The notes under the pieces are model-generated. The model saw nothing but the letters and a program-made list of their open reading frames with translations. It was not told where the DNA came from and made no database searches. From Halomonas rhizosphaerae (GTDB lineage Bacteria > Pseudomonadota > Gammaproteobacteria > Pseudomonadales > Halomonadaceae): 64,000 nucleotides of DNA. A program made the translations under genes and the position numbers. This document shows positions 1 through 64,000 of the stretch, piece by piece (positions within the stretch are counted from its first letter, which is position 1; every line of letters begins with the position of its first letter). Where the stretch lies: positions 124,001 to 188,000 of the forward strand of contig NZ_JASCQP010000028.1 in assembly GCF_030010555.1 (NCBI RefSeq), read 5' to 3'.

Positions 1-1523
1 GCGCGCGCCTGGGCGCCGTGCACTCGGTGGTGTTCGGCGGCTTCGCCCCCCACGAGTTGGCCGTACGCATCGAGGATGCCGAGCCCAAGGTGGTCGTCGC
101 CGCCTCCTGTGGCGTCGAGGTCGACCGGGTGTTGCCCTACAAGCCGATCATCGATGCGGCGATCGAGCAGAGCAGCTACAAGCCCGAGGCTTGCGTGGTG
201 TTCCAGCGCGAGCAGCATCGGGCCGAACTGGGAACGATCGACCACGACTGGGCGGCCCTGGTCGAGAAGGCAGAGCCTGCCGACTGTGTTGCTGTCAAGG
301 GCAGCGATCCGTTGTATGTCCTCTATACCTCCGGGACCACCGGCAAGCCCAAGGGGGTCGTGCGGGATACCGGGGGCTATGCCGTGGCGCTGACCTATTC
401 CATGGACACCATCTACGACGTGGCCCCCGGCGACGTCTTCTTCTCGGCCTCCGACGTGGGCTGGGTGGTCGGCCATTCCTACATCGTCTATGCCCCGCTG
501 CTGCGCGGCTGCACCACGGTGGTCTATGAGGGCAAGCCGGTGAAGACACCGGATGCCGGTGCCTTCTGGCGCCTGATCAGCGAGTACCGGGTCAAGAGTT
601 TCTTCACCGCGCCCACGGCCTTTCGCGCCATGAAGAAGGAAGACCCGGACGCCAAGCTGATGGCCCAGTACGACATCTCCTGTCTCAAGGCACTGTTCCT
701 GGCCGGCGAGCGCCTGGATCCCCCGACCTTCCACTGGCTGGACGACCTGATGGACGTGCCGGTAATCGACCACTGGTGGCAGACCGAGACCGGCTGGCCG
801 ATCGCCGCCAACCTCCAGGGGCTGGAACCGATGCCCACCAAGGCGGGGAGCGCGACGGTGCCGGTGCCCGGTTTCAACGTCCAGGTCCTGGATCGCGAGG
901 GGGAGCCTGTCGCTCCCATGGAGCAGGGCAGCGTCGTGATCAAGCAGCCGATGCCGCCTGGCTGTCTGACCGGTGTATGGGGGGACCCGAAGCGCTTCCA
1001 CAGCGCCTACATGGCGGCCTTCCCCGGCTACTACCTGACCGGTGACGGTGGCTACTTCGACGAGGATGGCTACCTGTTCATCATGGGGCGCACCGATGAT
1101 GTCATCAACATTGCCGGCCACCGCCTCTCCACCGGCGAGATGGAGGAGGTCGTCGGCGCCCATCCCGCCGTGGCCGAATGCGCGGTGATCGGCATCCACG
1201 ATGCCCTCAAGGGCCAGCTGCCGGTAGGGCTGGTGATCCCCAAGGACGGTTTCGAAGGCCGCGAGGCGGATCTCGAGGAGGAACTGATCGCCCTGGTGCG
1301 CGAGAAGATCGGGCCCATCGCCTGCTTCAAGCAGGTACTGGTGGTCGACCGCCTGCCCAAGACCCGTTCCGGCAAGATCCTGCGCAAGCTGCTTCGCAAC
1401 ATCGCCGACGGCAAGGAGTTCGGCGTGCCCTCGACCATCGATGACCCGGCGAGCCTGCAGGACGTGCACGAGGCCATGAAGGAGCGCTCGGTGGGTACCG
1501 CCCACGAGGCCCGCCAGGTCTGA
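1..1523 (+). CDS. prpE: Propionyl-CoA synthetase (acyl-CoA synthetase family), 5' truncated by the window edge
   Basis: Adenylate-forming enzyme that makes acyl-CoA from a short-chain acid, ATP and CoA in the cytoplasm. The frame is open from base 3, so the N-terminus lies outside the window; about 506 residues of a usual ~630 are present. Visible motifs are the AMP-binding P-loop YTSGTTGKPKG (around base 328), the WWQTETGWP core motif, the YYLTGDGG and GRTDDVINIAGHR hinge motifs, and the C-terminal PKTRSGKILRK with the catalytic lysine. The family resemblance is to PrpE rather than Acs because of the HSVVFGGFAPHELA stretch and overall spacing, but an acetyl-CoA synthetase-like specificity is not excluded. 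A GC-rich hairpin follows the stop codon. Confidence 0.85.
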   Translation, partial: ARLGAVHSVVFGGFAPHELAVRIEDAEPKVVVAASCGVEVDRVLPYKPIIDAAIEQSSYKPEACVVFQREQHRAELGTIDHDWAALVEKAEPADCVAVKGSDPLYVLYTSGTTGKPKGVVRDTGGYAVALTYSMDTIYDVAPGDVFFSASDVGWVVGHSYIVYAPLLRGCTTVVYEGKPVKTPDAGAFWRLISEYRVKSFFTAPTAFRAMKKEDPDAKLMAQYDISCLKALFLAGERLDPPTFHWLDDLMDVPVIDHWWQTETGWPIAANLQGLEPMPTKAGSATVPVPGFNVQVLDREGEPVAPMEQGSVVIKQPMPPGCLTGVWGDPKRFHSAYMAAFPGYYLTGDGGYFDEDGYLFIMGRTDDVINIAGHRLSTGEMEEVVGAHPAVAECAVIGIHDALKGQLPVGLVIPKDGFEGREADLEEELIALVREKIGPIACFKQVLVVDRLPKTRSGKILRKLLRNIADGKEFGVPSTIDDPASLQDVHEAMKERSVGTAHEARQV

Positions 1524-1557
1524 CGTCAGTCGCGAGAGCGCCTGGTCTCGACCGCAA

Positions 1558-1587
1558 GACGCCGCCGCCCTCCCGGGCGGCGGCGTC
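1558..1587 (+). terminator. GC-rich hairpin after prpE
   Basis: A 13-bp perfect stem (1558-1570 with 1575-1587) and a TCCC loop lie 35 bases after the prpE stop. Only a short GTT follows, so termination strength is uncertain. Confidence 0.55.
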
Positions 1588-1608
1588 GTTCCACGGCAGG
1601 GCGAGCCA

Positions 1609-1637
1609 TGGCCAGGCACCGGGACAGGCCGTATAAT
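1609..1637 (+). promoter_or_regulatory. Candidate sigma70 promoter for the yhhQ-like gene
   Basis: A perfect TATAAT at 1632-1637 with TGGCCA (4 of 6 matches to TTGACA) at 1609-1614, spacer 17. The start codon is about 75 bases downstream. Confidence 0.5.
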
Positions 1638-1713
1638 GCCCGGCCTGTCCGCCCCGGGGCGATTGCCGTTCCACGAGGGTTCCCTCACCCCTCCCCAAAA
1701 AAGGATGCCGTTG

Positions 1714-2397
1714 ATGTTCGTGCTTTCCGATGCCCAGTACCGGCGCTGCCTGACGCTGCTGGTTGCCTTCCATATCCTGGTCATCGCCGCCAGTAACTAC
1801 CTGGTCCAGCTGCCTTTCACGCTTTTCGGGTTCCATACCACCTGGGGCGCCTTCAGCTTCCCCTTCATCTTCCTGGCCACCGACCTCACCGTGCGTCTGT
1901 TCGGCAAGGAGCCGGCGCGTGCCATCGTGCTGAGGGTCATGCTGCCGGCGCTGGTGATCTCCTATGTCGTCTCGGTCGTCTTCCCGCGCGGTGGTTATGC
2001 GGGGCTCGAGGGGCTGGGCGAGTGGAACCTCTTCGTCGCGCGGATCGCGCTGGCGAGCTTCATGGCCTACGTGCTGGGCCAGTTGCTGGACGTGCAGGTC
2101 TTCGACCGCCTGCGCGCCCTCAAGGCCTGGTGGGTGGCCCCGACGGTCTCCACGGTGCTCGGCAACCTGGCCGATACCTTCGCCTTCTTCTCCATCGCCT
2201 TCCACGAGAGCCCCGACCCCTTCATGGCCGCCAACTGGCCGGAGATCGCCTGGGTCGACTACGTGATCAAGCTCGGTATCAGCCTGGCGTTCTTCCTGCC
2301 TCTCTACGGCGTGCTGCTGGCCTGGCTCAGTCGTCGCCTGGTGGCCGTGACGGGCAGCGCCGACCTGATGCCTGGCGCGGCACGGGCCCGAATCTGA
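1714..2397 (+). CDS. yhhQ: Queuosine precursor transporter, YhhQ/VUT family membrane protein
   Basis: Integral membrane protein of about 227 residues with roughly six hydrophobic segments, matching the VUT/YhhQ family that in E. coli imports 7-deazaguanine precursors of queuosine. The family-like stretch is FPFIFLATDLTVRLFGK, followed by AWWVAPTVSTVLGNLADTFAFFSIAF. The start is set at 1714 because AAAAAAGGA ends nine bases before it; an ATG at 1705 is also in frame but overlaps that ribosome-binding site. It is a single gene between prpE and an esterase gene; the following gene starts 22 bases after its stop, so co-transcription is possible. No preQ1 riboswitch was recognised in the leader. 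Confidence 0.8.
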   Translation: MFVLSDAQYRRCLTLLVAFHILVIAASNYLVQLPFTLFGFHTTWGAFSFPFIFLATDLTVRLFGKEPARAIVLRVMLPALVISYVVSVVFPRGGYAGLEGLGEWNLFVARIALASFMAYVLGQLLDVQVFDRLRALKAWWVAPTVSTVLGNLADTFAFFSIAFHESPDPFMAANWPEIAWVDYVIKLGISLAFFLPLYGVLLAWLSRRLVAVTGSADLMPGAARARI

Positions 2398-2419
2398 CCC
2401 CCCACCCGAGGAGACTGAG

Positions 2420-3199
2420 ATGCCCATCGAACTCCACTATATCGACACCGGGGGCGACACCACCCCGCTGGTGGTCGTCCACGGCCTGCTCGGCAGCGCC
2501 GACAACTGGCGCTCCCACCTCAAGCAGTGGCAGCGCCGGCATCGGGTAATTGCCGTCGATCTGCGTAACCATGGTCGTTCTCCCCATGTCGATGGGATGG
2601 GCTACCACGCCATGGCCGAGGACCTCCTCGCCCTCCTGGACCGGCTCGGGGTAGCCAGGGCCCACCTGCTCGGACACTCCATGGGCGGCAAGGTGGTGAT
2701 CAGCCTGGCTCGGCTGGCGCCGACCCGCGTGGCCTCGCTGATCGTCGCGGACATCGCGCCGCTCGCCTATGGCCATGACCACGATAGCGTCTTCGCCGCC
2801 CTGCGCCGCGTCGAGGCGGGCCGGCCCAGCAATCGCCGCGAGGCCGATGCGTTGCTCGCCGAGCATGTCGAGGAGTCCGCCGTGCGCCTCTTCCTGGCCA
2901 CCAACCTCGAGCGCGACGACGAGGGCATCCTGCGCCTGCGCATCGGCCTCGATGAGATCCAGGACGACTACGAAACGATCATGGGGGAGCCGGCGGGAGA
3001 GGGCGCCTTCGAGGGGCCGACCCTGGTGCTGCGCGGTGCCCGTTCGCGGTATGTGGCCGACGAGATGCTGCCGGCGCTGCGCGAGGTGCTGCCGAGGGCC
3101 GAGATCGAGACCCTGGAGGCGGGCCACTGGCTGCACGCCGAGCAGCCCAAGGCCTTCCAGGCGGCGGTCAACGCCTTCCTCGAGCGCGTGGAGGCCTAG
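2420..3199 (+). CDS. Alpha/beta hydrolase, YbfF-like esterase
   Basis: A 259-residue alpha/beta hydrolase. It has the HG oxyanion segment VVVHGLLGSADNW near residue 20, the nucleophile elbow GHSMGGK (serine near residue 92), an acid position in the C-terminal half, and a closing histidine in LEAGHWLHAEQP. The pattern RNHGRSPHVDGMGYHAMAEDL is typical of YbfF acyl-CoA/lipase-like esterases. A good ribosome-binding site GAGGAGACTGAG precedes the ATG. Its stop codon overlaps the stop of the convergent gene by four bases, leaving no room for a separate terminator. The natural substrate cannot be told from the sequence. Confidence 0.82.
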   Translation: MPIELHYIDTGGDTTPLVVVHGLLGSADNWRSHLKQWQRRHRVIAVDLRNHGRSPHVDGMGYHAMAEDLLALLDRLGVARAHLLGHSMGGKVVISLARLAPTRVASLIVADIAPLAYGHDHDSVFAALRRVEAGRPSNRREADALLAEHVEESAVRLFLATNLERDDEGILRLRIGLDEIQDDYETIMGEPAGEGAFEGPTLVLRGARSRYVADEMLPALREVLPRAEIETLEAGHWLHAEQPKAFQAAVNAFLERVEA

Positions 3200-4419
3200 C
3201 GGGGCGACGCCCCCAGGTCGATGGCCAGTCGCGATGCCGGGTGGCGCTCCCGGATCAGGCCGGCCTCGAAGAGGTACTCCTCGAAGCGGCGATAGCGGCC
3301 CTGATCCAGGGCTGCGGGGCTGAGGTTAAGGCGCGAGCGGACCATCTCCCAGGCCTCGCGATTGACCGCGGTGTCCAGGGCCGGCTCCGTTTTCGCTATC
3401 AATGACCAGGCCTCGTCCGGATGGTTGGCGATCCAGGCCGTGGCCTCCTCGATGGCCGCCACCAGGCGGCGGATGGCATCCCGCTGCGGTGCCAGGTGGT
3501 CGCGGTTGGCGAGCAGCACCAGGCCATCATGGAGCGGGATGCCCAGATCCTCGATGCGCAGTACGCGGGTGGCCAGCCCCACGTCGGCGAGCTGTCGCGG
3601 CAGCAGGTGGCGCATGGCGCCGATAACGCCATCCACTCGCCCCTCGCGCAGGGCATCGTCGAGCCGGAAGTGCAGCGCCTCGGTTTCGATCTCGTCGTCG
3701 CGGATCGCCGCGCCGCGCAGCAGGGCAGCCAGCAGCACGTCACGGCTGTCGATATCGGCATGGCCGATGCGCGAGCCGGCCAGTTGAACGGGGGTCTCGA
3801 TGGCCCCGTCCTCGGGCACTACCAAGGCGCTCAAGGGCATGGCGATCAGGCTGGCGACACGGACCAGCGGCAGGCCGCGATCTACCTGGAGATGCAGCAG
3901 TGGCTGGCGGGCCACCGCCAGGTCGATCCGTGACGCTGCCAGCAGCTTGCTGGGCACGTCCGGATCGGCCGGTGTCACGAGGGTCACCTCCAGTCCGCGG
4001 CTGGCAAACAGGCCTCTCTCCCTGGCGACGAACAGGGCGGCATGGCGAGGGCTGGGATAGCCGTCCAGCATGATCTTGAGCGAGGTGGCCGGCGGTGGCT
4101 CGATCGGTTCTGCCGGGCGCAAGGCGATGGCCGGGATGCTGGGGCGCGAGGGCGTGTCGACACTGGGCCCGGTCGGGGCCTCTCGGTAGCGACGGCGAAC
4201 CTGAGCCCAGGCGGCGGCCTGGGCGGCCTCCCTTGCCGCCTTGTCGGCAAGGGCCTTAAGGTCGGGCACCATCACCTCTGTGCCCAGCGGCGGGAAGCCC
4301 TCCTGAGCCTCAACGACGGCGGCCGGTGGCTCGGCCGCGGCGGGTAGCGTCGACAGCAGGGCGGCTGCCGGCAGCAGCAGGCGCCAGCGGAGAGGTCGCC
4401 GAAAAACGGGTGTGATCAT
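3196..4419 (-). CDS. Orphan periplasmic binding protein, NMT1/SsuA-like, with an N-terminal extension
   Basis: About 407 residues. A signal peptide (two arginines, then LLLPAAALLSTLPAAAEPP) is followed by an unusual segment of roughly 95 residues, rich in alanine, arginine and proline. A binding-protein domain then starts at LKIMLDGYPSPRHAALFVARERGLF, typical of the NMT1/THI5/SsuA family that carries pyrimidines, sulfonates or nitrate-like ligands. The start at 4419 is chosen because AGGAG lies ten bases upstream; the longer open frame to 4515 lacks a signal. No permease or ATPase gene is adjacent, so the transport partner and ligand are unknown. It is convergent with the esterase gene. Confidence 0.7.
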   Translation of the reverse strand: MITPVFRRPLRWRLLLPAAALLSTLPAAAEPPAAVVEAQEGFPPLGTEVMVPDLKALADKAAREAAQAAAWAQVRRRYREAPTGPSVDTPSRPSIPAIALRPAEPIEPPPATSLKIMLDGYPSPRHAALFVARERGLFASRGLEVTLVTPADPDVPSKLLAASRIDLAVARQPLLHLQVDRGLPLVRVASLIAMPLSALVVPEDGAIETPVQLAGSRIGHADIDSRDVLLAALLRGAAIRDDEIETEALHFRLDDALREGRVDGVIGAMRHLLPRQLADVGLATRVLRIEDLGIPLHDGLVLLANRDHLAPQRDAIRRLVAAIEEATAWIANHPDEAWSLIAKTEPALDTAVNREAWEMVRSRLNLSPAALDQGRYRRFEEYLFEAGLIRERHPASRLAIDLGASPR

Positions 4420-4580
4420 CGGTACTGGACTCCTGCCATGCGTGCTACCCGGCCTTGCGTCAGTGCCGCGCAAGCTTAACCGCTGCCCACGGGCCGCGGC
4501 CAGACATGGCCACAAACGGAAATCGCCGTGCCCGGCGCTGCATGCGATAATCCGGTTTCTCGCAGCCTAGGCAGGATGCC

Positions 4581-6287
4581 ATGGATTCGATCAACAGCCT
4601 CTTCCTGCTCAGCGGCTTCCTGCTGGCCCTGAGCATCCTCGCCAGCCGGCTCTCCTCGATGGCCGGGGTCCCCCTGCTGCTGATCTTCCTGGGTCTTGGC
4701 ATGCTGGCCGGGGAGGAGGGGCTGCTGGGTATCCAGTTCGACGACTATTCACTGGCGTTTCTGATTGGCCACCTGGCGCTCGCCATGATCCTCCTTGATG
4801 GCGGGTTGCGCACCCGCCTCAAGACCTTCCGCGTCGGCTTCCGACCGGCGCTCTCCCTGGCCACGCTGGGGGTCTTCATCACCAGCTCGCTGGTGGGCGT
4901 GTTTGCCATGTGGCTGTTCGACCTGAACCTGGTGCAGGGGCTGCTGGTAGGGGCCATCGTGGGGTCCACCGATGCCGCGGCGGTGTTCTCCATGCTCAGT
5001 GGCCGGGGCGTCAATCTCAACGAGCGGGTCGGCGCGACGCTGGAGATCGAGTCGGGGACCAACGACCCCATGGCGATCTTCCTCACACTGATGCTGGTGG
5101 AAGTCCTGGTCGGCGAGATCGGCGGGATGGGCGAGACCCTGCTGTTCTTCGTGCAGCAGTTCGGCCTGGGCATCGTCATCGGCGTGGGCATCGGCTGGCT
5201 GAGTGCGCGCCTGCTGAGCTGGCTGGACCTGGCCCCGGGCCTTTATTCGCTGCTGGCCCTGGGGCTTGGCTTCTGCGTTTTCGGACTGACCAGTGCGCTG
5301 GGGGGCAGTGGCTTCCTGGCCATCTACCTGGCAGGCCTGATGATCGGCAATCGCCCAGGCCGCCACCTCAACTTCATCCTGCCGGTGCATGACGGCCTGG
5401 CCTGGCTCTCCCAGATCGGCCTCTTCCTGGTACTGGGGCTGCTGGTCACGCCAAGCGAGATGCTCGATTACGCGCTGCCCGCGTTGCTGGTCGCCCTGGC
5501 GCTGATCTTCATCGCCAGGCCGCTGGCGGTGCTGGTCGCCGTGAAGCCCTTCTTCAAGTTCCGCTGGCGGGAGATCGGCTTCATAGCCTGGGTGGGCCTG
5601 CGCGGGGCGGTGCCCATCGTGCTGGCGATCTTCCCGGTCATCGGCGGCGTGGAGAACGCCTCGCTCTACTTCAACGTCGCCTTCGCGGTGGTGCTGCTGT
5701 CACTGCTGATACAAGGCGGCAGCCTGCCCTGGATGGCGCGGCGCATGAAGGTCGAGCTGCCGCCCAGCGTCACCCCGAACCGTCGTGGGCCACTGGGCAT
5801 CCTGCCCGAGAACGACTACGAGATGTTCGTCTATGAGGTCGAGAACGGCGACCTCGAGGACGTACCGATCCGGCTGTTGCGCTTTCCCTCCGGGGCGCTG
5901 ATCTCGGCACTGTTCCGCGAGCACGCCATGCTCCATCCCAAGGGCAGCACCCGGCTTCGGCTGGGTGACGTGATCTGCGTGATCGGTCGCACGGACGACC
6001 TGCCGGCGCTCAATCGCCTGTTCAACGGGGATGCCAAGCTCAAGCGCGAGCGGGCCTTCTTCGGGACCTTCACCTTCGACGGGGAGGCACAGATGCGTGA
6101 TATCGCCGATGCCTATGGCCTGACCCTGAGCCCCGGCGAGCAGGACATGACGCTCGCCGAGTTCATCTCCCTGCGGGTCGGCGGTCATCCGGTGGTGGGC
6201 GATGACGTGGACTGGCACGGTATACACTGGGTGGTCAGCGAGATGGACGGCAACAAGGTCACTCGGGTGGGGCTGCGGCTCTACTGA
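4581..6287 (+). CDS. nhaP2: Potassium/proton antiporter, NhaP2/CvrA type
   Basis: A 568-residue CPA1-family inner-membrane antiporter. The N-terminal ~385 residues form about 12 membrane helices, including GSTDAAAVFSML and ESGTNDPMAIFLT, the ion-binding core with the ND pair. The cytoplasmic C-terminal part has a TrkA-C-like segment (EVENGDLEDVPIRLL to DVICVIGRTDDL) and a CorC/HlyC-type end. This layout matches K+/H+ antiporters such as E. coli CvrA, which act in K+ homeostasis and osmotic adaptation, fitting a halophile. AGGCAGGA precedes the ATG. It is a single gene facing the convergent yaeQ. Confidence 0.85.
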   Translation: MDSINSLFLLSGFLLALSILASRLSSMAGVPLLLIFLGLGMLAGEEGLLGIQFDDYSLAFLIGHLALAMILLDGGLRTRLKTFRVGFRPALSLATLGVFITSSLVGVFAMWLFDLNLVQGLLVGAIVGSTDAAAVFSMLSGRGVNLNERVGATLEIESGTNDPMAIFLTLMLVEVLVGEIGGMGETLLFFVQQFGLGIVIGVGIGWLSARLLSWLDLAPGLYSLLALGLGFCVFGLTSALGGSGFLAIYLAGLMIGNRPGRHLNFILPVHDGLAWLSQIGLFLVLGLLVTPSEMLDYALPALLVALALIFIARPLAVLVAVKPFFKFRWREIGFIAWVGLRGAVPIVLAIFPVIGGVENASLYFNVAFAVVLLSLLIQGGSLPWMARRMKVELPPSVTPNRRGPLGILPENDYEMFVYEVENGDLEDVPIRLLRFPSGALISALFREHAMLHPKGSTRLRLGDVICVIGRTDDLPALNRLFNGDAKLKRERAFFGTFTFDGEAQMRDIADAYGLTLSPGEQDMTLAEFISLRVGGHPVVGDDVDWHGIHWVVSEMDGNKVTRVGLRLY

Positions 6288-6315
6288 GCCGGCATGGAAT
6301 AGCGGTGGGGCGCGT

Positions 6316-6870
6316 TCAACGCTGTGCCATCGAGGACTTGCGTACGGTGAGGTGAACCTCCACCGAGTTATCCGGGCTGGTCAGCCAGACGCCACCATCC
6401 TGCATTATGGCACTCAGCGTCATGCCCTTTGTCGCCAGCGCAGCCAGGGCCTGCACCGAGGCCGGGTCAATATCCACGACCGTCAGGTTGTCGAGGGTGG
6501 CGAGCTTGCCGGCGATCTGCTCCCACCAGATGGCGGCACCGTTGCCGCTGTAGGTGTAGATGATGACCTGCCTGGCCCGGCCGCAGGCGCGGCGAATGGC
6601 CTTCTCATCGGGCTGCCCGAGCTGGATCCATTGGTCGATGGTGCCGGTCAGGTCCTGGCGCCAGAGGTCGGGTTCGTCCGTGGTGCTCACGCCACGACCG
6701 AAGGCCAGTGCCTCGTCGGCATTCAGGGCGAAGGCCAGCAGCCTCACCATCATGCGTTCGTCGGTTTCCGAGGGGTGACGAGCCACGGTCAGGGCATGAT
6801 CCGCGTAATAGTGCCGGTCCATGTCGGCGATCTGCAGCTGGACCTTGTGAATCGTTGCCTTTAGCGCCAT
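6316..6870 (-). CDS. yaeQ: YaeQ family protein
   Basis: A 184-residue cytoplasmic protein matching YaeQ along its whole length: MALKATIHKVQLQIADMDRHYYADHALTVARHPSETDERMM at the start, GTIDQWIQLGQPDEKAIRRAC in the middle, and a C-terminal VEVHLTVRKS. YaeQ has a restriction-endonuclease-like fold; in enterobacteria it was isolated as a suppressor of RfaH loss, but its biochemical role is not settled. The ribosome-binding site is weak. It is divergent from the phosphatase gene at 6960 and convergent with the antiporter gene. Confidence 0.85.
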   Translation of the reverse strand: MALKATIHKVQLQIADMDRHYYADHALTVARHPSETDERMMVRLLAFALNADEALAFGRGVSTTDEPDLWRQDLTGTIDQWIQLGQPDEKAIRRACGRARQVIIYTYSGNGAAIWWEQIAGKLATLDNLTVVDIDPASVQALAALATKGMTLSAIMQDGGVWLTSPDNSVEVHLTVRKSSMAQR

Positions 6871-6959
6871 TTGACCAAGTCACTCGTCCGTCGGGGAAAT
6901 TAAGGCCTGCCATCATGACATAGTCGGCGGCGTCGGGGGATTAATGAGGAGGTCGTACC

Positions 6960-7610
6960 ATGCTGACCAGGCACCAAGCGAACATCAGGGGGCGCGATTT
7001 CTTCGTGGGGGACATTCACGGTCAGTACCGCCTGCTGCAGGAAGTCTTGCAGGGTGTCGCCTTCAGCAAGTCGGAGGATCGCCTGTTCTGCGTTGGCGAC
7101 CTCATCGACCGGGGAGGCGATTCGCTCGACTGTCTGAAACTCGTCTTCATGCCGTGGTTTCACGCCGTGCGCGGCAATCATGAGGAATTGGCCAGCAACG
7201 CGCTGCGAGAGGGCGAGGGCAGCAGCGCCTGGGCGTTGTGGATGATCAATGGCGGTGGTTGGGTCGTCGAGAGCGGGGTGGGCGAGACGCGGAGGGTCCT
7301 GCAGGCGGCGCTTCGCCATTTGCCGCTTGCGCGCGAAGTCACGGTCAAGGGAAAGCGCATCGGCATGGTGCACGCCGAACCGCCGACGGACTGGTCGCGA
7401 ATCGAGGAGGCCGACCCTCGAGCGCTGGTCTGGGAGCGCTCCCGTATTCAGCGGGGCGACGAGACGCCGGTGGCGGACGTCGACGCCGTCGTCGTCGGCC
7501 ACACCATCGTGGAGCGGCCGCTGACCCTGGGCAACGTCCACTACATCGATACCGGGGCCTTCTGTACCGGCCGCCTGACGCTGGTCGATGCACGCGAGTT
7601 GCTGAGGTGA
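6960..7610 (+). CDS. Serine/threonine protein phosphatase, PrpA/lambda-type metallophosphoesterase
   Basis: A 216-residue metallophosphoesterase of the small bacterial PPP group (PrpA/PrpB, lambda phosphatase). All signature motifs are present: GDIHGQ (Asp18, His20), GDLIDRG (Asp47, Asp50, Arg51) and RGNHE (Asn73, His74), plus VVVGHTIVERP near the C-terminus, where metal-binding histidines lie. These enzymes bind two metal ions and dephosphorylate phosphoproteins or phosphoesters; in E. coli they affect protein-misfolding signalling. A very strong ribosome-binding site GAGGAGGT lies upstream. No adjacent kinase gene is seen, so the target is unknown. Confidence 0.85.
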   Translation: MLTRHQANIRGRDFFVGDIHGQYRLLQEVLQGVAFSKSEDRLFCVGDLIDRGGDSLDCLKLVFMPWFHAVRGNHEELASNALREGEGSSAWALWMINGGGWVVESGVGETRRVLQAALRHLPLAREVTVKGKRIGMVHAEPPTDWSRIEEADPRALVWERSRIQRGDETPVADVDAVVVGHTIVERPLTLGNVHYIDTGAFCTGRLTLVDARELLR

Positions 7611-7668
7611 GGGAGGTACGACAATGGCAAGCCTTGCCCGGGAAGACAGTCAAGATGCCGCACCCATG

Positions 7669-7690
7669 AAAAAGGCGCCCTTAGGCGCCT
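7669..7690 (-). terminator. Rho-independent terminator of the tRNA-Ser gene
   Basis: Read on the minus strand, the stem AGGCGCC/GGCGCCT (7-bp arms, loop TAAG) is followed directly by five T residues. It begins 17 bases after the tRNA 3' end. Confidence 0.85.
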
Positions 7691-7706
7691 GATTCTAAAG
7701 AAGAAG

Positions 7707-7796
7707 TGGCGGAGGGACAGGGATTCGAACCCTGGGAAGGCTCTCACCTTCGCCGGTTTTCAAGACCGGTGCATTCAACCGCTCTGCCATCCCTCC
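7707..7796 (-). tRNA. tRNA-Ser, anticodon TGA
   Basis: On the minus strand the 90-base sequence begins GGAGGGATGGCAGAGCGG and ends CCCTCCGCCA, with encoded CCA. The anticodon loop is CTTGAAA with anticodon TGA. The long variable arm (GGTGAGAGCCTTCC region) is typical of class II tRNA-Ser, and the T loop is GGTTCGAATCC. Acceptor arms pair GGAGGGA with TCCCTCC. Confidence 0.97.
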
Positions 7797-7811
7797 GGCT
7801 CACGGTTGGGT

Positions 7812-7839
7812 ATACTACCAGCTTTCCCCGCCGGGTCAA
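7812..7839 (-). promoter_or_regulatory. Promoter of the tRNA-Ser gene
   Basis: On the minus strand, TTGACC (7839-7834) and TAGTAT (7817-7812) are separated by 16 bases, placing transcription start about ten bases before the tRNA 5' end at 7796. Confidence 0.7.
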
Positions 7840-7920
7840 GAGCGCCTAGGGATCAAGATGTTAGGCCTCTCATGACGAGGTGAGGCACAATGGAGAGATC
7901 GGTGACTGCAGGAGAGCATC

Positions 7921-8391
7921 ATGCTTGACCCCACCGCGAATGACGGGGTGCGTCCGGTCCCCGCTGTCTCGGCCGCCGTGATCAAGGGTGACCGCATCCT
8001 CATGGTGCGACGACGTAACCCGCCCAGCGCGGGCATGCTGGCCCTACCCGGTGGCAAGGTGGAGGCGGGCGAGAGTCTCCAGCAGGCAGCGGCGAGGGAA
8101 CTACTGGAGGAGACCGGTGTGCTCGCGGCGCCCCGTCGCATACTGACGGCCATCGACCTGTTCGACCACGATGATGCGGGTCTGCTGAGAATGCATTTTG
8201 TCATCGTGGTGGTGCAGCTTGAGTGGCAGGGTGGGGTGGAGGCGGCAGCCGACGATGCCACCGAGCTGCGCTGGATGGACCTCGAGGCACTCGAACAGGA
8301 TGACGGGGAGGTCTGTGATTCGGCCTCTCGCGTGGCGCGACGGGTGCTGGCCGAGGCGATGTCCGCAGAAAGCGCGTTGAAGCCCGACTAG
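7921..8391 (+). CDS. Nudix hydrolase
   Basis: A 156-residue Nudix protein. The Nudix box GGKVEAGESLQQAAARELLEETGV (about residues 42-65) keeps the full GX5EX7REUXEEXGU pattern, so Mg2+-dependent pyrophosphohydrolase activity on a nucleoside-diphosphate-linked substrate is expected. The substrate is not readable. GGAG lies eight bases before the ATG. The C-terminus after residue 120 is family-variable. Its 5' flank is shared with the divergent tRNA-Ser promoter. Confidence 0.8.
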   Translation: MLDPTANDGVRPVPAVSAAVIKGDRILMVRRRNPPSAGMLALPGGKVEAGESLQQAAARELLEETGVLAAPRRILTAIDLFDHDDAGLLRMHFVIVVVQLEWQGGVEAAADDATELRWMDLEALEQDDGEVCDSASRVARRVLAEAMSAESALKPD

Positions 8392-8470
8392 CCAGTCTCT
8401 TGCGTCGGGAACCTTCTGGCGGCATTCTAGGTCAAGTGCCTAGACCAACTACACAGGGAGCTTCGGATCC

Positions 8471-9139
8471 ATGGCTTACCAAGACACGCAGATGACACGG
8501 CAGCAGACCCAGGCTGTCGGTACCAGCAAGGTCCTGCGCAATACCTATGGCCTGCTGGCGATGACCCTGCTGTTCTCCGCCGCGACGGCCGGTGCCGCCA
8601 TGGCCATGGGCATCGAGCGGATGAACATCCTGGTGTTCTTCATCGGTGCCTACGGCCTGATGTTCCTGGTGCACAAGACCGCCAACTCGGCGATCGGCCT
8701 GCTGTCCACCTTCGCCTTCACCGGCTTCATGGGCTTCACCCTGGGGCCGATCCTCAGCGCCTACCTCACCCTGCCCAATGGTGCCCAGCTGATCATGACC
8801 GCGCTGGGCATGACCGGGGTGACCTTCGTCGGCCTCTCGGCCGTGGCGCTGATCACGCGCAAGGACTTCAGCTTCCTGGCGAACTTCCTGATGGCCGGTG
8901 CCATCGTGCTGATCATCGCCATGGTAGCGGGCATCTTCCTGCAGATCCCCGCGCTGTCGCTGATGGTCTCGGCCGGTTTCGTGCTGTTCGCCTCGGCCGC
9001 CATCCTCTACCAGACCAGCGAGATCGTTCATCGGGGCGGCGAGACCAACTACATCCTCGCCACCATTACCCTCTACGTCTCGATCTACAACCTGTTCGTC
9101 AGCCTGCTCTCCATCCTGGGGATCATGAGTCAGGACTGA
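8471..9139 (+). CDS. yccA: Bax inhibitor-1/YccA family inner-membrane protein
   Basis: A 222-residue protein with seven hydrophobic segments after a polar 25-residue N-terminus, matching the BI-1/YccA family. In E. coli YccA is a substrate and modulator of the FtsH membrane protease. An in-membrane acidic motif (YQTSEIVHRGGETNYILATITLYVSIYN) is the family signature near the C-terminus. A ribosome-binding site GGGAG lies 9-10 bases upstream. The tus genes follow; in E. coli yccA is also next to tusE (yccK), so the linkage is conserved. Confidence 0.9.
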   Translation: MAYQDTQMTRQQTQAVGTSKVLRNTYGLLAMTLLFSAATAGAAMAMGIERMNILVFFIGAYGLMFLVHKTANSAIGLLSTFAFTGFMGFTLGPILSAYLTLPNGAQLIMTALGMTGVTFVGLSAVALITRKDFSFLANFLMAGAIVLIIAMVAGIFLQIPALSLMVSAGFVLFASAAILYQTSEIVHRGGETNYILATITLYVSIYNLFVSLLSILGIMSQD

Positions 9140-9163
9140 CGGCCACCGCCGCATCACGGATTC

Positions 9164-9189
9164 CTGGCCCCGCCTTCCGGCGGGGCCAG
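9164..9189 (+). terminator. Hairpin between yccA and tusD
   Basis: An 11-bp perfect stem (CTGGCCCCGCC, 9164-9174, with 9179-9189), loop TTCC, then GCTGTTT. It can terminate yccA transcripts or attenuate read-through into tusDCBE, whose ribosome-binding site follows within 20 bases. Confidence 0.55.
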
Positions 9190-9208
9190 GCTGTTTCAGG
9201 AGGACCCC

Positions 9209-9601
9209 ATGCGCTATGCCATCCTGCTGATGGGTACCCCTTACAGTGACCAGGCGAGCCACTCCGCCCTGCGCTTCGCCCGTGCCCTGGTGTCACGAGG
9301 GCACCGGCTCGAGGCAGTGTTCTTCTACCATGATGGGGTGCACAATGCCGCCCGGCTGGCCGCGCCCCCTCAGGATGAACCGCACCTGGTGGATGCCTGG
9401 GCGGCGCTGGCTAACGAGCATCAGGTAGCGTTGCAGGTCTGCATCGCCGCCGCGTTGCGCCGTGGCCTGCTGGACGAACGGGAAGCGGCCCGGCATGGCA
9501 AGGACGGCATCAGCGTGGAGGCCCCCTTCGAGCTGACCGGGCTGGGCCAACTGATCGATCTCGGCACCCGCTGCGACCGCCTGGTCACCTTCGGCCCTTG
9601 A
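9209..9601 (+). CDS. tusD: Sulfurtransferase complex subunit TusD
   Basis: A 130-residue DsrE-family protein of the TusBCD complex, which passes sulfur from TusA to TusE for 2-thiouridine synthesis by MnmA at tRNA wobble positions. The family start MRYAILLMGTPYSDQASHSALRFARAL and the active-site cysteine Cys78 in LQVCIAAALRRG are present. AGGAGG lies upstream. It is the first gene of tusDCBE; TusC's likely start lies 20 bases after this stop. Confidence 0.92.
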   Translation: MRYAILLMGTPYSDQASHSALRFARALVSRGHRLEAVFFYHDGVHNAARLAAPPQDEPHLVDAWAALANEHQVALQVCIAAALRRGLLDEREAARHGKDGISVEAPFELTGLGQLIDLGTRCDRLVTFGP

Positions 9602-9621
9602 GCGCGTTCGACGGAGTCGCA

Positions 9622-9996
9622 ATGCAAGAACATCATGACGACTGTGATCTGCTGCTCATCCTGCGACACGGTCCCCACGGCAGCAGTTGGCTGAGGGAGG
9701 GCCTTGATGCCGCCCTGGTCGCCGCCGCCTTCGGGCGCCGCGTCTCCCTGCTGTTCATGGGGGAGGGAGTGACGGCCCTGATGCAGGGTCAGCAGGTGGG
9801 CCCCCTGGGGCAGAAGGGCACGGCCGCGACGCTGGAGATGCTGGAGATGTATGATATCGATACCCTGCTGGTGGATGAGCAGGGGCTGTCCTGTCTCGGC
9901 CTCTCGAGCGACGAGTTGATGCTCGAGGTAGAGTGCTTGTCGCCCTCGGCACTGGCGCGTGTCCTCTCCGGGCATCGCCTGGTGCTGACCTTCTAG
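9622..9996 (+). CDS. tusC: Sulfurtransferase complex subunit TusC
   Basis: A 124-residue DsrF-like subunit of TusBCD. It has the characteristic FGRRVSLLFMGEGVTALM strand-helix segment and a C-terminal SGHRLVLTF. The start is placed at ATG 9622 with GGAG six bases upstream; a TTG at 9598 overlapping the tusD stop would add eight residues and has no better signal. Its role is structural partner to TusD and TusB in the sulfur relay. Confidence 0.88.
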   Translation: MQEHHDDCDLLLILRHGPHGSSWLREGLDAALVAAAFGRRVSLLFMGEGVTALMQGQQVGPLGQKGTAATLEMLEMYDIDTLLVDEQGLSCLGLSSDELMLEVECLSPSALARVLSGHRLVLTF

Positions 9997-10017
9997 CCAG
10001 ACGCAAGGAGTGCGCCA

Positions 10018-10308
10018 ATGCTGTTGCATGTCGTGAACCGCTCCCCGGCGACCAGCCGGGTCTATCAGCAGGCCCTGGCCGGCATGGCGCCGGAGGATCG
10101 TCTGCTGTTGATCGAGGATGGCGTCCAGGGGGCGCTCCCCCAACTGGTGCGTTATTACGCTGGGCTGGAGGGGCGTCTGTTTGCCCTGAAGGAGGATCTG
10201 GAGTCCCGGGGGTTGCTCGGGCACTGCGACGCCAGCGTGCAGGTGGTCGACGTGGACGGCTTCGTGACCCTGACCGAGGAAGCCGAACGGACGGTGAGCT
10301 GGTACTGA
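10018..10308 (+). CDS. tusB: Sulfurtransferase complex subunit TusB
   Basis: A 96-residue DsrH-like protein, smallest of the three TusBCD subunits. It starts MLLHVVNRSPATSRVYQQAL and ends in the family WY motif (TVSWY). AAGGAG precedes the ATG. The stop TGA overlaps the ATG of tusE by one base (TGATG), implying translational coupling. Confidence 0.9.
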   Translation: MLLHVVNRSPATSRVYQQALAGMAPEDRLLLIEDGVQGALPQLVRYYAGLEGRLFALKEDLESRGLLGHCDASVQVVDVDGFVTLTEEAERTVSWY

Positions 10309-10661
10309 TGGCAACCACAGAAATATACCGTTATCTAACCATTGAAAAAAAAACATACGCTCTCGATCCGGAAGGTTATCTCGTCGACATGGGAGACTGG
10401 TCTCCGGAGGTCGCCGAGGCCCTGGCCCATGAGGAGGGCATCGTGCTGACGGCAGAGCACTGGGAGATCCTCCAGGTGCTGCGCGACTTCTATGTCCGCT
10501 ACGAGATGGCGCCCGCCATGCGTCCTCTGGTCAAGGCGGTGGGGCAGGCGCTGGGACCGGCGAAGGGACGTTCCATCCACCTGATGCGCCTCTTCCCGGG
10601 CAGTCCGGCCAAGGTGGCCGCCCGTCTCGCCGGGTTGCCCAAGCCCACCCATTGCCTGTGA
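10308..10661 (+). CDS. tusE: Sulfur carrier TusE (DsrC family)
   Basis: A 117-residue DsrC-family protein that accepts sulfur from TusBCD and works with MnmA. The family core (EGYLVDMGDWSPEVAEALA, LTAEHWEILQVLRDFY, SIHLMRLFPGSPAKVAARLAGLPKP) is present. The sulfur-carrying cysteine is the penultimate residue, Cys116, as in E. coli TusE. The second conserved DsrC cysteine is absent, as expected for TusE rather than dissimilatory DsrC. The first ~45 bases are strikingly AT-rich for this genome and contain nine consecutive A residues (10345-10353). Start overlaps the tusB stop. Confidence 0.93.
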   Translation: MATTEIYRYLTIEKKTYALDPEGYLVDMGDWSPEVAEALAHEEGIVLTAEHWEILQVLRDFYVRYEMAPAMRPLVKAVGQALGPAKGRSIHLMRLFPGSPAKVAARLAGLPKPTHCL

Positions 10662-10671
10662 GCCGCCGACC

Positions 10672-11259
10672 GTGAACTTCCTTGCACATGGCTGGCTCGC
10701 CCGGGGCGGCACCGATGACTTCCTCTATGGCAACCTGATCGCCGACGGGGTCAAGGGCGCGGACCTCTCGACCTGGAGCGCCGAGCAGGCCGCCGGCATT
10801 CGCCACCATCGACGGGTGGATGCCTTCGTCGATGGCCATCCGGTGGTCTCGGCCGTGCTTGAGCGATCGCCCCGCAGGCAGCGCCGCTATGCCGGCATCG
10901 CCCTGGATCTGGTCTGGGACCACTTCGCGGCACGGTCGCTCAAGAGCGACGAGCGGCGCTGGCTGGTCCATCGCTGCTATCGGGTGCTGGCGACGCGGCC
11001 CGCCCCGGCGCGGCTGGCGGCGATGATGCCGGTCCTGGTGGAGCAGGACTGGCTCAACCGTTATGCCGATTTCGCCTTCACATGCCGTGCCATCGAGGGG
11101 ATCGGTCGGCGCCTTTCGGGGCCCAACCGGCTGGCCGAACTGGTGCCCTGGCTGGAGGAAGACTACGAACGACTCGCCCGGGACTTCGCGACGCTCTGGC
11201 CCGCGGTCAACGATGCCTTGGAGGTTGCCCCGCACGATGGGCCTGTCAGTCGACCCTGA
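10672..11259 (+). CDS. acpH: ACP phosphodiesterase family protein (AcpH/DUF479)
   Basis: A 195-residue protein matching AcpH, which removes phosphopantetheine from acyl carrier protein. The start MNFLAHGWLARG and the motif IRHHRRVDAFVDGHPVV, with HD-like metal-binding residues, are family hallmarks, as is IALDLVWDHFAARS. The start is GTG at 10672, eleven bases after the tusE stop, with a weak ribosome-binding site, so it is probably the last gene of the tus transcript. Its 3' end overlaps the convergent moeA by 14 bases. Confidence 0.82.
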   Translation: MNFLAHGWLARGGTDDFLYGNLIADGVKGADLSTWSAEQAAGIRHHRRVDAFVDGHPVVSAVLERSPRRQRRYAGIALDLVWDHFAARSLKSDERRWLVHRCYRVLATRPAPARLAAMMPVLVEQDWLNRYADFAFTCRAIEGIGRRLSGPNRLAELVPWLEEDYERLARDFATLWPAVNDALEVAPHDGPVSRP

Positions 11260-12454
11260 GCCACAGGCAGTCGACCGGATCACCTGGCTCGACCCGGCTC
11301 TCGGCCGGAATCACCGCCAGCGCATCGGCGCTGATGCAGGAGGACAGCACACCGGAGTTCTGGTCCCGGAAGGCCCGGGCCACGATTCCGTCTCTCCCGA
11401 ACTCGAGTCCTACGCGCATGTAATGGCGTCGCGGGCCGGTTCGCGTGGAGAACTCCGCCCGTGCCGGGAGGCAGGGCAGGTGCGCAAGTGCCGGGCACCC
11501 CTGCAGGGCACCCAGCAGGGGACGCAGGAACAGCCAGGCCCCGACGAAGCAGGAGACGGGATTGCCGGGCAGACCGACGAAGCGAACCTCTCGACCTTCC
11601 CGCCCCGGCAGGCGGCCCAGGGCAAGGGGCTTGCCGGGGCGGATCGCCAGTCGCCACAGGTCCAGCTGGCCCAGTGAGGCCAGGGCAGCCTTGACGTGAT
11701 CCTCCTCGCCGACACTGACGCCCCCGGTACTGATCACCAGGTCGGCCTCCAGGGCGGCGGCGCGCAACGTCTCGCCGGTTCCCACGGGATCATCGGGAAT
11801 CGAGGCGACCCGCGTCAGTTCCGCGCCGAAGCGTTCGAGAAGCCGCCTGAGCATCGCCCGGTTGGAGTTGTAGATCTGTCCCGCGGCAAGGGGTTGTCCC
11901 GGGTCGACGATCTCGTCGCCGGTGGAGAGCAGGGCCACCCTGGGTCGGCGGCGCACCACCACCTCGGTGATGCCCTGGCCGGCCAGGTGGCCCAGCGCCG
12001 CGGCCTCCAGCCGCTCGCCGGCAGGCAGCAGGAGATCGCCTGACGCGACATCACGCCCGCGGCGGCGAACATTGTCGCCGGCCGGGATATCGGGGGGTAT
12101 CGCGGCCAGATCGGCCTCCACCTCGACGCGTTCCTGCATCACCACGCAGTCGGCTCCCGGAGGGATCTCGCCCCCGGTGAAGATGCGTGCGCAGGTGCCG
12201 GGCGCCAGGGGCGTGGCCGGCGAGCCCGCCGCGATACGCTGGGAGACGGCCAGTCGCTTGCCGGCATCCCGGTGGTGGAGGGCATAGCCGTCCATCGCGC
12301 TGTTGTCGAAGGCCGGCACGTCCAGCCGGGCCTCGATGGCCTCGGCAAGAACGCGGCCCGCCGCCTCGTCACAGGGAAGGGGTTCCGGCGGTGTCGTGGC
12401 CACGTCACGAAGCAGTGCCGCCAGTGCCGCCTCGACCGATTGCAGCTCAGCCAT
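11246..12454 (-). CDS. moeA: Molybdopterin molybdotransferase MoeA
   Basis: About 402 residues. MoeA inserts molybdate into adenylated molybdopterin. Visible: FDNSAMDGYALH (near residue 50), IFTGGEIPPGADCVVMQE, ALLSTGDEIVDPGQPL, STGGVSVGEEDHVKAAL in the MoaB/MogA-like domain, and the C-terminal beta domain (FVGLPGNPVSCF onward). The start is set at 12454 because MAELQSVEAALA is the family N-terminus; the open frame runs 46 codons further upstream into repeat DNA. The start codon itself lies in the first unit of the 85-bp repeat. It sits downstream of moaB and next to the formate dehydrogenase operon, a Mo enzyme. Confidence 0.92.
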   Translation of the reverse strand: MAELQSVEAALAALLRDVATTPPEPLPCDEAAGRVLAEAIEARLDVPAFDNSAMDGYALHHRDAGKRLAVSQRIAAGSPATPLAPGTCARIFTGGEIPPGADCVVMQERVEVEADLAAIPPDIPAGDNVRRRGRDVASGDLLLPAGERLEAAALGHLAGQGITEVVVRRRPRVALLSTGDEIVDPGQPLAAGQIYNSNRAMLRRLLERFGAELTRVASIPDDPVGTGETLRAAALEADLVISTGGVSVGEEDHVKAALASLGQLDLWRLAIRPGKPLALGRLPGREGREVRFVGLPGNPVSCFVGAWLFLRPLLGALQGCPALAHLPCLPARAEFSTRTGPRRHYMRVGLEFGRDGIVARAFRDQNSGVLSSCISADALAVIPAESRVEPGDPVDCLWLRVD

Positions 12455-12665
12455 GCTGACCTCGCTCGGGGATCTCGGGATTGGCCTGAACGTGTAGGGA
12501 GTGGCATGGCGTGTGTCGGCTGCGAATGGTCTCAAACATGTTGGCCTCGCTCGGGGATGACGAGATTCGCCTGAACGTGTAGAGAGTGACATGGCTTGTG
12601 ACGTTTGGTGATCCTTTCAGACATGCTGGCCTCGTTCGGGGATGACGAGATTCGCGAAGTTACAC
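12452..12665 (-). repeat. 85-bp tandem repeat derived from the 3' end of moaB
   Basis: Two full 85-base units (12452-12536 and 12537-12621) and a third partial unit (12622 to about 12665) begin CATG(C/T)TG(A/G)CCTCG and share GGGGAT..CG.GATT. Read on the minus strand, each unit encodes a version of the same tail: PCNFANLVIPERGQHV-stop at the true moaB end, CHSLHVQANLVIPERGQHV-stop in the middle unit, and CHSLHVQANPEIPERGQHG-stop in the unit nearest moeA. The repeat therefore looks like successive duplication of the moaB 3' end. The moeA start codon falls in the last unit. Confidence 0.8.
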
Positions 12666-13138
12666 GGCTTGTGTCGGCTGTCGAGCTGCTCGGCCAGGAT
12701 GCCGTCCCAGGCGGTGCGGCATGCACCGGTGGAACCCGGCAGGCAGAACACCACGGTGGCGTTGGCCAGTCCGCCGAGACAGCGGCTCTGTACGGTGGAA
12801 CTGCCGATCTCCTGCCAGGAAAGGTGTCGGAACAGCTCCCCGAATCCTTCGATCTGCTTGTCGAGCAGTACCGAGACCGCCTCGGGCGTGGAGTCCCGGC
12901 CCGTGAAGCCGGTGCCGCCGGTGGTCAGGATCACCTGAGTCTCAGGATCGGCGATCCAGCCGGCCACCACGGCACGGATGCGGTAGACATCGTCGGGCAC
13001 GATGCGTTTCTCGTGCAGGACGTGGCCGGCAGCGGTGAGGCGCTCGACCAGGGCCTGGCCACTGCGGTCGGTCTCCTCGTTGCGGGTATCGGAGATGGTC
13101 AGTACCGCGATGGAGAGGGGAATCATCGGCTCGCTCAT
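12617..13138 (-). CDS. moaB: MoaB, molybdenum cofactor biosynthesis protein B
   Basis: A 173-residue MoaB/MogA-fold protein. Motifs: VLTISDTRNEETDRSGQ near the start, VILTTGGTGFTGRDSTPEAV in the middle (molybdopterin-binding GGTG), and VFCLPGSTGACRTAWDGI. In most bacteria MoaB-type proteins adenylate molybdopterin; the E. coli protein has no proven need. The C-terminus PCNF is typical but continues into LVIPERGQHV, encoded by the repeat unit. The ATG overlaps the stop of the DUF1244 gene (ATGA). The long open frame continuing upstream to 13900 is a shadow. Confidence 0.9.
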   Translation of the reverse strand: MSEPMIPLSIAVLTISDTRNEETDRSGQALVERLTAAGHVLHEKRIVPDDVYRIRAVVAGWIADPETQVILTTGGTGFTGRDSTPEAVSVLLDKQIEGFGELFRHLSWQEIGSSTVQSRCLGGLANATVVFCLPGSTGACRTAWDGILAEQLDSRHKPCNFANLVIPERGQHV

Positions 13139-13458
13139 CCTTGCTGCTGCTCTTGCTTGGCGGCCTGGCGCGCCTCGAAGGCGGCCATCTGCTCGGGGGT
13201 GGCGTCCTGCTGGTACCTGGCCTTCCACTCCGCATAGGGCATGCCGTAGACGTAGTCCCGGGCGCTGTCGTAGTCGAGCTCGGTGCCGCGCTCGTCGGCG
13301 GCGGCCACCAGCCACTTGGAGAGACAGTTGCGGCAGAAGTCGGCAAGGATCATGAGGTCGATGTTCTGCACCTCCTTGTGCTCGTCCAGGTGGCGGAGCA
13401 GGCGGCGAAAGGCGGCCGCCTCGAGTTCGGTGCGGGTGGCGTCGTCGAGATGCTGCAT
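13135..13458 (-). CDS. DUF1244 family protein
   Basis: A 107-residue soluble protein of DUF1244. The central motif LADFCRNCLSKWL, with two cysteines three residues apart, and YGMPYAEWKARYQ are the family signature. The last ~25 residues are glutamine/alanine-rich. Function is not known. GGAG lies upstream. Its stop overlaps the moaB start by four bases, so it is likely the first gene of a DUF1244-moaB-moeA transcript running from 13458. Confidence 0.8.
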   Translation of the reverse strand: MQHLDDATRTELEAAAFRRLLRHLDEHKEVQNIDLMILADFCRNCLSKWLVAAADERGTELDYDSARDYVYGMPYAEWKARYQQDATPEQMAAFEARQAAKQEQQQG

Positions 13459-13502
13459 GGCGGGCTCCTCCGGGGGCGTGTCGTCTGTCGCACCAGCTTA
13501 AC

Positions 13503-13528
13503 AAAAGACACCGCCCGTAGGCGGTGTC
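13503..13528 (-). terminator. Rho-independent terminator of the formate dehydrogenase operon
   Basis: On the minus strand, after fdhC, the perfect 9-bp stem GACACCGCC/GGCGGTGTC with loop TACG is followed by TTTTG. It separates the formate dehydrogenase operon from the DUF1244-moaB-moeA genes. Confidence 0.85.
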
Positions 13529-13551
13529 AATGGACGGGTCCCTGCCAACGC

Positions 13552-14610
13552 TCAGCCGGAGCGAGGTGCCGGCTCGTCGCCCTGCGGGTGTGCCCGGCCG
13601 GCCGTCAGCTGCTCCTCGGGAATGGCCTGGTCCTTGACCTCCTCGTACCAGAGGTTGTGATGCTCCTTGGCCCAGGTCTCGTCCACGTAGCCGGTGGCCA
13701 TGCCCTCGAAGGAGCCCTCGGTGCCGAGCGTGCCGATGTAGATGTGGCCCAAGGCTACCGCCGTCAGGCCGAAGGCGCCCACGGCATGGATGATGTTGGC
13801 CCACTGCATGGTGTCGCGGGCCTGCCCGTAGTTGGGAAAGTCCAGCACGAGGCCGCTGACGATGACCGCGATGCCGGCGGTGGCGAGCAGCCAATACCAC
13901 ACCTTCTCGCCGGCGTTGGCGAAGCCCGCATCAGGATGCTCCTTGCCGACCAGGCCGCCTCCTTTGGCGAACCAGTCCAGGTCATGCTTGCGGGGAATGT
14001 TGTGGGCCAGCAGGCGCAGCAGCAGGATCACCAGCAGGATGCCGAACAGGGGGCCCAGGTAGTTGTGGATCAGCTTGGTCCCGGACATCATCGCCGCCCA
14101 GAAGCCATCGCCGAAGATCGGTCGGAAGACGGCCTTGCCATAGGCCAGGTTGAGCCCGGTGAGGGCGAGCAGGATGAACAGGCTCGCCACCGTCCAGTGC
14201 AGGGACCTGACCACCAGCGACCAGCGCAAGAGCTTGCGCCCCGTTCGCGGCTCGTCGAGCTTCTTGCGGCCGACCACCAGGTAGAAGAGGGCGATCACCA
14301 CGATCATGCCCACCACCGCGATCACTCCGAAGGGAGAGACCCAGCGCTCACGGAGCTGACGCCAGGTCTCGCCGCTGGCGTTGATCAGGTTGTAGTCGGA
14401 ATCGAAGCGACTGTCCCGATAGTTGGGTCCGGTCTCGCCGCTCTTGATCTGCCGCCAGGCATCGGCGTCCAGGGCCGGGACCGCCGTGGCTGCCTCCCGA
14501 TCGGGGTCGGCCTGGGCCAGGGCGACCTGCGCAAGCCCCAGGCTGGCCACGAGGGCCAGCACCAGCAGGGGCAGTCGCCACAGCGCCTGCCAGGGAGTGG
14601 ATTTACTCAT
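13552..14610 (-). CDS. fdhC: Formate dehydrogenase gamma subunit, cytochrome b556
   Basis: A 352-residue membrane subunit carrying electrons from the Fe-S subunit to quinone. A cleavable signal (LLVLALVASLGLAQVALA) is followed by a ~75-residue periplasmic segment, then four membrane helices starting at FGVIAVVGMIVVIALFYLVVG. Likely haem-ligand histidines are visible in VRSLHWTVASLF, TKLIHNYLGPLF, ANIIHAVGAFG and VALGHIYIG. AAGGAGGT precedes the ATG. The N-terminal extension is as in the Shewanella/Pseudomonas-type FdhC/FdoI rather than E. coli FdnI. It is last in the operon, 12 bases after fdhB. Confidence 0.88.
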   Translation of the reverse strand: MSKSTPWQALWRLPLLVLALVASLGLAQVALAQADPDREAATAVPALDADAWRQIKSGETGPNYRDSRFDSDYNLINASGETWRQLRERWVSPFGVIAVVGMIVVIALFYLVVGRKKLDEPRTGRKLLRWSLVVRSLHWTVASLFILLALTGLNLAYGKAVFRPIFGDGFWAAMMSGTKLIHNYLGPLFGILLVILLLRLLAHNIPRKHDLDWFAKGGGLVGKEHPDAGFANAGEKVWYWLLATAGIAVIVSGLVLDFPNYGQARDTMQWANIIHAVGAFGLTAVALGHIYIGTLGTEGSFEGMATGYVDETWAKEHHNLWYEEVKDQAIPEEQLTAGRAHPQGDEPAPRSG

Positions 14611-14622
14611 GACATGACCTCC

Positions 14623-15237
14623 TTACCCCTGCTGGGTGGCATCGTAGGCCAGGGAATCGGCGTCGGCCCTGGGGTTGCCCGACCAGCCGCCATCCTTGTG
14701 TCCCCGCTGGACGACCCGCTGGCGGAAGATATCGGCGACCTCCTGGGCATCGCCGGCCAGCAGTGCCTTGGTCGAGCACATCTCGGCACACAGTGGGAGC
14801 TTGCCCTCGGCGATCCGGTTGGCCCCGTACTTCTGGTATTCCTCCTCCTTGGTCTCCGCCGGCCCGCCGGCGCAGAAGGTGCACTTGTCCATCTTGCCCC
14901 GTTCGCCGAAGGCATTCTGCTTCGGGAACTGCGGGGCGCCGAAGGGACAGGCGTAGAGGCAGTAGCCGCAGCCGATGCACAGGTCCTTGTCGTGCAGCAC
15001 GATGCCGTCATCGCGCTGAAACAGGGTCTCGGTGGGGCAGACGGCGATGCAGGGCGCATCGTCGCAGTGCATGCAGGCGACCGAGATGGAGACCTCGCTG
15101 GGCTCGCCATCGTTGAGGGTGACCACGCGACGGCGCTGGACTCCCCATTCCACCTCGTTGGCGTTCTTGCAGGCGGTGACGCAGCCGTTGCACTCGATGC
15201 AGCGCTCCGCGTCGCACATGAACTTCATAGTGGCCAT
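14623..15237 (-). CDS. fdhB: Formate dehydrogenase beta subunit, four-cluster ferredoxin
   Basis: A 204-residue electron-transfer subunit. Cysteine motifs for four [4Fe-4S] clusters are visible: CIECNGCVTAC, CMHCDDAPCIAVCP, CIGCGYCLYACP, and the CTFCAGG...CAEMC pair. It lacks the C-terminal transmembrane anchor found in E. coli FdnH/FdoH, so it probably docks through FdhA and FdhC. GAGGAGAACACC precedes the ATG, 10 bases after the fdhA stop. Confidence 0.9.
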   Translation of the reverse strand: MATMKFMCDAERCIECNGCVTACKNANEVEWGVQRRRVVTLNDGEPSEVSISVACMHCDDAPCIAVCPTETLFQRDDGIVLHDKDLCIGCGYCLYACPFGAPQFPKQNAFGERGKMDKCTFCAGGPAETKEEEYQKYGANRIAEGKLPLCAEMCSTKALLAGDAQEVADIFRQRVVQRGHKDGGWSGNPRADADSLAYDATQQG

Positions 15238-15247
15238 GGTGTTCTCC

Positions 15248-18103
15248 TCAGCTTGCCTTCTCGATGCGACACAGGGTGCACTTGGTTTCCTGCATCTGGG
15301 TCACCGAGTCATAGCCGTAGGTGGTGGCGGTGTTGGCCGCCTCGCCGAGCACATAGGGTGCCGAGCCTTCCGGATAGCGGTCGTGCAGGCTCTCGCCCTG
15401 GAACATGCCGCCAAAGTGGAAGGGCATGAACACCACCTCTCGCGCGACCCGCGGGGTGACCAGCGCCTTGACCCTGACACGGCCGCCCTCGGCACCCTCG
15501 ACCCACACCATGTCGCCCTCGGCGATGGCGAGGTCGTTGGCAAGTGCCGGGTTGATCTCGACGAACATCTCCTGCTGCAGCTCGGCGAGCCAGGACATGG
15601 AGCGGGTCTCTTCGCCGCCGCCCTCGTACTCCACCAGGCGTCCGGAGGTGAGGATGATCGGGTAGTCCCCGGTGACGTCCTTCTCCTGGATGGTCTTGTA
15701 GAGGGTGGGCAGGCGGTAGTGGGAGGCCACGTCGTCCCAGGTCGGGTAGTCGGCCACCAGGTCGCGGCGACTGGTATAGAGCGGCTCGCGGTGCTTGGGG
15801 ATGGGGTCGGGGAAGGTCCAGACGTTGCAGCGCGCCTTGGCGTTGCCGAAGGGGGCGCACTCGTGGGCGATCGCCACGCGCTGGATGCCGCCGGAGAGGT
15901 CGGTCTTCCAGTTCTTGCCCTCCGCCTCGGCCTTCTCCTCCTCGGTCAGGTCATCCCACCAGCCGAGGTCCTTGAGCATGGCATCGGTGAACTCGGGGTA
16001 GCCATCCTCGAGCTCGGAGCCTTCGCTGAATGAACCGTCGGCGAGGATGTTCTCGCCGTCACGTTCGATGCCGAAACGGGCACGGAAGGTCAGCCCGCCT
16101 TCGGACACCTTCTTGCTGGTGTCGTAGAGGATCGGCGTGCCGGGGTGGCCCATCTCGGCGGTGCCCCAGCAGGGCCAGGGCAGGCCGTAGTAGTCGCCGT
16201 CGGCGGGGCCGCCCTCGGCGCGCAAATCGCGGAAGCTGAAGGTGTGCCAGTTCTGCTGGTGGGCCTTGAGTCGCTCCGGGCTCTGGCCGGTATAGCCCAC
16301 GGTCCACATGCCGGCGTTGAACTCCCGGGTGATGTCCTCGACGAGCGGCTCGTCGCCATTCATCTCGAAGTTCTTGACCAGCTCGTCACCGAAGCCCAGC
16401 TTCCTGGCCAGCAGATACATGATCTCGTGGTCGGGCTTGGATTCGAACAGCGGCTCGATCACCTTGTCACGCCACTGGATGGAGCGGTTGGTGGCGGTGA
16501 CGCTGCCGTAGGTCTCGAACTGGGTAGCCGCCGGCAGCAGGTAGACGCCGTCCTGGCGGTCATGCATGACCCCCGCCACGGTGGGGTAGGGGTCGACGAT
16601 GACCATCATCTCGAGCTGCTGCATGGCCTTCTGCATCTCGGGACCGCGGGTCTGGGAGTTGACCGCGTGCCCCCAGTAGAACATCGCCTTGAGCCGGGTC
16701 CGCTGGGAGATGTCCTCTTCCTGCTCGAGCACGCCGTCGATCCAGCGCGAGACGGTGATGCCGCTGGAATTCATCGGCTGGCCGTCGGCGTACTCGGCCT
16801 GGTCGAAGCGTCCCTTCAGCCATTCGTAGTCCAGGTCCCAGACGCGGGCCCAGTGCTTCCAGGCGCCCTCGGCCAGGCCGTAGTAGCCGGGCAGGGAGTG
16901 AGACATCAGGCCCAGGTCGGTGGCGCCCTGGACGTTGTCATGGCCACGGAAGATGTTCGCCCCGCCGCCTGACTTGCCGATATTGCCCAGTGCCAGCTCG
17001 AGGATGCAGTAGGCCCGGGTATTGTTATTGCCGGTGGTGTGCTGGGTGCCGCCCATGCACCACACCACGCAACCCGGACGGTTCTCGGCCAGGCGCCGGG
17101 CGGTGTCAAGCATCGCCTCCTCGGAGACGCCGGTGATGTTCTCGACCACATCGGGCGGGAACTGGGCCACCTCGTCGCGCACCTCGTCCATGGCGTAGAC
17201 GCGCTGGTCGATGTACTCCTGGTCCTCCCAGCCGTTCTCGAAGATGTGCCACAGCAGGCCCCAGATGAAGGCCACGTCGGACCCGGGGCGAATCCGCACG
17301 TAGCTGTCGGCCTTGGCCGCGGTGCGAGTGAAGCGTGGATCGACGACGATGATGTGCGCCTGGCTGCGCTCCTTGGCCAGCAGGATGTGCTGCATGGCCA
17401 CCGGGTGCGCCTCGGTGGGGTTCGAGCCGATGAACATGATCGACTTGCTGTTCTGGATGTCGTTGAGCGAGTTGGTCATCGCCCCGTAGCCCCAGGTGTT
17501 GGCCACCCCGGCCACGGTGGTGGAGTGGCAGATGCGTGCCTGGTGGTCGGTGTTGTTGGTCCCGGCCAGGGCCGCGAACTTGCGCATCAGGTAGGCCTGT
17601 TCATTGCTGAACTTGGCCGAGCCCAGCCAGTAGATGCTGTCCGGGCCATTCGCCTCGGTCAGCTCCAGCACCTTGCTGCCGATCTCCTCGATGGCATCTT
17701 CCCAGCTCAGCCGCTGCCACTCGCCGCCCACCAGCTTCATCGGGTACTTGAGGCGCCGGCTCGAGTGCCCGTGCTGACGCAGCGAGGCGCCCTTGGCACA
17801 GTGGGCGCCGCGGTTGATCGGATGGTCGAAGGCGGGTTCCTGCCTGGTCCAGACGCCCTCCTGGACCTCGGCGTAGACGCCGCAGCCCACCGAGCAATGG
17901 GAGCAGACGGTCCGCCTGGTCTCCACCGGGGCATCGGACCAGGCGGTCTTCTCGTCCGCCTCGGTGCGCTGCATCATGGGGGCCCCCATGAAGCCCGCGG
18001 CGGCCAGCCCGCCGGTGGTGGCCCCGCTGCGCTTGAGGAACTGGCGGCGGGAAATGCCCAGCCCGCCGGCCCTCGGGGTATCGGATCTAGGTGTCAGACG
18101 CAT
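15248..18103 (-). CDS. fdhA: Formate dehydrogenase alpha subunit, Mo/W-bis-MGD, cysteine type
   Basis: The 951-residue catalytic subunit, exported folded by Tat: ISRRQFLKRSGATTGGLAAAG near residue 18. A [4Fe-4S] motif CSHCSVGC (Cys67, 70, 74) with Cys102 follows. The active-site metal ligand is Cys192 in HQARICHSTTV, encoded by TGC at 17530-17528, not selenocysteine. The adjacent His193 is the conserved catalytic histidine. The rest matches periplasmic respiratory formate dehydrogenases, including a C-terminal dinucleotide-binding domain from about residue 790. A strong AGGAG lies upstream. Whether it uses Mo or W cannot be told; moeA and moaB lie downstream. Confidence 0.93.
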   Translation of the reverse strand: MRLTPRSDTPRAGGLGISRRQFLKRSGATTGGLAAAGFMGAPMMQRTEADEKTAWSDAPVETRRTVCSHCSVGCGVYAEVQEGVWTRQEPAFDHPINRGAHCAKGASLRQHGHSSRRLKYPMKLVGGEWQRLSWEDAIEEIGSKVLELTEANGPDSIYWLGSAKFSNEQAYLMRKFAALAGTNNTDHQARICHSTTVAGVANTWGYGAMTNSLNDIQNSKSIMFIGSNPTEAHPVAMQHILLAKERSQAHIIVVDPRFTRTAAKADSYVRIRPGSDVAFIWGLLWHIFENGWEDQEYIDQRVYAMDEVRDEVAQFPPDVVENITGVSEEAMLDTARRLAENRPGCVVWCMGGTQHTTGNNNTRAYCILELALGNIGKSGGGANIFRGHDNVQGATDLGLMSHSLPGYYGLAEGAWKHWARVWDLDYEWLKGRFDQAEYADGQPMNSSGITVSRWIDGVLEQEEDISQRTRLKAMFYWGHAVNSQTRGPEMQKAMQQLEMMVIVDPYPTVAGVMHDRQDGVYLLPAATQFETYGSVTATNRSIQWRDKVIEPLFESKPDHEIMYLLARKLGFGDELVKNFEMNGDEPLVEDITREFNAGMWTVGYTGQSPERLKAHQQNWHTFSFRDLRAEGGPADGDYYGLPWPCWGTAEMGHPGTPILYDTSKKVSEGGLTFRARFGIERDGENILADGSFSEGSELEDGYPEFTDAMLKDLGWWDDLTEEEKAEAEGKNWKTDLSGGIQRVAIAHECAPFGNAKARCNVWTFPDPIPKHREPLYTSRRDLVADYPTWDDVASHYRLPTLYKTIQEKDVTGDYPIILTSGRLVEYEGGGEETRSMSWLAELQQEMFVEINPALANDLAIAEGDMVWVEGAEGGRVRVKALVTPRVAREVVFMPFHFGGMFQGESLHDRYPEGSAPYVLGEAANTATTYGYDSVTQMQETKCTLCRIEKAS

Positions 18104-18129
18104 GGCATCGCTCTCCTGGCTCGGGGCCG

Positions 18130-18333
18130 TCAGTCACGCAGGGTGGCGTAGAAGGCACGGATGTGAGGGGTTTCCCGGTACTCGCGGGAGGGCTCGGCCT
18201 CCTTCGCCGCCGGCTTGGCGTCGGCCTGGGCCAGGGTGACGTGGCCGACCGCTGCTGCGGCTCCGGCGGCGGCGGTGCCGATGCCTAGCGTCTTGAGGAA
18301 GCGCCGGCGCTGCGGGTTGCGTGTGGTGGGCAT
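18130..18333 (-). CDS. Small Tat-signal protein of formate dehydrogenase operons (FdhX-like)
   Basis: A 67-residue protein made almost only of a Tat signal: RRRFLKTLGIGTAAAGAAAAVGHVTLAQA, then a short polar tail ending HIRAFYATLRD. Proteins of this size and layout ('formate dehydrogenase region TAT target') precede fdhA in many gammaproteobacteria; their role is not established. The start at 18333 has AGGAG nine bases upstream; an in-frame ATG at 18354 has none. No coding sequence was found in the 82-base gap before it. Confidence 0.8.
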   Translation of the reverse strand: MPTTRNPQRRRFLKTLGIGTAAAGAAAAVGHVTLAQADAKPAAKEAEPSREYRETPHIRAFYATLRD

Positions 18334-18415
18334 GGGGATGTCTCCTCTACTCATGCTGTCTGCGGCCCTTGCCGGGCCCTGTTATGGTTGTGGCATCACG
18401 GTCCGGTGTGAGGCG

Positions 18416-19018
18416 TCAGGGTTCGACGATCCTGACGGGATCCTCTAGCGACTCGGCCTCGAGTCGCCGGGACTCCTCTTCGATGAAGGCCTGGCCGAGC
18501 TGGCCCAGGTGCGCATGGAAGGGGGTGTCGACCCGGCCGAGATCCGCCAGGCAGTGCGACGCCCAGGGGGCGAGGTGCGTCATGAAGAAGCGCGCCTCGG
18601 CCACGGATCGGGCCTCGATCAGCATGGCCATCACCTCGCACAGGGCGGCCAGGTGGTCCTCCGGGTCACGACTGTGCTCGGCACGCTGGAAGCCCAGTGC
18701 CTTGAGATCGCGGCGCAGGGCGACGAGCGCCGCGTCCATCAGCTCGCCGTTGCGGTACCAGGAGGCGTAGGGCGTGATGTCGCCCTGCACCACCCCGATC
18801 AGGTGGCGGAAGTGGGCCCGCGCGAGGTCATCGGCCGTGGCCTCGCCCGCGGCGGCGACCAGCGATGCCCAGCGCTCGGCGAGCAGGGTGCCGTCCTGCT
18901 CGACCTCCAGCCCGGCCAGCCATTCGAGCAGCGAGGCATCGGGCGCCTCGCGCAGCAGCCGGGCCAGCAGCCGGTAGACATCGGCCCGCAGGGCGTCGCG
19001 CTCGTTCAACTCGTTCAT
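18416..19018 (-). CDS. TorD/DmsD-family chaperone for formate dehydrogenase
   Basis: A 200-residue all-helical protein of the TorD/NarJ class that binds and proofreads Mo-enzyme precursors before Tat export. Family features: ADVYRLLARLLREAPDASLLEWLAGLE at the N-terminus, the central YASWYRNGELMDAALVALRRDL, corresponding to the conserved Y-x-S-x-Y region, and PEDHLAALCEVM. It begins four bases after the polyferredoxin gene stop. By position its client should be FdhA or the small Tat protein. Confidence 0.85.
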   Translation of the reverse strand: MNELNERDALRADVYRLLARLLREAPDASLLEWLAGLEVEQDGTLLAERWASLVAAAGEATADDLARAHFRHLIGVVQGDITPYASWYRNGELMDAALVALRRDLKALGFQRAEHSRDPEDHLAALCEVMAMLIEARSVAEARFFMTHLAPWASHCLADLGRVDTPFHAHLGQLGQAFIEEESRRLEAESLEDPVRIVEP

Positions 19019-19022
19019 GGCG

Positions 19023-20744
19023 TCATACCTTCAGCTGCGATTCGGGGTCGCGGGCCATGGCCTGCCAGACATCCTTGACCCGGCAGTCCTCGCACATCTC
19101 CAGGCGCGACAGGGCATCGCCGGCGAAGTAGGGGTGGTCGGCGAGCTTGGCCTTGAGGGTCGCGACGGTGCTCGCGGTGGCGAAGGGCTTGCCGCAGCGA
19201 ATGCACGGGAAGGCGGCCTCCTCGTGCTGGACCCGGCGTTCGCGTCGCCCGGCGTCGGCCAGGAAGCCGGGCACCAGGGTGATGGCATCCTCCGGACAGG
19301 CTTCGGCGCAGAGCCCGCACTGGATGCAGTCCGCCTCGCGGAAGCTAAGCAGGGGGCGGTCGTCGCCGGCGGCCAGTGCCGGAGTGGGGCAGTTGGACAC
19401 GCAGGAGAGGCACAGGGTGCAGGCCTCGCCGTTGACCGCCAGGCCGCCATAGGCGGCGCCGGCCGGCATCGCGTGGCGATGGCCATCGGGATGGCCGAGA
19501 CGCTCCAGGTGGGCCAGCACGCTATCGAGGCGATCGCGCTTGTTGTGCTCGGTAAACACGAGGGGTTCGCCTTCCAGCGGCGCCTCGCCCGGCAGGGCGT
19601 CTCGGGCGGCCTCGTCACCGGCCATCAGGCGGACCACCCGTGACGGCGAGTGGCCGAGGGCGTGGAGCAGGGCATGTGTCTGGGCGAGCTGGTCGTCGAT
19701 GAAGGCCGTGAGGCGCTCGGGCATTCCAGCTCGGCACTGGATGCGCACCTCGGCGGCACCGCCGGCCAGAGCGGTCAGCCACTGGTCGTGACCGGCGGCC
19801 CCCAGCTCCTCGAGGGGAATATCGAGGACATGGCCCGCGGCGGCGTCTTCCCCTGCCAGGTCGCCGGCCTCGGCGAAGCGCACCACCGGTGCCGCGCCGC
19901 CGGCTTCGCGGTAGGCAGCGAGCCAGGCCAGCAGCGTCTCCTGCTGGCGGGCGGTCTCCGGGAGACGGAACTGGATCGCCCCGGTAGGGCAGGCGCTGCT
20001 GCAACTGCCGACGCCATGACAGCGGAAGGGGTCGATCTCGATCCAGGCATCGATACGGCCCTGGTGACTGTGGACGGCATCGGCCGGGCAGACCTCCAGG
20101 CAGCGGGTGCAGCCCGTGTTACCGCTGGCGGAATGGGCGCAGAGGGCATTGTCGATCTGGAAGTAGCGCGGCTTGTCGAACTCGCCGACCAGACCGGCAA
20201 GCGCCTCCAGTTGGTCGTCGCGCTGCGGGGCATGCCAGGAGAGGGCGACATAACCGGGCGGAGGCAGTTCGAGGGCGAGCACCGGGGTCTCGCCCAGGTC
20301 GAGGACGAGATCGAAATGCTCGCGGTCGACCAGTGCCCAAGCCAGGTCGAGCGTACCGTCCTCGTCGGCCAGGTGGACCGAGAAGTGCCCCAGGTAGCCA
20401 TCGATGCCGAGCGTACGGGACTGGGCCCGGGATAGCCGCTGGCTGGTCATGCCGGCGGTGTCGGCCAGCAGCGACTCGTCTTCCTCGTCTTCCTCGTCTA
20501 TCTCGCCGTCGGCCATCGGCTCGGTGAAGAGCAGGGTCGGAAGAGGAAGGCCCCGGTCGTGCAGGGCACGGGCGGCTCGCCGGACGTCGCGCTCGTTGCC
20601 GAGCACCAGGGCATGCCCCTCGCTGTGGTAGCCGACGCTGGCCGGGGTGAGATTGACCGGCCAGGAGACACGCTGGCGTGCCGCCTCCCGCGCCTGCCGG
20701 TTGCGGTCGTCATCCACCGGCATGATATCGATTCGCTGGTTCAT
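19023..20744 (-). CDS. Polyferredoxin (multi-[4Fe-4S]) protein of the formate dehydrogenase cluster
   Basis: A 573-residue cytoplasmic iron-sulfur protein. Two ferredoxin-like pairs are visible: CTRCLEVCP with an upstream cysteine and CHGVGSCSSACP near residues 215-255, then CTLCLSCVSNCP and CIQCGLCAEACP near residues 445-490. Isolated CIRCG and CEDC motifs lie at the C-terminus, and an acidic stretch (DEEDEEDE) near residue 85. Such proteins accompany fdh genes with DUF3305/3306; a role in electron transfer during cofactor or enzyme assembly is inference. The ribosome-binding site is weak, and Met8 (20723) is an alternative start. The 103 bases upstream are AT-rich and may hold a promoter. 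Confidence 0.78.
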   Translation of the reverse strand: MNQRIDIMPVDDDRNRQAREAARQRVSWPVNLTPASVGYHSEGHALVLGNERDVRRAARALHDRGLPLPTLLFTEPMADGEIDEEDEEDESLLADTAGMTSQRLSRAQSRTLGIDGYLGHFSVHLADEDGTLDLAWALVDREHFDLVLDLGETPVLALELPPPGYVALSWHAPQRDDQLEALAGLVGEFDKPRYFQIDNALCAHSASGNTGCTRCLEVCPADAVHSHQGRIDAWIEIDPFRCHGVGSCSSACPTGAIQFRLPETARQQETLLAWLAAYREAGGAAPVVRFAEAGDLAGEDAAAGHVLDIPLEELGAAGHDQWLTALAGGAAEVRIQCRAGMPERLTAFIDDQLAQTHALLHALGHSPSRVVRLMAGDEAARDALPGEAPLEGEPLVFTEHNKRDRLDSVLAHLERLGHPDGHRHAMPAGAAYGGLAVNGEACTLCLSCVSNCPTPALAAGDDRPLLSFREADCIQCGLCAEACPEDAITLVPGFLADAGRRERRVQHEEAAFPCIRCGKPFATASTVATLKAKLADHPYFAGDALSRLEMCEDCRVKDVWQAMARDPESQLKV

Positions 20745-20847
20745 GCAGTCTCACGGTCGGGTTGCGTAGGTTGAACTTGTTTTTGTTGTTAAGTGCTAAT
20801 TTATCAGTGTTGGTCGAATCGGTGCCGCTTGCATACGCTCCCTTGGT
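20745..20847 (-). promoter_or_regulatory. AT-rich gap inside the formate dehydrogenase gene series, possible promoter
   Basis: Between the DUF3306 stop and the polyferredoxin start the sequence becomes unusually AT-rich (TGATAAATTAGCACTTAAC on the minus strand). TAAATT is a weak -10 candidate; no convincing -35 was found, so an activator-dependent promoter is a guess. Confidence 0.3.
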
Positions 20848-21450
20848 CTAAGGTGCGCCGCTCGGGCGACCGGCCTCTTTCGTCAGATTCTCGCGAACCT
20901 CGTCCTCGTCCTGCTCTCGTGAGGCCATGGCCGTATCGTCATCGGCATTCACCTGTCCGGTGGCTGCCGACTCGGTGTCGGGGGGTGACGCTTCGCTGAC
21001 TTCCGAGGCATGCTCTTGCGGGGCCTCGTCCTCGTCCAGCTGCCGCCGGGTCCAGTTGCGCAACCGCTCGGCCACCTCGCCGGCCAGGGGCTGGAGCTTC
21101 TCCCGGTAGTCATGGTCGTAGTCATCGAGGCCGTCACGGATGCCGTAATGGTCCGCGGCAAAGAGGCGCCGCAGGGCGCGCTTGCGCAGGCCGCTACTGA
21201 CCCCGGAGGCGAGATAGGCCTTGATGTCGCTGCCGGGGGGGAGGGCCTCCGGGTCGGGCAGGGTGTGATCAAGGCTGCCGGGGGCAGGCGAACCGGACGG
21301 AGCGGTATCTCGTTCGGTATGATCGGATTCCAGCGGCTCGCGGTCTGGCGCATCGTCCTCCCGTGCCTCGGCCCCCCTCGGTGGCAGTGGAGTCTCCGAT
21401 GACGCTAGCTCGCCTCGCTTCAGGCGGGACCATCTCTCGAACCGGCTCAT
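20848..21450 (-). CDS. DUF3306 family protein, formate dehydrogenase associated
   Basis: A 200-residue polar protein, no signal peptide or membrane helix. It opens MSRFERWSRLKRGELA; the only conserved-looking core is LPPGSDIKAYLASGVSSGLRKRALRRLFAADHYGIRDGLDDYDHDY (about residues 72-115), the DUF3306 signature. The rest is acidic and low complexity. The start overlaps the DUF3305 stop (ATGA). The function is unknown; association with formate dehydrogenase loci is known for the family. Confidence 0.78.
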   Translation of the reverse strand: MSRFERWSRLKRGELASSETPLPPRGAEAREDDAPDREPLESDHTERDTAPSGSPAPGSLDHTLPDPEALPPGSDIKAYLASGVSSGLRKRALRRLFAADHYGIRDGLDDYDHDYREKLQPLAGEVAERLRNWTRRQLDEDEAPQEHASEVSEASPPDTESAATGQVNADDDTAMASREQDEDEVRENLTKEAGRPSGAP

Positions 21451-21878
21451 GCCTCGATCTCCCGGGCACGCCCGGCCCCCTTGCGCTTCTTCTTGCGCCC
21501 CTCCGCAGGGGCCTCGCCATGATGGGCGAGGTAGGCCTCGATCCAGGCCTGTATCGCCAGCGGCATGTCGGCTTCCAGCACCCGATGCTCGCCATCGAGC
21601 CAGCCGGCGGCCACATCCTGGCTGGCGGAAATGGCCGTGGGGGTGGGTCTGGCACCGGCCTCACCGGCCTGCACGAACAGGCGAGGGGTGGCGCTGGTCA
21701 AGTTGAAACGGTAGGCGGCCCGCTCTGTCATGTAGAGTTGCAGGTTCAGGGTAAGAGGCCCGGCGTGTCCGGGCGAGAGGTCGATGATCCCCCAGCGGGT
21801 CGTGGTGAAGCCCTTGATGGCGAGCGACTCGCCGGCGACATCGAAACTGAGGGAGCGAGAGCTGCTGATTGAGGACAT
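21447..21878 (-). CDS. DUF3305 family protein, formate dehydrogenase associated
   Basis: A 143-residue protein of DUF3305. The family pattern is a beta-rich core (IKGFTTTRWGIIDLSPG, YMTERAAYRFNLTSATPRLFV) ending in a basic tail KKKRKGAG. It is the promoter-proximal gene of the minus-strand formate dehydrogenase series and divergent from fdhD, 95 bases away. Function unknown. Confidence 0.75.
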   Translation of the reverse strand: MSSISSSRSLSFDVAGESLAIKGFTTTRWGIIDLSPGHAGPLTLNLQLYMTERAAYRFNLTSATPRLFVQAGEAGARPTPTAISASQDVAAGWLDGEHRVLEADMPLAIQAWIEAYLAHHGEAPAEGRKKKRKGAGRAREIEA

Positions 21879-21897
21879 GGGATGTATTGCTCCAGCC

Positions 21898-21933
21898 TTG
21901 TCTCTAGGTAGTAAAGACAGTAGGCAGAGACAA
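21898..21933. promoter_or_regulatory. Inverted repeat in the divergent DUF3305-fdhD control region
   Basis: TTGTCTCT (21898-21905) and AGAGACAA (21926-21933) are perfect inverted copies with a 20-base spacer, centred in the 95-base divergent promoter region. The placement suits one operator serving both transcripts. The binding protein is unknown. Confidence 0.5.
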
Positions 21934-21973
21934 TGCCATCATCGTCAATCAACGTTCTGTCGAGGAGCCGTGG

Positions 21974-22819
21974 ATGCACGACATCAGCCTGAGCCGGGCA
22001 CGCCTGCCTGCCACCCTGGAGATCGAGGTGCTCGACGAGTTCGGCGAGGCCAAGCAGCAGGCCATCGCCGCGGAACGGGCCCTGACCATCTACCTGAACA
22101 AGCGGGAGATCGTTACCCTGATGACCCTGGGCGCCGACCCCGAGGCCCTGGTGGTCGGCTACCTGCGCAACCAGGGGCTGCTGGCCGACCGGCGGGACCT
22201 CCAGGTGGTGCACGTGGACTGGGAGGTGGAGGCGGCCGCGGTGGTCACCCGCCACCTGCCGGAGGACCTTGAGGAGCGGCTGGGCCAGCGCACCGTGACC
22301 ACCGGCTGCGGCCAGGGGACGGTCTTCGGCCGGCTGCTCGAGGCGACCTCGCTGCGCCCGTTGCCAGCCACCGTGCTGCGCCAGTCGGTGCTCTACCAGC
22401 TGCTCGACAACCTCGGCGCCTACAACGAGACCTACCGCAGTGCCGGTGCCGTGCACGGCTGCGCGCTGTGCCGGCAGGAGGCGGTGCTGGACTTCGTCGA
22501 GGACGTGGGGCGGCACAATGCCGTGGACACCCTGGCCGGCCGCCAGTGGCTGCTGGCATCGGAGAGTGCCGATGCCGACATCTTCTACACCACCGGCCGG
22601 CTGACCTCGGAGATGGTGCTCAAGGTGGCGCAGATGGGAATCGGGGTGCTGGTGTCGCGGTCGGGCGTGACCCAGAAGGGGGTGGAGCTGGCCGAGCGCT
22701 TCGGCGTGCTGCTGATCGCCCGCGCCAAGGGGCGCCACTTCCAGGCGATCCATGGCATGGGCCGGCTCGAGCTCGATGCCGTCCCCGCCCGGCGCCCCGG
22801 GGATCGGGTACGGGCCTGA
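21974..22819 (+). CDS. fdhD: Sulfurtransferase FdhD, formate dehydrogenase maturation
   Basis: A 281-residue FdhD-family protein. FdhD transfers sulfur from a cysteine desulfurase to the Mo-bis-MGD cofactor, needed for formate dehydrogenase activity. The catalytic cysteine loop is HGCALC (Cys163, Cys166). Other family segments are RTVTTGCGQGT, FVEDVGRHNAVDTLAG, FYTTGRLTSEMV and VSRSGVTQKGVELAE. GAGGAG lies upstream of the ATG. It is divergent from the minus-strand operon it serves and convergent with the XRE-cupin gene, three bases away. Confidence 0.93.
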   Translation: MHDISLSRARLPATLEIEVLDEFGEAKQQAIAAERALTIYLNKREIVTLMTLGADPEALVVGYLRNQGLLADRRDLQVVHVDWEVEAAAVVTRHLPEDLEERLGQRTVTTGCGQGTVFGRLLEATSLRPLPATVLRQSVLYQLLDNLGAYNETYRSAGAVHGCALCRQEAVLDFVEDVGRHNAVDTLAGRQWLLASESADADIFYTTGRLTSEMVLKVAQMGIGVLVSRSGVTQKGVELAERFGVLLIARAKGRHFQAIHGMGRLELDAVPARRPGDRVRA

Positions 22820-22822
22820 GCC

Positions 22823-23458
22823 TCAGGCGCTGCCCTCGCCCCGCGTGCAGACCGACAGCACCACGGCATCGGCGTCGCTCACGGAGACCAGGGCATGGCC
22901 CATGGCGCTGTCGAAGTAGATGCTGTCGCCGCTGACCAGCGCCAGCGGCTCGTAGTACTCGGTGTAGAGCAGGATCTCGCCGTCGAGCACCATCAGGAAC
23001 TCCTCGCCGTCGTGGCGCACCCATTCACTGAACTCGTCGAATGCGCGAGCCCGAACGATGGTCTTGAAGGGAATCATGCGCTTCTGCGCGAGCTCGCAGC
23101 TGAGCAGCTCGTGCTCGTAGGTCGGGGTGGGGTGGCGCTGACCCTCGCCCCGGCGAGTAAGGTCGCGTCGTCCCATGGTGCGGGGCTGGACCCTGGGTGG
23201 CGAGAGCAACTGGGGCAAGTCGATGCCCAGGCCATTGATCAGCTTCTGCACCGCCGTGAAAGTGGGAGAAATCTGATCGTTCTCGATCTTGGAGAGGGTG
23301 GAGCGAGCCAGGCCGGTACGCTGGCTGACGTCCTCCAGGGTCCAGTGGTGCGCCAGGCGGATCTCCTTGAGGCGCTCGCCGAGGCGCAGCGGTTCGACGA
23401 AGGGCTTGCGGCCGGCGGCGATGCGCAGGGCGGCGTCCTGATCGGTGGTGGCGGTCAT
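22823..23458 (-). CDS. XRE-family transcriptional regulator with C-terminal cupin domain
   Basis: A 211-residue regulator. The helix-turn-helix (about residues 25-78: LGERLKEIRLAHHWTLEDVSQRTGLARSTLSKIENDQISPT) is XRE type, and a cupin sensor domain follows (about residues 130-205: EWVRHDGEEFLMVLDGEILLYTEYYEPLALVSGDSIYFDS). Such proteins often control polyamine, amino-acid or acetylation-linked genes by binding a small ligand. A palindrome GGAAAC-GAG-GTTTCC sits 15 bases before the start codon and may be its own operator. The neighbours are fdhD and a histone-deacetylase-family gene, so either is a possible target. Confidence 0.82.
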   Translation of the reverse strand: MTATTDQDAALRIAAGRKPFVEPLRLGERLKEIRLAHHWTLEDVSQRTGLARSTLSKIENDQISPTFTAVQKLINGLGIDLPQLLSPPRVQPRTMGRRDLTRRGEGQRHPTPTYEHELLSCELAQKRMIPFKTIVRARAFDEFSEWVRHDGEEFLMVLDGEILLYTEYYEPLALVSGDSIYFDSAMGHALVSVSDADAVVLSVCTRGEGSA

Positions 23459-23473
23459 GCGCTGTTCACTATC

Positions 23474-23488
23474 GGAAACGAGGTTTCC
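23474..23488. promoter_or_regulatory. Candidate operator, GGAAAC-N3-GTTTCC
   Basis: A perfect 6-bp inverted repeat just upstream of the XRE-cupin gene. The same half-sites recur in the longer inverted repeat at 23589-23622. Autoregulation is inference from position. Confidence 0.45.
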
Positions 23489-23588
23489 CCAAGCCTACCA
23501 CAGTCGCTGCTTGCGGCCCCACGCCCGCGACCCCGTCATGCCAGAGGGCGACGGCGATCGACGGGAAAGCAAGGACGAAGGTGAGTTT

Positions 23589-23622
23589 CCCGGCTGTTTC
23601 CCGGGACAGGGAAACAGCCGGG
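23589..23622. terminator. 14-bp perfect inverted repeat 3' of the deacetylase gene
   Basis: CCCGGCTGTTTCCC (23589-23602) pairs perfectly with 23609-23622 around a six-base loop. It starts right after the minus-strand deacetylase stop. There is no T-run, so it may be a weak terminator, an mRNA-stabilising hairpin, or a second operator, since it carries GTTTCC/GGAAAC half-sites. Confidence 0.5.
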
Positions 23623-24558
23623 TCAATCGCCGAAAGGCAGCCCGAGCAGGGCCTTGAGGTGCGCCTCCGCACAACGGCCCAGGGAGTCCAGGTCATAGCC
23701 GCCTTCCAGTACCGATACCAGCCGGCCATCCGAGTAGAGTGCAGCGATCTCCAGCGCCATGTGGGTGATCCAGTGATAGTCCTCGTCCTCCAGGCAGAGC
23801 TCCGCCATGGGGTCCTCACGGTGAGCGTCGAACCCCGTCGAGAGCAGCACGATCTCCGGCTTGAAGGCATGCAGGGCAGGGAGCCAGTCGTCCTCGATCG
23901 CCTGGCGGAAGGCGGCGCTGTCGGTCCCGGCGGGCAACGGCGTGTTGACCACGTTCTGCCACTCGCTGCGCAGGTAGCGCCAGGGGTAGAAGGGGAACTG
24001 GAAGCTGGTGCAGACCAGCACCTCGGGGTCACCCTTGAAGATGTCGATGGTGCCGTTGCACTGGTGCACGTCGAAATCGAGGATGGCGATCCTGCGAGCC
24101 CCGTACTTGGCCCTGGCATGGGCCGCACCCACCGCCACGTTGTTATAGAAGCAGAAGCCCATGGCATCGGTGGCCTCGGCATGGTGTCCCGGGGGGCGCA
24201 CCGCGCAGAAGACATTGTCGGCCTGGTGGCGAAACACCTGGTCGACGCCTCGCACCACCGCCCCTGCGGCCACCCTTGCCGCCTTGAGGCTGTCCGGGTT
24301 CATCATGGTGTCACTGTCGAGCGTGACGATGCCATGTTCCGGCACACACTTGTCCAGGGCCCGCAGGTGGCGAAGGGGGTGTACCCGGGCGAGCTGTTCC
24401 TCGGTCGCTTCCCGGGCTTCGGACTGCATGGTCTGCTGCAGCACGCCAGACAGCATCAGCCTCGCCCGAATGGCATCGAGCCGCAGCGGGCTCTCGGGAT
24501 GTTCGGGGCCCATATGGTGCAAGTGGCAGTCGGGGTGAGTAATGTAGGCGGTAATCAT
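23623..24558 (-). CDS. Histone deacetylase family protein (acetylpolyamine/lysine deacetylase type)
   Basis: A 311-residue Zn-dependent deacetylase-fold protein. The HDAC signatures are present: HPESPLRLDAI, RPPGHHAEAT (catalytic His125, His126), the zinc ligands Asp163 and His165 in DFDVHQCNGT, Asp244 in STGFDAHREDP, and the C-terminal LEGGYDLDSL. The usual DVHHGNGT reads DVHQCNGT, changing two positions next to the zinc ligand. GGAG lies eight bases before the ATG. It is divergent from a Pat-type acetyltransferase gene, suggesting opposing action on protein or small-molecule acetylation; this is inference. Confidence 0.85.
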   Translation of the reverse strand: MITAYITHPDCHLHHMGPEHPESPLRLDAIRARLMLSGVLQQTMQSEAREATEEQLARVHPLRHLRALDKCVPEHGIVTLDSDTMMNPDSLKAARVAAGAVVRGVDQVFRHQADNVFCAVRPPGHHAEATDAMGFCFYNNVAVGAAHARAKYGARRIAILDFDVHQCNGTIDIFKGDPEVLVCTSFQFPFYPWRYLRSEWQNVVNTPLPAGTDSAAFRQAIEDDWLPALHAFKPEIVLLSTGFDAHREDPMAELCLEDEDYHWITHMALEIAALYSDGRLVSVLEGGYDLDSLGRCAEAHLKALLGLPFGD

Positions 24559-24604
24559 GCACTGGCTCCGAAGTGACTGAGGTCACCTTAATCGTGACGC
24601 CCGC

Positions 24605-24633
24605 TTGCAGGACAGTGTCAATAAGTCTTACAC
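24605..24633 (+). promoter_or_regulatory. Weak candidate promoter of the acetyltransferase gene
   Basis: TTGCAG (24605-24610), a 17-base spacer, then TTACAC (24628-24633), 36 bases before the TTG start. The -10 is poor. Confidence 0.3.
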
Positions 24634-24668
24634 AATGAAGGGCCACCTACCTTCAGGGAGGATTCCGC

Positions 24669-27416
24669 TTGAGTACCCGCTTCCTGCGACACTTCTTCGA
24701 GCCCGCGTCCATCGCGGTGATCGGGGCATCCGAGAAGCCCCACTCCATGGGCGGGCTGGTGATTCGAAACCTCCGGGAAGGCGGCTTTGCCGGCAGCATC
24801 TGGGCAGTCAATCCCAAGGGCTACGACGCGGTCTTCTCGATGCCCTGTGTCAGTCGGGTATCGCAGCTGCCCGAGGTGCCGGACCTGGCGGTGATCTGTT
24901 CACCGGTGGAGACGGTACCGGGCCTGATCGAAAGGCTCGGGCGCTTCGGCGTCAAGGCGGCGCTGGTGCTGTCGGGCGGTGCCCATCTCGACGATGAGCA
25001 TGGCGACAAGGGCTCGATTCGCAGTCGCATGCTCGGCGCCGCCAGGAAATCGGGCATCCGCGTTCTCGGGCCCGAATGCATGGGGCTGATCGTCCCGGGA
25101 CGCAAGCTCAACGCCTCCTATGCCAGCCAGCCGGTGAAGGCCGGTCGCGTGGCCTATCTCGGCCAGTCGGGCATGCTCGGTAATGCCATGATCGACTGGG
25201 CCGCCGGCCGCGGCATCGGCTTCTCACACCTGCTCACGGTGGGGGATAGCGTCGACGTCCTGCTGCCCGATCTGATGGACTACATCAACCAGTTCTCGCC
25301 TGCCCAGGCGATCCTGCTCCACCTCGAGCGCATCATGGATTCTCAGCACTTCATGACCGCGCTGCGCGATGCCTCGCGCAATCGCCTGGTGCTGGCCATC
25401 AAGAGCGGCCGTACCGCGGAGTCCGACATTTCCGGCCTGCCACCGACGCCAGGTGTCGCGAATCGTGACCAGATCTTCGATGCGGCCTTCGCGCGGGCGG
25501 GGGTCGTGAGAGTCGATGATTCCGACGAACTGTTCGATGCCCTGGAGACGCTCTCGCGCATGAAACCCCTCAAAGGGGATCGCCTGGCCATCGTGTCCAA
25601 TGGCCTGGGGCCGGCGATGCTGGCCATCGACAAGCTGATCAACGCCGGGGGCAAGCTGGCACGCTTCAGCGAGGAGACCCGAGAGGCCCTGCGCCGCGGC
25701 TCCTTCGACATGAGCAAGCCCGGCGAGAACCCGGTGGATCTGGGCGGCAATGCCACCCCGGAGCGACTCGTCGAGGCCCTGGAGATCGTGGCGGCCGATC
25801 CCGGGGCGGATGCCGTGCTGGTCGTCCATGCCCCGACCCGCCAGGCCCCCTCGAAGGCCACCGCCCAGGCAATCATCGCCGCACGCAAGCGCTTCCGTCG
25901 CAACCTGCTGACCAGCTGGATGGGGCTGGAGGAGGCACTGTCGGCGCGCCACGAGTGCAATCTGGCCGGCATTCCCACCTACATCTCCCCGGAGAAGGCG
26001 GTGAAGGCCTTCATGCACATGGTCGACTATCAGCGGGTGCAGGCGCTGCTCCAGGAGATTCCCCCGAGCCTGCCCTTCGCCACCACCCCGGAGATCCGGC
26101 GGCGCTGCCGGTCGCTGATCGAGGAGGCCCGCGAGGCGGGACGCGAGTGCCTGTCGCACTCCGAGACCTCCCGGGTGCTGGAAGCCTACGGGCTCCCGGT
26201 GGCGACGAGCCGCTATCCGCAGACTCCCGATGAGGCCGCCGAGGCAGCCACCGCCTTCGAGGGCCCCATGGCCCTCAAGGTGGTCCACGAGGGCAACTGC
26301 CGCCCCTTCCGCTATCGCCAGCACCCGCACAAGATCTCCGCCGGCCTGGTCCAGGACCTGGCGAGTCCTGAGCAGGTCGCCGAGGCCGTGGGTCGCCTGC
26401 ACGACAAGGTGAAGGAGAAGTTTCCGGACTTCGCGATCCGCGAGTACTGCCTGCAGGCCATGCAGCGCGGCAAGCACTCGATGCAGCTGTGCGCCGGCAT
26501 CACCCGGGATCCGATCTTCGGCCCAGTGATCGTGTTCGGCATCGGCGGCTACAAGGTCAATATCCTGGCTGACCGCCAGGTGGCGCTGCCCCCGCTCAAC
26601 ATGAGCCTGGCCGCGGACGTGGTGGGGCGCACCCATGCGGCCCGACTGATCCGCGAACACTCCAGCCATCCCGAGCGTGACCTGGAGCGGCTCTGCGAGC
26701 TGCTGGTCAAGCTGTCACAGATGGCCAGCGACCTGCCTCAGCTGCGCGGCCTGGAGCTCAACCCGCTGCTGCTCAACCGCGATGGCGTGGTGGCGGTGGA
26801 CTTCGCCATGGACCTCGGCCCCCCCGCGCGCTTCGCGATCATGCCCTATCCCGAGGAGCTGCGGGAGTGGGTGACGCTCAAGAACGGCTGGCAGGTCGAG
26901 GTTCGCCCGATCCGGGCCGAGGATGCGCCGCTGATCACCCGTTTCCACGAGCAGCTCTCCGAGGAGAGCATTCGCTTTCGCTATTTCCACAACAAGGCCG
27001 ACCTGACCCAGCGCGACCTGTCGAATCTCTCGCACATCAATTACGACCGGCAGATGGCCTTCATCGCCGAGCACCTTCGCGATGACGGCAGCAAGGAGAT
27101 GCTCGGGGTGGTCCGCGTCTGGAACGACCCGGACAATATCCGCACCGAGTTCTCTGTCATCATCCGTGACGACCTTCAAGGGCTGGGCATCGGTAGCCTG
27201 CTGATGAAGAAGATGATCAGCTATTGCAGGAGCGTGGGCACCCTGGAGATGATCGGCAAGATCATGGTCGACAACCACCCGATGCGGGCGCTGATGAAGC
27301 ACCTGGGTTTCAAGCAGCGCTACAACATGGAGGAGCAGGTGGTGGATGCAGTACTGCGGCTCAACGAGCCGGAAAGCGACTGGCAGAGGCACCGCCTCGA
27401 GAGCCTGCCGGACTGA
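24669..27416 (+). CDS. pat: Protein lysine acetyltransferase, Pat/YfiQ type (acyl-CoA synthetase-like plus GNAT)
   Basis: A 915-residue fusion. Residues ~1-480 are NDP-forming acyl-CoA synthetase-like: a CoA-binding Rossmann fold (FFEPASIAVIGASEKPHSMGG) and ligase-CoA regions. An ATP-grasp domain spans about 490-715, and a GNAT domain about 735-895 with the acetyl-CoA loop DLQGLGIGSLLMKK near residue 838. In enterobacteria this architecture is Pat/YfiQ, which acetylates lysines of acyl-CoA synthetases and other enzymes. The start is TTG at 24669, supported by GGGAGGA seven bases upstream. It is divergent from the deacetylase-family gene. A real acetyl-CoA synthetase activity is less likely. 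Confidence 0.88.
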   Translation: MSTRFLRHFFEPASIAVIGASEKPHSMGGLVIRNLREGGFAGSIWAVNPKGYDAVFSMPCVSRVSQLPEVPDLAVICSPVETVPGLIERLGRFGVKAALVLSGGAHLDDEHGDKGSIRSRMLGAARKSGIRVLGPECMGLIVPGRKLNASYASQPVKAGRVAYLGQSGMLGNAMIDWAAGRGIGFSHLLTVGDSVDVLLPDLMDYINQFSPAQAILLHLERIMDSQHFMTALRDASRNRLVLAIKSGRTAESDISGLPPTPGVANRDQIFDAAFARAGVVRVDDSDELFDALETLSRMKPLKGDRLAIVSNGLGPAMLAIDKLINAGGKLARFSEETREALRRGSFDMSKPGENPVDLGGNATPERLVEALEIVAADPGADAVLVVHAPTRQAPSKATAQAIIAARKRFRRNLLTSWMGLEEALSARHECNLAGIPTYISPEKAVKAFMHMVDYQRVQALLQEIPPSLPFATTPEIRRRCRSLIEEAREAGRECLSHSETSRVLEAYGLPVATSRYPQTPDEAAEAATAFEGPMALKVVHEGNCRPFRYRQHPHKISAGLVQDLASPEQVAEAVGRLHDKVKEKFPDFAIREYCLQAMQRGKHSMQLCAGITRDPIFGPVIVFGIGGYKVNILADRQVALPPLNMSLAADVVGRTHAARLIREHSSHPERDLERLCELLVKLSQMASDLPQLRGLELNPLLLNRDGVVAVDFAMDLGPPARFAIMPYPEELREWVTLKNGWQVEVRPIRAEDAPLITRFHEQLSEESIRFRYFHNKADLTQRDLSNLSHINYDRQMAFIAEHLRDDGSKEMLGVVRVWNDPDNIRTEFSVIIRDDLQGLGIGSLLMKKMISYCRSVGTLEMIGKIMVDNHPMRALMKHLGFKQRYNMEEQVVDAVLRLNEPESDWQRHRLESLPD

Positions 27417-27436
27417 GCCGGGCGCCGGGAAGGACG

Positions 27437-27463
27437 ACGGTCCCCGCCGAGTGGGGGGACCGT
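27437..27463. terminator. Hairpin between convergent pat and pdxH
   Basis: ACGGTCCCC (27437-27445) pairs with GGGGACCGT (27455-27463). No T-run follows on either strand, so termination is tentative. Confidence 0.4.
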
Positions 27464-27487
27464 GCAATCGGGATAATGGGCGGCGGC

Positions 27488-28129
27488 TCAGGGCGCCAGG
27501 CGGAAGCGGTGCCAGCTGCCGTCTCGCCGCTCGTAGCGGATGCGGTCGTGGAGTCGGCTCGGCTGGCCCTGCCAGAACTCGAGCATGTCGGGGATCACCC
27601 GGTAGCCACCCCAGTGGATGGGACGGGGAATCTCCTGCCCCTCGTAGGCGCGCTCGAAGCGGAGTTCGCGCTCCGCGAGCCAGGTGCGATCCGGGATCAC
27701 CACGCTCTGGGTGGCCACCCAGGCGCCCAGCTGGCTGCCACGAGGGCGCGAGGCGAAGTAGGCATCCGACTCCTCTGGGGCGACCTGCTCCACACGCCCC
27801 TCGACCCGTACCTGGCGGGAGAGCGCGGGCCACCAGAAGACCAGGGCCGCGTGGGGCACGTTGGTCAGTTCACTGCCCTTGTGGCTGTGGTAGTTGGTGT
27901 AGAAGACCAGCCCCTGGTCGTCGATGCCCTTGAGCAGCACGATGCGGGCATGGGGGCGGCCCTGGCTGTCGGCGGTGGCCAGGGTCATGGCATTGCCGTC
28001 GTCCCCCTCGGCCTCCAGCGCCAGAGTCAGCCACTCGTCGAACAGCACCATGGGCTCATCGGGGGTAGCGGACTCGTCGAGCTGGCCGCCTTCATAGTCG
28101 CGCCGTATATCGGCAATCTTGCGTGTCAT
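27488..28129 (-). CDS. pdxH: Pyridoxamine 5'-phosphate oxidase
   Basis: A 213-residue FMN flavoprotein oxidising PNP or PMP to pyridoxal 5'-phosphate, the last step of vitamin B6 synthesis and salvage. Family motifs: MTRKIADIRRDYEGGQL, GRPHARIVLLKGID, FYTNYHSHKGSEL, SRPRGSQLGAWVATQS, and the C-terminal RLHDRIRY and WHRFRLAP. GAGGAGAAGG precedes the ATG. It is the last gene of the minus-strand run that begins near 31.2 kb, though a 93-base gap to azlD may hold its own promoter. Confidence 0.93.
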   Translation of the reverse strand: MTRKIADIRRDYEGGQLDESATPDEPMVLFDEWLTLALEAEGDDGNAMTLATADSQGRPHARIVLLKGIDDQGLVFYTNYHSHKGSELTNVPHAALVFWWPALSRQVRVEGRVEQVAPEESDAYFASRPRGSQLGAWVATQSVVIPDRTWLAERELRFERAYEGQEIPRPIHWGGYRVIPDMLEFWQGQPSRLHDRIRYERRDGSWHRFRLAP

Positions 28130-28222
28130 GACCTTCTCCTCGGATTTTGTGCCATGGTCGCCGCTCGCCGGGTCGAGCTCAATACCCCGTGCGAGCCGGG
28201 CGGTAGATATTTTCGGCTAAGC

Positions 28223-28570
28223 TTATGGTGCCCACCCCAGCTGCACCATCGCCATGTAGGCGCCGGTGCCACCGATGATCGACAGCAGAGCGTTGCGCTG
28301 CCACAGGTGCAGGCCGACCACCGCCAGCGAGGCGAGGATCATCGGCCAGCCATCGGCCGCGGCATTGAGGTGGCCGTCGACCAACGGACGGAAGTCACGC
28401 AGGGCGTAGAGCACCAGGATCATCATCACCGCCGGTGGCAGATAACGCCCCAGGTGCAGGATCAGCGGGTGCTCCGCCTGGCGCGCCAGCGCCACGAAGG
28501 GCAGCACCCGAGTGGCGAAGGTCGCCACGGCACAGACCATGATGAAACCCAGCAGGTCAAGGTTGTTCAT
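28223..28570 (-). CDS. azlD: AzlD family small membrane subunit of branched-chain amino acid exporter
   Basis: A 115-residue protein with four hydrophobic segments, matching AzlD. AzlC and AzlD form an inner-membrane exporter for branched-chain amino acids (BrnFE in Corynebacterium). Family signature: FATRVLPFVAL near residue 22 and YLPPAVMMILVLYALRD. The ATG overlaps the azlC stop (ATGA). Confidence 0.85.
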   Translation of the reverse strand: MNNLDLLGFIMVCAVATFATRVLPFVALARQAEHPLILHLGRYLPPAVMMILVLYALRDFRPLVDGHLNAAADGWPMILASLAVVGLHLWQRNALLSIIGGTGAYMAMVQLGWAP

Positions 28571-29268
28571 GCTGAGCCTCCAGGCTGTCGGTCCTGCCGA
28601 CGGCGGTAGTCGGCCAGCAGCACCAGGCTCGCCGTCCCGATGGCCCCCAGCAGCAGATGGCGCTCCGGTAGCAGCAGCATGGCCCCGAGACCGGTGGCCA
28701 GGGCGATGGTGAAGGGCAGCCACTGGCGCAGTCGCCGGGCCTGCTCCAGGGTCAGGACGATGAACAACGCCGTCAGGGCGAACTCGATGCCGCGGCTGTC
28801 GAATGTCAGGGTCGTGCCGATCAGCACCCCCGCCATCGAGCCCAGCACCCACCAGAGCTGATTGAGCAGGCTGACGCGAAAGGCCTGGGCATGGTCCAGG
28901 CCGGCATCACCGGCGTGAGTGGTCAGCAGCGAATAGGTCTCGTCGGTAAGCGCGAAGACCAGGTACGGCTTGCGCCAGCCGGCATCCTGGAAGCGGCGCA
29001 GCAGGGACAGGCCATAGAAGAGATGGCGGGAGTTCAGCATCAGGGTGGCCACCGCCACCTCCACCAGGCCCGCCCCGGCGGCGAGCAGCGCGACGGCCAG
29101 GAACTGCCCGGCCCCGGCATAGATGAGCAGCGACATCAGCATCGCCCCCCAGGCCGGGACGCCCACCTCGATGGCGAGGATGCCAAAGGCCGCCCCCAGC
29201 GGCAGGTAGCCGAACATGACCGGCAGGGTGGTGACACCGGCTTCCTGCCAGGCGTGACGCTTGAGCAC
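28567..29268 (-). CDS. azlC: AzlC family large membrane subunit of branched-chain amino acid exporter
   Basis: A 233-residue membrane protein with about six to seven helices. AzlC signatures: LPVMFGYLPLGAAFGILA, SLLIYAGAGQFLAVALL, MLNSRHLFYGLSLL and FALTDETYSLL. The start is GTG at 29268, chosen because GGGAGGT lies six bases upstream; the open frame runs further but into sequence unlike the family. Translationally coupled to azlD. Confidence 0.87.
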   Translation of the reverse strand: MLKRHAWQEAGVTTLPVMFGYLPLGAAFGILAIEVGVPAWGAMLMSLLIYAGAGQFLAVALLAAGAGLVEVAVATLMLNSRHLFYGLSLLRRFQDAGWRKPYLVFALTDETYSLLTTHAGDAGLDHAQAFRVSLLNQLWWVLGSMAGVLIGTTLTFDSRGIEFALTALFIVLTLEQARRLRQWLPFTIALATGLGAMLLLPERHLLLGAIGTASLVLLADYRRRQDRQPGGSA

Positions 29269-29311
29269 CGTGGACCTCCCTGTCCCCCTGGGCGATAACG
29301 GTGACACTCCG

Positions 29312-30718
<1,407 letters not shown>

Positions 30719-30787
30719 GGAAGCTCCTCGGACCCGAGATAGGTGGCGGTCATTGTATCAGCGGGGTACGGCAGGACCACCCCGGCG

Positions 30788-31231
30788 TCACTCCGCCGTT
30801 CCCTCGTCGCCCTCGGTCGGCAGCCGCCGGTAGACCCAGGCCTTCCGCCCATCGACAAGCGTCTGGCGCACCCGTTCGTAGCGGATGCCGAGGCGCTCGT
30901 AGCGATCGAGCCGCGCGAGTTCCTCGGCCTCGACGCGCAGCAGCAGCCCCTCGACCCGTGCGCCGGGGGACGGCGACAGGTCGAGCCCCGTGCGCTCGAA
31001 GCCCGTCAGCACGGCGGGCTCGGGGTCGCCGACACGCCCGTAGACCAGCCAGCGGACCGGCGCGTGAGTGAGGGTGCCATAGACGAAGACCCGATGGGCC
31101 CCCTCCTGGACGGGGGGCAGGTGGTCGGGGCGGTCGTAGGTCCAGGGACTGAGCAGGGACAGCCACAGCCAGCCGGCCAGGGCCAACGGCCCGACGAGGG
31201 CCAGGGCCCCCAGCCACTTGAGGGATCGCAT
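30788..31231 (-). CDS. Gamma-glutamylcyclotransferase-like (GGCT/AIG2) protein, membrane anchored
   Basis: A 147-residue protein. A single N-terminal hydrophobic segment (LGALALVGPLALAGWLWLSLL) is followed by a GGCT-like domain: VFVYGTLTHAPVRWLVYGR, then VEGLLLRVEAEELARLDRYERLG and RQTLVDGRKAWVY. The family opens gamma-glutamyl amides into 5-oxoproline, but membrane anchoring makes the substrate uncertain. AAGGATG precedes the start. It is the first minus-strand gene of the series down to pdxH and divergent from smrA. Confidence 0.75.
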   Translation of the reverse strand: MRSLKWLGALALVGPLALAGWLWLSLLSPWTYDRPDHLPPVQEGAHRVFVYGTLTHAPVRWLVYGRVGDPEPAVLTGFERTGLDLSPSPGARVEGLLLRVEAEELARLDRYERLGIRYERVRQTLVDGRKAWVYRRLPTEGDEGTAE

Positions 31232-31346
31232 GGGGCATCCTTGTCATGGGGCAGAGAGTCATCCTGCCATGATCGGGCCGGCGACTTAAGCCGCCGGAGC
31301 GGCTCTGCTAGGATGGCATTTCCCCATGACGTCCAGGAGGTGCCCA

Positions 31347-31940
31347 ATGAGCCAAGCGAATCGCGACGACGTGGACTTCCGGGCACTGATGGAGGATGTG
31401 CGTCCCCTGCGCAGCGCCACCAACCGCGCCGATCCCGGGCGAGCACGCCGCGCGCCCAGCGAGGCCCAGCTGGCCAGGCGCGAGAGTGCCGCGGCCGAGA
31501 CGGCGGGCCGCGACTTTCTCTCCGACGACTTCGTCGACCTGGTGCCGCCCTTCGACCCCTTGTCCTTCCAGCGGGACGGCATCCAGCAGGCGGTGGTCGA
31601 CCGCCTGCGCCACGGCGGCTACCCGGTGCAGGCCAGCCTGAACCTGCTGCGTCGGCCCCTGGAGGAGTGCCGGCGCCTGCTGCCGCCCTTCATCCGCGAG
31701 GCCTACGCCCACGACCTGCGCTCGGTATTGATCGTCCACGGCAGGGGGCGCGAGATCGACAGCCCGCCCAATGTGCTGCGTTCCTACCTGGCGAAGTGGC
31801 TCGGCGCCTTCGACGAGGTGCAGGCCTATGTCTCGGCGGGCCAGGCAGACGGCGGCCTGGGCGCGACCTGGGTGATGCTGCGCAAGAGCGAGCGGGCAAG
31901 ATCGGCGAACCGGGAGCGACAGCAGAAGCGACGCGGCTGA
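31347..31940 (+). CDS. smrA: Smr-domain DNA endonuclease SmrA
   Basis: A 197-residue protein with a C-terminal Smr domain related to the MutS2 tail. Signatures: FRALMEDVRPL at the N-terminus, PFDPLSFQRDGIQQAVVDRLRHGGYPVQASLNL, and the HGRG motif in LRSVLIVHGRGREI. E. coli SmrA has DNA-binding and nicking activity. The start at 31347 follows AGGAGGT by five bases; an upstream in-frame ATG lacks this. Single gene. Confidence 0.87.
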   Translation: MSQANRDDVDFRALMEDVRPLRSATNRADPGRARRAPSEAQLARRESAAAETAGRDFLSDDFVDLVPPFDPLSFQRDGIQQAVVDRLRHGGYPVQASLNLLRRPLEECRRLLPPFIREAYAHDLRSVLIVHGRGREIDSPPNVLRSYLAKWLGAFDEVQAYVSAGQADGGLGATWVMLRKSERARSANRERQQKRRG

Positions 31941-31950
31941 GGCGCGCGGG

Positions 31951-31984
31951 AAAACGACGCTGCCGACCCGAGGGCCGGCAGCGT
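31951..31984. terminator. Bidirectional terminator between smrA and the cysI-DUF934 operon
   Basis: ACGCTGCCG (31957-31965) pairs with CGGCAGCGT (31976-31984). On the minus strand the stem is followed by CGTTTTCCC, giving a U-tract for the DUF934 transcript. Confidence 0.7.
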
Positions 31985-32005
31985 GCCCTGCATAGGCAAG
32001 GGGCG

Positions 32006-32536
32006 TCAGGCCAGGGCGGGTTGCGCGCGCCGCTGCGCGAGTTCGCGCAGGCGACGACGGAACAGTGGTTCGGGGTTGTCGGTGCCCGGCTGGTAGCCGC
32101 GACTGAAGGTATCCAGGGCGCGGAGGGCATCCTCGACGACCTGGTCCTCGCGCAGCGAGAAGGCATCGAAGCCGCAGCGGGACATGTAGAACAGCTGGTC
32201 GATCAGCACATCACCCAGGGCGCGGATCTGGCCCCGATAGCCGTGCCGCTCGCGCAGCAGCCGGGCGAGGCTGTAGCCCCGGCCATCGGTGAACTTCGGG
32301 AAGTCGATGCCGATCAGCGGGGCCGCCATCAGCTCTTCGGCGAGCGCCGGCGTGAGCTCGGTGTCGCTGGGCAGCAAGGGGGCCAGGTCGTCGCGACGGC
32401 CTGCGGCCTGCCATACCTCCAGGTGAACCAGGGCGCGACCCTGCGCCGGGGCAGTCTCCTCGTCGTGGCGAGCCCAGTTATCCTCGACAAGGCGGCGATT
32501 GACGATCAGCGGGCGGGTGACGGTCTGCTCAGGCAT
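32006..32536 (-). CDS. DUF934 family protein, sulfite-reductase associated
   Basis: A 176-residue protein of DUF934, regularly encoded just after cysI in proteobacteria. Signatures: GIDFPKFTDGRGYSLARLLRERHGYRGQIRALGDVLIDQLFYMSRCGFDAF (residues ~97-147). It probably supports sulfite reduction, possibly by delivering electrons, but biochemistry is not established. The start at 32536 overlaps the cysI end by eight bases. Confidence 0.83.
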   Translation of the reverse strand: MPEQTVTRPLIVNRRLVEDNWARHDEETAPAQGRALVHLEVWQAAGRRDDLAPLLPSDTELTPALAEELMAAPLIGIDFPKFTDGRGYSLARLLRERHGYRGQIRALGDVLIDQLFYMSRCGFDAFSLREDQVVEDALRALDTFSRGYQPGTDNPEPLFRRRLRELAQRRAQPALA

Positions 32537-34181
32537 AGACACGCTCCTTGAAGGGTTTGAGGCCGATGCGGCGATAGGTATCGAGGAAGGTCTCGTCGGG
32601 CTGGCGGCTGCCGACATAGACCTGCAGCAGCTTGTCGATCACCTCCGGCACGTCCTCGCGGAAGAACGAGGGCCCCAGTATCTTGCCCAGGGAGGTGCCA
32701 TTGCCCTGGCTGCCGCCCAGCGAGATCTGGTAATACTCCTCGCCCTTCTTGTCGACGCCGAGGATGCCGATATGGCCGACATGGTGATGGCCGCAGGCAT
32801 TCATGCAGCCGGAGATATTGAGTTCCAGCGGCCCCAGGTCGTAGAGGAAGTCTAGGTCCTCGAAGCGTTCCTGGATGGCGTGGGCGACCGGGATCGACTT
32901 GGCATTGGCCAGGCCGCAGTAGTCGCCACCGGGGCAGCAGATCAGGTCGGCCAGGGTGCCCACGGTGGGGTTGGCCATGCCCAGGGCCTCCAGCCGCTGC
33001 CAGAGCGCCTCGAGGCGATCCACCGGCACGTCGGTAAGCACCAGGTTCTGCTCGTGGGTGACCCGGAGCTCGCCGTGGCCGAACTCGTCGGCCAGGTCGG
33101 CGATGGCCGCCATCTGCTCCGAGGTGACGTCCCCGGGGGAGTGCTCGCGACGCTTGAGTGACAGGGTCACGGCCTTGTAGCCGGCCACCTTGTGGTCGGT
33201 GACGTTGTTGGTGACGAACCGCGCGAAGGCACGGTTCTCGCCGCGCAGCCGCTCGAAGGCCGCGATGGCCTCGGCCGGCACCTCACGGCGCGGCGGCTCG
33301 ACGAAGTGCGCCGCCACGGCCTCGACGGCGCCGGTGGTCAGGGTCTGGGGACCATCCTTGAGGTGGGCCCACTCCTCCTCCACGCGGCGACGGAACTCGT
33401 CGACCCCCAGCGCCTTGACCAGGATCTTGATGCGCGCCTTGAACTTGTTGTCACGCCGGCCGAACTGGTTGTAGACCCGGACCAGGGCTTCCAGGTAGGT
33501 CAGCAGGTGCTGCCAGGGCAAGTCCTCGCGGACCACCTCGCCGATCATCGGCGTACGGCCCAGGCCCCCGCCGGCCAGCACCCTGACGCGCACCTCGCCG
33601 TCGCGATCACGCCACAGGCGCAAGCCCACGTCGTGGACCTGGATGGCGGCGCGATCCTCGACGGCGCCGGTCACGGCGATCTTGAACTTGCGCGGCAGGT
33701 AGGCGAACTCGGGGTGGAAGGTCGACCACTGGCGAATCAGCTCGCACCAGGGGCGTGGATCGACCTCCTCGTCGGCGGCCACGCCGGAGAACTGGTCGGT
33801 GGTGGTATTGCGGATATCGTTGCCGCTGGTCTGGATGGCGTGCATCTGCACGCTGGCGAGCTCGGCGAGGATATCCGGCACATCCTCGAGCTTCGGCCAG
33901 TTCAGCTGCAGGTTGGTGCGGGTGGTGAAGTGGCCATAGCCGCGGTCATAGCGGGCGGCGATCTCGCCCAGCTTGCGCAGCTGATAGGACGCCAGCATGC
34001 CGTAGGGAATGGCGATGCGCAGCATGGGGGCATAGCGCTGGATATAGAGGCCATTCTGCACGCGCAGCGGCAGGAACTCCTCCTCGCTGATCCGCCCCGC
34101 GAGATAGCGGCGCATCTGGTCGCGGAACTGGGCGACGCGTTCATCGACCAGCGTCTGATCGTGGGTGTCGTAACGATACAT
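32529..34181 (-). CDS. cysI: Sulfite reductase hemoprotein (nitrite/sulfite reductase family)
   Basis: A 550-residue siroheme/[4Fe-4S] enzyme reducing sulfite to sulfide for cysteine synthesis. The cluster cysteines are in ICCPGGDYCGLA (about residue 413) and NISGCMNACGHHHVGHIG (about 458), with CXnC spacing as in the family. Siroheme-binding arginines lie in YGHFTTRTNLQLNWP near residue 85. The N-terminus MYRYDTHDQTLVDERVAQFRDQM is the CysI form seen in Pseudomonas and Halomonas, with no adjacent cysJ, so ferredoxin or the DUF934 protein may donate electrons. CAGGAATG precedes the ATG. An AT-rich inverted repeat upstream is a candidate operator. Confidence 0.92.
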   Translation of the reverse strand: MYRYDTHDQTLVDERVAQFRDQMRRYLAGRISEEEFLPLRVQNGLYIQRYAPMLRIAIPYGMLASYQLRKLGEIAARYDRGYGHFTTRTNLQLNWPKLEDVPDILAELASVQMHAIQTSGNDIRNTTTDQFSGVAADEEVDPRPWCELIRQWSTFHPEFAYLPRKFKIAVTGAVEDRAAIQVHDVGLRLWRDRDGEVRVRVLAGGGLGRTPMIGEVVREDLPWQHLLTYLEALVRVYNQFGRRDNKFKARIKILVKALGVDEFRRRVEEEWAHLKDGPQTLTTGAVEAVAAHFVEPPRREVPAEAIAAFERLRGENRAFARFVTNNVTDHKVAGYKAVTLSLKRREHSPGDVTSEQMAAIADLADEFGHGELRVTHEQNLVLTDVPVDRLEALWQRLEALGMANPTVGTLADLICCPGGDYCGLANAKSIPVAHAIQERFEDLDFLYDLGPLELNISGCMNACGHHHVGHIGILGVDKKGEEYYQISLGGSQGNGTSLGKILGPSFFREDVPEVIDKLLQVYVGSRQPDETFLDTYRRIGLKPFKERVYA

Positions 34182-34239
34182 TCAGCGCATTCCTGATGCT
34201 GGGAAGTGGCGGACAATGACGCTACCTTACCGCCTGAGT

Positions 34240-34260
34240 TTTATTCTAGAAAAGAATAAA
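34240..34260. promoter_or_regulatory. AT-rich inverted repeat upstream of cysI, candidate CysB-type operator
   Basis: TTTATTCT (34240-34247) and AGAATAAA (34253-34260) are perfect inverted copies around AGAAA, inside the 117-base gap between MATE and cysI. TAGAAT within it is a possible -10 on the minus strand. Assignment to CysB rests on position and LysR-like symmetry only. Confidence 0.45.
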
Positions 34261-34298
34261 TGTTTATAGTTTATATGCAAAATGGAATGACGACGGTC

Positions 34299-35627
34299 TC
34301 AGATGACCAGCGCCTGCCAGCGCCGCCGCTGCCAGATCAGCACGAACCCGGCCGAGTTCAGGCAGCGGTAGCCCAGTTGCACCCACCAGATGCCGACCAG
34401 CCCCTGGTCGAGCACGACCCCTACCCACCAGGCCAGCGGCAGGAAGACCAGCCACTGCAGGGTTAGGGTGGTCGCCATCACGGTGCGGTGGGCGCCGGCA
34501 CCGAGCAGGGCCTGGGCGAACACCAGCGCCGCGGCATCCAGCACGATCATCAGCGCGGTGAGCTGCAGCGGCACCCGGCCCATGGCGATAAGGTCCGGGT
34601 CGCGGAGAAAGAGCGCGAGCACTGCCTCGGGGAACAGCACCATCGGCACGGCCAGCACCGCCAGGCAGAGCCAGGCCAGCCGCACCACGTCCCAGCCCCA
34701 GCGGTGGGCCTCGCCATGGGCCTGGCGGCCCAGGGCCTGGCCGACCAGGCTCATCGCCGCCATCCCCAGCCCGACGCCGGGCAGGATCAGCAACAGCGAG
34801 AGGTTGACCAGCACATGGCCCACCGCAACGCTGGCGGTGCCGATCTGGCCCAGGATCCAGAACAGCACGGCATAGCCGGCGGCGAACCACAGCTGCTGGA
34901 AGGAGTGGGGCGTGGCCAGGCGCAGGGTGGTGACCAGGGTAGGGCGCCGGGGCAGGCCGGCGAGGAAGCCGCTGGCGGTGGCGTGGCGAAGGCTCAGCCC
35001 GGCCCAGACGGCGAGCCCGGCAAAGAGCGATAGTGTCGTGCCGGCCCCGGCCCCGGCCGCGCCCATGGCCGGCAGACCGAGATGTCCGAAGATCAGCCCG
35101 ACGCTCGCCACCACGTTGATGGCATGCATCACCAGGATGATGCGCAGATAGATGCCGGTCTGCTGGATGCCGTTCCAGTAGCCTCGGAAGCAGAAGATCA
35201 TTGCCACCGGGATCAGCGAGACGACACGCCAGCGGAAGTAACCCACCGCCTCGGCAGTGACCGCCGGGTCCTGGTTGATCAGCCCCAGCAGGCGCGGCGC
35301 CTGCCACAGGCAGAGCAGGGTCAGGGGCAAGGCTGCCGCCAGCGCGATCACCAGGCCGGCGTTGAGCGCCATCGCGCGCCGCTCCCACTCCTGCTCGCCG
35401 TGGCGACGCGCCGTCTGGGCCTGGACGCCGGAGGAGAGCCCGAAGACCACGGCGGTGATCAGGAACATGGCATAGCCGCCGATGCCCACGCCGGCCAGCG
35501 GCACCTCGCCGAGCGATCCCACCAGGGCCGCGTCGATCAGGTTGAGCAGGCTCTGGGTGAGCATGCCGGCGATGATCGGCAGGGCGAGGCGCAGGATCGT
35601 CTGGCGGCGGGTGGGCTCGGGCAGCAT
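34299..35627 (-). CDS. MATE family efflux transporter (NorM/DinF type)
   Basis: A 442-residue membrane protein with 12 predicted helices in two homologous halves: LALPIIAGMLTQSLLNLIDAALVGSLGEVPLAGVGIGGY at the start of the first and LATPHSFQQLWFAAGYAVLFWILGQIGTASVAVGHVLVNL at the start of the second. MATE proteins export cationic drugs or metabolites using H+ or Na+. The substrate is unknown. It lies between metH and cysI on the same strand, with 52 bases to metH. Confidence 0.87.
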   Translation of the reverse strand: MLPEPTRRQTILRLALPIIAGMLTQSLLNLIDAALVGSLGEVPLAGVGIGGYAMFLITAVVFGLSSGVQAQTARRHGEQEWERRAMALNAGLVIALAAALPLTLLCLWQAPRLLGLINQDPAVTAEAVGYFRWRVVSLIPVAMIFCFRGYWNGIQQTGIYLRIILVMHAINVVASVGLIFGHLGLPAMGAAGAGAGTTLSLFAGLAVWAGLSLRHATASGFLAGLPRRPTLVTTLRLATPHSFQQLWFAAGYAVLFWILGQIGTASVAVGHVLVNLSLLLILPGVGLGMAAMSLVGQALGRQAHGEAHRWGWDVVRLAWLCLAVLAVPMVLFPEAVLALFLRDPDLIAMGRVPLQLTALMIVLDAAALVFAQALLGAGAHRTVMATTLTLQWLVFLPLAWWVGVVLDQGLVGIWWVQLGYRCLNSAGFVLIWQRRRWQALVI

Positions 35628-35679
35628 CCGTCTTCCGGGCAGGTGAGGGCAGGCGGCCCGCCGCGGCGGGCCCGAAGGG

Positions 35680-39381
<3,702 letters not shown>

Positions 39382-39525
39382 GGGTCGAATCAATCTCCAG
39401 CGAAGGGACATCAGGGGGCGAGCCGGCAGCGGGGCGCCTGGGGCGTCTCGTCGAGGGGTTACGCTGCGGCAAGGGGCAGACCTGCCGGACTGCGGGACAT
39501 CGGCAGACCGCCGGGAAAGGCGCTC

Positions 39526-39531
39526 ATCTTA
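39526..39531 (-). promoter_or_regulatory. Candidate extended -10 promoter of metH
   Basis: On the minus strand TGCTAAGAT is an extended -10 (TGN-TAAGAT) with no good -35. It would give a 5' leader of about 135 bases before metH. Confidence 0.4.
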
Positions 39532-39688
39532 GCAAAAGCCTCGGCGCCGCGGCAGGGGGCAGGCAAAAACCCAGCAATTCAGTCGGGATTGTGTCGGCCG
39601 CGCGGGTCGCTTACCATTGAGGGCAACACACTTTCAGTACATGTCGCGACGCCACCTCGGCGCGGCATGACGCGATAGCGAGAGCACC

Positions 39689-40279
39689 ATGAGCGACAGC
39701 ATCCAGATTACCGACAGCGCCCAGGACTACCTTGCCGAACTGCTCGAGAAGCAGAACGTCGAGGGCATCGCGGTCCGCATCTTCATCACCCAGCCGGGAA
39801 CCCCCTACGCCGAGACCTGCCTGGCCTACTGCCGACCAGGCGAGGAAGAGCTCAGCGACGAGCTGCTGGAACTCGAGAAGCTCCGTGTCTACCTGGACAA
39901 GAACAGCCTGCCCTTCCTCGAGGAGGCCGTGGTCGACTTCAACGCCGACCGCATGGGCGGGCAGCTGACCATCAAGGCGCCCAACGCCAAGATGCCCAAG
40001 GTCAATGCCGACAGCCCGCTCGAGGATCGCGTCAACTATATCCTCTACAGCGAGATCAACCCGGGACTGGCTTCCCACGGTGGCGAGATCAAGCTGGTCG
40101 AGCTGACCGAGGACCAGGTGGCCGTACTGGCCTTCGGTGGCGGCTGCCAGGGCTGCGCCGCGGTGGACCTCACCCTCAAGGACGGCGTGGAGAAGACCCT
40201 GCTGGAGCGCATCCCGGAGCTCGCCGGCATCCGCGACGTGACCGACCACACGGATACCACCAACGCCTACTACCGCTAG
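39689..40279 (+). CDS. nfuA: Fe-S biogenesis protein NfuA
   Basis: A 196-residue [4Fe-4S] carrier. An N-terminal A-type-carrier-like domain without its cysteine set (residues 1-100) is followed by the Nfu domain with the cluster motif GGCQGC (Cys153, Cys156). NfuA delivers clusters to enzymes such as aconitase and lipoate synthase under oxidative stress or iron limitation. Divergent from metH, with 307 bases between start codons, and separated from the recombinase locus by a terminator. sufE lies 2.6 kb further on, so the locus has an Fe-S theme interrupted by the recombinase pair. Confidence 0.95.
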
Positions 40280-40329
40280 GCAAGCGACGACGGGCGATGC
40301 CCCGGGGAAGCCGCCAGGCTTCCCGCGCC

Positions 40330-41370
40330 TCACTCTGACTCCGCTTTCGAAGGCCCCGCACCCGCGGGGCCTTCGTCGTTCTGCCACACCTCCTCGCGGG
40401 GCCGGTCAGGCAGCGGTGCCTGCCAGAGGCAGCGATGGAGCTGGGTCTCCAGGTCGCGCAGGCGGCGCACCTGCTCCTCCAGCAGCTGCTTCTGTTCGTC
40501 GATGCGCGCCTGCATCAGGGCCTGCTCGTGCTGCAGCGTCCGGGTTCGCTCCTCGGCCTGGTGGCGTGACCACTCGGTCTCGCGGTGGCGCTTCTCCTCC
40601 TCGGCCAGGGCAGCGCGCGCCTCCTGCACCAGCTGCTGTGCCCGCTCCAGCCTCGCCTCGAGCTGCTGCAGCCGCTGGGCATGCCCCTTGTCGGCGGCCT
40701 GTCGCTCCTGGCGCGCCTCGTCGAGCAGCCCCATCAGGCGCGCCTCGCTACTCTCGTGACGCTTTTCCTCCCGCGCCAGGCGCTCCTGGTGACGCGCAGC
40801 CTGCTCGGTCAGGGCCTGCTGCTGTTCGCGAGCCTGCCGCTCGTTTTCCTGCTGCAGGCTCGCCAGCTGCGACTCGAGACGCGCCTGCCGGTTGGCGAGC
40901 TTCGCCTCGCGCTCCGCCAGGACATCGCGCTCGGACTCGCGGCGCGCCAGCTCGCCGCTCTGCTCCTCGAGGCGCTGCTCGGTGCGCGCCAGGTGGGCGG
41001 CCAGCGCCGACTCGCGTTGCTCGGCGTCCTCGGCTCGGCGCGCGGCCTCGCCGGCTTCCTCCCGCGCTGTCTCCACGCGGCCCTCTGCCTCCTGCCGGTA
41101 GTGGGCGAGGGCCTCATTGGCGGATGCCTGGGCCTTCTCCCAGAGCGCCTCGGCGAGTTCCTGGAGGGCCTCGGGCATGCCACGCGGTGGCGGCAGGTCG
41201 CGGTTCTCCTCTCGCCGCGTCCGCCACTCCCTCAGGTGCTCGCTGATGGTCGTGAAGCTGCCGGTCCCCAGCACCTCACGCACCTTGTGCACGCTGGGCG
41301 CCTCTCCCTTCTCCAGCAGGGCATCGATGGCCCGCTGGACATCCTCGTAACGCACGCCGCTGCGCGCCAT
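40330..41370 (-). CDS. KfrA/TnpT-like DNA-binding coiled-coil protein
   Basis: About 346 residues. Residues ~1-115 match the KfrA N-terminal DNA-binding domain (VRYEDVQRAIDALLEKGEAPSVHKVREVLGTGSFTTISEHLREWR). From about residue 70 to 320 it is an almost continuous heptad coiled coil rich in Glu, Arg, Gln and Ala. This layout is shared by plasmid KfrA proteins and by TnpT, the accessory cointegrate-resolution protein of Tn4651-type transposons. The start is set at 41370 because GAGGAG lies six bases upstream; the ATG at 41376 would leave no spacing. It is divergent from a tyrosine recombinase, like tnpT from tnpS. No transposase or plasmid gene is in the window. Confidence 0.75.
   Translation of the reverse strand: MARSGVRYEDVQRAIDALLEKGEAPSVHKVREVLGTGSFTTISEHLREWRTRREENRDLPPPRGMPEALQELAEALWEKAQASANEALAHYRQEAEGRVETAREEAGEAARRAEDAEQRESALAAHLARTEQRLEEQSGELARRESERDVLAEREAKLANRQARLESQLASLQQENERQAREQQQALTEQAARHQERLAREEKRHESSEARLMGLLDEARQERQAADKGHAQRLQQLEARLERAQQLVQEARAALAEEEKRHRETEWSRHQAEERTRTLQHEQALMQARIDEQKQLLEEQVRRLRDLETQLHRCLWQAPLPDRPREEVWQNDEGPAGAGPSKAESE
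40348..40375 (+). terminator. Rho-independent-like terminator of nfuA
   Basis: A perfect 12-bp stem CGAAGGCCCCGC/GCGGGGCCTTCG with loop ACCC, followed by TCGTT, lies 69 bases after the nfuA stop. It overlaps the 3' coding end of the convergent KfrA-like gene. Confidence 0.65.
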
Positions 41371-41451
41371 GGCCATCTCCTCGTGGTTGTCTGCCGGGTC
41401 CGCCCCTTGGCTATCGAAGGCAGTGTACCCGTTGGCGGTGCGATATTGAAG

Positions 41452-41481
41452 ATAATTACATATTACGTACTACGTAATTAT
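41452..41481. repeat. Nested AT-rich palindrome in the recombinase control region
   Basis: ATAATTAC (41452-41459) and GTAATTAT (41474-41481) form one inverted pair. Inside and overlapping it, ATTACGTA (41462-41469) and TACGTAAT (41471-41478) form a perfect palindrome around a single C. It lies in a strongly AT-rich patch within GC-rich DNA, between the divergent KfrA-like and recombinase genes. Confidence 0.7.
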
Positions 41482-41496
41482 ATTTACGAAATGACA

Positions 41497-41534
41497 GATA
41501 AAATCAAGATTACGCGGCTTATCTTGATTTTATC
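41497..41534. repeat. 14-bp perfect inverted repeat, candidate recombination core site
   Basis: GATAAAATCAAGAT (41497-41510) and its exact inverse (41521-41534) flank the ten bases TACGCGGCTT. The 38-base layout of two symmetric arms and a short asymmetric spacer resembles tyrosine-recombinase core sites (lox, dif, and the resolution sites of TnpS/TnpI elements). No T-run follows on either strand, which argues against a simple terminator. Confidence 0.6.
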
Positions 41535-41557
41535 GCCAGATAACCCGGATACTGACC

Positions 41558-41640
41558 AGCAAGGAGCAAGGAGCAAGGAGCAAGGAGCAAGGAGCAAGGA
41601 GCAAGGAGCAAGGAGCAAGGAGCAAGGAGCAAGGAGCAAG
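41558..41640 (+). repeat. Heptamer tandem repeat AAGGAGC, eleven full units
   Basis: Eleven perfect copies of AAGGAGC run from 41561 to 41637, with partial units AGC before and AAG after. Every unit contains AAGGAG, an ideal Shine-Dalgarno sequence. The last one (41631-41636) stands eight bases before the recombinase ATG at 41645. The array therefore forms the recombinase gene's translation-initiation region. Confidence 0.9.
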
Positions 41641-41644
41641 GGCC

Positions 41645-42889
41645 ATGACGGTGGGGGCGCAAGAAGCGGATATGGATAGGGAAACCAGGCAGGCAGCGCC
41701 CGGTAAGGTGCTCAGCGTGACATCGACGGCACGCGAGCAACTGCGCGAAGCGGCGGGACAGCGGCAAGGCCTGCACATCACCGCCGGCAGCGATGCCGAG
41801 GCCGTGGCGCAGTGGCTCGACGAATATCGGGCCAGCCCCCGGACCCGGCGTGCCTATCGCCGCGAGGCGCAGCGCCTGCTGTTGTGGCTGGCGGAGCAGG
41901 GCAGGGGGCTCGATGCGCTGCGCCGGGAAGATCTGGACCGCTTCGAGGCCTTCCTGGCCGATCCGCGACCCGTCGAGCGCTGGATCGGGCCGGTGCGCCC
42001 GCGTCAGGACCCGCGCTGGCGTCCCTTCCGCGGGCCGCTGTCGCCCGCCAGCCGCCGTCAGAGCCTGGTGATCCTGCAGGGCATGTTCGCCTGGCTGGTG
42101 GAGGCAGGCTGGGTCCGCCACAATCCCTTCCGCCTGATGCGCGACAAGCGCCGCCGCCTGGACAACCGCCAGGGCGGCATCGAGCGCTACCTGGAGCGCC
42201 CCCTGTGGGACTGGCTATGGGACTGGCTGAACCGGCCGGGGGAGGAGGACGCCTCGCCCCGCCGGCGTTACGAGCTGACCCGGCGCCGTCTGGTCTTCGG
42301 CTTTGCCTACCTGCTGGCCCCGCGGATCAGCGAGATGAGTGCGGCGCGCATGAACGACTTCCAGCGCCGCGAGGGGCGATGGTGGTGGAGCGTGGTGGGG
42401 AAGGGCGGCAAGGTGGCGCGCATCCCGGTGCCGCCGGACATGATGGCGCTGCTGGCCGAGTGGCGCAGGACACTGGGCCTGTCGGCAGAACCGCCGCCGG
42501 ATGACGCCTCATCCCTGCTGCGAACACTGGATGGCTCCCGGGGACTGGGCGACAACCGTCTCTATCGGCTGGTCCGTGATGGCTTCCGGGAGTCGGCGGA
42601 GGCGCTCGAACGGGAGGCGGGCGACACGGCGCAGGCCGAGGTGGGGCGGCTGCGTCGGGCGTCACCGCACTGGCTTCGCCACACGGCCCTGACCCACCAG
42701 GCGCAGGCCGGGGTGGAGCTACGCTATCTGGCCGCGACGGCACGCCACTCGCGTCTCGACACCACGGCGCGCTACCTGCACGCCGAGGATGAGGAGTGGC
42801 ATCGCCAGCAGGCGTGTCATGGCCTGTGGGGCGAAGGGGCGAGGGCAGTGCTTGCCGATGATCGAGATGGCGGGCATGAGCCGTTATAA
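41645..42889 (+). CDS. Tyrosine recombinase (TnpS/phage integrase family)
   Basis: A 414-residue tyrosine recombinase. The N-terminal part (about 45-165) is a SAM-like core-binding domain (AQWLDEYRASPRTRRAYRREAQRLLLWLAEQG). The catalytic domain keeps all key residues: Arg227 (LAPRISEM), the beta-hairpin lysine near 253-256 (VGKGGKVARIPVP), His342 and Arg345 (SPHWLRHTALTH), His368 (ATARHSRLDTT) and the nucleophile Tyr377 (TTARYLH), so it should be active. It is longer than XerC/XerD (~300). The ATG is preceded by the AAGGAGC repeat array. Divergent from the KfrA/TnpT-like gene. No mobile-element ends or integration tRNA were found beside it. Confidence 0.85.
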   Translation: MTVGAQEADMDRETRQAAPGKVLSVTSTAREQLREAAGQRQGLHITAGSDAEAVAQWLDEYRASPRTRRAYRREAQRLLLWLAEQGRGLDALRREDLDRFEAFLADPRPVERWIGPVRPRQDPRWRPFRGPLSPASRRQSLVILQGMFAWLVEAGWVRHNPFRLMRDKRRRLDNRQGGIERYLERPLWDWLWDWLNRPGEEDASPRRRYELTRRRLVFGFAYLLAPRISEMSAARMNDFQRREGRWWWSVVGKGGKVARIPVPPDMMALLAEWRRTLGLSAEPPPDDASSLLRTLDGSRGLGDNRLYRLVRDGFRESAEALEREAGDTAQAEVGRLRRASPHWLRHTALTHQAQAGVELRYLAATARHSRLDTTARYLHAEDEEWHRQQACHGLWGEGARAVLADDRDGGHEPL

Positions 42890-42890
42890 T
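42862..42890 (+). promoter_or_regulatory. Candidate promoter of sufE
   Basis: A perfect TATAAT at 42885-42890, overlapping the recombinase stop codon, with TCGAGA (4 of 6) at 42862-42867 and a 17-base spacer. It is 26 bases before the sufE start codon. Confidence 0.5.
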
Positions 42891-42916
42891 GGCGGAAGCC
42901 ACTTCCAGGAGAGACC

Positions 42917-43345
42917 ATGACTACCGAGACCACCGCCGAACAGGCCCAGCAGGAGCTTCTCGACGAGTTCGAGATGTTCGACAACTGGATGGATCGTTAC
43001 CAGTACATCATCGACATGGGCAAGCAGTTGCCGGCCTTTCCCGATGAGTGGAAGGTCGATGAGCTGAAGATCCAGGGCTGCCAGTCCAATGTCTGGATGC
43101 ACCACCGTCTCGAGGGCGAGACCCTGCACTTCGATGCGGTCTCAGATGCGGCCATCGTCTCCGGGCTGATCGCCGTACTGATGCGCATCTACAACGACCG
43201 TCGTCCGGCGGACATCCGCGCTACCAGCCCCCATTTCATGCGGGACCTGGGGCTCGACAAGCACCTCTCGCCGACCCGCAGCAACGGCCTGAACGCCATG
43301 CTGGAGCGGATCTACCGAGTGGCCGAGGCGGAAGCCGCCGCCTGA
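42917..43345 (+). CDS. sufE: Cysteine desulfuration protein SufE
   Basis: A 142-residue SufE/CsdE-family sulfur acceptor. It takes sulfur from a cysteine desulfurase (SufS or CsdA) for Fe-S cluster assembly. The acceptor cysteine is Cys55 in IQGCQSNVW; other family segments are RYQYIIDMGKQLPAFPDEWK and LGLDKHLSPTRSNGLNAML. CCAGGAGA precedes the ATG. No sufS or sufBCD gene is adjacent. It ends exactly where the convergent yidD ends. Confidence 0.92.
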   Translation: MTTETTAEQAQQELLDEFEMFDNWMDRYQYIIDMGKQLPAFPDEWKVDELKIQGCQSNVWMHHRLEGETLHFDAVSDAAIVSGLIAVLMRIYNDRRPADIRATSPHFMRDLGLDKHLSPTRSNGLNAMLERIYRVAEAEAAA

Positions 43346-43699
43346 TCAGCGGTTGCCTGGCTGCCGGTCATCCGTCCGGCAGCGGAACTGCTCGTCCAAC
43401 TCCGGGTCTTCCCGACAGAGCCGCTCGCTGGGTCCGCCCGGGACCGGGTCGATGCCGCCCTCACAGCCCGGGTGGCAGCGAACGACCCGCCTCACCGCCA
43501 TGATCCCGCCCCTGAGCGGGCCATGCACCTGCAGCGCCTCCACCGTATAGATCGAGCAGCTTGGCCAGTAGCGGCAGCGCGGCCCCAGCAGCGGGCTCAG
43601 CGTGAGCTGGTAGAGCCTCACCGCAGCGATCATCAGCCAGCCGAGTGCCTGCCCCAGTAGGCGCAGCAGGCGATGGACCCCGGCGGCCAGGCAGGACAC
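43346..43699 (-). CDS. yidD: Membrane protein insertion efficiency factor YidD
   Basis: A 117-residue YidD (DUF37) protein. The family signature is complete: IAAVRLYQLTLSPLLGPRCRYWPSCSIYTVEALQVHG, with the three conserved cysteines. YidD helps insertion of membrane proteins via YidC. It normally sits between rnpA and yidC; here it follows hisI by three bases in a zur-hisI-yidD transcript. The C-terminal ~30 residues are polar and extend beyond the ~85-residue E. coli protein. A second yidD near yidC elsewhere in the genome is possible. Confidence 0.85.
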   Translation of the reverse strand: MSCLAAGVHRLLRLLGQALGWLMIAAVRLYQLTLSPLLGPRCRYWPSCSIYTVEALQVHGPLRGGIMAVRRVVRCHPGCEGGIDPVPGGPSERLCREDPELDEQFRCRTDDRQPGNR

Positions 43700-43702
43700 G
43701 TC

Positions 43703-44143
43703 TCAACCCTTGCCGTAGAGGGTGTCGGGGTCGATCAGGGGGTCACTGGCGATGCGTGCCTCGTCGCCCTCCAGCGCCACGTAGAAGCAGCTGCGCCTGC
43801 CGCTGTGGCAGGCGGGCCCCGTCTGCGCCACCTGCAGCAGCAGGGTGTCACCGTCGCAGTCCAGCGCTGCGCTCTGCAGGTGCTGCTGCTGGCCGGAGCT
43901 CTCGCCCTTGCGCCAGAGCTTGCCCCGCGAGCGCGACCAGTAGCAGACGCGGCCGGTCCGCAGGGTCTCTTCCAGGGCCTCGCGGTTCATCCAGGCCATC
44001 ATCAGCACCTCGCCGCTGTCGTGCTGCTGGGCGATGGCCGGGATCAGGCCGTCGACATTGAAGCGGATGGCGTCGAGGATTCCGGCCAGCGGGAAGCGGC
44101 TGTCGCCGGCGGCCCGCTCGAGGGTCTTGAAGGTGTCGCTCAT
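43703..44143 (-). CDS. hisI: Phosphoribosyl-AMP cyclohydrolase HisI
   Basis: A 146-residue stand-alone HisI catalysing the third step of histidine synthesis. The metal-site cysteines are visible: LDCDGDTLLLQVAQTGPACHSGRRSCFY, plus the start GLIPAIAQQHDSGEVLMMAWMNREAL. It is not fused to HisE. The start overlaps the zur stop (ATGA), so it is translated from the zur message. A hisI inside a zur operon suggests a copy used under zinc limitation; whether another hisI exists is not visible here. Confidence 0.93.
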   Translation of the reverse strand: MSDTFKTLERAAGDSRFPLAGILDAIRFNVDGLIPAIAQQHDSGEVLMMAWMNREALEETLRTGRVCYWSRSRGKLWRKGESSGQQQHLQSAALDCDGDTLLLQVAQTGPACHSGRRSCFYVALEGDEARIASDPLIDPDTLYGKG

Positions 44144-44613
44144 GGAAACTCCGCAGGGGCGACAGGGCGCTCGGACGCCTGTCGGCAGGCGTCACACTGG
44201 CCCAGCAGCTCGATGGTCTGGCGCTGGACCTCGAAGCCCAGCTCCCTGGCGCGACGCGCGAGGTGGTCGTTGATCTCGTCCAGGTGCAGCTCCTCGACAC
44301 GACCACAGAGGCGACAGATCAGCAGCTGGAAGCCGTGGGCGTGCTCGGGGCAGGGGCAGGCCACGTAGGCATTGAGTGACTCGATGCGATGCACCAGCCC
44401 CTGGTCGATGAGAAACTCCAGGGCGCGATAGACGGTAGGGGGCCGTGCCGCGGCGTGTTCCGCCGCCAGGCGGTCGAGCAGGTCATAGGCCTTCAGGCTG
44501 CCGGGGGCATCGGCGATCATCTCCAGCACCCGCCGACGGATCGGCGTGAAGCGAGCGCCGCGCTGCTGGCACTGCCGTTCGGCCTGTCGGATCATGTCGC
44601 GGGGATCGGTCAT
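44140..44613 (-). CDS. zur: Fur-family zinc uptake regulator Zur
   Basis: A 157-residue Fur-family repressor. The winged helix (residues ~20-85: GARFTPIRRRVLEMIADAPGSLKAYDLLDRLA...ARPPTVYRALEFLIDQGLVHRIESLNAYVAC) and the structural zinc site CRLCGR with CDAC near the C-terminus are present. CPCPEHAHGFQLLIC resembles Zur more than Fur. The promoter-like TAGAAT at 44651-44646 (minus strand) lies upstream. It leads a zur-hisI-yidD set. Confidence 0.87.
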   Translation of the reverse strand: MTDPRDMIRQAERQCQQRGARFTPIRRRVLEMIADAPGSLKAYDLLDRLAAEHAAARPPTVYRALEFLIDQGLVHRIESLNAYVACPCPEHAHGFQLLICRLCGRVEELHLDEINDHLARRARELGFEVQRQTIELLGQCDACRQASERPVAPAEFP

Positions 44614-44687
44614 GGCACCCGGGGCGATGGCTGGGAGGAAGCGATATTCTACGCGCCGGGCCGGCGAGGGACCAGCTGCGGTCGCTA

Positions 44688-45650
44688 TCAGGCCGTCTCG
44701 AGCAGCTCGCTGGAGCGGGCAAAATGATGCTGCGAGAAGACGACCCTTTCCTCGGGAGCGACACCCTCGGGCTGGCGTTCGATCAGGTCCAGCCGGGAGC
44801 GCAGCCCCTCGCCATTGGCCATCTGGATCGCCAGCCCCGGGCGGGCGTTGAGCTCCAGCAGCATGGGGCCATGGTCTCGGTCGAGCACCATGTCGGTGCC
44901 GAGATACCCGAGCCCTGTCATCTCGAAGCAGCCGGCGGCCAGGCGCAGCAACGTGGCCCAGTCGCTGATACGCAGGCTGGCGAGCTCGTGGCCGGTATCG
45001 GGATGGTCGTGACGCCTGCGGTCGAACTGTACCCCCCGGATCGCGGTGCCGCTGGCGATATCGATGCCCACGCCCACGGCTCCCTGGTGCAGGTTGGCCT
45101 TGCCATCCGAGGCGGCGGTGGAGAGGCGCATCATTGCCATCACCGGATAGCCCTTGAAGACGATGACCCGGATATCCGGCACCCCCTCATAGGTGTACTC
45201 GGAGAAGGATTCGTCGAAGTTGATCAGCGCCTCGATCAGCGCCACATCCGGGGAGCCCCCCAGCGAGTAGAGCCCGGAGAGGATGTTGGAGACATGGCGC
45301 TCCACGTCGCCAAGGGTCAGCTGGGCGCCGCTGGGCTTGACGTAGCGGTCGCCATCGATCCGCTCGATGACGAGGATGCCCTTGCCGCCGCTGCCCTTGG
45401 CCGGCTTGATCACGAACCCTTGATGGCCCACGAGCATGGCAAGGATATGCTTGACGCCGAACTGGGTGGTCACGGTGCCGATCAGCGCCGGCGTGGTGAT
45501 ACCGTATTCCTGGGCCAGCAGCTTGGTCTTGAGCTTGTCGTCCACCAGCGGGTAGAGCCGGCGATTGTTGTAGCGGCCGATGTAGCGGATGTTGCGCCGG
45601 TTCATGCCGATGATTCCCTTGGCATGCAGGCGGGCAGGGGTCGTCCACAT
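44688..45650 (-). CDS. RimK-related alpha-L-glutamate ligase-like ATP-grasp enzyme
   Basis: A 320-residue ATP-grasp ligase of the RimK-related group. Segments: NNRRLYPLVDDKLKTKLLAQEYGITTPALIG, GFVIKPAKGSGGKGILVI (nucleotide loop), IEALINFDESFSEYTYEGVPDIRVIVFKGYPVMAMMRLST and LGTDMVLDRDHGPMLLELNARPGLAIQMAN, with the Mg-binding Glu/Asn. These enzymes join an amino acid to a carboxylate at ATP cost; substrate unknown. It starts four bases after the gene for an inactive-transglutaminase/7TM protein, and a retropepsin-like protease gene lies upstream, the conserved trio described for this family. Confidence 0.82.
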   Translation of the reverse strand: MWTTPARLHAKGIIGMNRRNIRYIGRYNNRRLYPLVDDKLKTKLLAQEYGITTPALIGTVTTQFGVKHILAMLVGHQGFVIKPAKGSGGKGILVIERIDGDRYVKPSGAQLTLGDVERHVSNILSGLYSLGGSPDVALIEALINFDESFSEYTYEGVPDIRVIVFKGYPVMAMMRLSTAASDGKANLHQGAVGVGIDIASGTAIRGVQFDRRRHDHPDTGHELASLRISDWATLLRLAAGCFEMTGLGYLGTDMVLDRDHGPMLLELNARPGLAIQMANGEGLRSRLDLIERQPEGVAPEERVVFSQHHFARSSELLETA

Positions 45651-45654
45651 GGTG

Positions 45655-47160
45655 TCAGTCCTCCGTGACCGGCTTGAAGCGGCGCAGCTCGAGCAGGCGA
45701 TAGCCGGTGTAGTTGCCGAGCAGCAGGATCAGCGCCATCAGGATCAGCTGGACGCCGAGGAAGTTGAAGGTGATGTGGCGGACCCAGGGGTTGTTCATCG
45801 CCAGATAGGCCAGTACCGCGGTGATGAGACTGCCGCCGCCCTGGATCAGTACCTGCTTGGGGCCTTCCTCCTCCCAGAGGATCGACATCCGCTCGATGGT
45901 CCAGGAGAGGATGATCATCGGGAAGAAGGTGATGGTCAGGCCGGCATTGAGGCCGAAGCGGTAGGAGAGCACCGAGAACACCGAGATGATGGCGATGACC
46001 GTGATGATCACCGCCGTCACTCGCGCCACCAGCAGCAGGTTCAGGTAGGAGAGATAATTACGGATGACCAGTCCCACGGCCACCACGAGCAGGAACCCGA
46101 CCAGCCCGGTAACCAGGGTGGTCTGGATGAAGGCCAGCGCGATAAGCACGGGCATGAAGGTGCCCGAGGTCTTGATGCCGACCAGCACCCGGAGGATCAC
46201 GACCATCAGTGCGCCGATGGGGATCAGCAGGATGGTCTGGAACAACGCCTGATCCTCGAGCGGCAGGCTGTGAATCGAGAAGTTGAGCAGGGTGTCATCG
46301 GCTAGCTGGCTGCGCACCGCCGCCGCCGCCGGCTGGTTGCGGGAGAGCATCGAGAAACCGACCCGCGAGTCGCTGCCGCCCTGGACCTCGAGCACCGCCT
46401 GTCCGGCGGACTCCCAGAGGAGCAGGTTATCCGGGCGGCCTCGGGTGCCGGTACGCGGATCAAACAGCGCCCACTCCTGTTCATCGAAGACCTGGATCCA
46501 GGGCGTCAGGCTCTGCCGCCGGCGGCCATGGTCGAGCAGCAAGCCGCTGACCTCGCGGGCCGGTACGCCGGCCTGGTTGAGCAGGCGTACCAGCAGCGGT
46601 GTGCGGTCGAACTGGGTCAGCAGGAGGCGCGCATTTTCCCCCTGACGCTCCTCGGTGAAGTCAGTGATCAGCTCGCGTGCGAAGGTGTAGGGGTCGGAGC
46701 TGCGTGACCAGGCCCGCTCGATCACCTGGCTGGCCGCGGTGTCGTAGGGCGTTTCCCAGACGATGTCACGCCGCAGGGGAGGGGGTTCGATCTCCGGGCT
46801 CTTCGACTCCGGGGCGACCAGTGCCTGGACGCTGTAATAGAGCTGCTGGTCTCCCGTCGCCTCGCGCGTGGACCATTCTGCGCGGCGGCCGCCGTTCTCC
46901 TCGAGAAAGGCCAGCCCGTAGCCGGGCGAGGCAGTGTGTTCGGTCAGGATGCGATACCCCTGCTGGCTCGAGGGCAGCGCCATGTTGACCTTGGCCGAGC
47001 CGCCATCGGCGGTAAAGTTGACCTGGGCCTCGATCTCCCAGACCTGGCGCTGCTCGCCCGGTGTCCAGGGCACCTCGAACTGCACATGGCGGTGAATGCT
47101 CAGAGCGACACCGGCCACCAGCAGGAAGGCGACGATCAGGTAGAAGGGCAGTCGTGACAT
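45655..47160 (-). CDS. Inactive transglutaminase fused to seven transmembrane helices
   Basis: A 501-residue inner-membrane protein. After an N-terminal anchor (FYLIVAFLLVAGVALSI) comes a periplasmic transglutaminase-like region (about 130-270). Its pattern VRLLNQAGVPAREVSGLLLD...TPWIQVFDEQEWALFDPRTG keeps the fold, but the usual catalytic cysteine and the histidine before the tryptophan are missing, so it should be inactive. From about residue 312 there are seven hydrophobic helices. Known family ('transglutaminase-like, 7TM') always linked to the adjacent ATP-grasp ligase; function unproven. Confidence 0.83.
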   Translation of the reverse strand: MSRLPFYLIVAFLLVAGVALSIHRHVQFEVPWTPGEQRQVWEIEAQVNFTADGGSAKVNMALPSSQQGYRILTEHTASPGYGLAFLEENGGRRAEWSTREATGDQQLYYSVQALVAPESKSPEIEPPPLRRDIVWETPYDTAASQVIERAWSRSSDPYTFARELITDFTEERQGENARLLLTQFDRTPLLVRLLNQAGVPAREVSGLLLDHGRRRQSLTPWIQVFDEQEWALFDPRTGTRGRPDNLLLWESAGQAVLEVQGGSDSRVGFSMLSRNQPAAAAVRSQLADDTLLNFSIHSLPLEDQALFQTILLIPIGALMVVILRVLVGIKTSGTFMPVLIALAFIQTTLVTGLVGFLLVVAVGLVIRNYLSYLNLLLVARVTAVIITVIAIISVFSVLSYRFGLNAGLTITFFPMIILSWTIERMSILWEEEGPKQVLIQGGGSLITAVLAYLAMNNPWVRHITFNFLGVQLILMALILLLGNYTGYRLLELRRFKPVTED

Positions 47161-47362
47161 GGGTCTTCCTTGATGGGGCTTGAGTCAGGCGAAGGAACTT
47201 GGCTTTGTCCCAAAACTGGCTGCACTCGGCCATACGGCGTTACAAAATCGGCTCGAAGTACTCATTTACACCCTGCAAACTCGCGTGCGAGCCCAGTCCG
47301 TATCATCGCCGATGATTGTCTTGTCTTGCCGTCGCTCGCCGACATTTCAGACAAGCCCGACG

Positions 47363-48220
47363 TCACTCTTCGGTTTCGGCTTCGTCTTCATCGCGATCAG
47401 CGGCCTCGTCGGTGCCGGCTTCCTCTGCCGGACGCCCGCCCGGGAACTCTGGGCGATCATGAAGGTACTGCTCGGCCACGTCGATGATGGCGATGTCCAT
47501 CAGGAAACGACGACCCAGCAGTACCGGATGGTCCAGGTGGGTGCGGTCGTTGAGGGTGAACTGCACCGTCTCGCGCAGCGGCCCCAGGGTCATCAGCAGG
47601 CTGATCACTGGACGCGAATCCTCCCCGGAGGCCTGGATGATGCGCACCCGGCGTTCCACCGGGGCCTCGATCCATTCGTCACGCACGCTGTCGACCACGC
47701 TATCGGCTTCGTTGAGCCCAAGCTTGAAGCGGACCCAGTTCTCGCCGTCGCGCTCGAAGCGGGTAATCTCGGTAGCCGACAGCGACGAGGTGGTGGCCCC
47801 AGAGTCGATACGGGCCTTCAGGTAGGTGCCGACACCGGGCAAACCGATCCACTCGGTGCGACCCAGGATCTCCTTGTTGTCCAGGCGCGTCGGGCTGTCG
47901 CTGCACTGACTGGCCACCTGGGGCACGTCGTCATCGCGGTCGAGACGTGCCACCTCGCCACGTAGTTGCCGCAGCAAGCTGCCGACCTCACGAACGTCCG
48001 CCGACAGCGCCTGCTGCTGTTGCAGCTGCTGATCGAGCCGGCCCTGCTGAGCGGTCACGCAGCTGGAGGTGACGGCGCCTTCCAGCTGATCGAGTCGCGC
48101 CTGGAATTCTCCGCTGGTGACGAGCGGCGGCGGAGGCTCACGGTCGGGCAGCAGGGTGCAGCCGCTCAGCAGCAGGGTGGCAACGATCAGGGTGCTGGCA
48201 AACGGCAGGCAATGGCGCAT
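47363..48220 (-). CDS. Retropepsin-like/RimB-type ATP-dependent zinc protease family lipoprotein
   Basis: About 285 residues. A lipoprotein signal with lipobox LLLSGC near residue 19, then a glutamine-rich coiled coil (about 45-105), then the protease-like domain: ILGRTEWIGLPGVGTYLKARIDSGATTSSLSA, with the DSGA aspartyl-protease-type motif, and LGRRFLMDIAIIDVAEQYL. The C-terminal ~30 residues are acidic. This family (annotated ATP-dependent zinc protease, structurally retropepsin-like) accompanies the ligase and 7TM genes downstream. The start at 48220 was chosen for the lipoprotein signal; the ribosome-binding site is poor. There are 202 bases between it and the 7TM gene. Confidence 0.78.
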   Translation of the reverse strand: MRHCLPFASTLIVATLLLSGCTLLPDREPPPPLVTSGEFQARLDQLEGAVTSSCVTAQQGRLDQQLQQQQALSADVREVGSLLRQLRGEVARLDRDDDVPQVASQCSDSPTRLDNKEILGRTEWIGLPGVGTYLKARIDSGATTSSLSATEITRFERDGENWVRFKLGLNEADSVVDSVRDEWIEAPVERRVRIIQASGEDSRPVISLLMTLGPLRETVQFTLNDRTHLDHPVLLGRRFLMDIAIIDVAEQYLHDRPEFPGGRPAEEAGTDEAADRDEDEAETEE

Positions 48221-48357
48221 GTACAGGGCTCGAGCAGCAGGGTGATGCGTGATGATAAGGAGTCGCCTCCAGCCTTGTCCAACGTCGACGGGACGCGACA
48301 GCATGATTATAGTCGACCAGAGCGCATTACCCATGGTCTTCATTTAACATAATATAC

Positions 48358-48363
48358 ATTATA
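48358..48363 (-). promoter_or_regulatory. Candidate -10 box of the retropepsin-like gene
   Basis: On the minus strand TATAAT stands in an AT-rich patch (48343-48372) about 140 bases before the start codon. No convincing -35 was found. ATAAT-ATAC-ATTAT around it is a short palindrome. Confidence 0.4.
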
Positions 48364-48479
48364 CGAACTATTGGAAGCACACTTACCTGGGCCCTTTGAT
48401 GCCGGTCAAGACGCTTGCCGTATCGTGTGAAACTACTCGTTCATAAGGTAATGACTGGACTACCCTTCGCCTGGGAAGT

Positions 48480-48797
48480 TTGCCTGACGATCGTCGTCAG
48501 GGCTTCGAGATACAGACAAGGAACCGGCAACCCGCGTTCGTCCCGCTGCCGCTGGTGCTGGCGGTGTCGGCTGCCAGCCACACCCAGGCCCAGGAAGACG
48601 CCGGAAGGACCGACTGGACCCATGATATCGGCGTCACGGTGGGCAACGAGTACCACGACAACATCTTGCACGAGCACGAGAACTGCGTCTCCGACACCAT
48701 CACCACCGTCTCACGCCTTGCCACGTTGTCGGCGATGTGCAACGCCATAGGCCTCAGTCCTCCGGGCGGTACCGTGTCAAGACGCCCTTTCCGGTGA
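48480..48797 (+). pseudogene. Possible remnant of an outer-membrane beta-barrel gene
   Basis: A 105-codon frame from a TTG. It encodes a signal-peptide-like segment (PLPLVLAVSAASHTQAQED), then DWTHDIGVTVGNEYHDNILHEHE and SDTITTVSRLATLSAM, reminiscent of the first strands of outer-membrane beta-barrel proteins (pattern: strand, then 'Y.DN', then 'SDTIT.V.P'). It stops after about 100 codons, far short of a barrel, and has no ribosome-binding site. A decayed or truncated gene is the best reading; a spurious frame is possible. Confidence 0.35.
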
Positions 48798-48873
48798 CGC
48801 GTTCGGGCGATATGGCGCCGGCATCGCAAATCCGCTAGCCTTCCTGTACAAAACCCTATCACTGGAACTGAGA

Positions 48874-49416
48874 ATGTACAGGAGATGGCTTTTTCGCCTG
48901 GTCGTGCTGCTGCTCTCCCTGGGGCTGCTGGCCGGCTGCAGCAGCGTCGATATCGCGCGCTATGCAGGCACCACGCCGCGCCTCGACATCGGAGAATACT
49001 TCGACGGCAAGACTCGCGCCTGGGGCATGGTGCAGGACTACAGTGGGGAGGTGCAGCGCCGCTTCACCGTGGAGATCGACGGTCGGCTCGAGGGCGATAC
49101 CCTAACCCTGGACGAACGCTTCACCTATGACGACGGCGAGACCGACCGGCGCGTCTGGACCTTCGAGCGTCAGGGCGAGGATCGCTGGATCGGCCGAGCC
49201 AATGACGTCGAGGGCACGGTGGAGGCGCGCCAGGCCGGCCACGCCTTCACCATGCGCTACCGCCTGCCCGTCGAGGTCTCGGGACGCGAGATAACCTTCA
49301 CCCTGGACGACTGGATGTACCTGCAGCCCGACGGGCGGCTGATCAACCGCACCGCCATGCGCAAGTTCGGGGTCACTCTCGCCGAAATCACCATCGTCTT
49401 CGACCAGTCGCCCTGA
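48874..49416 (+). CDS. DUF3833 family lipoprotein
   Basis: A 180-residue predicted lipoprotein. The signal MYRRWLFRLVVLLLSLGLLAGC ends in lipobox LAGC, followed by SSVDIARYAGTTPRLDIGEYFDGKTRAWGMVQDYSGEVQRRF, the DUF3833 signature. A beta-rich body ends DWMYLQPDGRLINRTAMRKFGVTLAEITIVFDQ. Function unknown; likely periplasmic or outer-membrane attached. A strong terminator follows. Confidence 0.82.
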   Translation: MYRRWLFRLVVLLLSLGLLAGCSSVDIARYAGTTPRLDIGEYFDGKTRAWGMVQDYSGEVQRRFTVEIDGRLEGDTLTLDERFTYDDGETDRRVWTFERQGEDRWIGRANDVEGTVEARQAGHAFTMRYRLPVEVSGREITFTLDDWMYLQPDGRLINRTAMRKFGVTLAEITIVFDQSP

Positions 49417-49421
49417 CGACA

Positions 49422-49451
49422 ACGCCCCCGACTCACAGGAGCCGGGGGCGT
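49422..49451. terminator. Terminator between convergent DUF3833 and ectC genes
   Basis: ACGCCCCCG (49422-49430) pairs with CGGGGGCGT (49443-49451) around a 12-base loop that can extend the stem (CTC/GAG). Placed between two convergent genes. No clear T-run. Confidence 0.6.
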
Positions 49452-49481
49452 CGGAGGATCCTCTCGACCGGCGGTGGTCGA

Positions 49482-49892
49482 TCAGATCGGCTTCTTGTCG
49501 TCGGCCTCGGCCGGCGCGTAGGAGCCATCTTCGCGGTGCACCTCGTTGCCGGTCAGGCCCGGCGTGAACACGCAGGCCAGGTGCATGGTCTTGCTGGCGC
49601 GCAGCAGGTGCTCGTCGTGCTGGTCGAGGATGTAGATGTCACCCGGCTTGATCGGCCAGATCTTGCCGTCGGCCAGGGTTTCCACCTCGCCCTCGCCTTC
49701 GATGCAGAAAACGGCCTCGAAGTGATGCTTGTAATGGATGTGGGTCTCGGTGCCTTCGTAGATGCGGGTAATATGGAAGGAGCAGTTGCCACCATCATCG
49801 GCCAGACTCAGGCGGGTGCTGTCCCAGTTGCCGTTCTCGGCCTTGACCAGGCGGTCGGTCTTGCGGGCGTCATCGAGATTGCGAACGATCAT
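49482..49892 (-). CDS. ectC: Ectoine synthase EctC
   Basis: A 136-residue cupin enzyme cyclising N-gamma-acetyl-diaminobutyrate to the compatible solute ectoine. The family sequence is unmistakable: [69 protein letters not shown], and [25 protein letters not shown] lies seven bases before the ATG. Last gene of ectABC; the 91-base gap to ectB contains a perfect hairpin. No ectD (hydroxylase) or ask_ect follows. Confidence 0.97.
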
Positions 49893-49919
49893 GAATGCTC
49901 TCCAATGGTATCAGTGACG

Positions 49920-49945
49920 GACCGGTCGGCCCCTGCCGACCGGTC
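49920..49945. other. Perfect hairpin between ectB and ectC
   Basis: GACCGGTCGGC (49920-49930) and its inverse (49935-49945) with a four-base loop. Without a T-run it is more likely an mRNA-stabilising or partially attenuating element than a terminator. Confidence 0.6.
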
Positions 49946-49983
49946 GATGACTGGGCCGCCCATGGGGCGACACCCTCAGACTA

Positions 49984-51354
<1,371 letters not shown>

Positions 51355-51933
51355 TCAGATGCGATCGGTCTGGAAAGGACCGATGCGCACGAGGTTTTCC
51401 GGGTCGTGCTCGCCACCGAGCTGGTCGGTGGAGAAGTATTCGCGGCTGTTGAGCGGCGCCTGCCAGCGGTCGGCAAGCCGACGGAACAGACCCCAGGAGG
51501 CCTGGTTGTCGGGCGTGATGGTGGTCTCGAGGTGGTGCACCTCGGCCAACTCCGGTCGGGTCATCACGGCTTCCACCAGGCGACGGGCGAGGCCCGTGCC
51601 GCGCGCCTTCTCGCCGACCGCCACCTGCCACAGGAAGTAGGTGTCCGGGGCATTGCTCTTCACGTAGCCGGAGACGAAACCGACGATCTCGCCCTCCTCG
51701 TTGGTGGCCACGGCACAGCTGTCGCGGAACTGGGTCGCCAGCAGCAGATAGGCATAGGCGGAATTGACATCCAGCGGGGGGCAGGACTTGACCAGCTCGT
51801 AGATTCCCCAGCCGTCATCGGGATTGGGCTTGCGGATGAACAGCGGATACGTCTCGTGACCGACGACGGCATCCGCCACGGTGGGGCGGGCCAGGTCGGC
51901 GGAAGGCGTGAAGGGCTCGGTGGTTGCGTTCAT
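51355..51933 (-). CDS. ectA: Diaminobutyrate acetyltransferase EctA
   Basis: A 192-residue GNAT enzyme acetylating L-2,4-diaminobutyrate at the gamma-amino group. Family segments: IRKPNPDDGWGIYELVKSCPPLDVNSAYAYLLLATQF, the acetyl-CoA loop EKARGTGLARRLVEAV, and HHLETTITPDNQASWGLFRRLA. First gene of ectABC, with a good sigma70-like promoter upstream. The start lacks a clear Shine-Dalgarno sequence and is preceded by a 14-base palindrome. Confidence 0.97.
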   Translation of the reverse strand: MNATTEPFTPSADLARPTVADAVVGHETYPLFIRKPNPDDGWGIYELVKSCPPLDVNSAYAYLLLATQFRDSCAVATNEEGEIVGFVSGYVKSNAPDTYFLWQVAVGEKARGTGLARRLVEAVMTRPELAEVHHLETTITPDNQASWGLFRRLADRWQAPLNSREYFSTDQLGGEHDPENLVRIGPFQTDRI

Positions 51934-51941
51934 TGTCGTGG

Positions 51942-51955
51942 TTCGCTGTAGCGAA
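51942..51955. promoter_or_regulatory. Palindrome in the ectA leader
   Basis: TTCGCT-GT-AGCGAA, a perfect 6-bp inverted repeat just downstream of the predicted transcription start and nine bases before the ectA start codon. It could fold in the mRNA over the initiation region or be a repressor site. Confidence 0.5.
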
Positions 51956-51965
51956 TTTGGGAAGG

Positions 51966-51994
51966 AGTATAACAGCGGCTTATCGGCAATTCAA
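51966..51994 (-). promoter_or_regulatory. Sigma70-type promoter of ectABC
   Basis: On the minus strand, TTGAAT (51994-51989), a 17-base spacer, and TATACT (51971-51966). Transcription would start near 51958, about 25 bases before ectA. Confidence 0.75.
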
Positions 51995-52033
51995 AAGGAT
52001 GTTTATCCTGTCGACTCGGATCCATAACGGAAA

Positions 52034-52039
52034 ATTATA
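52034..52039 (-). promoter_or_regulatory. Second upstream -10 (TATAAT) for ectABC, possible sigmaS-type promoter
   Basis: On the minus strand a perfect TATAAT, in GAGTATAATTTTCC, lies about 70 bases upstream of the first promoter, without a -35. H. elongata ectA is reported to have both sigma70 and sigma38 promoters, so a sigmaS promoter is a reasonable guess. Confidence 0.4.
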
Positions 52040-52120
52040 CTCCGTGACCCGCTCCCGCCTGTCGCGCCGCTTGTCTTGGATAATAGACCACTCCGGGACG
52101 TCGGGACGTCTGACCAGAAT

Positions 52121-52152
52121 GCAGCGGGCCACCCCGGAGGATGGCCCGCTGC
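52121..52152 (-). terminator. Hairpin after gor
   Basis: GCAGCGGGCCA (52121-52131) and TGGCCCGCTGC (52142-52152) form an 11-bp perfect stem starting 22 bases after the gor stop. No T-run on the minus strand, so termination strength is unclear. Confidence 0.5.
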
Positions 52153-52174
52153 GATGCCCGAGGCGGGCAAGGGC

Positions 52175-53536
52175 TCAGCGCCGTGTCGGCGCGCGCATGG
52201 TGACGAACTCCTCGGCGCCGGTGGGATGGATGCCCACGGTGGCGTCGAAGTCTGCCTTGGTGAGGCCCGCGCGCACCGCCACGGCGATGCCCTGAATCAC
52301 CTCACCGGCCTCCTCGCCCACCATGTGGGCTCCCACCACCACGTCGCTCGCATCGTCAACGATCAGCTTCATCAGGCAGCGCTCGCTGCTGCCGGACAGG
52401 GTGTGCTTCAGGGGGCGGAAGTCGGCGACGTAGACGCGGATCTCGCCACACGTCTCACGGGCCTGCTCTTCGGAGAGTCCCACGGTACCGATGTTGGGGT
52501 GACAGAACACCGCGGTGGGGATGTTGCGGTAGTCCAGGGGGGCCGGCTCGGCCTCGTCGAAGTGGTGCCTGACCATCTGCATGGCCTCGGCGAGGGCCAC
52601 CGGGGTCAGCTCGGGGCCGCCGGACACGTCACCCAGGGCCAGGATGGAGGGCACGGAGGTCTCGAAGCGCTCGTTGACGCGCAGGTGACCGCTGTCCGTC
52701 AGCGCGATGCCGAGACGATCAAGCTCCAGGCCCTCGAGGTGGGGGCGGCGGCCGGTGGCGGCCAGGACCGCATCCACCTCCAGCTGCTCGCCATTGGTGA
52801 GGCTCACCAGCAGGCCTTGCTCGACCTTCTCGATCGAGGCGATATTGGCCTCGAAGTGCAGCTGGACGCCCTTCTTGGCCATCTCGTCGCGGGAGCATTC
52901 GCGCACCTGCTGATCGAAGCCGCGCAGGAACAGCTCACCGCGATAGACCAGGTGGGCATCACTGCCCAGTCCATTGAAGATACTGGCGAACTCCACGGCG
53001 ATATAGCCGCCGCCCAGGACCAGGAAGCGCTCGGGAAAGCGCTCGAGGTCAAAGACCCGGTTGGAATCGACCACGTGCTCGTTGCCCGGGAAGTCCGGCA
53101 CCCAGGGCCAGCCCCCCACGGCGACCAGGATCTTCTCCGCGCTGAGGGTCTCGTCGTTCACGCTGACATGGTGTTCGTCCAGCACCTTGGCGCGGCCGTT
53201 GATCAGGCGCACCCCGGCCGTGTCGAGCAGGCGCCCGTAGATGTCGTTGAGCCGCTTGATCTCACCGATCTTGTTGTCGCGCAGCGTGGCCCACTCGAAA
53301 CGCGGGGCCTCGGGCAGGTCCCAGCCGAAGCCGCCGGCATCCTCGAAGGCCTCGTGGAAGTGCGCCGCATAGGAGTAGAGCTTCTTGGGCACGCAGCCCA
53401 CATTGACACAGGTGCCGCCCAGGTAGCGATCCTCCGCCACGGCGACCCGCGCGCCGGTGGCGGCGGCGGTGCGGGCGGCGCGAACGCCGCCGGAGCCCGC
53501 CCCGATCACGAACAGGTCATAGTCGAAGTCTGACAC
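52175..53536 (-). CDS. gor: Glutathione-disulfide reductase
   Basis: A 453-residue FAD enzyme reducing GSSG with NADPH. FAD-binding [10 protein letters not shown] near residue 13, redox disulfide [14 protein letters not shown] (Cys43, Cys48), NADPH-binding [19 protein letters not shown] near residue 172, second FAD motif [21 protein letters not shown], and the C-terminal catalytic histidine in [29 protein letters not shown] lies upstream of the ATG. It is upstream of ectABC on the same strand but separated by about 240 bases and a hairpin. Confidence 0.95.
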
Positions 53537-53699
53537 GCAAGTCTCCTGTCGAAGGGTCGAGCCGCATTCGGCTCGCCGGTGTATCTCGAGGCGAGATCAT
53601 ACCAGCCGAGGCTACGCCCAGGGAGAGCGGTTGACCCCCCCGGCAGGCGAGGTTAAAAGGGGGCACCAAACCTGCCCGCCAACCCTTCCGGAGCCTGCC

Positions 53700-54350
53700 A
53701 TGAAACAAGAGATCGAGAGACTGCTGGCCAACAACCGCAGTTGGGCGGAGAAGATGTGCCGGGACGACCCGGACTACTTCGCCCGCCTGGCCCGCCAGCA
53801 GACTCCCGACTACCTGTGGATCGGCTGCTCCGACTCCCGTGTGCCGGCCAACCAGATCATCGACCTGCCGCCGGGCGAGGTCTTCGTCCACCGCAATGTC
53901 GCCAACCTGCTCCACCACAACGACATGAACGCCCTCTCGGTGGTGCAGTTCGCCGTGGACGTGCTCAAGGTGCGCCACATCATGGTGGTCGGCCACTACG
54001 GCTGCGGTGGCGTGCGGGCAGCCGTCGCCGGCGGCGAGTGTGGCATGGTCGACTACTGGCTGCATTCGGTCCGCGAGCTCTACAGCCGCCATCGGGGGGC
54101 CCTGGAAGCACTGTCCCTTGAGGAGCAGGTCGACCGCATGTGCGAACTCAACGTCGAGGCCCAGGTCAACAACCTGTGTCGGACCAAGATCGTCCAGCGC
54201 GCCTGGCAGCGCGGCCAGGCGCTCTCGGTGCACGGCTGGGTCTACGGGCTGAGCGACGGCCGGGTCTCCGACCTCGATTGCAGTGTCCACGGCCTCGACC
54301 AGGTCGCCACCCTGTATCGCATCGACCGCATCACCCCCGCCGGGGACTGA
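53700..54350 (+). CDS. can: Beta-carbonic anhydrase
   Basis: A 216-residue zinc enzyme interconverting CO2 and bicarbonate. Zinc ligands Cys43, Asp45 (CSDSR), His99 and Cys102 (GHYGCGG) are all present, as is VFVHRNVANL. The start at 53700 has GGAG seven bases upstream and matches the E. coli Can N-terminus (MKQEIERLLANN); the longer frame from 53631 does not. Divergent from gor. Confidence 0.95.
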   Translation: MKQEIERLLANNRSWAEKMCRDDPDYFARLARQQTPDYLWIGCSDSRVPANQIIDLPPGEVFVHRNVANLLHHNDMNALSVVQFAVDVLKVRHIMVVGHYGCGGVRAAVAGGECGMVDYWLHSVRELYSRHRGALEALSLEEQVDRMCELNVEAQVNNLCRTKIVQRAWQRGQALSVHGWVYGLSDGRVSDLDCSVHGLDQVATLYRIDRITPAGD

Positions 54351-54398
54351 GCCAGGCCCCAGCCGGCGGGGCTCATTCGCCGGGCGCATGAGCCCTCT

Positions 54399-54414
54399 CA
54401 CAATTTCGATTGTG
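54399..54414. other. Short hairpin CACAAT-TTCG-ATTGTG before the peptide ABC operon
   Basis: A perfect 6-bp stem with a TTCG loop, a very stable tetraloop type in RNA, lies 85-100 bases before the binding-protein gene. It could be part of the leader or an operator; no promoter was recognised in this 148-base gap. Confidence 0.4.
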
Positions 54415-54498
54415 CCTCCATGGCCAGGCTCACTATGTTGTTGGCTGGACCTTCGTGGTCATCACATCAACAACAAGTCTACCGGCATGGAACGACAC

Positions 54499-56073
54499 AT
54501 GACTCTCAAGAAGACCCTGCTGGCGAGCGTGATCGGCGCCGCCATGACCACCACCGTGCTGCCCTCCATGGCCAGCGCCGAGACCACCCTGCGCATGGCC
54601 TACGATGCCGACCCGGTCTCGCTGGACATCCACGAGCAGCTCTCCGGAGGGATCCTCCAGCTCTCCCACATGACCTTCGACCCGTTGGTGCGCTGGACCA
54701 GCGACCTGGAGTTCGAGCCGCGACTGGCCACCGACTGGGAGCAGGTCGACGACACCACCATGCGCATGACCCTGCGCGAGGGCGTCGAATTCCACAGCGG
54801 CAACGCCCTCACCGCCGAGGACGTGGCCTGGACCGTCGAGCGCCTCAAGCGCAGCCCGGACTTCAAGGCGATCTTCGAACCGATCGAGAGCGTCACGGCC
54901 ATCGACGATACCACCGTCGAGTTCACCACTCGGGACCCCTACCCGCTGTTGCTGAACCTCGCCACCTACATCTTCCCGCTGGACAGCGCGTTCTACAGCG
55001 GCACCGACGAGGACGGCGACCCCAAGGACGAGATCGTCAAGAACGGCAACTCCTTCGCCTCGGCCAACCTCTCCGGCACCGGTCCCTTCACCGTGGTCGA
55101 ACACCAGAAGGGCAACCGCATGGAGTTCGACCGCTTCGACGACTACTGGGATGAAGACTCTCCGGGCAACGTGGACCGCATCGTGCTCACCCCGATCAGC
55201 GAGAACGCCACCCGTGTGGCCGCCCTGCTCTCCGGGGACGTGGACTTCATCGCGCCGGTGCCGCCCAACGACCTGGACCGCGTGCGCGAGGACGAGGATG
55301 TCCAGCTGGTCACCATGTCCGGCACCCGTATCATCTTCTTCCACATGAACCAGGAGCGCGTCGAGGCCTTCCAGGACCCACGGGTCCGCCAGGCCTTCGC
55401 CTATGCCGTCAACCAGGAGGGCATCGCCGACCGCCTGATGAAGGGCTTCGCCACCCCGGCGGCGCAATTCTCGCCGGAAGGCTATGCCGGCCACGTGGCA
55501 GACCTCGAGCCGCGCTACGACCTGGAGAAGGCCAAGCAGCTGATGGAAGAGGCCGGCTACGCCGACGGCTTCGAGATCTCCATGATGGCGCCCAACAACC
55601 GCTACGTGAACGATGCCAAGATCGCCCAGGCGGTGGCCGCCATGCTGGCGCGCATCAACGTCACGGTGGACCTCAAGACGCTGCCCAAGGCCCAGTACTG
55701 GGGCGAGTACGACGACCGCGCCGCCGACATGATGCTGATCGGCTGGCACGCCGACACCGAGGACAGCGCCAACTTCCACGAGTACCTAACGGCCTGCCCG
55801 GATGCCGACAGCGGTGCCGGCCAGTACAACGCCGGCAACTACTGCAACCCGGAGCTCGACAAGCTGGTGGCCGAGGCCAACCTGGAGGTCGACCTCGAGA
55901 AACGGGCCGAGATGCTGCAGCAGGTCGAGCAGACCCTGCATGACGAGGCGGCCGTCGTGCCCCTGCACTGGCAGGACCTGGCCTGGGCCTCGGCGGCCAA
56001 CGTCGATATCGAGCCGATCCTTAACGTGATGAACTTCCCCTACCTCGGGGATCTGGTCATCGAGGACGAGTAA
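54499..56073 (+). CDS. Peptide ABC transporter substrate-binding protein (SBP_bac_5, DppA-like)
   Basis: A 524-residue periplasmic protein. Signal peptide MTLKKTLLASVIGAAMTTTVLPSMASAE, then the family-5 binding fold: TTLRMAYDADPVSLDIHEQLSGGILQLSHMTFDPLVRW, ATDWEQVDDTTMRMTLREGVEFHSG, DPRVRQAFAYAVNQEGI, and the C-terminal EQTLHDEAAVVPLHWQD. It captures peptides (or another oligomer) for the permease encoded downstream. The ATG at 54499 is preferred; 54487 is in frame and possible, neither with a strong ribosome-binding site. Earlier in-frame codons reach into the carbonic anhydrase gene and are spurious. A hairpin separates it from the permease genes. Confidence 0.88.
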   Translation: MTLKKTLLASVIGAAMTTTVLPSMASAETTLRMAYDADPVSLDIHEQLSGGILQLSHMTFDPLVRWTSDLEFEPRLATDWEQVDDTTMRMTLREGVEFHSGNALTAEDVAWTVERLKRSPDFKAIFEPIESVTAIDDTTVEFTTRDPYPLLLNLATYIFPLDSAFYSGTDEDGDPKDEIVKNGNSFASANLSGTGPFTVVEHQKGNRMEFDRFDDYWDEDSPGNVDRIVLTPISENATRVAALLSGDVDFIAPVPPNDLDRVREDEDVQLVTMSGTRIIFFHMNQERVEAFQDPRVRQAFAYAVNQEGIADRLMKGFATPAAQFSPEGYAGHVADLEPRYDLEKAKQLMEEAGYADGFEISMMAPNNRYVNDAKIAQAVAAMLARINVTVDLKTLPKAQYWGEYDDRAADMMLIGWHADTEDSANFHEYLTACPDADSGAGQYNAGNYCNPELDKLVAEANLEVDLEKRAEMLQQVEQTLHDEAAVVPLHWQDLAWASAANVDIEPILNVMNFPYLGDLVIEDE

Positions 56074-56084
56074 GCCTCCCTCGC

Positions 56085-56104
56085 GCCGGCCCTCGCGGGC
56101 CGGC
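56085..56104 (+). other. Intercistronic hairpin after the binding-protein gene
   Basis: GCCGGCCC-TCGC-GGGCCGGC, perfect 8-bp stem, twelve bases after the stop. Hairpins here are common in ABC operons and let the binding protein be made in excess over the permease. No T-run. Confidence 0.65.
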
Positions 56105-56178
56105 CATCCGAAACCTGACCCCTGTGACGCGCTCGCCAGCCGAGTGCGTCGCCGCGTGTTGCACACGGGACGCCAGCC

Positions 56179-57225
56179 ATGATCGCCTTCCTGATCAAGC
56201 GCCTCTTCCATGCCCTGCTGGTGATGTTCGTCATCAGCATCATCGCCTTCGCGATCCAGGACAACCTGGGCGACCCCATCCAGCAGATGGTCGGCCAGTC
56301 GGTCCCGGAGAGCGAGCGCGAGGCCCTGCGCGAGCAGCTGGGCCTCAACGACCCCTTCCTGGTCCAGTACCTGCGCTTCGCGGGCAATGCCCTGCAGCTG
56401 GACTTCGGCTACTCCTACATCTTCAACCAGCCCACCACCGAGGTGATCCTGCGCCACCTGCCGGCGACCCTCGAGCTGGTCTTCGCCACGACCCTGCTGA
56501 TCGTGCTGTTCTCGGTGCCGATCGGCGTGTATAGCGCGATCCGGCCACGGGCGTGGCTGTCGCGCTTCTTCATGGGGGTGTCGATCATCGGCATCTCCAT
56601 CCCGGTCTTCCTCACCGCCATCATGCTGATCCAGCTGTTCGCCATCGGCGTCTCCTGGTCGCCCTTCCCCGCCGATACCGGCTGGGGCGCCTGGCTCAAC
56701 GACCTGATCACCACCGAGGGGGGCATGCCGGCCTACGGACGCGGCAACCCGGTGCCCGTGTTCGGTACCTGGGCCACCAACTTCGCCTCCCTGGAGGGCC
56801 TCACCTACCTGGTGCTGCCGGCCATCTCGCTGGCCTCGATCATGCTGCCGCTGTTCATCCGCCTGATCCGCGCCGAGATGCTCGAGGTGCTGCAGTCCGA
56901 GTACGTGAAGTTCGCCCGCGCCAAGGGCATCTCGCTGCGCCGCATCTACTTCGTGCACGCCCTGAAGAACACCATGCTGCCGGTGATCACCATGGGCGGG
57001 GTGCAGATCGGCACCCTGGTGGCCTATACCATCCTCACCGAGACGGTCTTCCAGTGGCCGGGCATGGGACTGATGTTCCTCAACGCCATCCAGCGCTCCG
57101 ACGTGCCGCTGATCATCACCTACCTGATGATCGTGGGGCTGATCTTCGTGATCACCAACACCCTGGTCGACCTGATCTATGGCCTGGTCAACCCCACCGT
57201 CAAGCTGACAGGGAAACCCGCATGA
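56179..57225 (+). CDS. Peptide ABC transporter permease (DppB-like)
   Basis: A 348-residue inner-membrane permease. The N-terminus MIAFLIKRLFHALLVMFVISIIAFAIQDNLGDP is typical of DppB. Six helices; the EAA loop interacting with the ATPase is YVKFARAKGISLRRIYFVHALKNTMLPVIT near residue 245. The stop overlaps the next start by ATGA. It contains an extended periplasmic loop (WSPFPADTGWGAW...NPVPVFGTWATNFA) of the type seen in some peptide and microcin C-type permeases. Confidence 0.88.
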   Translation: MIAFLIKRLFHALLVMFVISIIAFAIQDNLGDPIQQMVGQSVPESEREALREQLGLNDPFLVQYLRFAGNALQLDFGYSYIFNQPTTEVILRHLPATLELVFATTLLIVLFSVPIGVYSAIRPRAWLSRFFMGVSIIGISIPVFLTAIMLIQLFAIGVSWSPFPADTGWGAWLNDLITTEGGMPAYGRGNPVPVFGTWATNFASLEGLTYLVLPAISLASIMLPLFIRLIRAEMLEVLQSEYVKFARAKGISLRRIYFVHALKNTMLPVITMGGVQIGTLVAYTILTETVFQWPGMGLMFLNAIQRSDVPLIITYLMIVGLIFVITNTLVDLIYGLVNPTVKLTGKPA

Positions 57226-58163
57226 CAACCACGACACCCCGGGTGGCGAGCCGCTGGTCACGCTTTCGCGGCTCCTACCTGCTCTACAGCTTCAAGCGTG
57301 ACCTGATCGCCCAGCTGAGCCTGGTGGTCTTCATCGCCCTGGTCGCCGTGGCGGTGCTGGCCCCGTGGCTGGCGCCCATGAACCCCTATGATCTGGCGCA
57401 GATCGACATCATGGCCTCGGAGCTGCCGCCCTTCTGGGTCGAGGGCAGCGACCCGACCTACCTGATGGGCACCGACGCCCAGGGCCGCGACCTGCTCTCC
57501 ACCATCCTCTATGGCGCCCGGGTGTCGCTGATCATCGGCTTCGGCGCGGTGGCCCTCCAGGCGCTGCTGGGCGTCAGCTTCGGGCTGCTCGCCGGCTACC
57601 TGGGCGGGCGCGTGGATGCCTTCCTGATGCGCCTGGCCGACATCCAGCTGTCGTTCTCCACCCTCATGGTGGCCATCGTGGTGGGCGCCCTGGTCAAGGC
57701 GATCTTCGGTGGCGCCACCTTCAGCGCCTATGCGGTGCCGCTGCTCGTGCTGATCATCGGCCTGGCCGAATGGCCCCAGTATGCGCGCACGGTGCGCGCC
57801 TCGGTGCTGGCCGAGCGCCACAAGGAATATGTCGATGCTGCCCGGGTGATGGGCTTTACCAGCCGACGCATCATGTTCCGCCATATCCTGCCCAATACCC
57901 TGTCGCCGATCTTCGTCATCTCCACGGTCCAGGTGGCCAACGCCATCATCTCCGAGGCGGCGCTCTCCTTCCTCGGCCTGGGCATGCCCGAGACCCAGCC
58001 GTCGCTGGGCTCGCTGATCAAGTCCGGCTTCGACTACCTGCAATCGGGCTCCTGGTGGATCACCCTGATCCCCGGCCTGGTACTGGTGGTGCTGGTGCTG
58101 GTGATCAACCTGCTCGGCGACTGGCTGCGTGACGTCCTCAACCCGCGACTCTACAAGGGCTGA
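57222..58163 (+). CDS. Peptide ABC transporter permease (DppC-like)
   Basis: A 313-residue second permease subunit. N-terminal DLIAQLSLVVFIALVAVAVLAPWLAP, the family segment YLMGTDAQGRDLLSTILYGARVSLIIGF, and the EAA loop YVDAARVMGFTSRRIMFRHILPNTLSPIFV. Six helices are expected. Translationally coupled to the previous gene and three bases from the next. Confidence 0.88.
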   Translation: MTTTTPRVASRWSRFRGSYLLYSFKRDLIAQLSLVVFIALVAVAVLAPWLAPMNPYDLAQIDIMASELPPFWVEGSDPTYLMGTDAQGRDLLSTILYGARVSLIIGFGAVALQALLGVSFGLLAGYLGGRVDAFLMRLADIQLSFSTLMVAIVVGALVKAIFGGATFSAYAVPLLVLIIGLAEWPQYARTVRASVLAERHKEYVDAARVMGFTSRRIMFRHILPNTLSPIFVISTVQVANAIISEAALSFLGLGMPETQPSLGSLIKSGFDYLQSGSWWITLIPGLVLVVLVLVINLLGDWLRDVLNPRLYKG

Positions 58164-58166
58164 ACC

Positions 58167-59186
58167 ATGGCACTTCTCGACGTAAACCATCTCGACGTGC
58201 GCTTCGCCCTTCGCCGTGGCGATGTCCAGGCGCTGCGCGATGTCAGCTTCAGCCTCGAGCGCGGCGAGCGCCTGGGGATCGTGGGCGAGTCCGGCGCCGG
58301 CAAGTCGGTGGCGGCCTTCAGCCTGCTCAACTTGATCGCCAAGCCGGGCTATATCGCCGGCGGCAGCATCCACTTCGACGGTCGCGACCTGACCCGGATG
58401 AGCGACCGGGCGCTGCGCCATGTCCGCGGCCACCGCATGTCGATGATCTTCCAGGATCCGATGATGACCCTGAACCCGGTGCTCTCCATCGGCGAACAGA
58501 TGGTCGAATGCCTCAAGGCCCACCGGCGCATCTCGACCCGCGAGGCCCGGGCGATCGCCCTGCGCAAGCTCGAGCAGGTGCAGATCCCCTCGCCCACCGC
58601 GCGCCTGGACCAGTATCCCCACGAGCTCTCCGGCGGCATGCGCCAACGGGTGATCATCGCCATCGCGCTGCTGCTCGACCCCGACATCATCATCGCCGAC
58701 GAGCCCACCACCGCGCTGGACGTGACCATCCAGGCCGAGATCATGGCGCTGCTGCTCGAGCTCTGCGAGAAGCACAACGTCGGCCTGATCCTAATCACCC
58801 ACGACCTGGGCGTGGTCAGCCAGGTCACCCAGCGCATGCTGGTGATGTATGCCGGACGGGTGATCGAGCAGGGCCCGACCCGGGAGATCATCAACGATCC
58901 TCAGCATCCCTACACCCAGGGCCTGATCAACGCCCTGCCCCAGATGGCCACGCCCGGCAGCCGGCTGAACCAGATCCCCGGCAGCATGCCATCGCTGGAC
59001 AACCTGCCGAGCGGCTGCGCCTTCCACCCGCGCTGCGGCTTCGTCGAGCGCGCCGACGGCACGACCCGACGCGCCTGCATCGACGAGGTCCCCGGCTTCG
59101 TGACCTCCGGCAACTGCCGGGTTGCCTGCCACATGGTCGCCGAGATGCTCGAGCGCGAACGCATCCCGGCCGAGGAGATTCGCTGA
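58167..59186 (+). CDS. Peptide ABC transporter ATP-binding protein (DppD-like)
   Basis: A 339-residue ATPase. Walker A GESGAGKSVAAF near residue 37, Q-loop FQDPMMTLNP, signature HELSGGMRQRVIIAIALLLDPDIIIADEPTTALD (signature, Walker B and D-loop), and the H-loop ILITHDLGVVSQ. The oligopeptide-family C-terminal region with cysteines (SGCAFHPRCGFVERADGTTRRAC), a possible Fe-S or zinc site, is present. The stop overlaps the next start by one base (TGATG). Confidence 0.92.
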   Translation: MALLDVNHLDVRFALRRGDVQALRDVSFSLERGERLGIVGESGAGKSVAAFSLLNLIAKPGYIAGGSIHFDGRDLTRMSDRALRHVRGHRMSMIFQDPMMTLNPVLSIGEQMVECLKAHRRISTREARAIALRKLEQVQIPSPTARLDQYPHELSGGMRQRVIIAIALLLDPDIIIADEPTTALDVTIQAEIMALLLELCEKHNVGLILITHDLGVVSQVTQRMLVMYAGRVIEQGPTREIINDPQHPYTQGLINALPQMATPGSRLNQIPGSMPSLDNLPSGCAFHPRCGFVERADGTTRRACIDEVPGFVTSGNCRVACHMVAEMLERERIPAEEIR

Positions 59187-60238
59187 TGAGTGCCACCGCC
59201 CACGCCCAGGCCCTTTCGCCAGAGGCGGCCCACCCCCTGCTGGAGATCCGTGGACTGGAGAAGCACTTCTCGCTCTCCGGGGATTTCCTCGAGCAGCTGA
59301 AGTTCAAGAAGGGCAGGATCGTCCGCGAGCAGAAGCACGTGCATGCCATCAATGGCGTCGACCTGGATATCCGGCGTGGCGAGGCGCTCTGCGTGGTCGG
59401 CGAGTCCGGCTGCGGCAAGTCCACGGTGGCCCGCACCGTGATGGGCCTGCTCCATCCCAGTGCCGGCGAGATCCACTATGACGGCCAGCGCATCGACGAC
59501 CTCTCCCACAAGGCGCTGATGCCCTATCGTCGTCGCATGCAGATGATCTTCCAGAACCCCTATGCCTCGCTCAATCCGCGGATGACCATCCAGCAGACCC
59601 TGGAGGAGCCGATCCGCCTGCACCACCCGGAGTGGTCGGTGCAGCGCATCAAGGAGCAGGTCGCCGAGGTGATGACCTCGGTGGGCATCGCGGCCGACTG
59701 GGGCGGCCGCTATGGCCACGAGTTCTCCGGCGGTCAGCGTCAGCGCATCGCCATCGCCCGCGCCCTGGCGGTGGACCCCGAGTTCATCGTCGCCGACGAG
59801 CCGATCTCGGCGCTGGACGTGTCGATCCAGGCCCAGGTGCTGAACCTGCTGATGGAGGCACAGCAGCAGCGCAACCTGACCTACCTCTTCATCACCCATG
59901 ACCTCGCCGTGGTCGAGCACTTCGGTACCCGGGTGGCGGTGATGTACCTGGGCCGGGTCTGCGAGGTGGCACCGACGGCGACGCTCTTCGCCCGGCCGCG
60001 ACACCCCTACACCCAGGCCCTGATGTCGGCGATCCCGCGCCTCGAGGACGACCGGCCACAGCACATCCGCCTGGAGGGCGAGGTGCCCACGCCGGTGAAC
60101 CTGCCCTCGGGGTGCGTCTTCCACGGCCGCTGCCCCCATGCCAATGATCGCTGCCGGCGCGAGATCCCGGGCCTGATCGCCACCGCCGACGGCGGCCAGG
60201 TGGCCTGTCACGCCGTGGAGGAAGGGCGCATCGCCTGA
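59186..60238 (+). CDS. Peptide ABC transporter ATP-binding protein (DppF-like)
   Basis: A 350-residue second ATPase. Walker A GESGCGKSTVARTVMGLL, Q-loop FQNPYASLNPRMTIQQTL, signature FSGGQRQRIAIARALAVDPEFIVADEPISALDVSIQAQ, H-loop FITHDLAVVEHFG, and the C-terminal SGCVFHGRCPHANDRC. The insertion KFKKGRIVREQKHVHAINGVDL before the Walker A is typical of DppF. It ends the five-gene transporter set. Confidence 0.92.
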   Translation: MSATAHAQALSPEAAHPLLEIRGLEKHFSLSGDFLEQLKFKKGRIVREQKHVHAINGVDLDIRRGEALCVVGESGCGKSTVARTVMGLLHPSAGEIHYDGQRIDDLSHKALMPYRRRMQMIFQNPYASLNPRMTIQQTLEEPIRLHHPEWSVQRIKEQVAEVMTSVGIAADWGGRYGHEFSGGQRQRIAIARALAVDPEFIVADEPISALDVSIQAQVLNLLMEAQQQRNLTYLFITHDLAVVEHFGTRVAVMYLGRVCEVAPTATLFARPRHPYTQALMSAIPRLEDDRPQHIRLEGEVPTPVNLPSGCVFHGRCPHANDRCRREIPGLIATADGGQVACHAVEEGRIA

Positions 60239-60302
60239 GGCCCGTCACGCTATGGCACAATGCCGGGGGCAAGACACGGCCGCGGCACGCACGAGGATCG
60301 AC

Positions 60303-61253
60303 ATGGAACTGCGCTGGCTGGAAGACTTCATCGCCCTGGCCCGGACCCAGCACTTTTCCCGGGCGGCGGAGGAGCAGAACGTCACCCAGCCGACCTTCTC
60401 GCGACGCATCAAGCTGCTCGAGGAGGAGATGGGCGCGACCCTGATCAACCGCCAGACCCTGCCGCTGTCGCTGACCCCGGCCGGGGAGGAGTTCCTTGGC
60501 CTCTGCCAGGAAGTCACCCGCCGGGTGGCGGCGACCCGGCAGCGATTGGCCCACCTGGCCGAGGAGCAGGCCGGGCAGCTGCGGCTGGCGGCACCGCAGA
60601 GCCTGCTGGCGCACTTCCTCCCCGAGTGGCTGGCCAACTGGGCCTCGCCCCCGCCGCTGACGCCCTACCTGCGCGCCACCGGCTGGCTCGCCGGTGATTT
60701 CTTCGAGGCCCTGGCCCGCGACGAGTGCGACCTGGTGCTCTGCTACTGGCCGCCCGGCGCCTGCCCCCAGATGCCGGAGACCGAAGGACTGGTGCATCGC
60801 TGCCTGGGCAGCGAGCGGATGATCCCGACCTCGCTGCCCGAGGCCGACGGCCGCCCCCGCTTCTCGCTTGAGGCCGGGGCCCGCTTCACCCTGCCCCTGA
60901 TCGCCTACCACCCCCGCGGGCTGATCGACCTGGCCCTGCGCAGCCACCTGGATGCGTTGCCCGGGGCACCGCGCTTCCGGGTGCTCCACGAGAGCATCCA
61001 GAGCGGCAACATCCGCGAGCTGGTCGGCCTGGGCTATGGCCTCGGCTGGCTGCCCGAACGCACCGTGCGCGGCGACCTGGCCACCGGCCGGCTGGTGCGG
61101 GCCGGCGATGCGCGCTGGGAGGTCCCCCTGGAAATCCGTCTCTATCGCCGTCGCGATCGCGGCCAGCCCGCCCTCGAGGCCCTCTGGGAGGCCCTGCCCG
61201 ACCCCGCTGCGCCCCGTCGCCCCACACCGATCCCTTCACCGGAGTCCCCATGA
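60303..61253 (+). CDS. LysR-family transcriptional regulator
   Basis: A 316-residue regulator. The helix-turn-helix is MELRWLEDFIALARTQHFSRAAEEQNVTQPTFSRRIKLLEEEMGATLINR (residues 1-50); a substrate-binding effector domain follows. The start at 60303 has GAGGAT upstream; the longer frame contains no family residues. It lies 64 bases after the ABC ATPase gene and overlaps pepQ by four bases, so it is probably co-transcribed and may control peptide uptake and breakdown; the effector is unknown. A same-strand LysR inside the operon, rather than divergent, is less usual. Confidence 0.85.
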   Translation: MELRWLEDFIALARTQHFSRAAEEQNVTQPTFSRRIKLLEEEMGATLINRQTLPLSLTPAGEEFLGLCQEVTRRVAATRQRLAHLAEEQAGQLRLAAPQSLLAHFLPEWLANWASPPPLTPYLRATGWLAGDFFEALARDECDLVLCYWPPGACPQMPETEGLVHRCLGSERMIPTSLPEADGRPRFSLEAGARFTLPLIAYHPRGLIDLALRSHLDALPGAPRFRVLHESIQSGNIRELVGLGYGLGWLPERTVRGDLATGRLVRAGDARWEVPLEIRLYRRRDRGQPALEALWEALPDPAAPRRPTPIPSPESP

Positions 61254-62569
61254 CCGTCCCTGCCATACCCTCGCCGCTCGCCCCCCTGCAATTGCGCCAT
61301 CTGGAGACGCTGCAACAGGCCTACGGCGAGGTGCTGACACGCCTGGGTCTAGATGGGGTGCTGCTCTACAGCGGCCAGCCACGCCGCCACTTCGCCGATG
61401 ACCAGGAAGCGAGCTTCGCCGCCTATGGCCACTTCATGCACTGGACCGGCCAGGCCGACCTCGCGCGCAGCTGGCTGCTGATCCGCCCGGGCCAGCGACC
61501 CAGACTCAAGATCCATGCCCCGGATGACTTCTGGCACCTGCCGGCCTACCTGCCCGACGAGCCCTGGGGGGAAGCCTTCGACATCGAGATGGCCCGCGAC
61601 GACGCCCCGCCCCTCCTGCCGGCCGGTCGCTTCGCCGTGCTCGGCGACGTGTCGGCGGCGCTCGCCGAGTCGCTTGGTGCCGACGGCAACCCGGCGGCCC
61701 TGGTGGGGGCCCTGGACGAGTGCCGGGTCCGCAAGAGCGACTACGAGATCGCCTGCCTGCGCGATGCCAACCGGCAGGCCATGGCCGGCCATCGCGCCGC
61801 CCGGGAGGCGTTCCTGGCGGGTGGCGCCGAGCTCGATATCCAGCTCGCCTACCTGAGCGCCTCCCGCCAGCGCGAGACGGCCCTGCCCTACGCCAGCATC
61901 GTGGGGCTCAATGCCCACGGCGGCGTGCTGCACTACCAACACTACGACAGCGTCGCGCCCGCCAGGCGGCGCAGCCTGCTGCTCGACGCCGGCCATCGCC
62001 ACCGGGGCTATTGCGCCGACATCACCCGTACCTGGGCCGGGCCCGATGCCGATCCCGCCTTCGCGGCGCTGATCGAGGGCATCACGGCGCTGCAGCGCCG
62101 TCTCATCGACGCGCTGGCGCCGGGGGTCGACTATGTCGAACTGCACCAGCGCATGCACCGGGCCCTGGGGCAGCTGCTGGCCGAGCAGGGGCTGGTCCAC
62201 TGCACGCCAGAGGCCGCGGTCAATCAGGGCATCACCCGGGCCTTCTGCCCCCATGGCCTGGGCCATTCGCTGGGCCTGCAGGTCCACGACGTGGCCGGTC
62301 GGGTGGACGGGGCGGGCCGGCCCCTGCCGCCCCCCGAGAGCGACCCCGCGCTGCGCCTGACCCGGGAACTGGAGACCGGCATGGTGGTCACCATGGAACC
62401 CGGGCTCTACGTGATCCCCATGCTGCTGGCACCGCTGAAGGAGCGCGTGGCGGGCCGCGACATCGACTGGCCGCTCGTCGAGCGCCTGGCCGACCACGGC
62501 GGCATCCGCATCGAGGACAACCTGGTGATCACGCCCAGCGGCCACGGCAACCTCACCCCCGCGGAGTGA
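61250..62569 (+). CDS. pepQ: M24-family Xaa-Pro dipeptidase (PepQ)
   Basis: A 439-residue pita-bread-fold metallopeptidase. Metal ligands are visible: LLLDAGH (Asp), ADITRTW (Asp), HGLGHSLGLQVHDVAG (His), TMEPGLYVI (Glu) and IRIEDN (Glu). The N-terminal creatinase-like domain covers about residues 15-165. It matches E. coli PepQ, which splits X-Pro dipeptides and some organophosphate esters. Overlaps the LysR gene by ATGA. Proline release suits a halophile, as proline is a compatible solute, but that link is inference. Confidence 0.9.
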   Translation: MTVPAIPSPLAPLQLRHLETLQQAYGEVLTRLGLDGVLLYSGQPRRHFADDQEASFAAYGHFMHWTGQADLARSWLLIRPGQRPRLKIHAPDDFWHLPAYLPDEPWGEAFDIEMARDDAPPLLPAGRFAVLGDVSAALAESLGADGNPAALVGALDECRVRKSDYEIACLRDANRQAMAGHRAAREAFLAGGAELDIQLAYLSASRQRETALPYASIVGLNAHGGVLHYQHYDSVAPARRRSLLLDAGHRHRGYCADITRTWAGPDADPAFAALIEGITALQRRLIDALAPGVDYVELHQRMHRALGQLLAEQGLVHCTPEAAVNQGITRAFCPHGLGHSLGLQVHDVAGRVDGAGRPLPPPESDPALRLTRELETGMVVTMEPGLYVIPMLLAPLKERVAGRDIDWPLVERLADHGGIRIEDNLVITPSGHGNLTPAE

Positions 62570-62576
62570 CACCCCG

Positions 62577-63617
62577 ATGGACGCGACCTGGCACGCTGCC
62601 GACTTCCGCCCGCCGCCCGGGCTTGGCAACCGGCACGTCCAGACCCTGCTGCCCCGCTGCCTGCCTCGGCCGGCGGTCGACGCCGAGACCGAGATCCTCG
62701 AGCTGCCGGACGGGGACTTCGTCGAACTGGCCTGGGCGCACCCGCTGCCCGACCGGGCCGACGCGCCCATCCTGCTGCTCTTCCACGGGCTCGAGGGCTC
62801 GCTGGCATCGCCCTATGCCCGCCACCTGCTGCACGCCGCCGCCCGCCTTGGCTGGCGCGCCCTGCTCATGCACTTCCGCGGCTGCGGGGTCATGCCCAAT
62901 CGCCTACCCCGGGCCTACCACAGCGGCGACACCGCGGATGCCTACTGGCTGATCGGCCAGCTGGCCCATCGCTATCCCCGCGCCCTCAAGGTCGCCGCCG
63001 GGGTCTCCCTGGGGGGCAACATGCTGGTCAAGCTGGTCGCGGAACAGGGTGGCGACGGGCTCGACCTGGCCGGCGCCATCGTCATCAGCGCACCGCTGGA
63101 GCTCTCGGCCTGTGCCGATACCCTGCGCCACGGCTTTGCCCGGGTCTATGAACGCCACCTGCTCGGCTCGCTCAAGCGCAAGATGACCGCGCGTCTCGCG
63201 CGCGGCGAGCTGCCACTGACGCTCACGACGCGAGATCTCCACGCGCTGGAGAGCCTGCGTGACTACGACGAGGCCGTGACGGCCCCCCTGCACGGCTTCG
63301 TCGGCGCGGAGGACTACTACCGCCGTGCCTCCGCCGGCCCCCTGCTGGGCGAGGTCGAGCTGCCGATGCTCATCCTGCATGCCGACGACGACCCCTTCAT
63401 GCCGCCGGCGCTGTTCGCGAGGCTGCCGGCGCCCTCCCCGTCGGTGCGGGTGGAACTCGCCCGCCAGGGGGGCCACGTGGGCTTCGTGGAGTGGCGCGAG
63501 GGGCGTCTGCAGTCCTGGCTGGCCCGCCGAGTCGCCCATCAGCTCGACGCCTGGGGGCGCCCCGGCGGGCTGACGGGCTGGTCTCCCGGGCGGGTGATCA
63601 GCCGATCGGGCAGCTGA
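62577..63617 (+). CDS. YheT family alpha/beta hydrolase
   Basis: A 346-residue hydrolase. Signatures: [18 protein letters not shown] at the N-terminus, [38 protein letters not shown], the nucleophile [11 protein letters not shown], and [12 protein letters not shown] with RQGGHVGF as acid and histidine elements. Members resemble carboxylesterases; the substrate is unknown. It begins seven bases after pepQ and ends with a 20-base overlap into the convergent msrA. The C-terminal ~25 residues ([14 protein letters not shown]...) extend beyond the usual fold. Confidence 0.85.
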
Positions 63618-64000
63618 CGCCGGTCCCCTTGAGGCCACAGTAGCCCCCGGGGTTCTTCGCCAGGTACTGCTGGTGGTACTCCTCGGCGTAGTAGAAGGCC
63701 TCGAGGGGCTCGACCTCGGTGGTCACGGGGCCCCTGCCGCTGCGCGCCAGCGCCGCGGCATAGGCCTCGCGGCTGCGCTCGGCCAGCTCACGCTGGCCAG
63801 GGGTGGTGGTGAGGATGATCGAGCGGTACTGGCTGCCGACGTCATTGCCCTGGCGGTGTCCCTGGGTCGGGTCATGGGCCTCCCAGAACACCCGCAGCAG
63901 GGACTCCAGGTCGACCCGGCGGGGGTCGAAGACCACCCGCACCACCTCGGCATGGCCGGTCCGGCCGCTGCAGGTCTGCTCATAGGTGGGGTTCGGGGTC
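63598..64000 (-). CDS. msrA: Peptide-methionine (S)-S-oxide reductase MsrA, 5' end outside the window
   Basis: The C-terminal ~133 residues of an MsrA, reading [63 protein letters not shown] onward. The N-terminal catalytic GCFW motif lies beyond the edge. The C-terminal [11 protein letters not shown] holds the usual resolving cysteines. MsrA repairs oxidised methionine with thioredoxin. Convergent overlap with the YheT gene. Confidence 0.92.

Follow-up and report, generated by a model that had tools for sequence, protein, structure and literature searches.

A Halomonas rlo operon and a candidate polyglutamate pathway

The rlo operon (rloA-rloB-rloC) was named in Pseudomonas aeruginosa in 2025, and structures of RloA were solved (PMC12239564). 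In vitro, P. aeruginosa RloA cleaves runs of 8 or 10 glutamates, not runs of six or fewer (PMC12239564). The operon has hypo-osmotic, cell-shape, biofilm and beta-lactam phenotypes in P. aeruginosa. In low salt, loss of rloB or rloC rescues the loss of the proteases, and the RloA variants R114A and R137A do not rescue (PMC12239564). Since rlo controls low-salt survival, cell shape and beta-lactam sensitivity in P. aeruginosa, the nature of its product matters.

We found a new member of this known system, the rlo operon of Halomonas rhizosphaerae. In the window (the whole stretch of 64,000 nucleotides analysed), the three genes are read on the minus strand from 48220 to 44688, in the order that defines rlo (Table 1). 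The position and single strand given in the initial annotation were verified, and all three products matched the expected families. That annotation treated the trio as known from comparative genomics only, a claim that probably goes back to Iyer et al. 2009, who are said to have described "sugar-transfer associated ATP-grasp" and inactive-transglutaminase systems by that approach. It is now outdated by a published name, structures, cleavage assays, phenotypes and suppression (PMC12239564).

Table 1. Features of the Halomonas rlo locus (positions in the window)
Feature	Position	Strand	Description
rloA	47363..48220	-	lipoprotein retropepsin; LSGC lipobox, spacer, protease domain with IDSGA
rloA-rloB gap	47161..47362	-	202 bp, occupied by a dispersed repeat (~47201-47357)
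rloB	45655..47160	-	N-terminal TM helix, transglutaminase-like domain and 7TM core
rloC	44688..45650	-	RimK-like ATP-grasp ligase

The core of the operon is conserved. rloB and rloC were neighbors in every locus examined (36/36), and rloA lay alongside in 28 of the 36. Among close relatives, rloA was directly upstream of rloB in 77 of 80 loci, scored by the pattern [ILVM]D[ST]GA; the other three, and 2 of 21 other RloA proteins, had no motif by this pattern and were left out. By eye, the two among the 21 read DTGI and DSGS. The gap between rloA and rloB is unusually long at this locus, as the median in 77 relatives is 38 bp and the maximum 120 bp. Among the 25 largest clusters listed, the partners beyond the trio were, outside the host's family, a TPR gene in a distant clade (f39, below), antisense-like open reading frames and three small sets.

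RloC belongs to the ATP-grasp family expected of an rlo ligase. It scored 309 bits on PF14397 (cut-off 31) and 450 bits on TIGR02291 (cut-off 314), which bears out its annotation as a RimK-related ligase. Five residues (K39, K82, D253, E266 and N268) were common to all 27 RloC and 2 RimK sequences aligned. The branching order of the clades was not resolved in a tree of RloC. Membership in the RimK-type fold family might suggest that RloC is a redundant modifier of S6 or another RimK-type enzyme, unrelated to its neighbors, and the initial annotation had named an ordinary S6 modifier as the outcome that would count against it. However, RloC scored only 16.5 bits on the S6-ligase (RimK) model (cut-off 331), and a separate RimB-RimK pair is encoded on a different contig of this genome; the ligase of that pair reached 475 bits on the S6-ligase model. 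The invariable pairing of rloB with rloC and the reported lack of genetic interaction between rimB and rloA (PMC12239564) also speak against this idea, which is already contradicted and which we consider highly improbable.

RloA is a lipoprotein with a retropepsin domain, as first annotated. It matched PF05618 with 126 bits (cut-off 27). From the start at 48220 it has 285 amino acids, and the export signal and the D-T/S-G-A motif expected of rlo were both found by pattern: a lipobox, LSGC, with Cys21, and IDSGA with the catalytic Asp139. The spacer between lipobox and protease domain is Gln-rich and, by eye, helix-like. Judging from the +2 residue, RloA is probably anchored on the outer membrane. 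In alignments to PDB 9g58/9g59, three basic residues of P. aeruginosa RloA had basic counterparts in Halomonas RloA: an Arg for K46, R203 for R114 and R226 for R137; the spacing in 9g58 gives the same numbers as PMC12239564. Together with both arginines, there is a basic residue two positions ahead of the catalytic Asp. Our counts of R114 and R137 counterparts in other RloA proteins are lower bounds, because the loose patterns used missed the second in 11/77 close relatives; in 9/19 others, one of the two escaped them.

Halomonas RloA differs from the soluble RloA subtype in that its protease domain contains no Cys and so no disulfide-forming pair. The same was true of all close relatives measured (77/77); in a further comparison of Cys content, 2 of 20 RloA were excluded for want of a motif match. 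The narrow NCBIfam models of P. aeruginosa type all scored below cut-off (RloA3, 118/210 bits; RloA2, 103/250; RloA, 78/280; RloB, 344/900), and we therefore do not assign Halomonas RloA and RloB as orthologues of those narrow types. The acidic C-terminal tail of RloA, which ends in EAETEE, was considered as an acceptor for polyglutamylation. We dropped this idea because the tails vary within the Halomonadaceae and the other RloA listed lack an acidic one of this kind.

RloB combines a transglutaminase-like domain without the catalytic Cys and His with a 7TM core, as expected of rlo. It scored 187 bits on PF14400 and 362 bits on PF14402 (cut-offs 25 each). In the alignment columns, Gln183 and Thr219 replace the transglutaminase Cys and His, and the Asp is retained. 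The term "inactive transglutaminase" thus holds for this protein; it is not universal, as one clade (f39) retains the Cys-His-Asp triad. An AlphaFold model of the ectodomain was well formed, with a transglutaminase/cysteine-protease fold, and its matches in a PDB fold search were three chains of 3isr, which is annotated as a putative cysteine protease (E 1.3e-10 at best). Models of the 7TM core had low confidence, so that the fold search supports the ectodomain alone; the core models were poor because the alignments held close relatives only (full-length sequences 75-93% identical to Halomonas RloB; mean column identity in the core 94%). No relatives of RloB were found in a scan of viral contigs.

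The conserved residues of RloB lie in its membrane half. G328, G333, P337, P414, E423 and R424 of the 7TM core were invariant in 34/34 RloB, and all 17 invariant columns fell within the TM half, a count biased by two of the 34 having no ectodomain. The two genomes concerned retain the TM core and RloC alone. These findings speak against the notion that RloB is a sensor or anchor rather than a channel, its dead domain binding peptidoglycan or a peptide signal that RloC makes and RloA removes. Loss of the catalytic residues would suit a binding role, as would the well-modelled ectodomain fold, and epistasis alone does not require transport. On balance we think a sensor or anchor unlikely.

We compared the RloB core with PgsC/CapC. 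The poly-gamma-glutamate synthases PgsBCA/CapBCA, like rlo, pair an ATP-driven ligase with a small multi-pass membrane protein; PgsB is of the Mur-ligase type, where rlo has an ATP-grasp enzyme. A CapC profile scored higher against the RloB-core profile than against any of 107 membrane controls (107/107), with an hhalign probability of 17.5%, below formal significance. The match spans ~40 residues, with P 0.0014 in one comparison. A CapC alignment of five sequences gave probabilities of 0.4-4.3%, and the value rose to 17.5% once PgsC was added. Two of the 107 controls proved to be short RloB themselves, and removing them left 105. With the CapC profile, 34 single RloB were separated from these 105 with an AUC of 0.98 (reversed RloB, 0.47). 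All controls were single sequences, and the RloB are related by kinship. With PgsC alone, 22/107 controls matched or exceeded the RloB profile, and the AUC for single RloB was 0.82; a two-sequence profile of short RloB was outscored by 4/107. In 29/34 RloB, PgsC Pro34 aligns to Pro337 of the shared G-x4-G-x3-P motif. At an E of up to 10, the 34 RloB together matched 21 families, and PF14102 (CapC/PgsC) was not one of them. CapC relatives were found neither in the viral-contig scan nor on plasmids (tblastn, E 0.01). Taken together, these comparisons indicate that the RloB core may be a distant look-alike of PgsC/CapC, better than nearly all controls and below significance. In the class that includes f39, tandem-CapC genes and RloB each occurred in 5 of 78 genomes, with none shared; this exclusion is not evidence, because the expected overlap is 0.3.

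The distant clade f39 (five genomes) has a different layout. Its RloB keeps an intact Cys-His-Asp triad, and a secreted retropepsin was not found in any of the five genomes. Overall, a secreted retropepsin was present in 13/13 genomes with a dead transglutaminase, 0/5 with an intact triad and 0/2 without the domain; completeness is 88% in two of the f39 genomes and contamination 9% in one of them, and the pattern counts as one event because it is confined to one clade. In 5/5 f39 genomes a TPR gene follows rloBC; its matches were generic, with best scores to PilW, PrsT and MamA. Where the contig continues (4/4), the next gene encodes a barrel-like protein of 392-403 amino acids from one family (40-41% identical to the first). 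Three of the four had no NCBIfam match and the fourth had a sub-cut-off match to EpsL (E 4e-6); to the eye, they look like outer-membrane barrels. In another pair of genomes (f45), a different conserved gene, also barrel-like, lies ahead of rloB; its two copies share 54% identity, and it had nothing above cut-off in model searches. Both sets of neighbors are compatible with export of a product, "secretion" here being read from the layout alone.

Our preferred reading, to which we give a probability of about 50%, is that RloC synthesizes an oligo- or polyglutamate, which RloB transfers to the periplasm for trimming by RloA. In the cytoplasm, RloC would use ATP to build the chain, which could be free or attached to an acceptor. 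RloB would then carry the chain over the inner membrane with its 7TM core, and the dead transglutaminase domain would hold or present it in the periplasm. RloA would cut chains of at least ~8 Glu, as P. aeruginosa RloA does in vitro; the key residues are retained in Halomonas. Without RloA, a polyanion would build up and cells would fail in low salt. Loss of rloB or rloC suppresses this defect in P. aeruginosa, probably because nothing then accumulates. The family matches, the published genetics, the cleavage of polyglutamate and the retention of R114 and R137 all fit this reading. Both the sequence and the published scheme agree with the annotated compartments: ligase in the cytoplasm, 7TM protein in the membrane and protease outside. 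On the other side, mutants lacking only rloB or only rloC also have mild shape and ampicillin defects (PMC12239564), so the product would have a use of its own.

The glutamates might instead form a reversible tag, like that of RimK/RimB on S6, and not a bulk polymer. In the cytoplasm, RloC would polyglutamylate a specific acceptor (a protein, lipid or cell-wall precursor); RloB would flip or present the conjugate, and RloA would de-glutamylate it once in the periplasm. This option, also raised in PMC12239564, draws on the invariants that RloC has in common with RimK and on the kinship of RloA with RimB, and the cell-shape and beta-lactam phenotypes suggest the cell wall. However, among the periplasmic and extracellular proteins of P. 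aeruginosa none was found with 8 encoded Glu, and the only acidic candidate resisted cleavage (PMC12239564). The barrel-like neighbors in the two other clades would also go a little better with an exported product. We regard such a tag as possible, although doubtful.

An extension of the polyglutamate reading can be offered tentatively, and we would not expect it to hold in full. RloB-RloC may be a second, ATP-grasp-driven polyglutamate synthase-exporter in Gram-negatives, with a membrane part distantly akin to PgsC/CapC. The f39 clade would still secrete the polymer through the TPR and barrel proteins, and an active enzyme of the transglutaminase fold would process it. Where RloA is present, this enzyme would have died, a retropepsin would have taken over, and a periplasmic polyanion would need trimming in low salt. 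If a polymer is made, Gram-negatives have their own periplasmic or secreted polyglutamate, the puzzling rlo genetics are explained, and the TM core with the ligase alone is a naturally simplified system for reconstitution. Related bacteria suggest routes to the product, and the question of its nature is now testable. New here, partly by interpretation, are the comparative conservation of rloB-rloC, the intact triad of f39, the tentative resemblance to PgsC/CapC and the Cys-less lipoprotein RloA.

Among known systems, PgsBCA/CapBCA may resemble rlo in the sequence of PgsC and the RloB core. They differ in that RloB does not match PF14102 and that the peptide substrates cleaved by RloA were encoded and therefore alpha-linked. 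RimB-RimK, the polyglutamylation system of ribosomal S6, also combines a retropepsin with an ATP-grasp ligase; unlike rlo, it includes neither a membrane partner nor an export signal, and it is a separate pair in the same genome. The closest system is P. aeruginosa rlo. Halomonas RloA is a longer lipoprotein with a Cys-less protease domain, whereas the solved enzymes have a disulfide pair; its motif is DSGA, compared with DTG-A; and the host genome has one further exported retropepsin besides RloA, compared with two in P. aeruginosa. The two operons are alike in gene order and domains, with an exported retropepsin, a dead transglutaminase-7TM protein and an ATP-grasp ligase.

We found an rlo operon of three genes on the minus strand at 44688-48220, where the initial annotation had placed the trio. 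Curated Pfam matches were far above cut-offs for RloA (PF05618), RloB (PF14400 and PF14402) and RloC (PF14397), and likewise for NCBIfam TIGR02291 with RloC, which supports a RimK-related ligase. The ATP-grasp residues of RloC are intact in alignment. The transglutaminase domain of RloB has Gln and Thr at the Cys and His columns and retains the Asp; loss of the catalytic Cys and His had been read correctly. So had the lipoprotein with a DSGA protease motif: RloA begins with a lipoprotein signal (LSGC) and carries IDSGA as its catalytic motif. The window proteins also matched the NCBIfam models RloA, RloA2, RloA3 and RloB, below those narrow cut-offs. The host is a Halomonas, as its RloB shares 97% identity with the H. 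ventosae protein (best among 80 loci returned). The initial observation was correct; the operon belongs to a known kind, its only new feature being the lipoprotein protease, and its interest lies in comparative clues to its product.

Positions of the rlo genes in the window and of the tandem CapC/PgsC protein in two other loci
Feature	Locus	Position	Strand
rloA	window	48220-47363	minus
rloB	window	47160-45655	minus
rloC	window	45650-44688	minus
Tandem CapC/PgsC protein	L114	7487-10726	
Tandem CapC/PgsC protein	L115	4686-7937	

Several features surround the operon. The rloA-rloB gap (202 bp) is longer than in all 77 relatives measured. A dispersed repeat lies there (47201-47357), with 4 further genome copies (75-78% identical), and is absent from 6/6 close relatives aligned. 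Next to rloA, in divergent orientation, is a DUF3833 gene (48874-49416) whose product begins like a lipoprotein. Ectoine synthase and a second ORF, presumably ectoine aminotransferase, also adjoin the operon (49482-51249); ectoine synthase is near rlo in 5/36 loci, every one in the host family. A tyrosine recombinase related to XerC lies at 41645-42889 (65 of 335 bits, far below the XerC cut-off), and 6 host-family loci carry homologues of it in this neighbourhood.

The host genome encodes three PF05618 proteins, including RloA. The second, on another contig, has a hydrophobic, signal-like N-terminus. The third is of RimB type (RimB is its best model, at 116 bits, below the cut-off of 200), and its adjoining ligase, at 475 bits, clears the cut-off of the S6-ligase model. 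With the same model RloC reaches 16.5 bits against a cut-off of 331. This score and the separate RimB-type/S6-ligase pair contradict the reading of RloC as an ordinary S6-type modifier, which the initial annotation had set against its own.

The Rlo names originate from work on P. aeruginosa (PMC12239564, mBio 2025). According to that paper, growth without salt in the medium requires three redundant exported retropepsins. Deletion of rloB or rloC in the retropepsin mutant fully restores this growth and restores other defects in part; single rloB or rloC mutants have mild defects in shape and with ampicillin. RloA counteracts something dependent on RloB and RloC. RloA cleaves polyglutamate, in runs of 8 or 10 Glu and not of 6 or fewer, rescue is lost with R114A or R137A, and the authors found no genome-encoded substrate. 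Hence the initial annotation was right that the product is not established, but the system has by now been studied beyond the comparative genomics that it named. In a Shewanella vesiculosa transposon study (PMC12096838), vesicle overproduction is tied to an inactive transglutaminase with seven membrane-spanning helices.

We found three architectures among relatives. PF14402 is present in 70/101 genomes of the host family and 65/398 of the host phylum. In a set of 36 loci, 20 of them picked as divergent, rloB-rloC is intact in all 36 and rloA adjoins in 28. The other eight are G290 (a genome with an exported retropepsin elsewhere), five of a distant clade, f39, and two of a group, f45, whose RloB is the TM core only. 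The Cys-His-Asp triad is complete in 5/5 f39 RloB; neither its Cys nor its His occurs in any of the 27 other RloB that have the domain. PF05618 went unmatched in four of the five f39 genomes. The fifth encodes a single such protein, with no signal, RimB as best model and an adjoining ligase over the S6 cut-off. The sole f45 retropepsin is likewise RimB-type, has no signal and adjoins RimK. Since f39 has the triad and no secreted retropepsin was found there, whereas 13/13 dead-transglutaminase genomes examined encode a retropepsin whose N-terminus is hydrophobic or bears a lipobox (export judged from hydropathy and pattern), the sequences read as one periplasmic processing enzyme exchanged for another. 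The pattern is one event on the tree because f39 forms a single clade (support 100/99; the program warned of long branches, and the branching order of clades is not fixed).

In f39, a TPR gene with generic matches comes after rloBC (5/5) and then, in 4/4 loci where the contig continues, a member of one family of 392-403 aa proteins that by eye appear to be outer-membrane barrels. One matched EpsL below cut-off (E 4e-6), and three matched no NCBIfam model. A different conserved barrel-like gene, 54% identical across both genomes and with no model match over a cut-off, precedes f45 rloB. In one genome (L095, 5674-9922) rloB-rloC has a rimB-rimK pair as its immediate neighbour, the two being separated by a barrel-like gene. 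L147, a MAG contig labelled Rhodospirillaceae whose RloB is 81% identical to Halomonas RloB, is probably mis-binned. The plasmid collection includes an Aeromonas caviae record of 4.9 Mb, NZ_AP026896.1, that encodes RloB and is probably a chromosome entered there in error.

The polyglutamate contacts of RloA were mapped by alignment to a PDB structure and by spacing from the catalytic Asp, the latter because chain 9g58 shows the expected residue at 8/8 positions numbered in PMC12239564. R114 and R137 are retained in the window RloA (R203 and R226), K46 is replaced by Arg, and the R92 position is non-basic. These retained contacts, the fixed rloBC pairing, the intact ATP-grasp residues and the barrel-like genes conserved near rloBC in two distant clades are consistent with a model in which RloC would make a glutamate chain, RloB would move it, and untrimmed periplasmic polyanion would damage cells in low salt. 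The main alternative has the glutamate chain attached to an acceptor as a conjugate and is otherwise the same.

We compared the RloB membrane core with PgsC/CapC (PF14102), which its motif G-x4-G-x3-P (G328, G333, P337) resembles by eye. An HMM-to-sequence search of 34 RloB with PF14102 gave no match at E up to 10. The CapC profile scored the RloB profile above 107/107 membrane controls (P 0.0014, probability 17.5%; 0.4-4.3% with a thinner first CapC profile). Single RloB (34) were separated from 105 controls with an AUC of 0.98 (reversed RloB, 0.47). The CapC proline aligned to P337 in 29/34 RloB; in the remaining five the same region aligned to the second half of CapC. With PgsC alone, 22/107 controls equalled or exceeded the RloB profile, and the AUC for single RloB was 0.82. 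Fold comparison failed because predicted models of the core were poor. A literature search, with most subscription journals outside it, returned no paper linking the families. The profile signal is small and consistent, and common descent is worth testing, not something to take as shown. Five f39-family genomes encode a protein of ~1080 aa in which a tandem pair of CapC/PgsC domains is joined to a large, unassigned C-terminal region (one copy cut short).

The residue after the lipid Cys bears on lipoprotein membrane placement, and non-Asp points to the outer membrane. Our close-relative set comprised 80 loci (79 labelled as Halomonadaceae genera, one Rhodospirillaceae), in 77 of which a pattern yielded RloA. 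The lipobox pattern occurs in 74/77 and DSGA in 72/77, and Cys is absent from the protease domain in 77/77. The +2 residue is not Asp in 74/74 lipobox RloA, which suggests that Halomonad RloA sits at the outer membrane. Among 20 further RloA, domain Cys could be counted in 18. The 11 of these with the lipobox pattern carry at most one Cys there; the seven that lack it carry two, except for one that carries none. From these counts, the published disulfide seems to belong to a soluble RloA subtype. P. aeruginosa RloA has the disulfide, whereas Halomonas RloA is a lipoprotein with no Cys in its protease domain.
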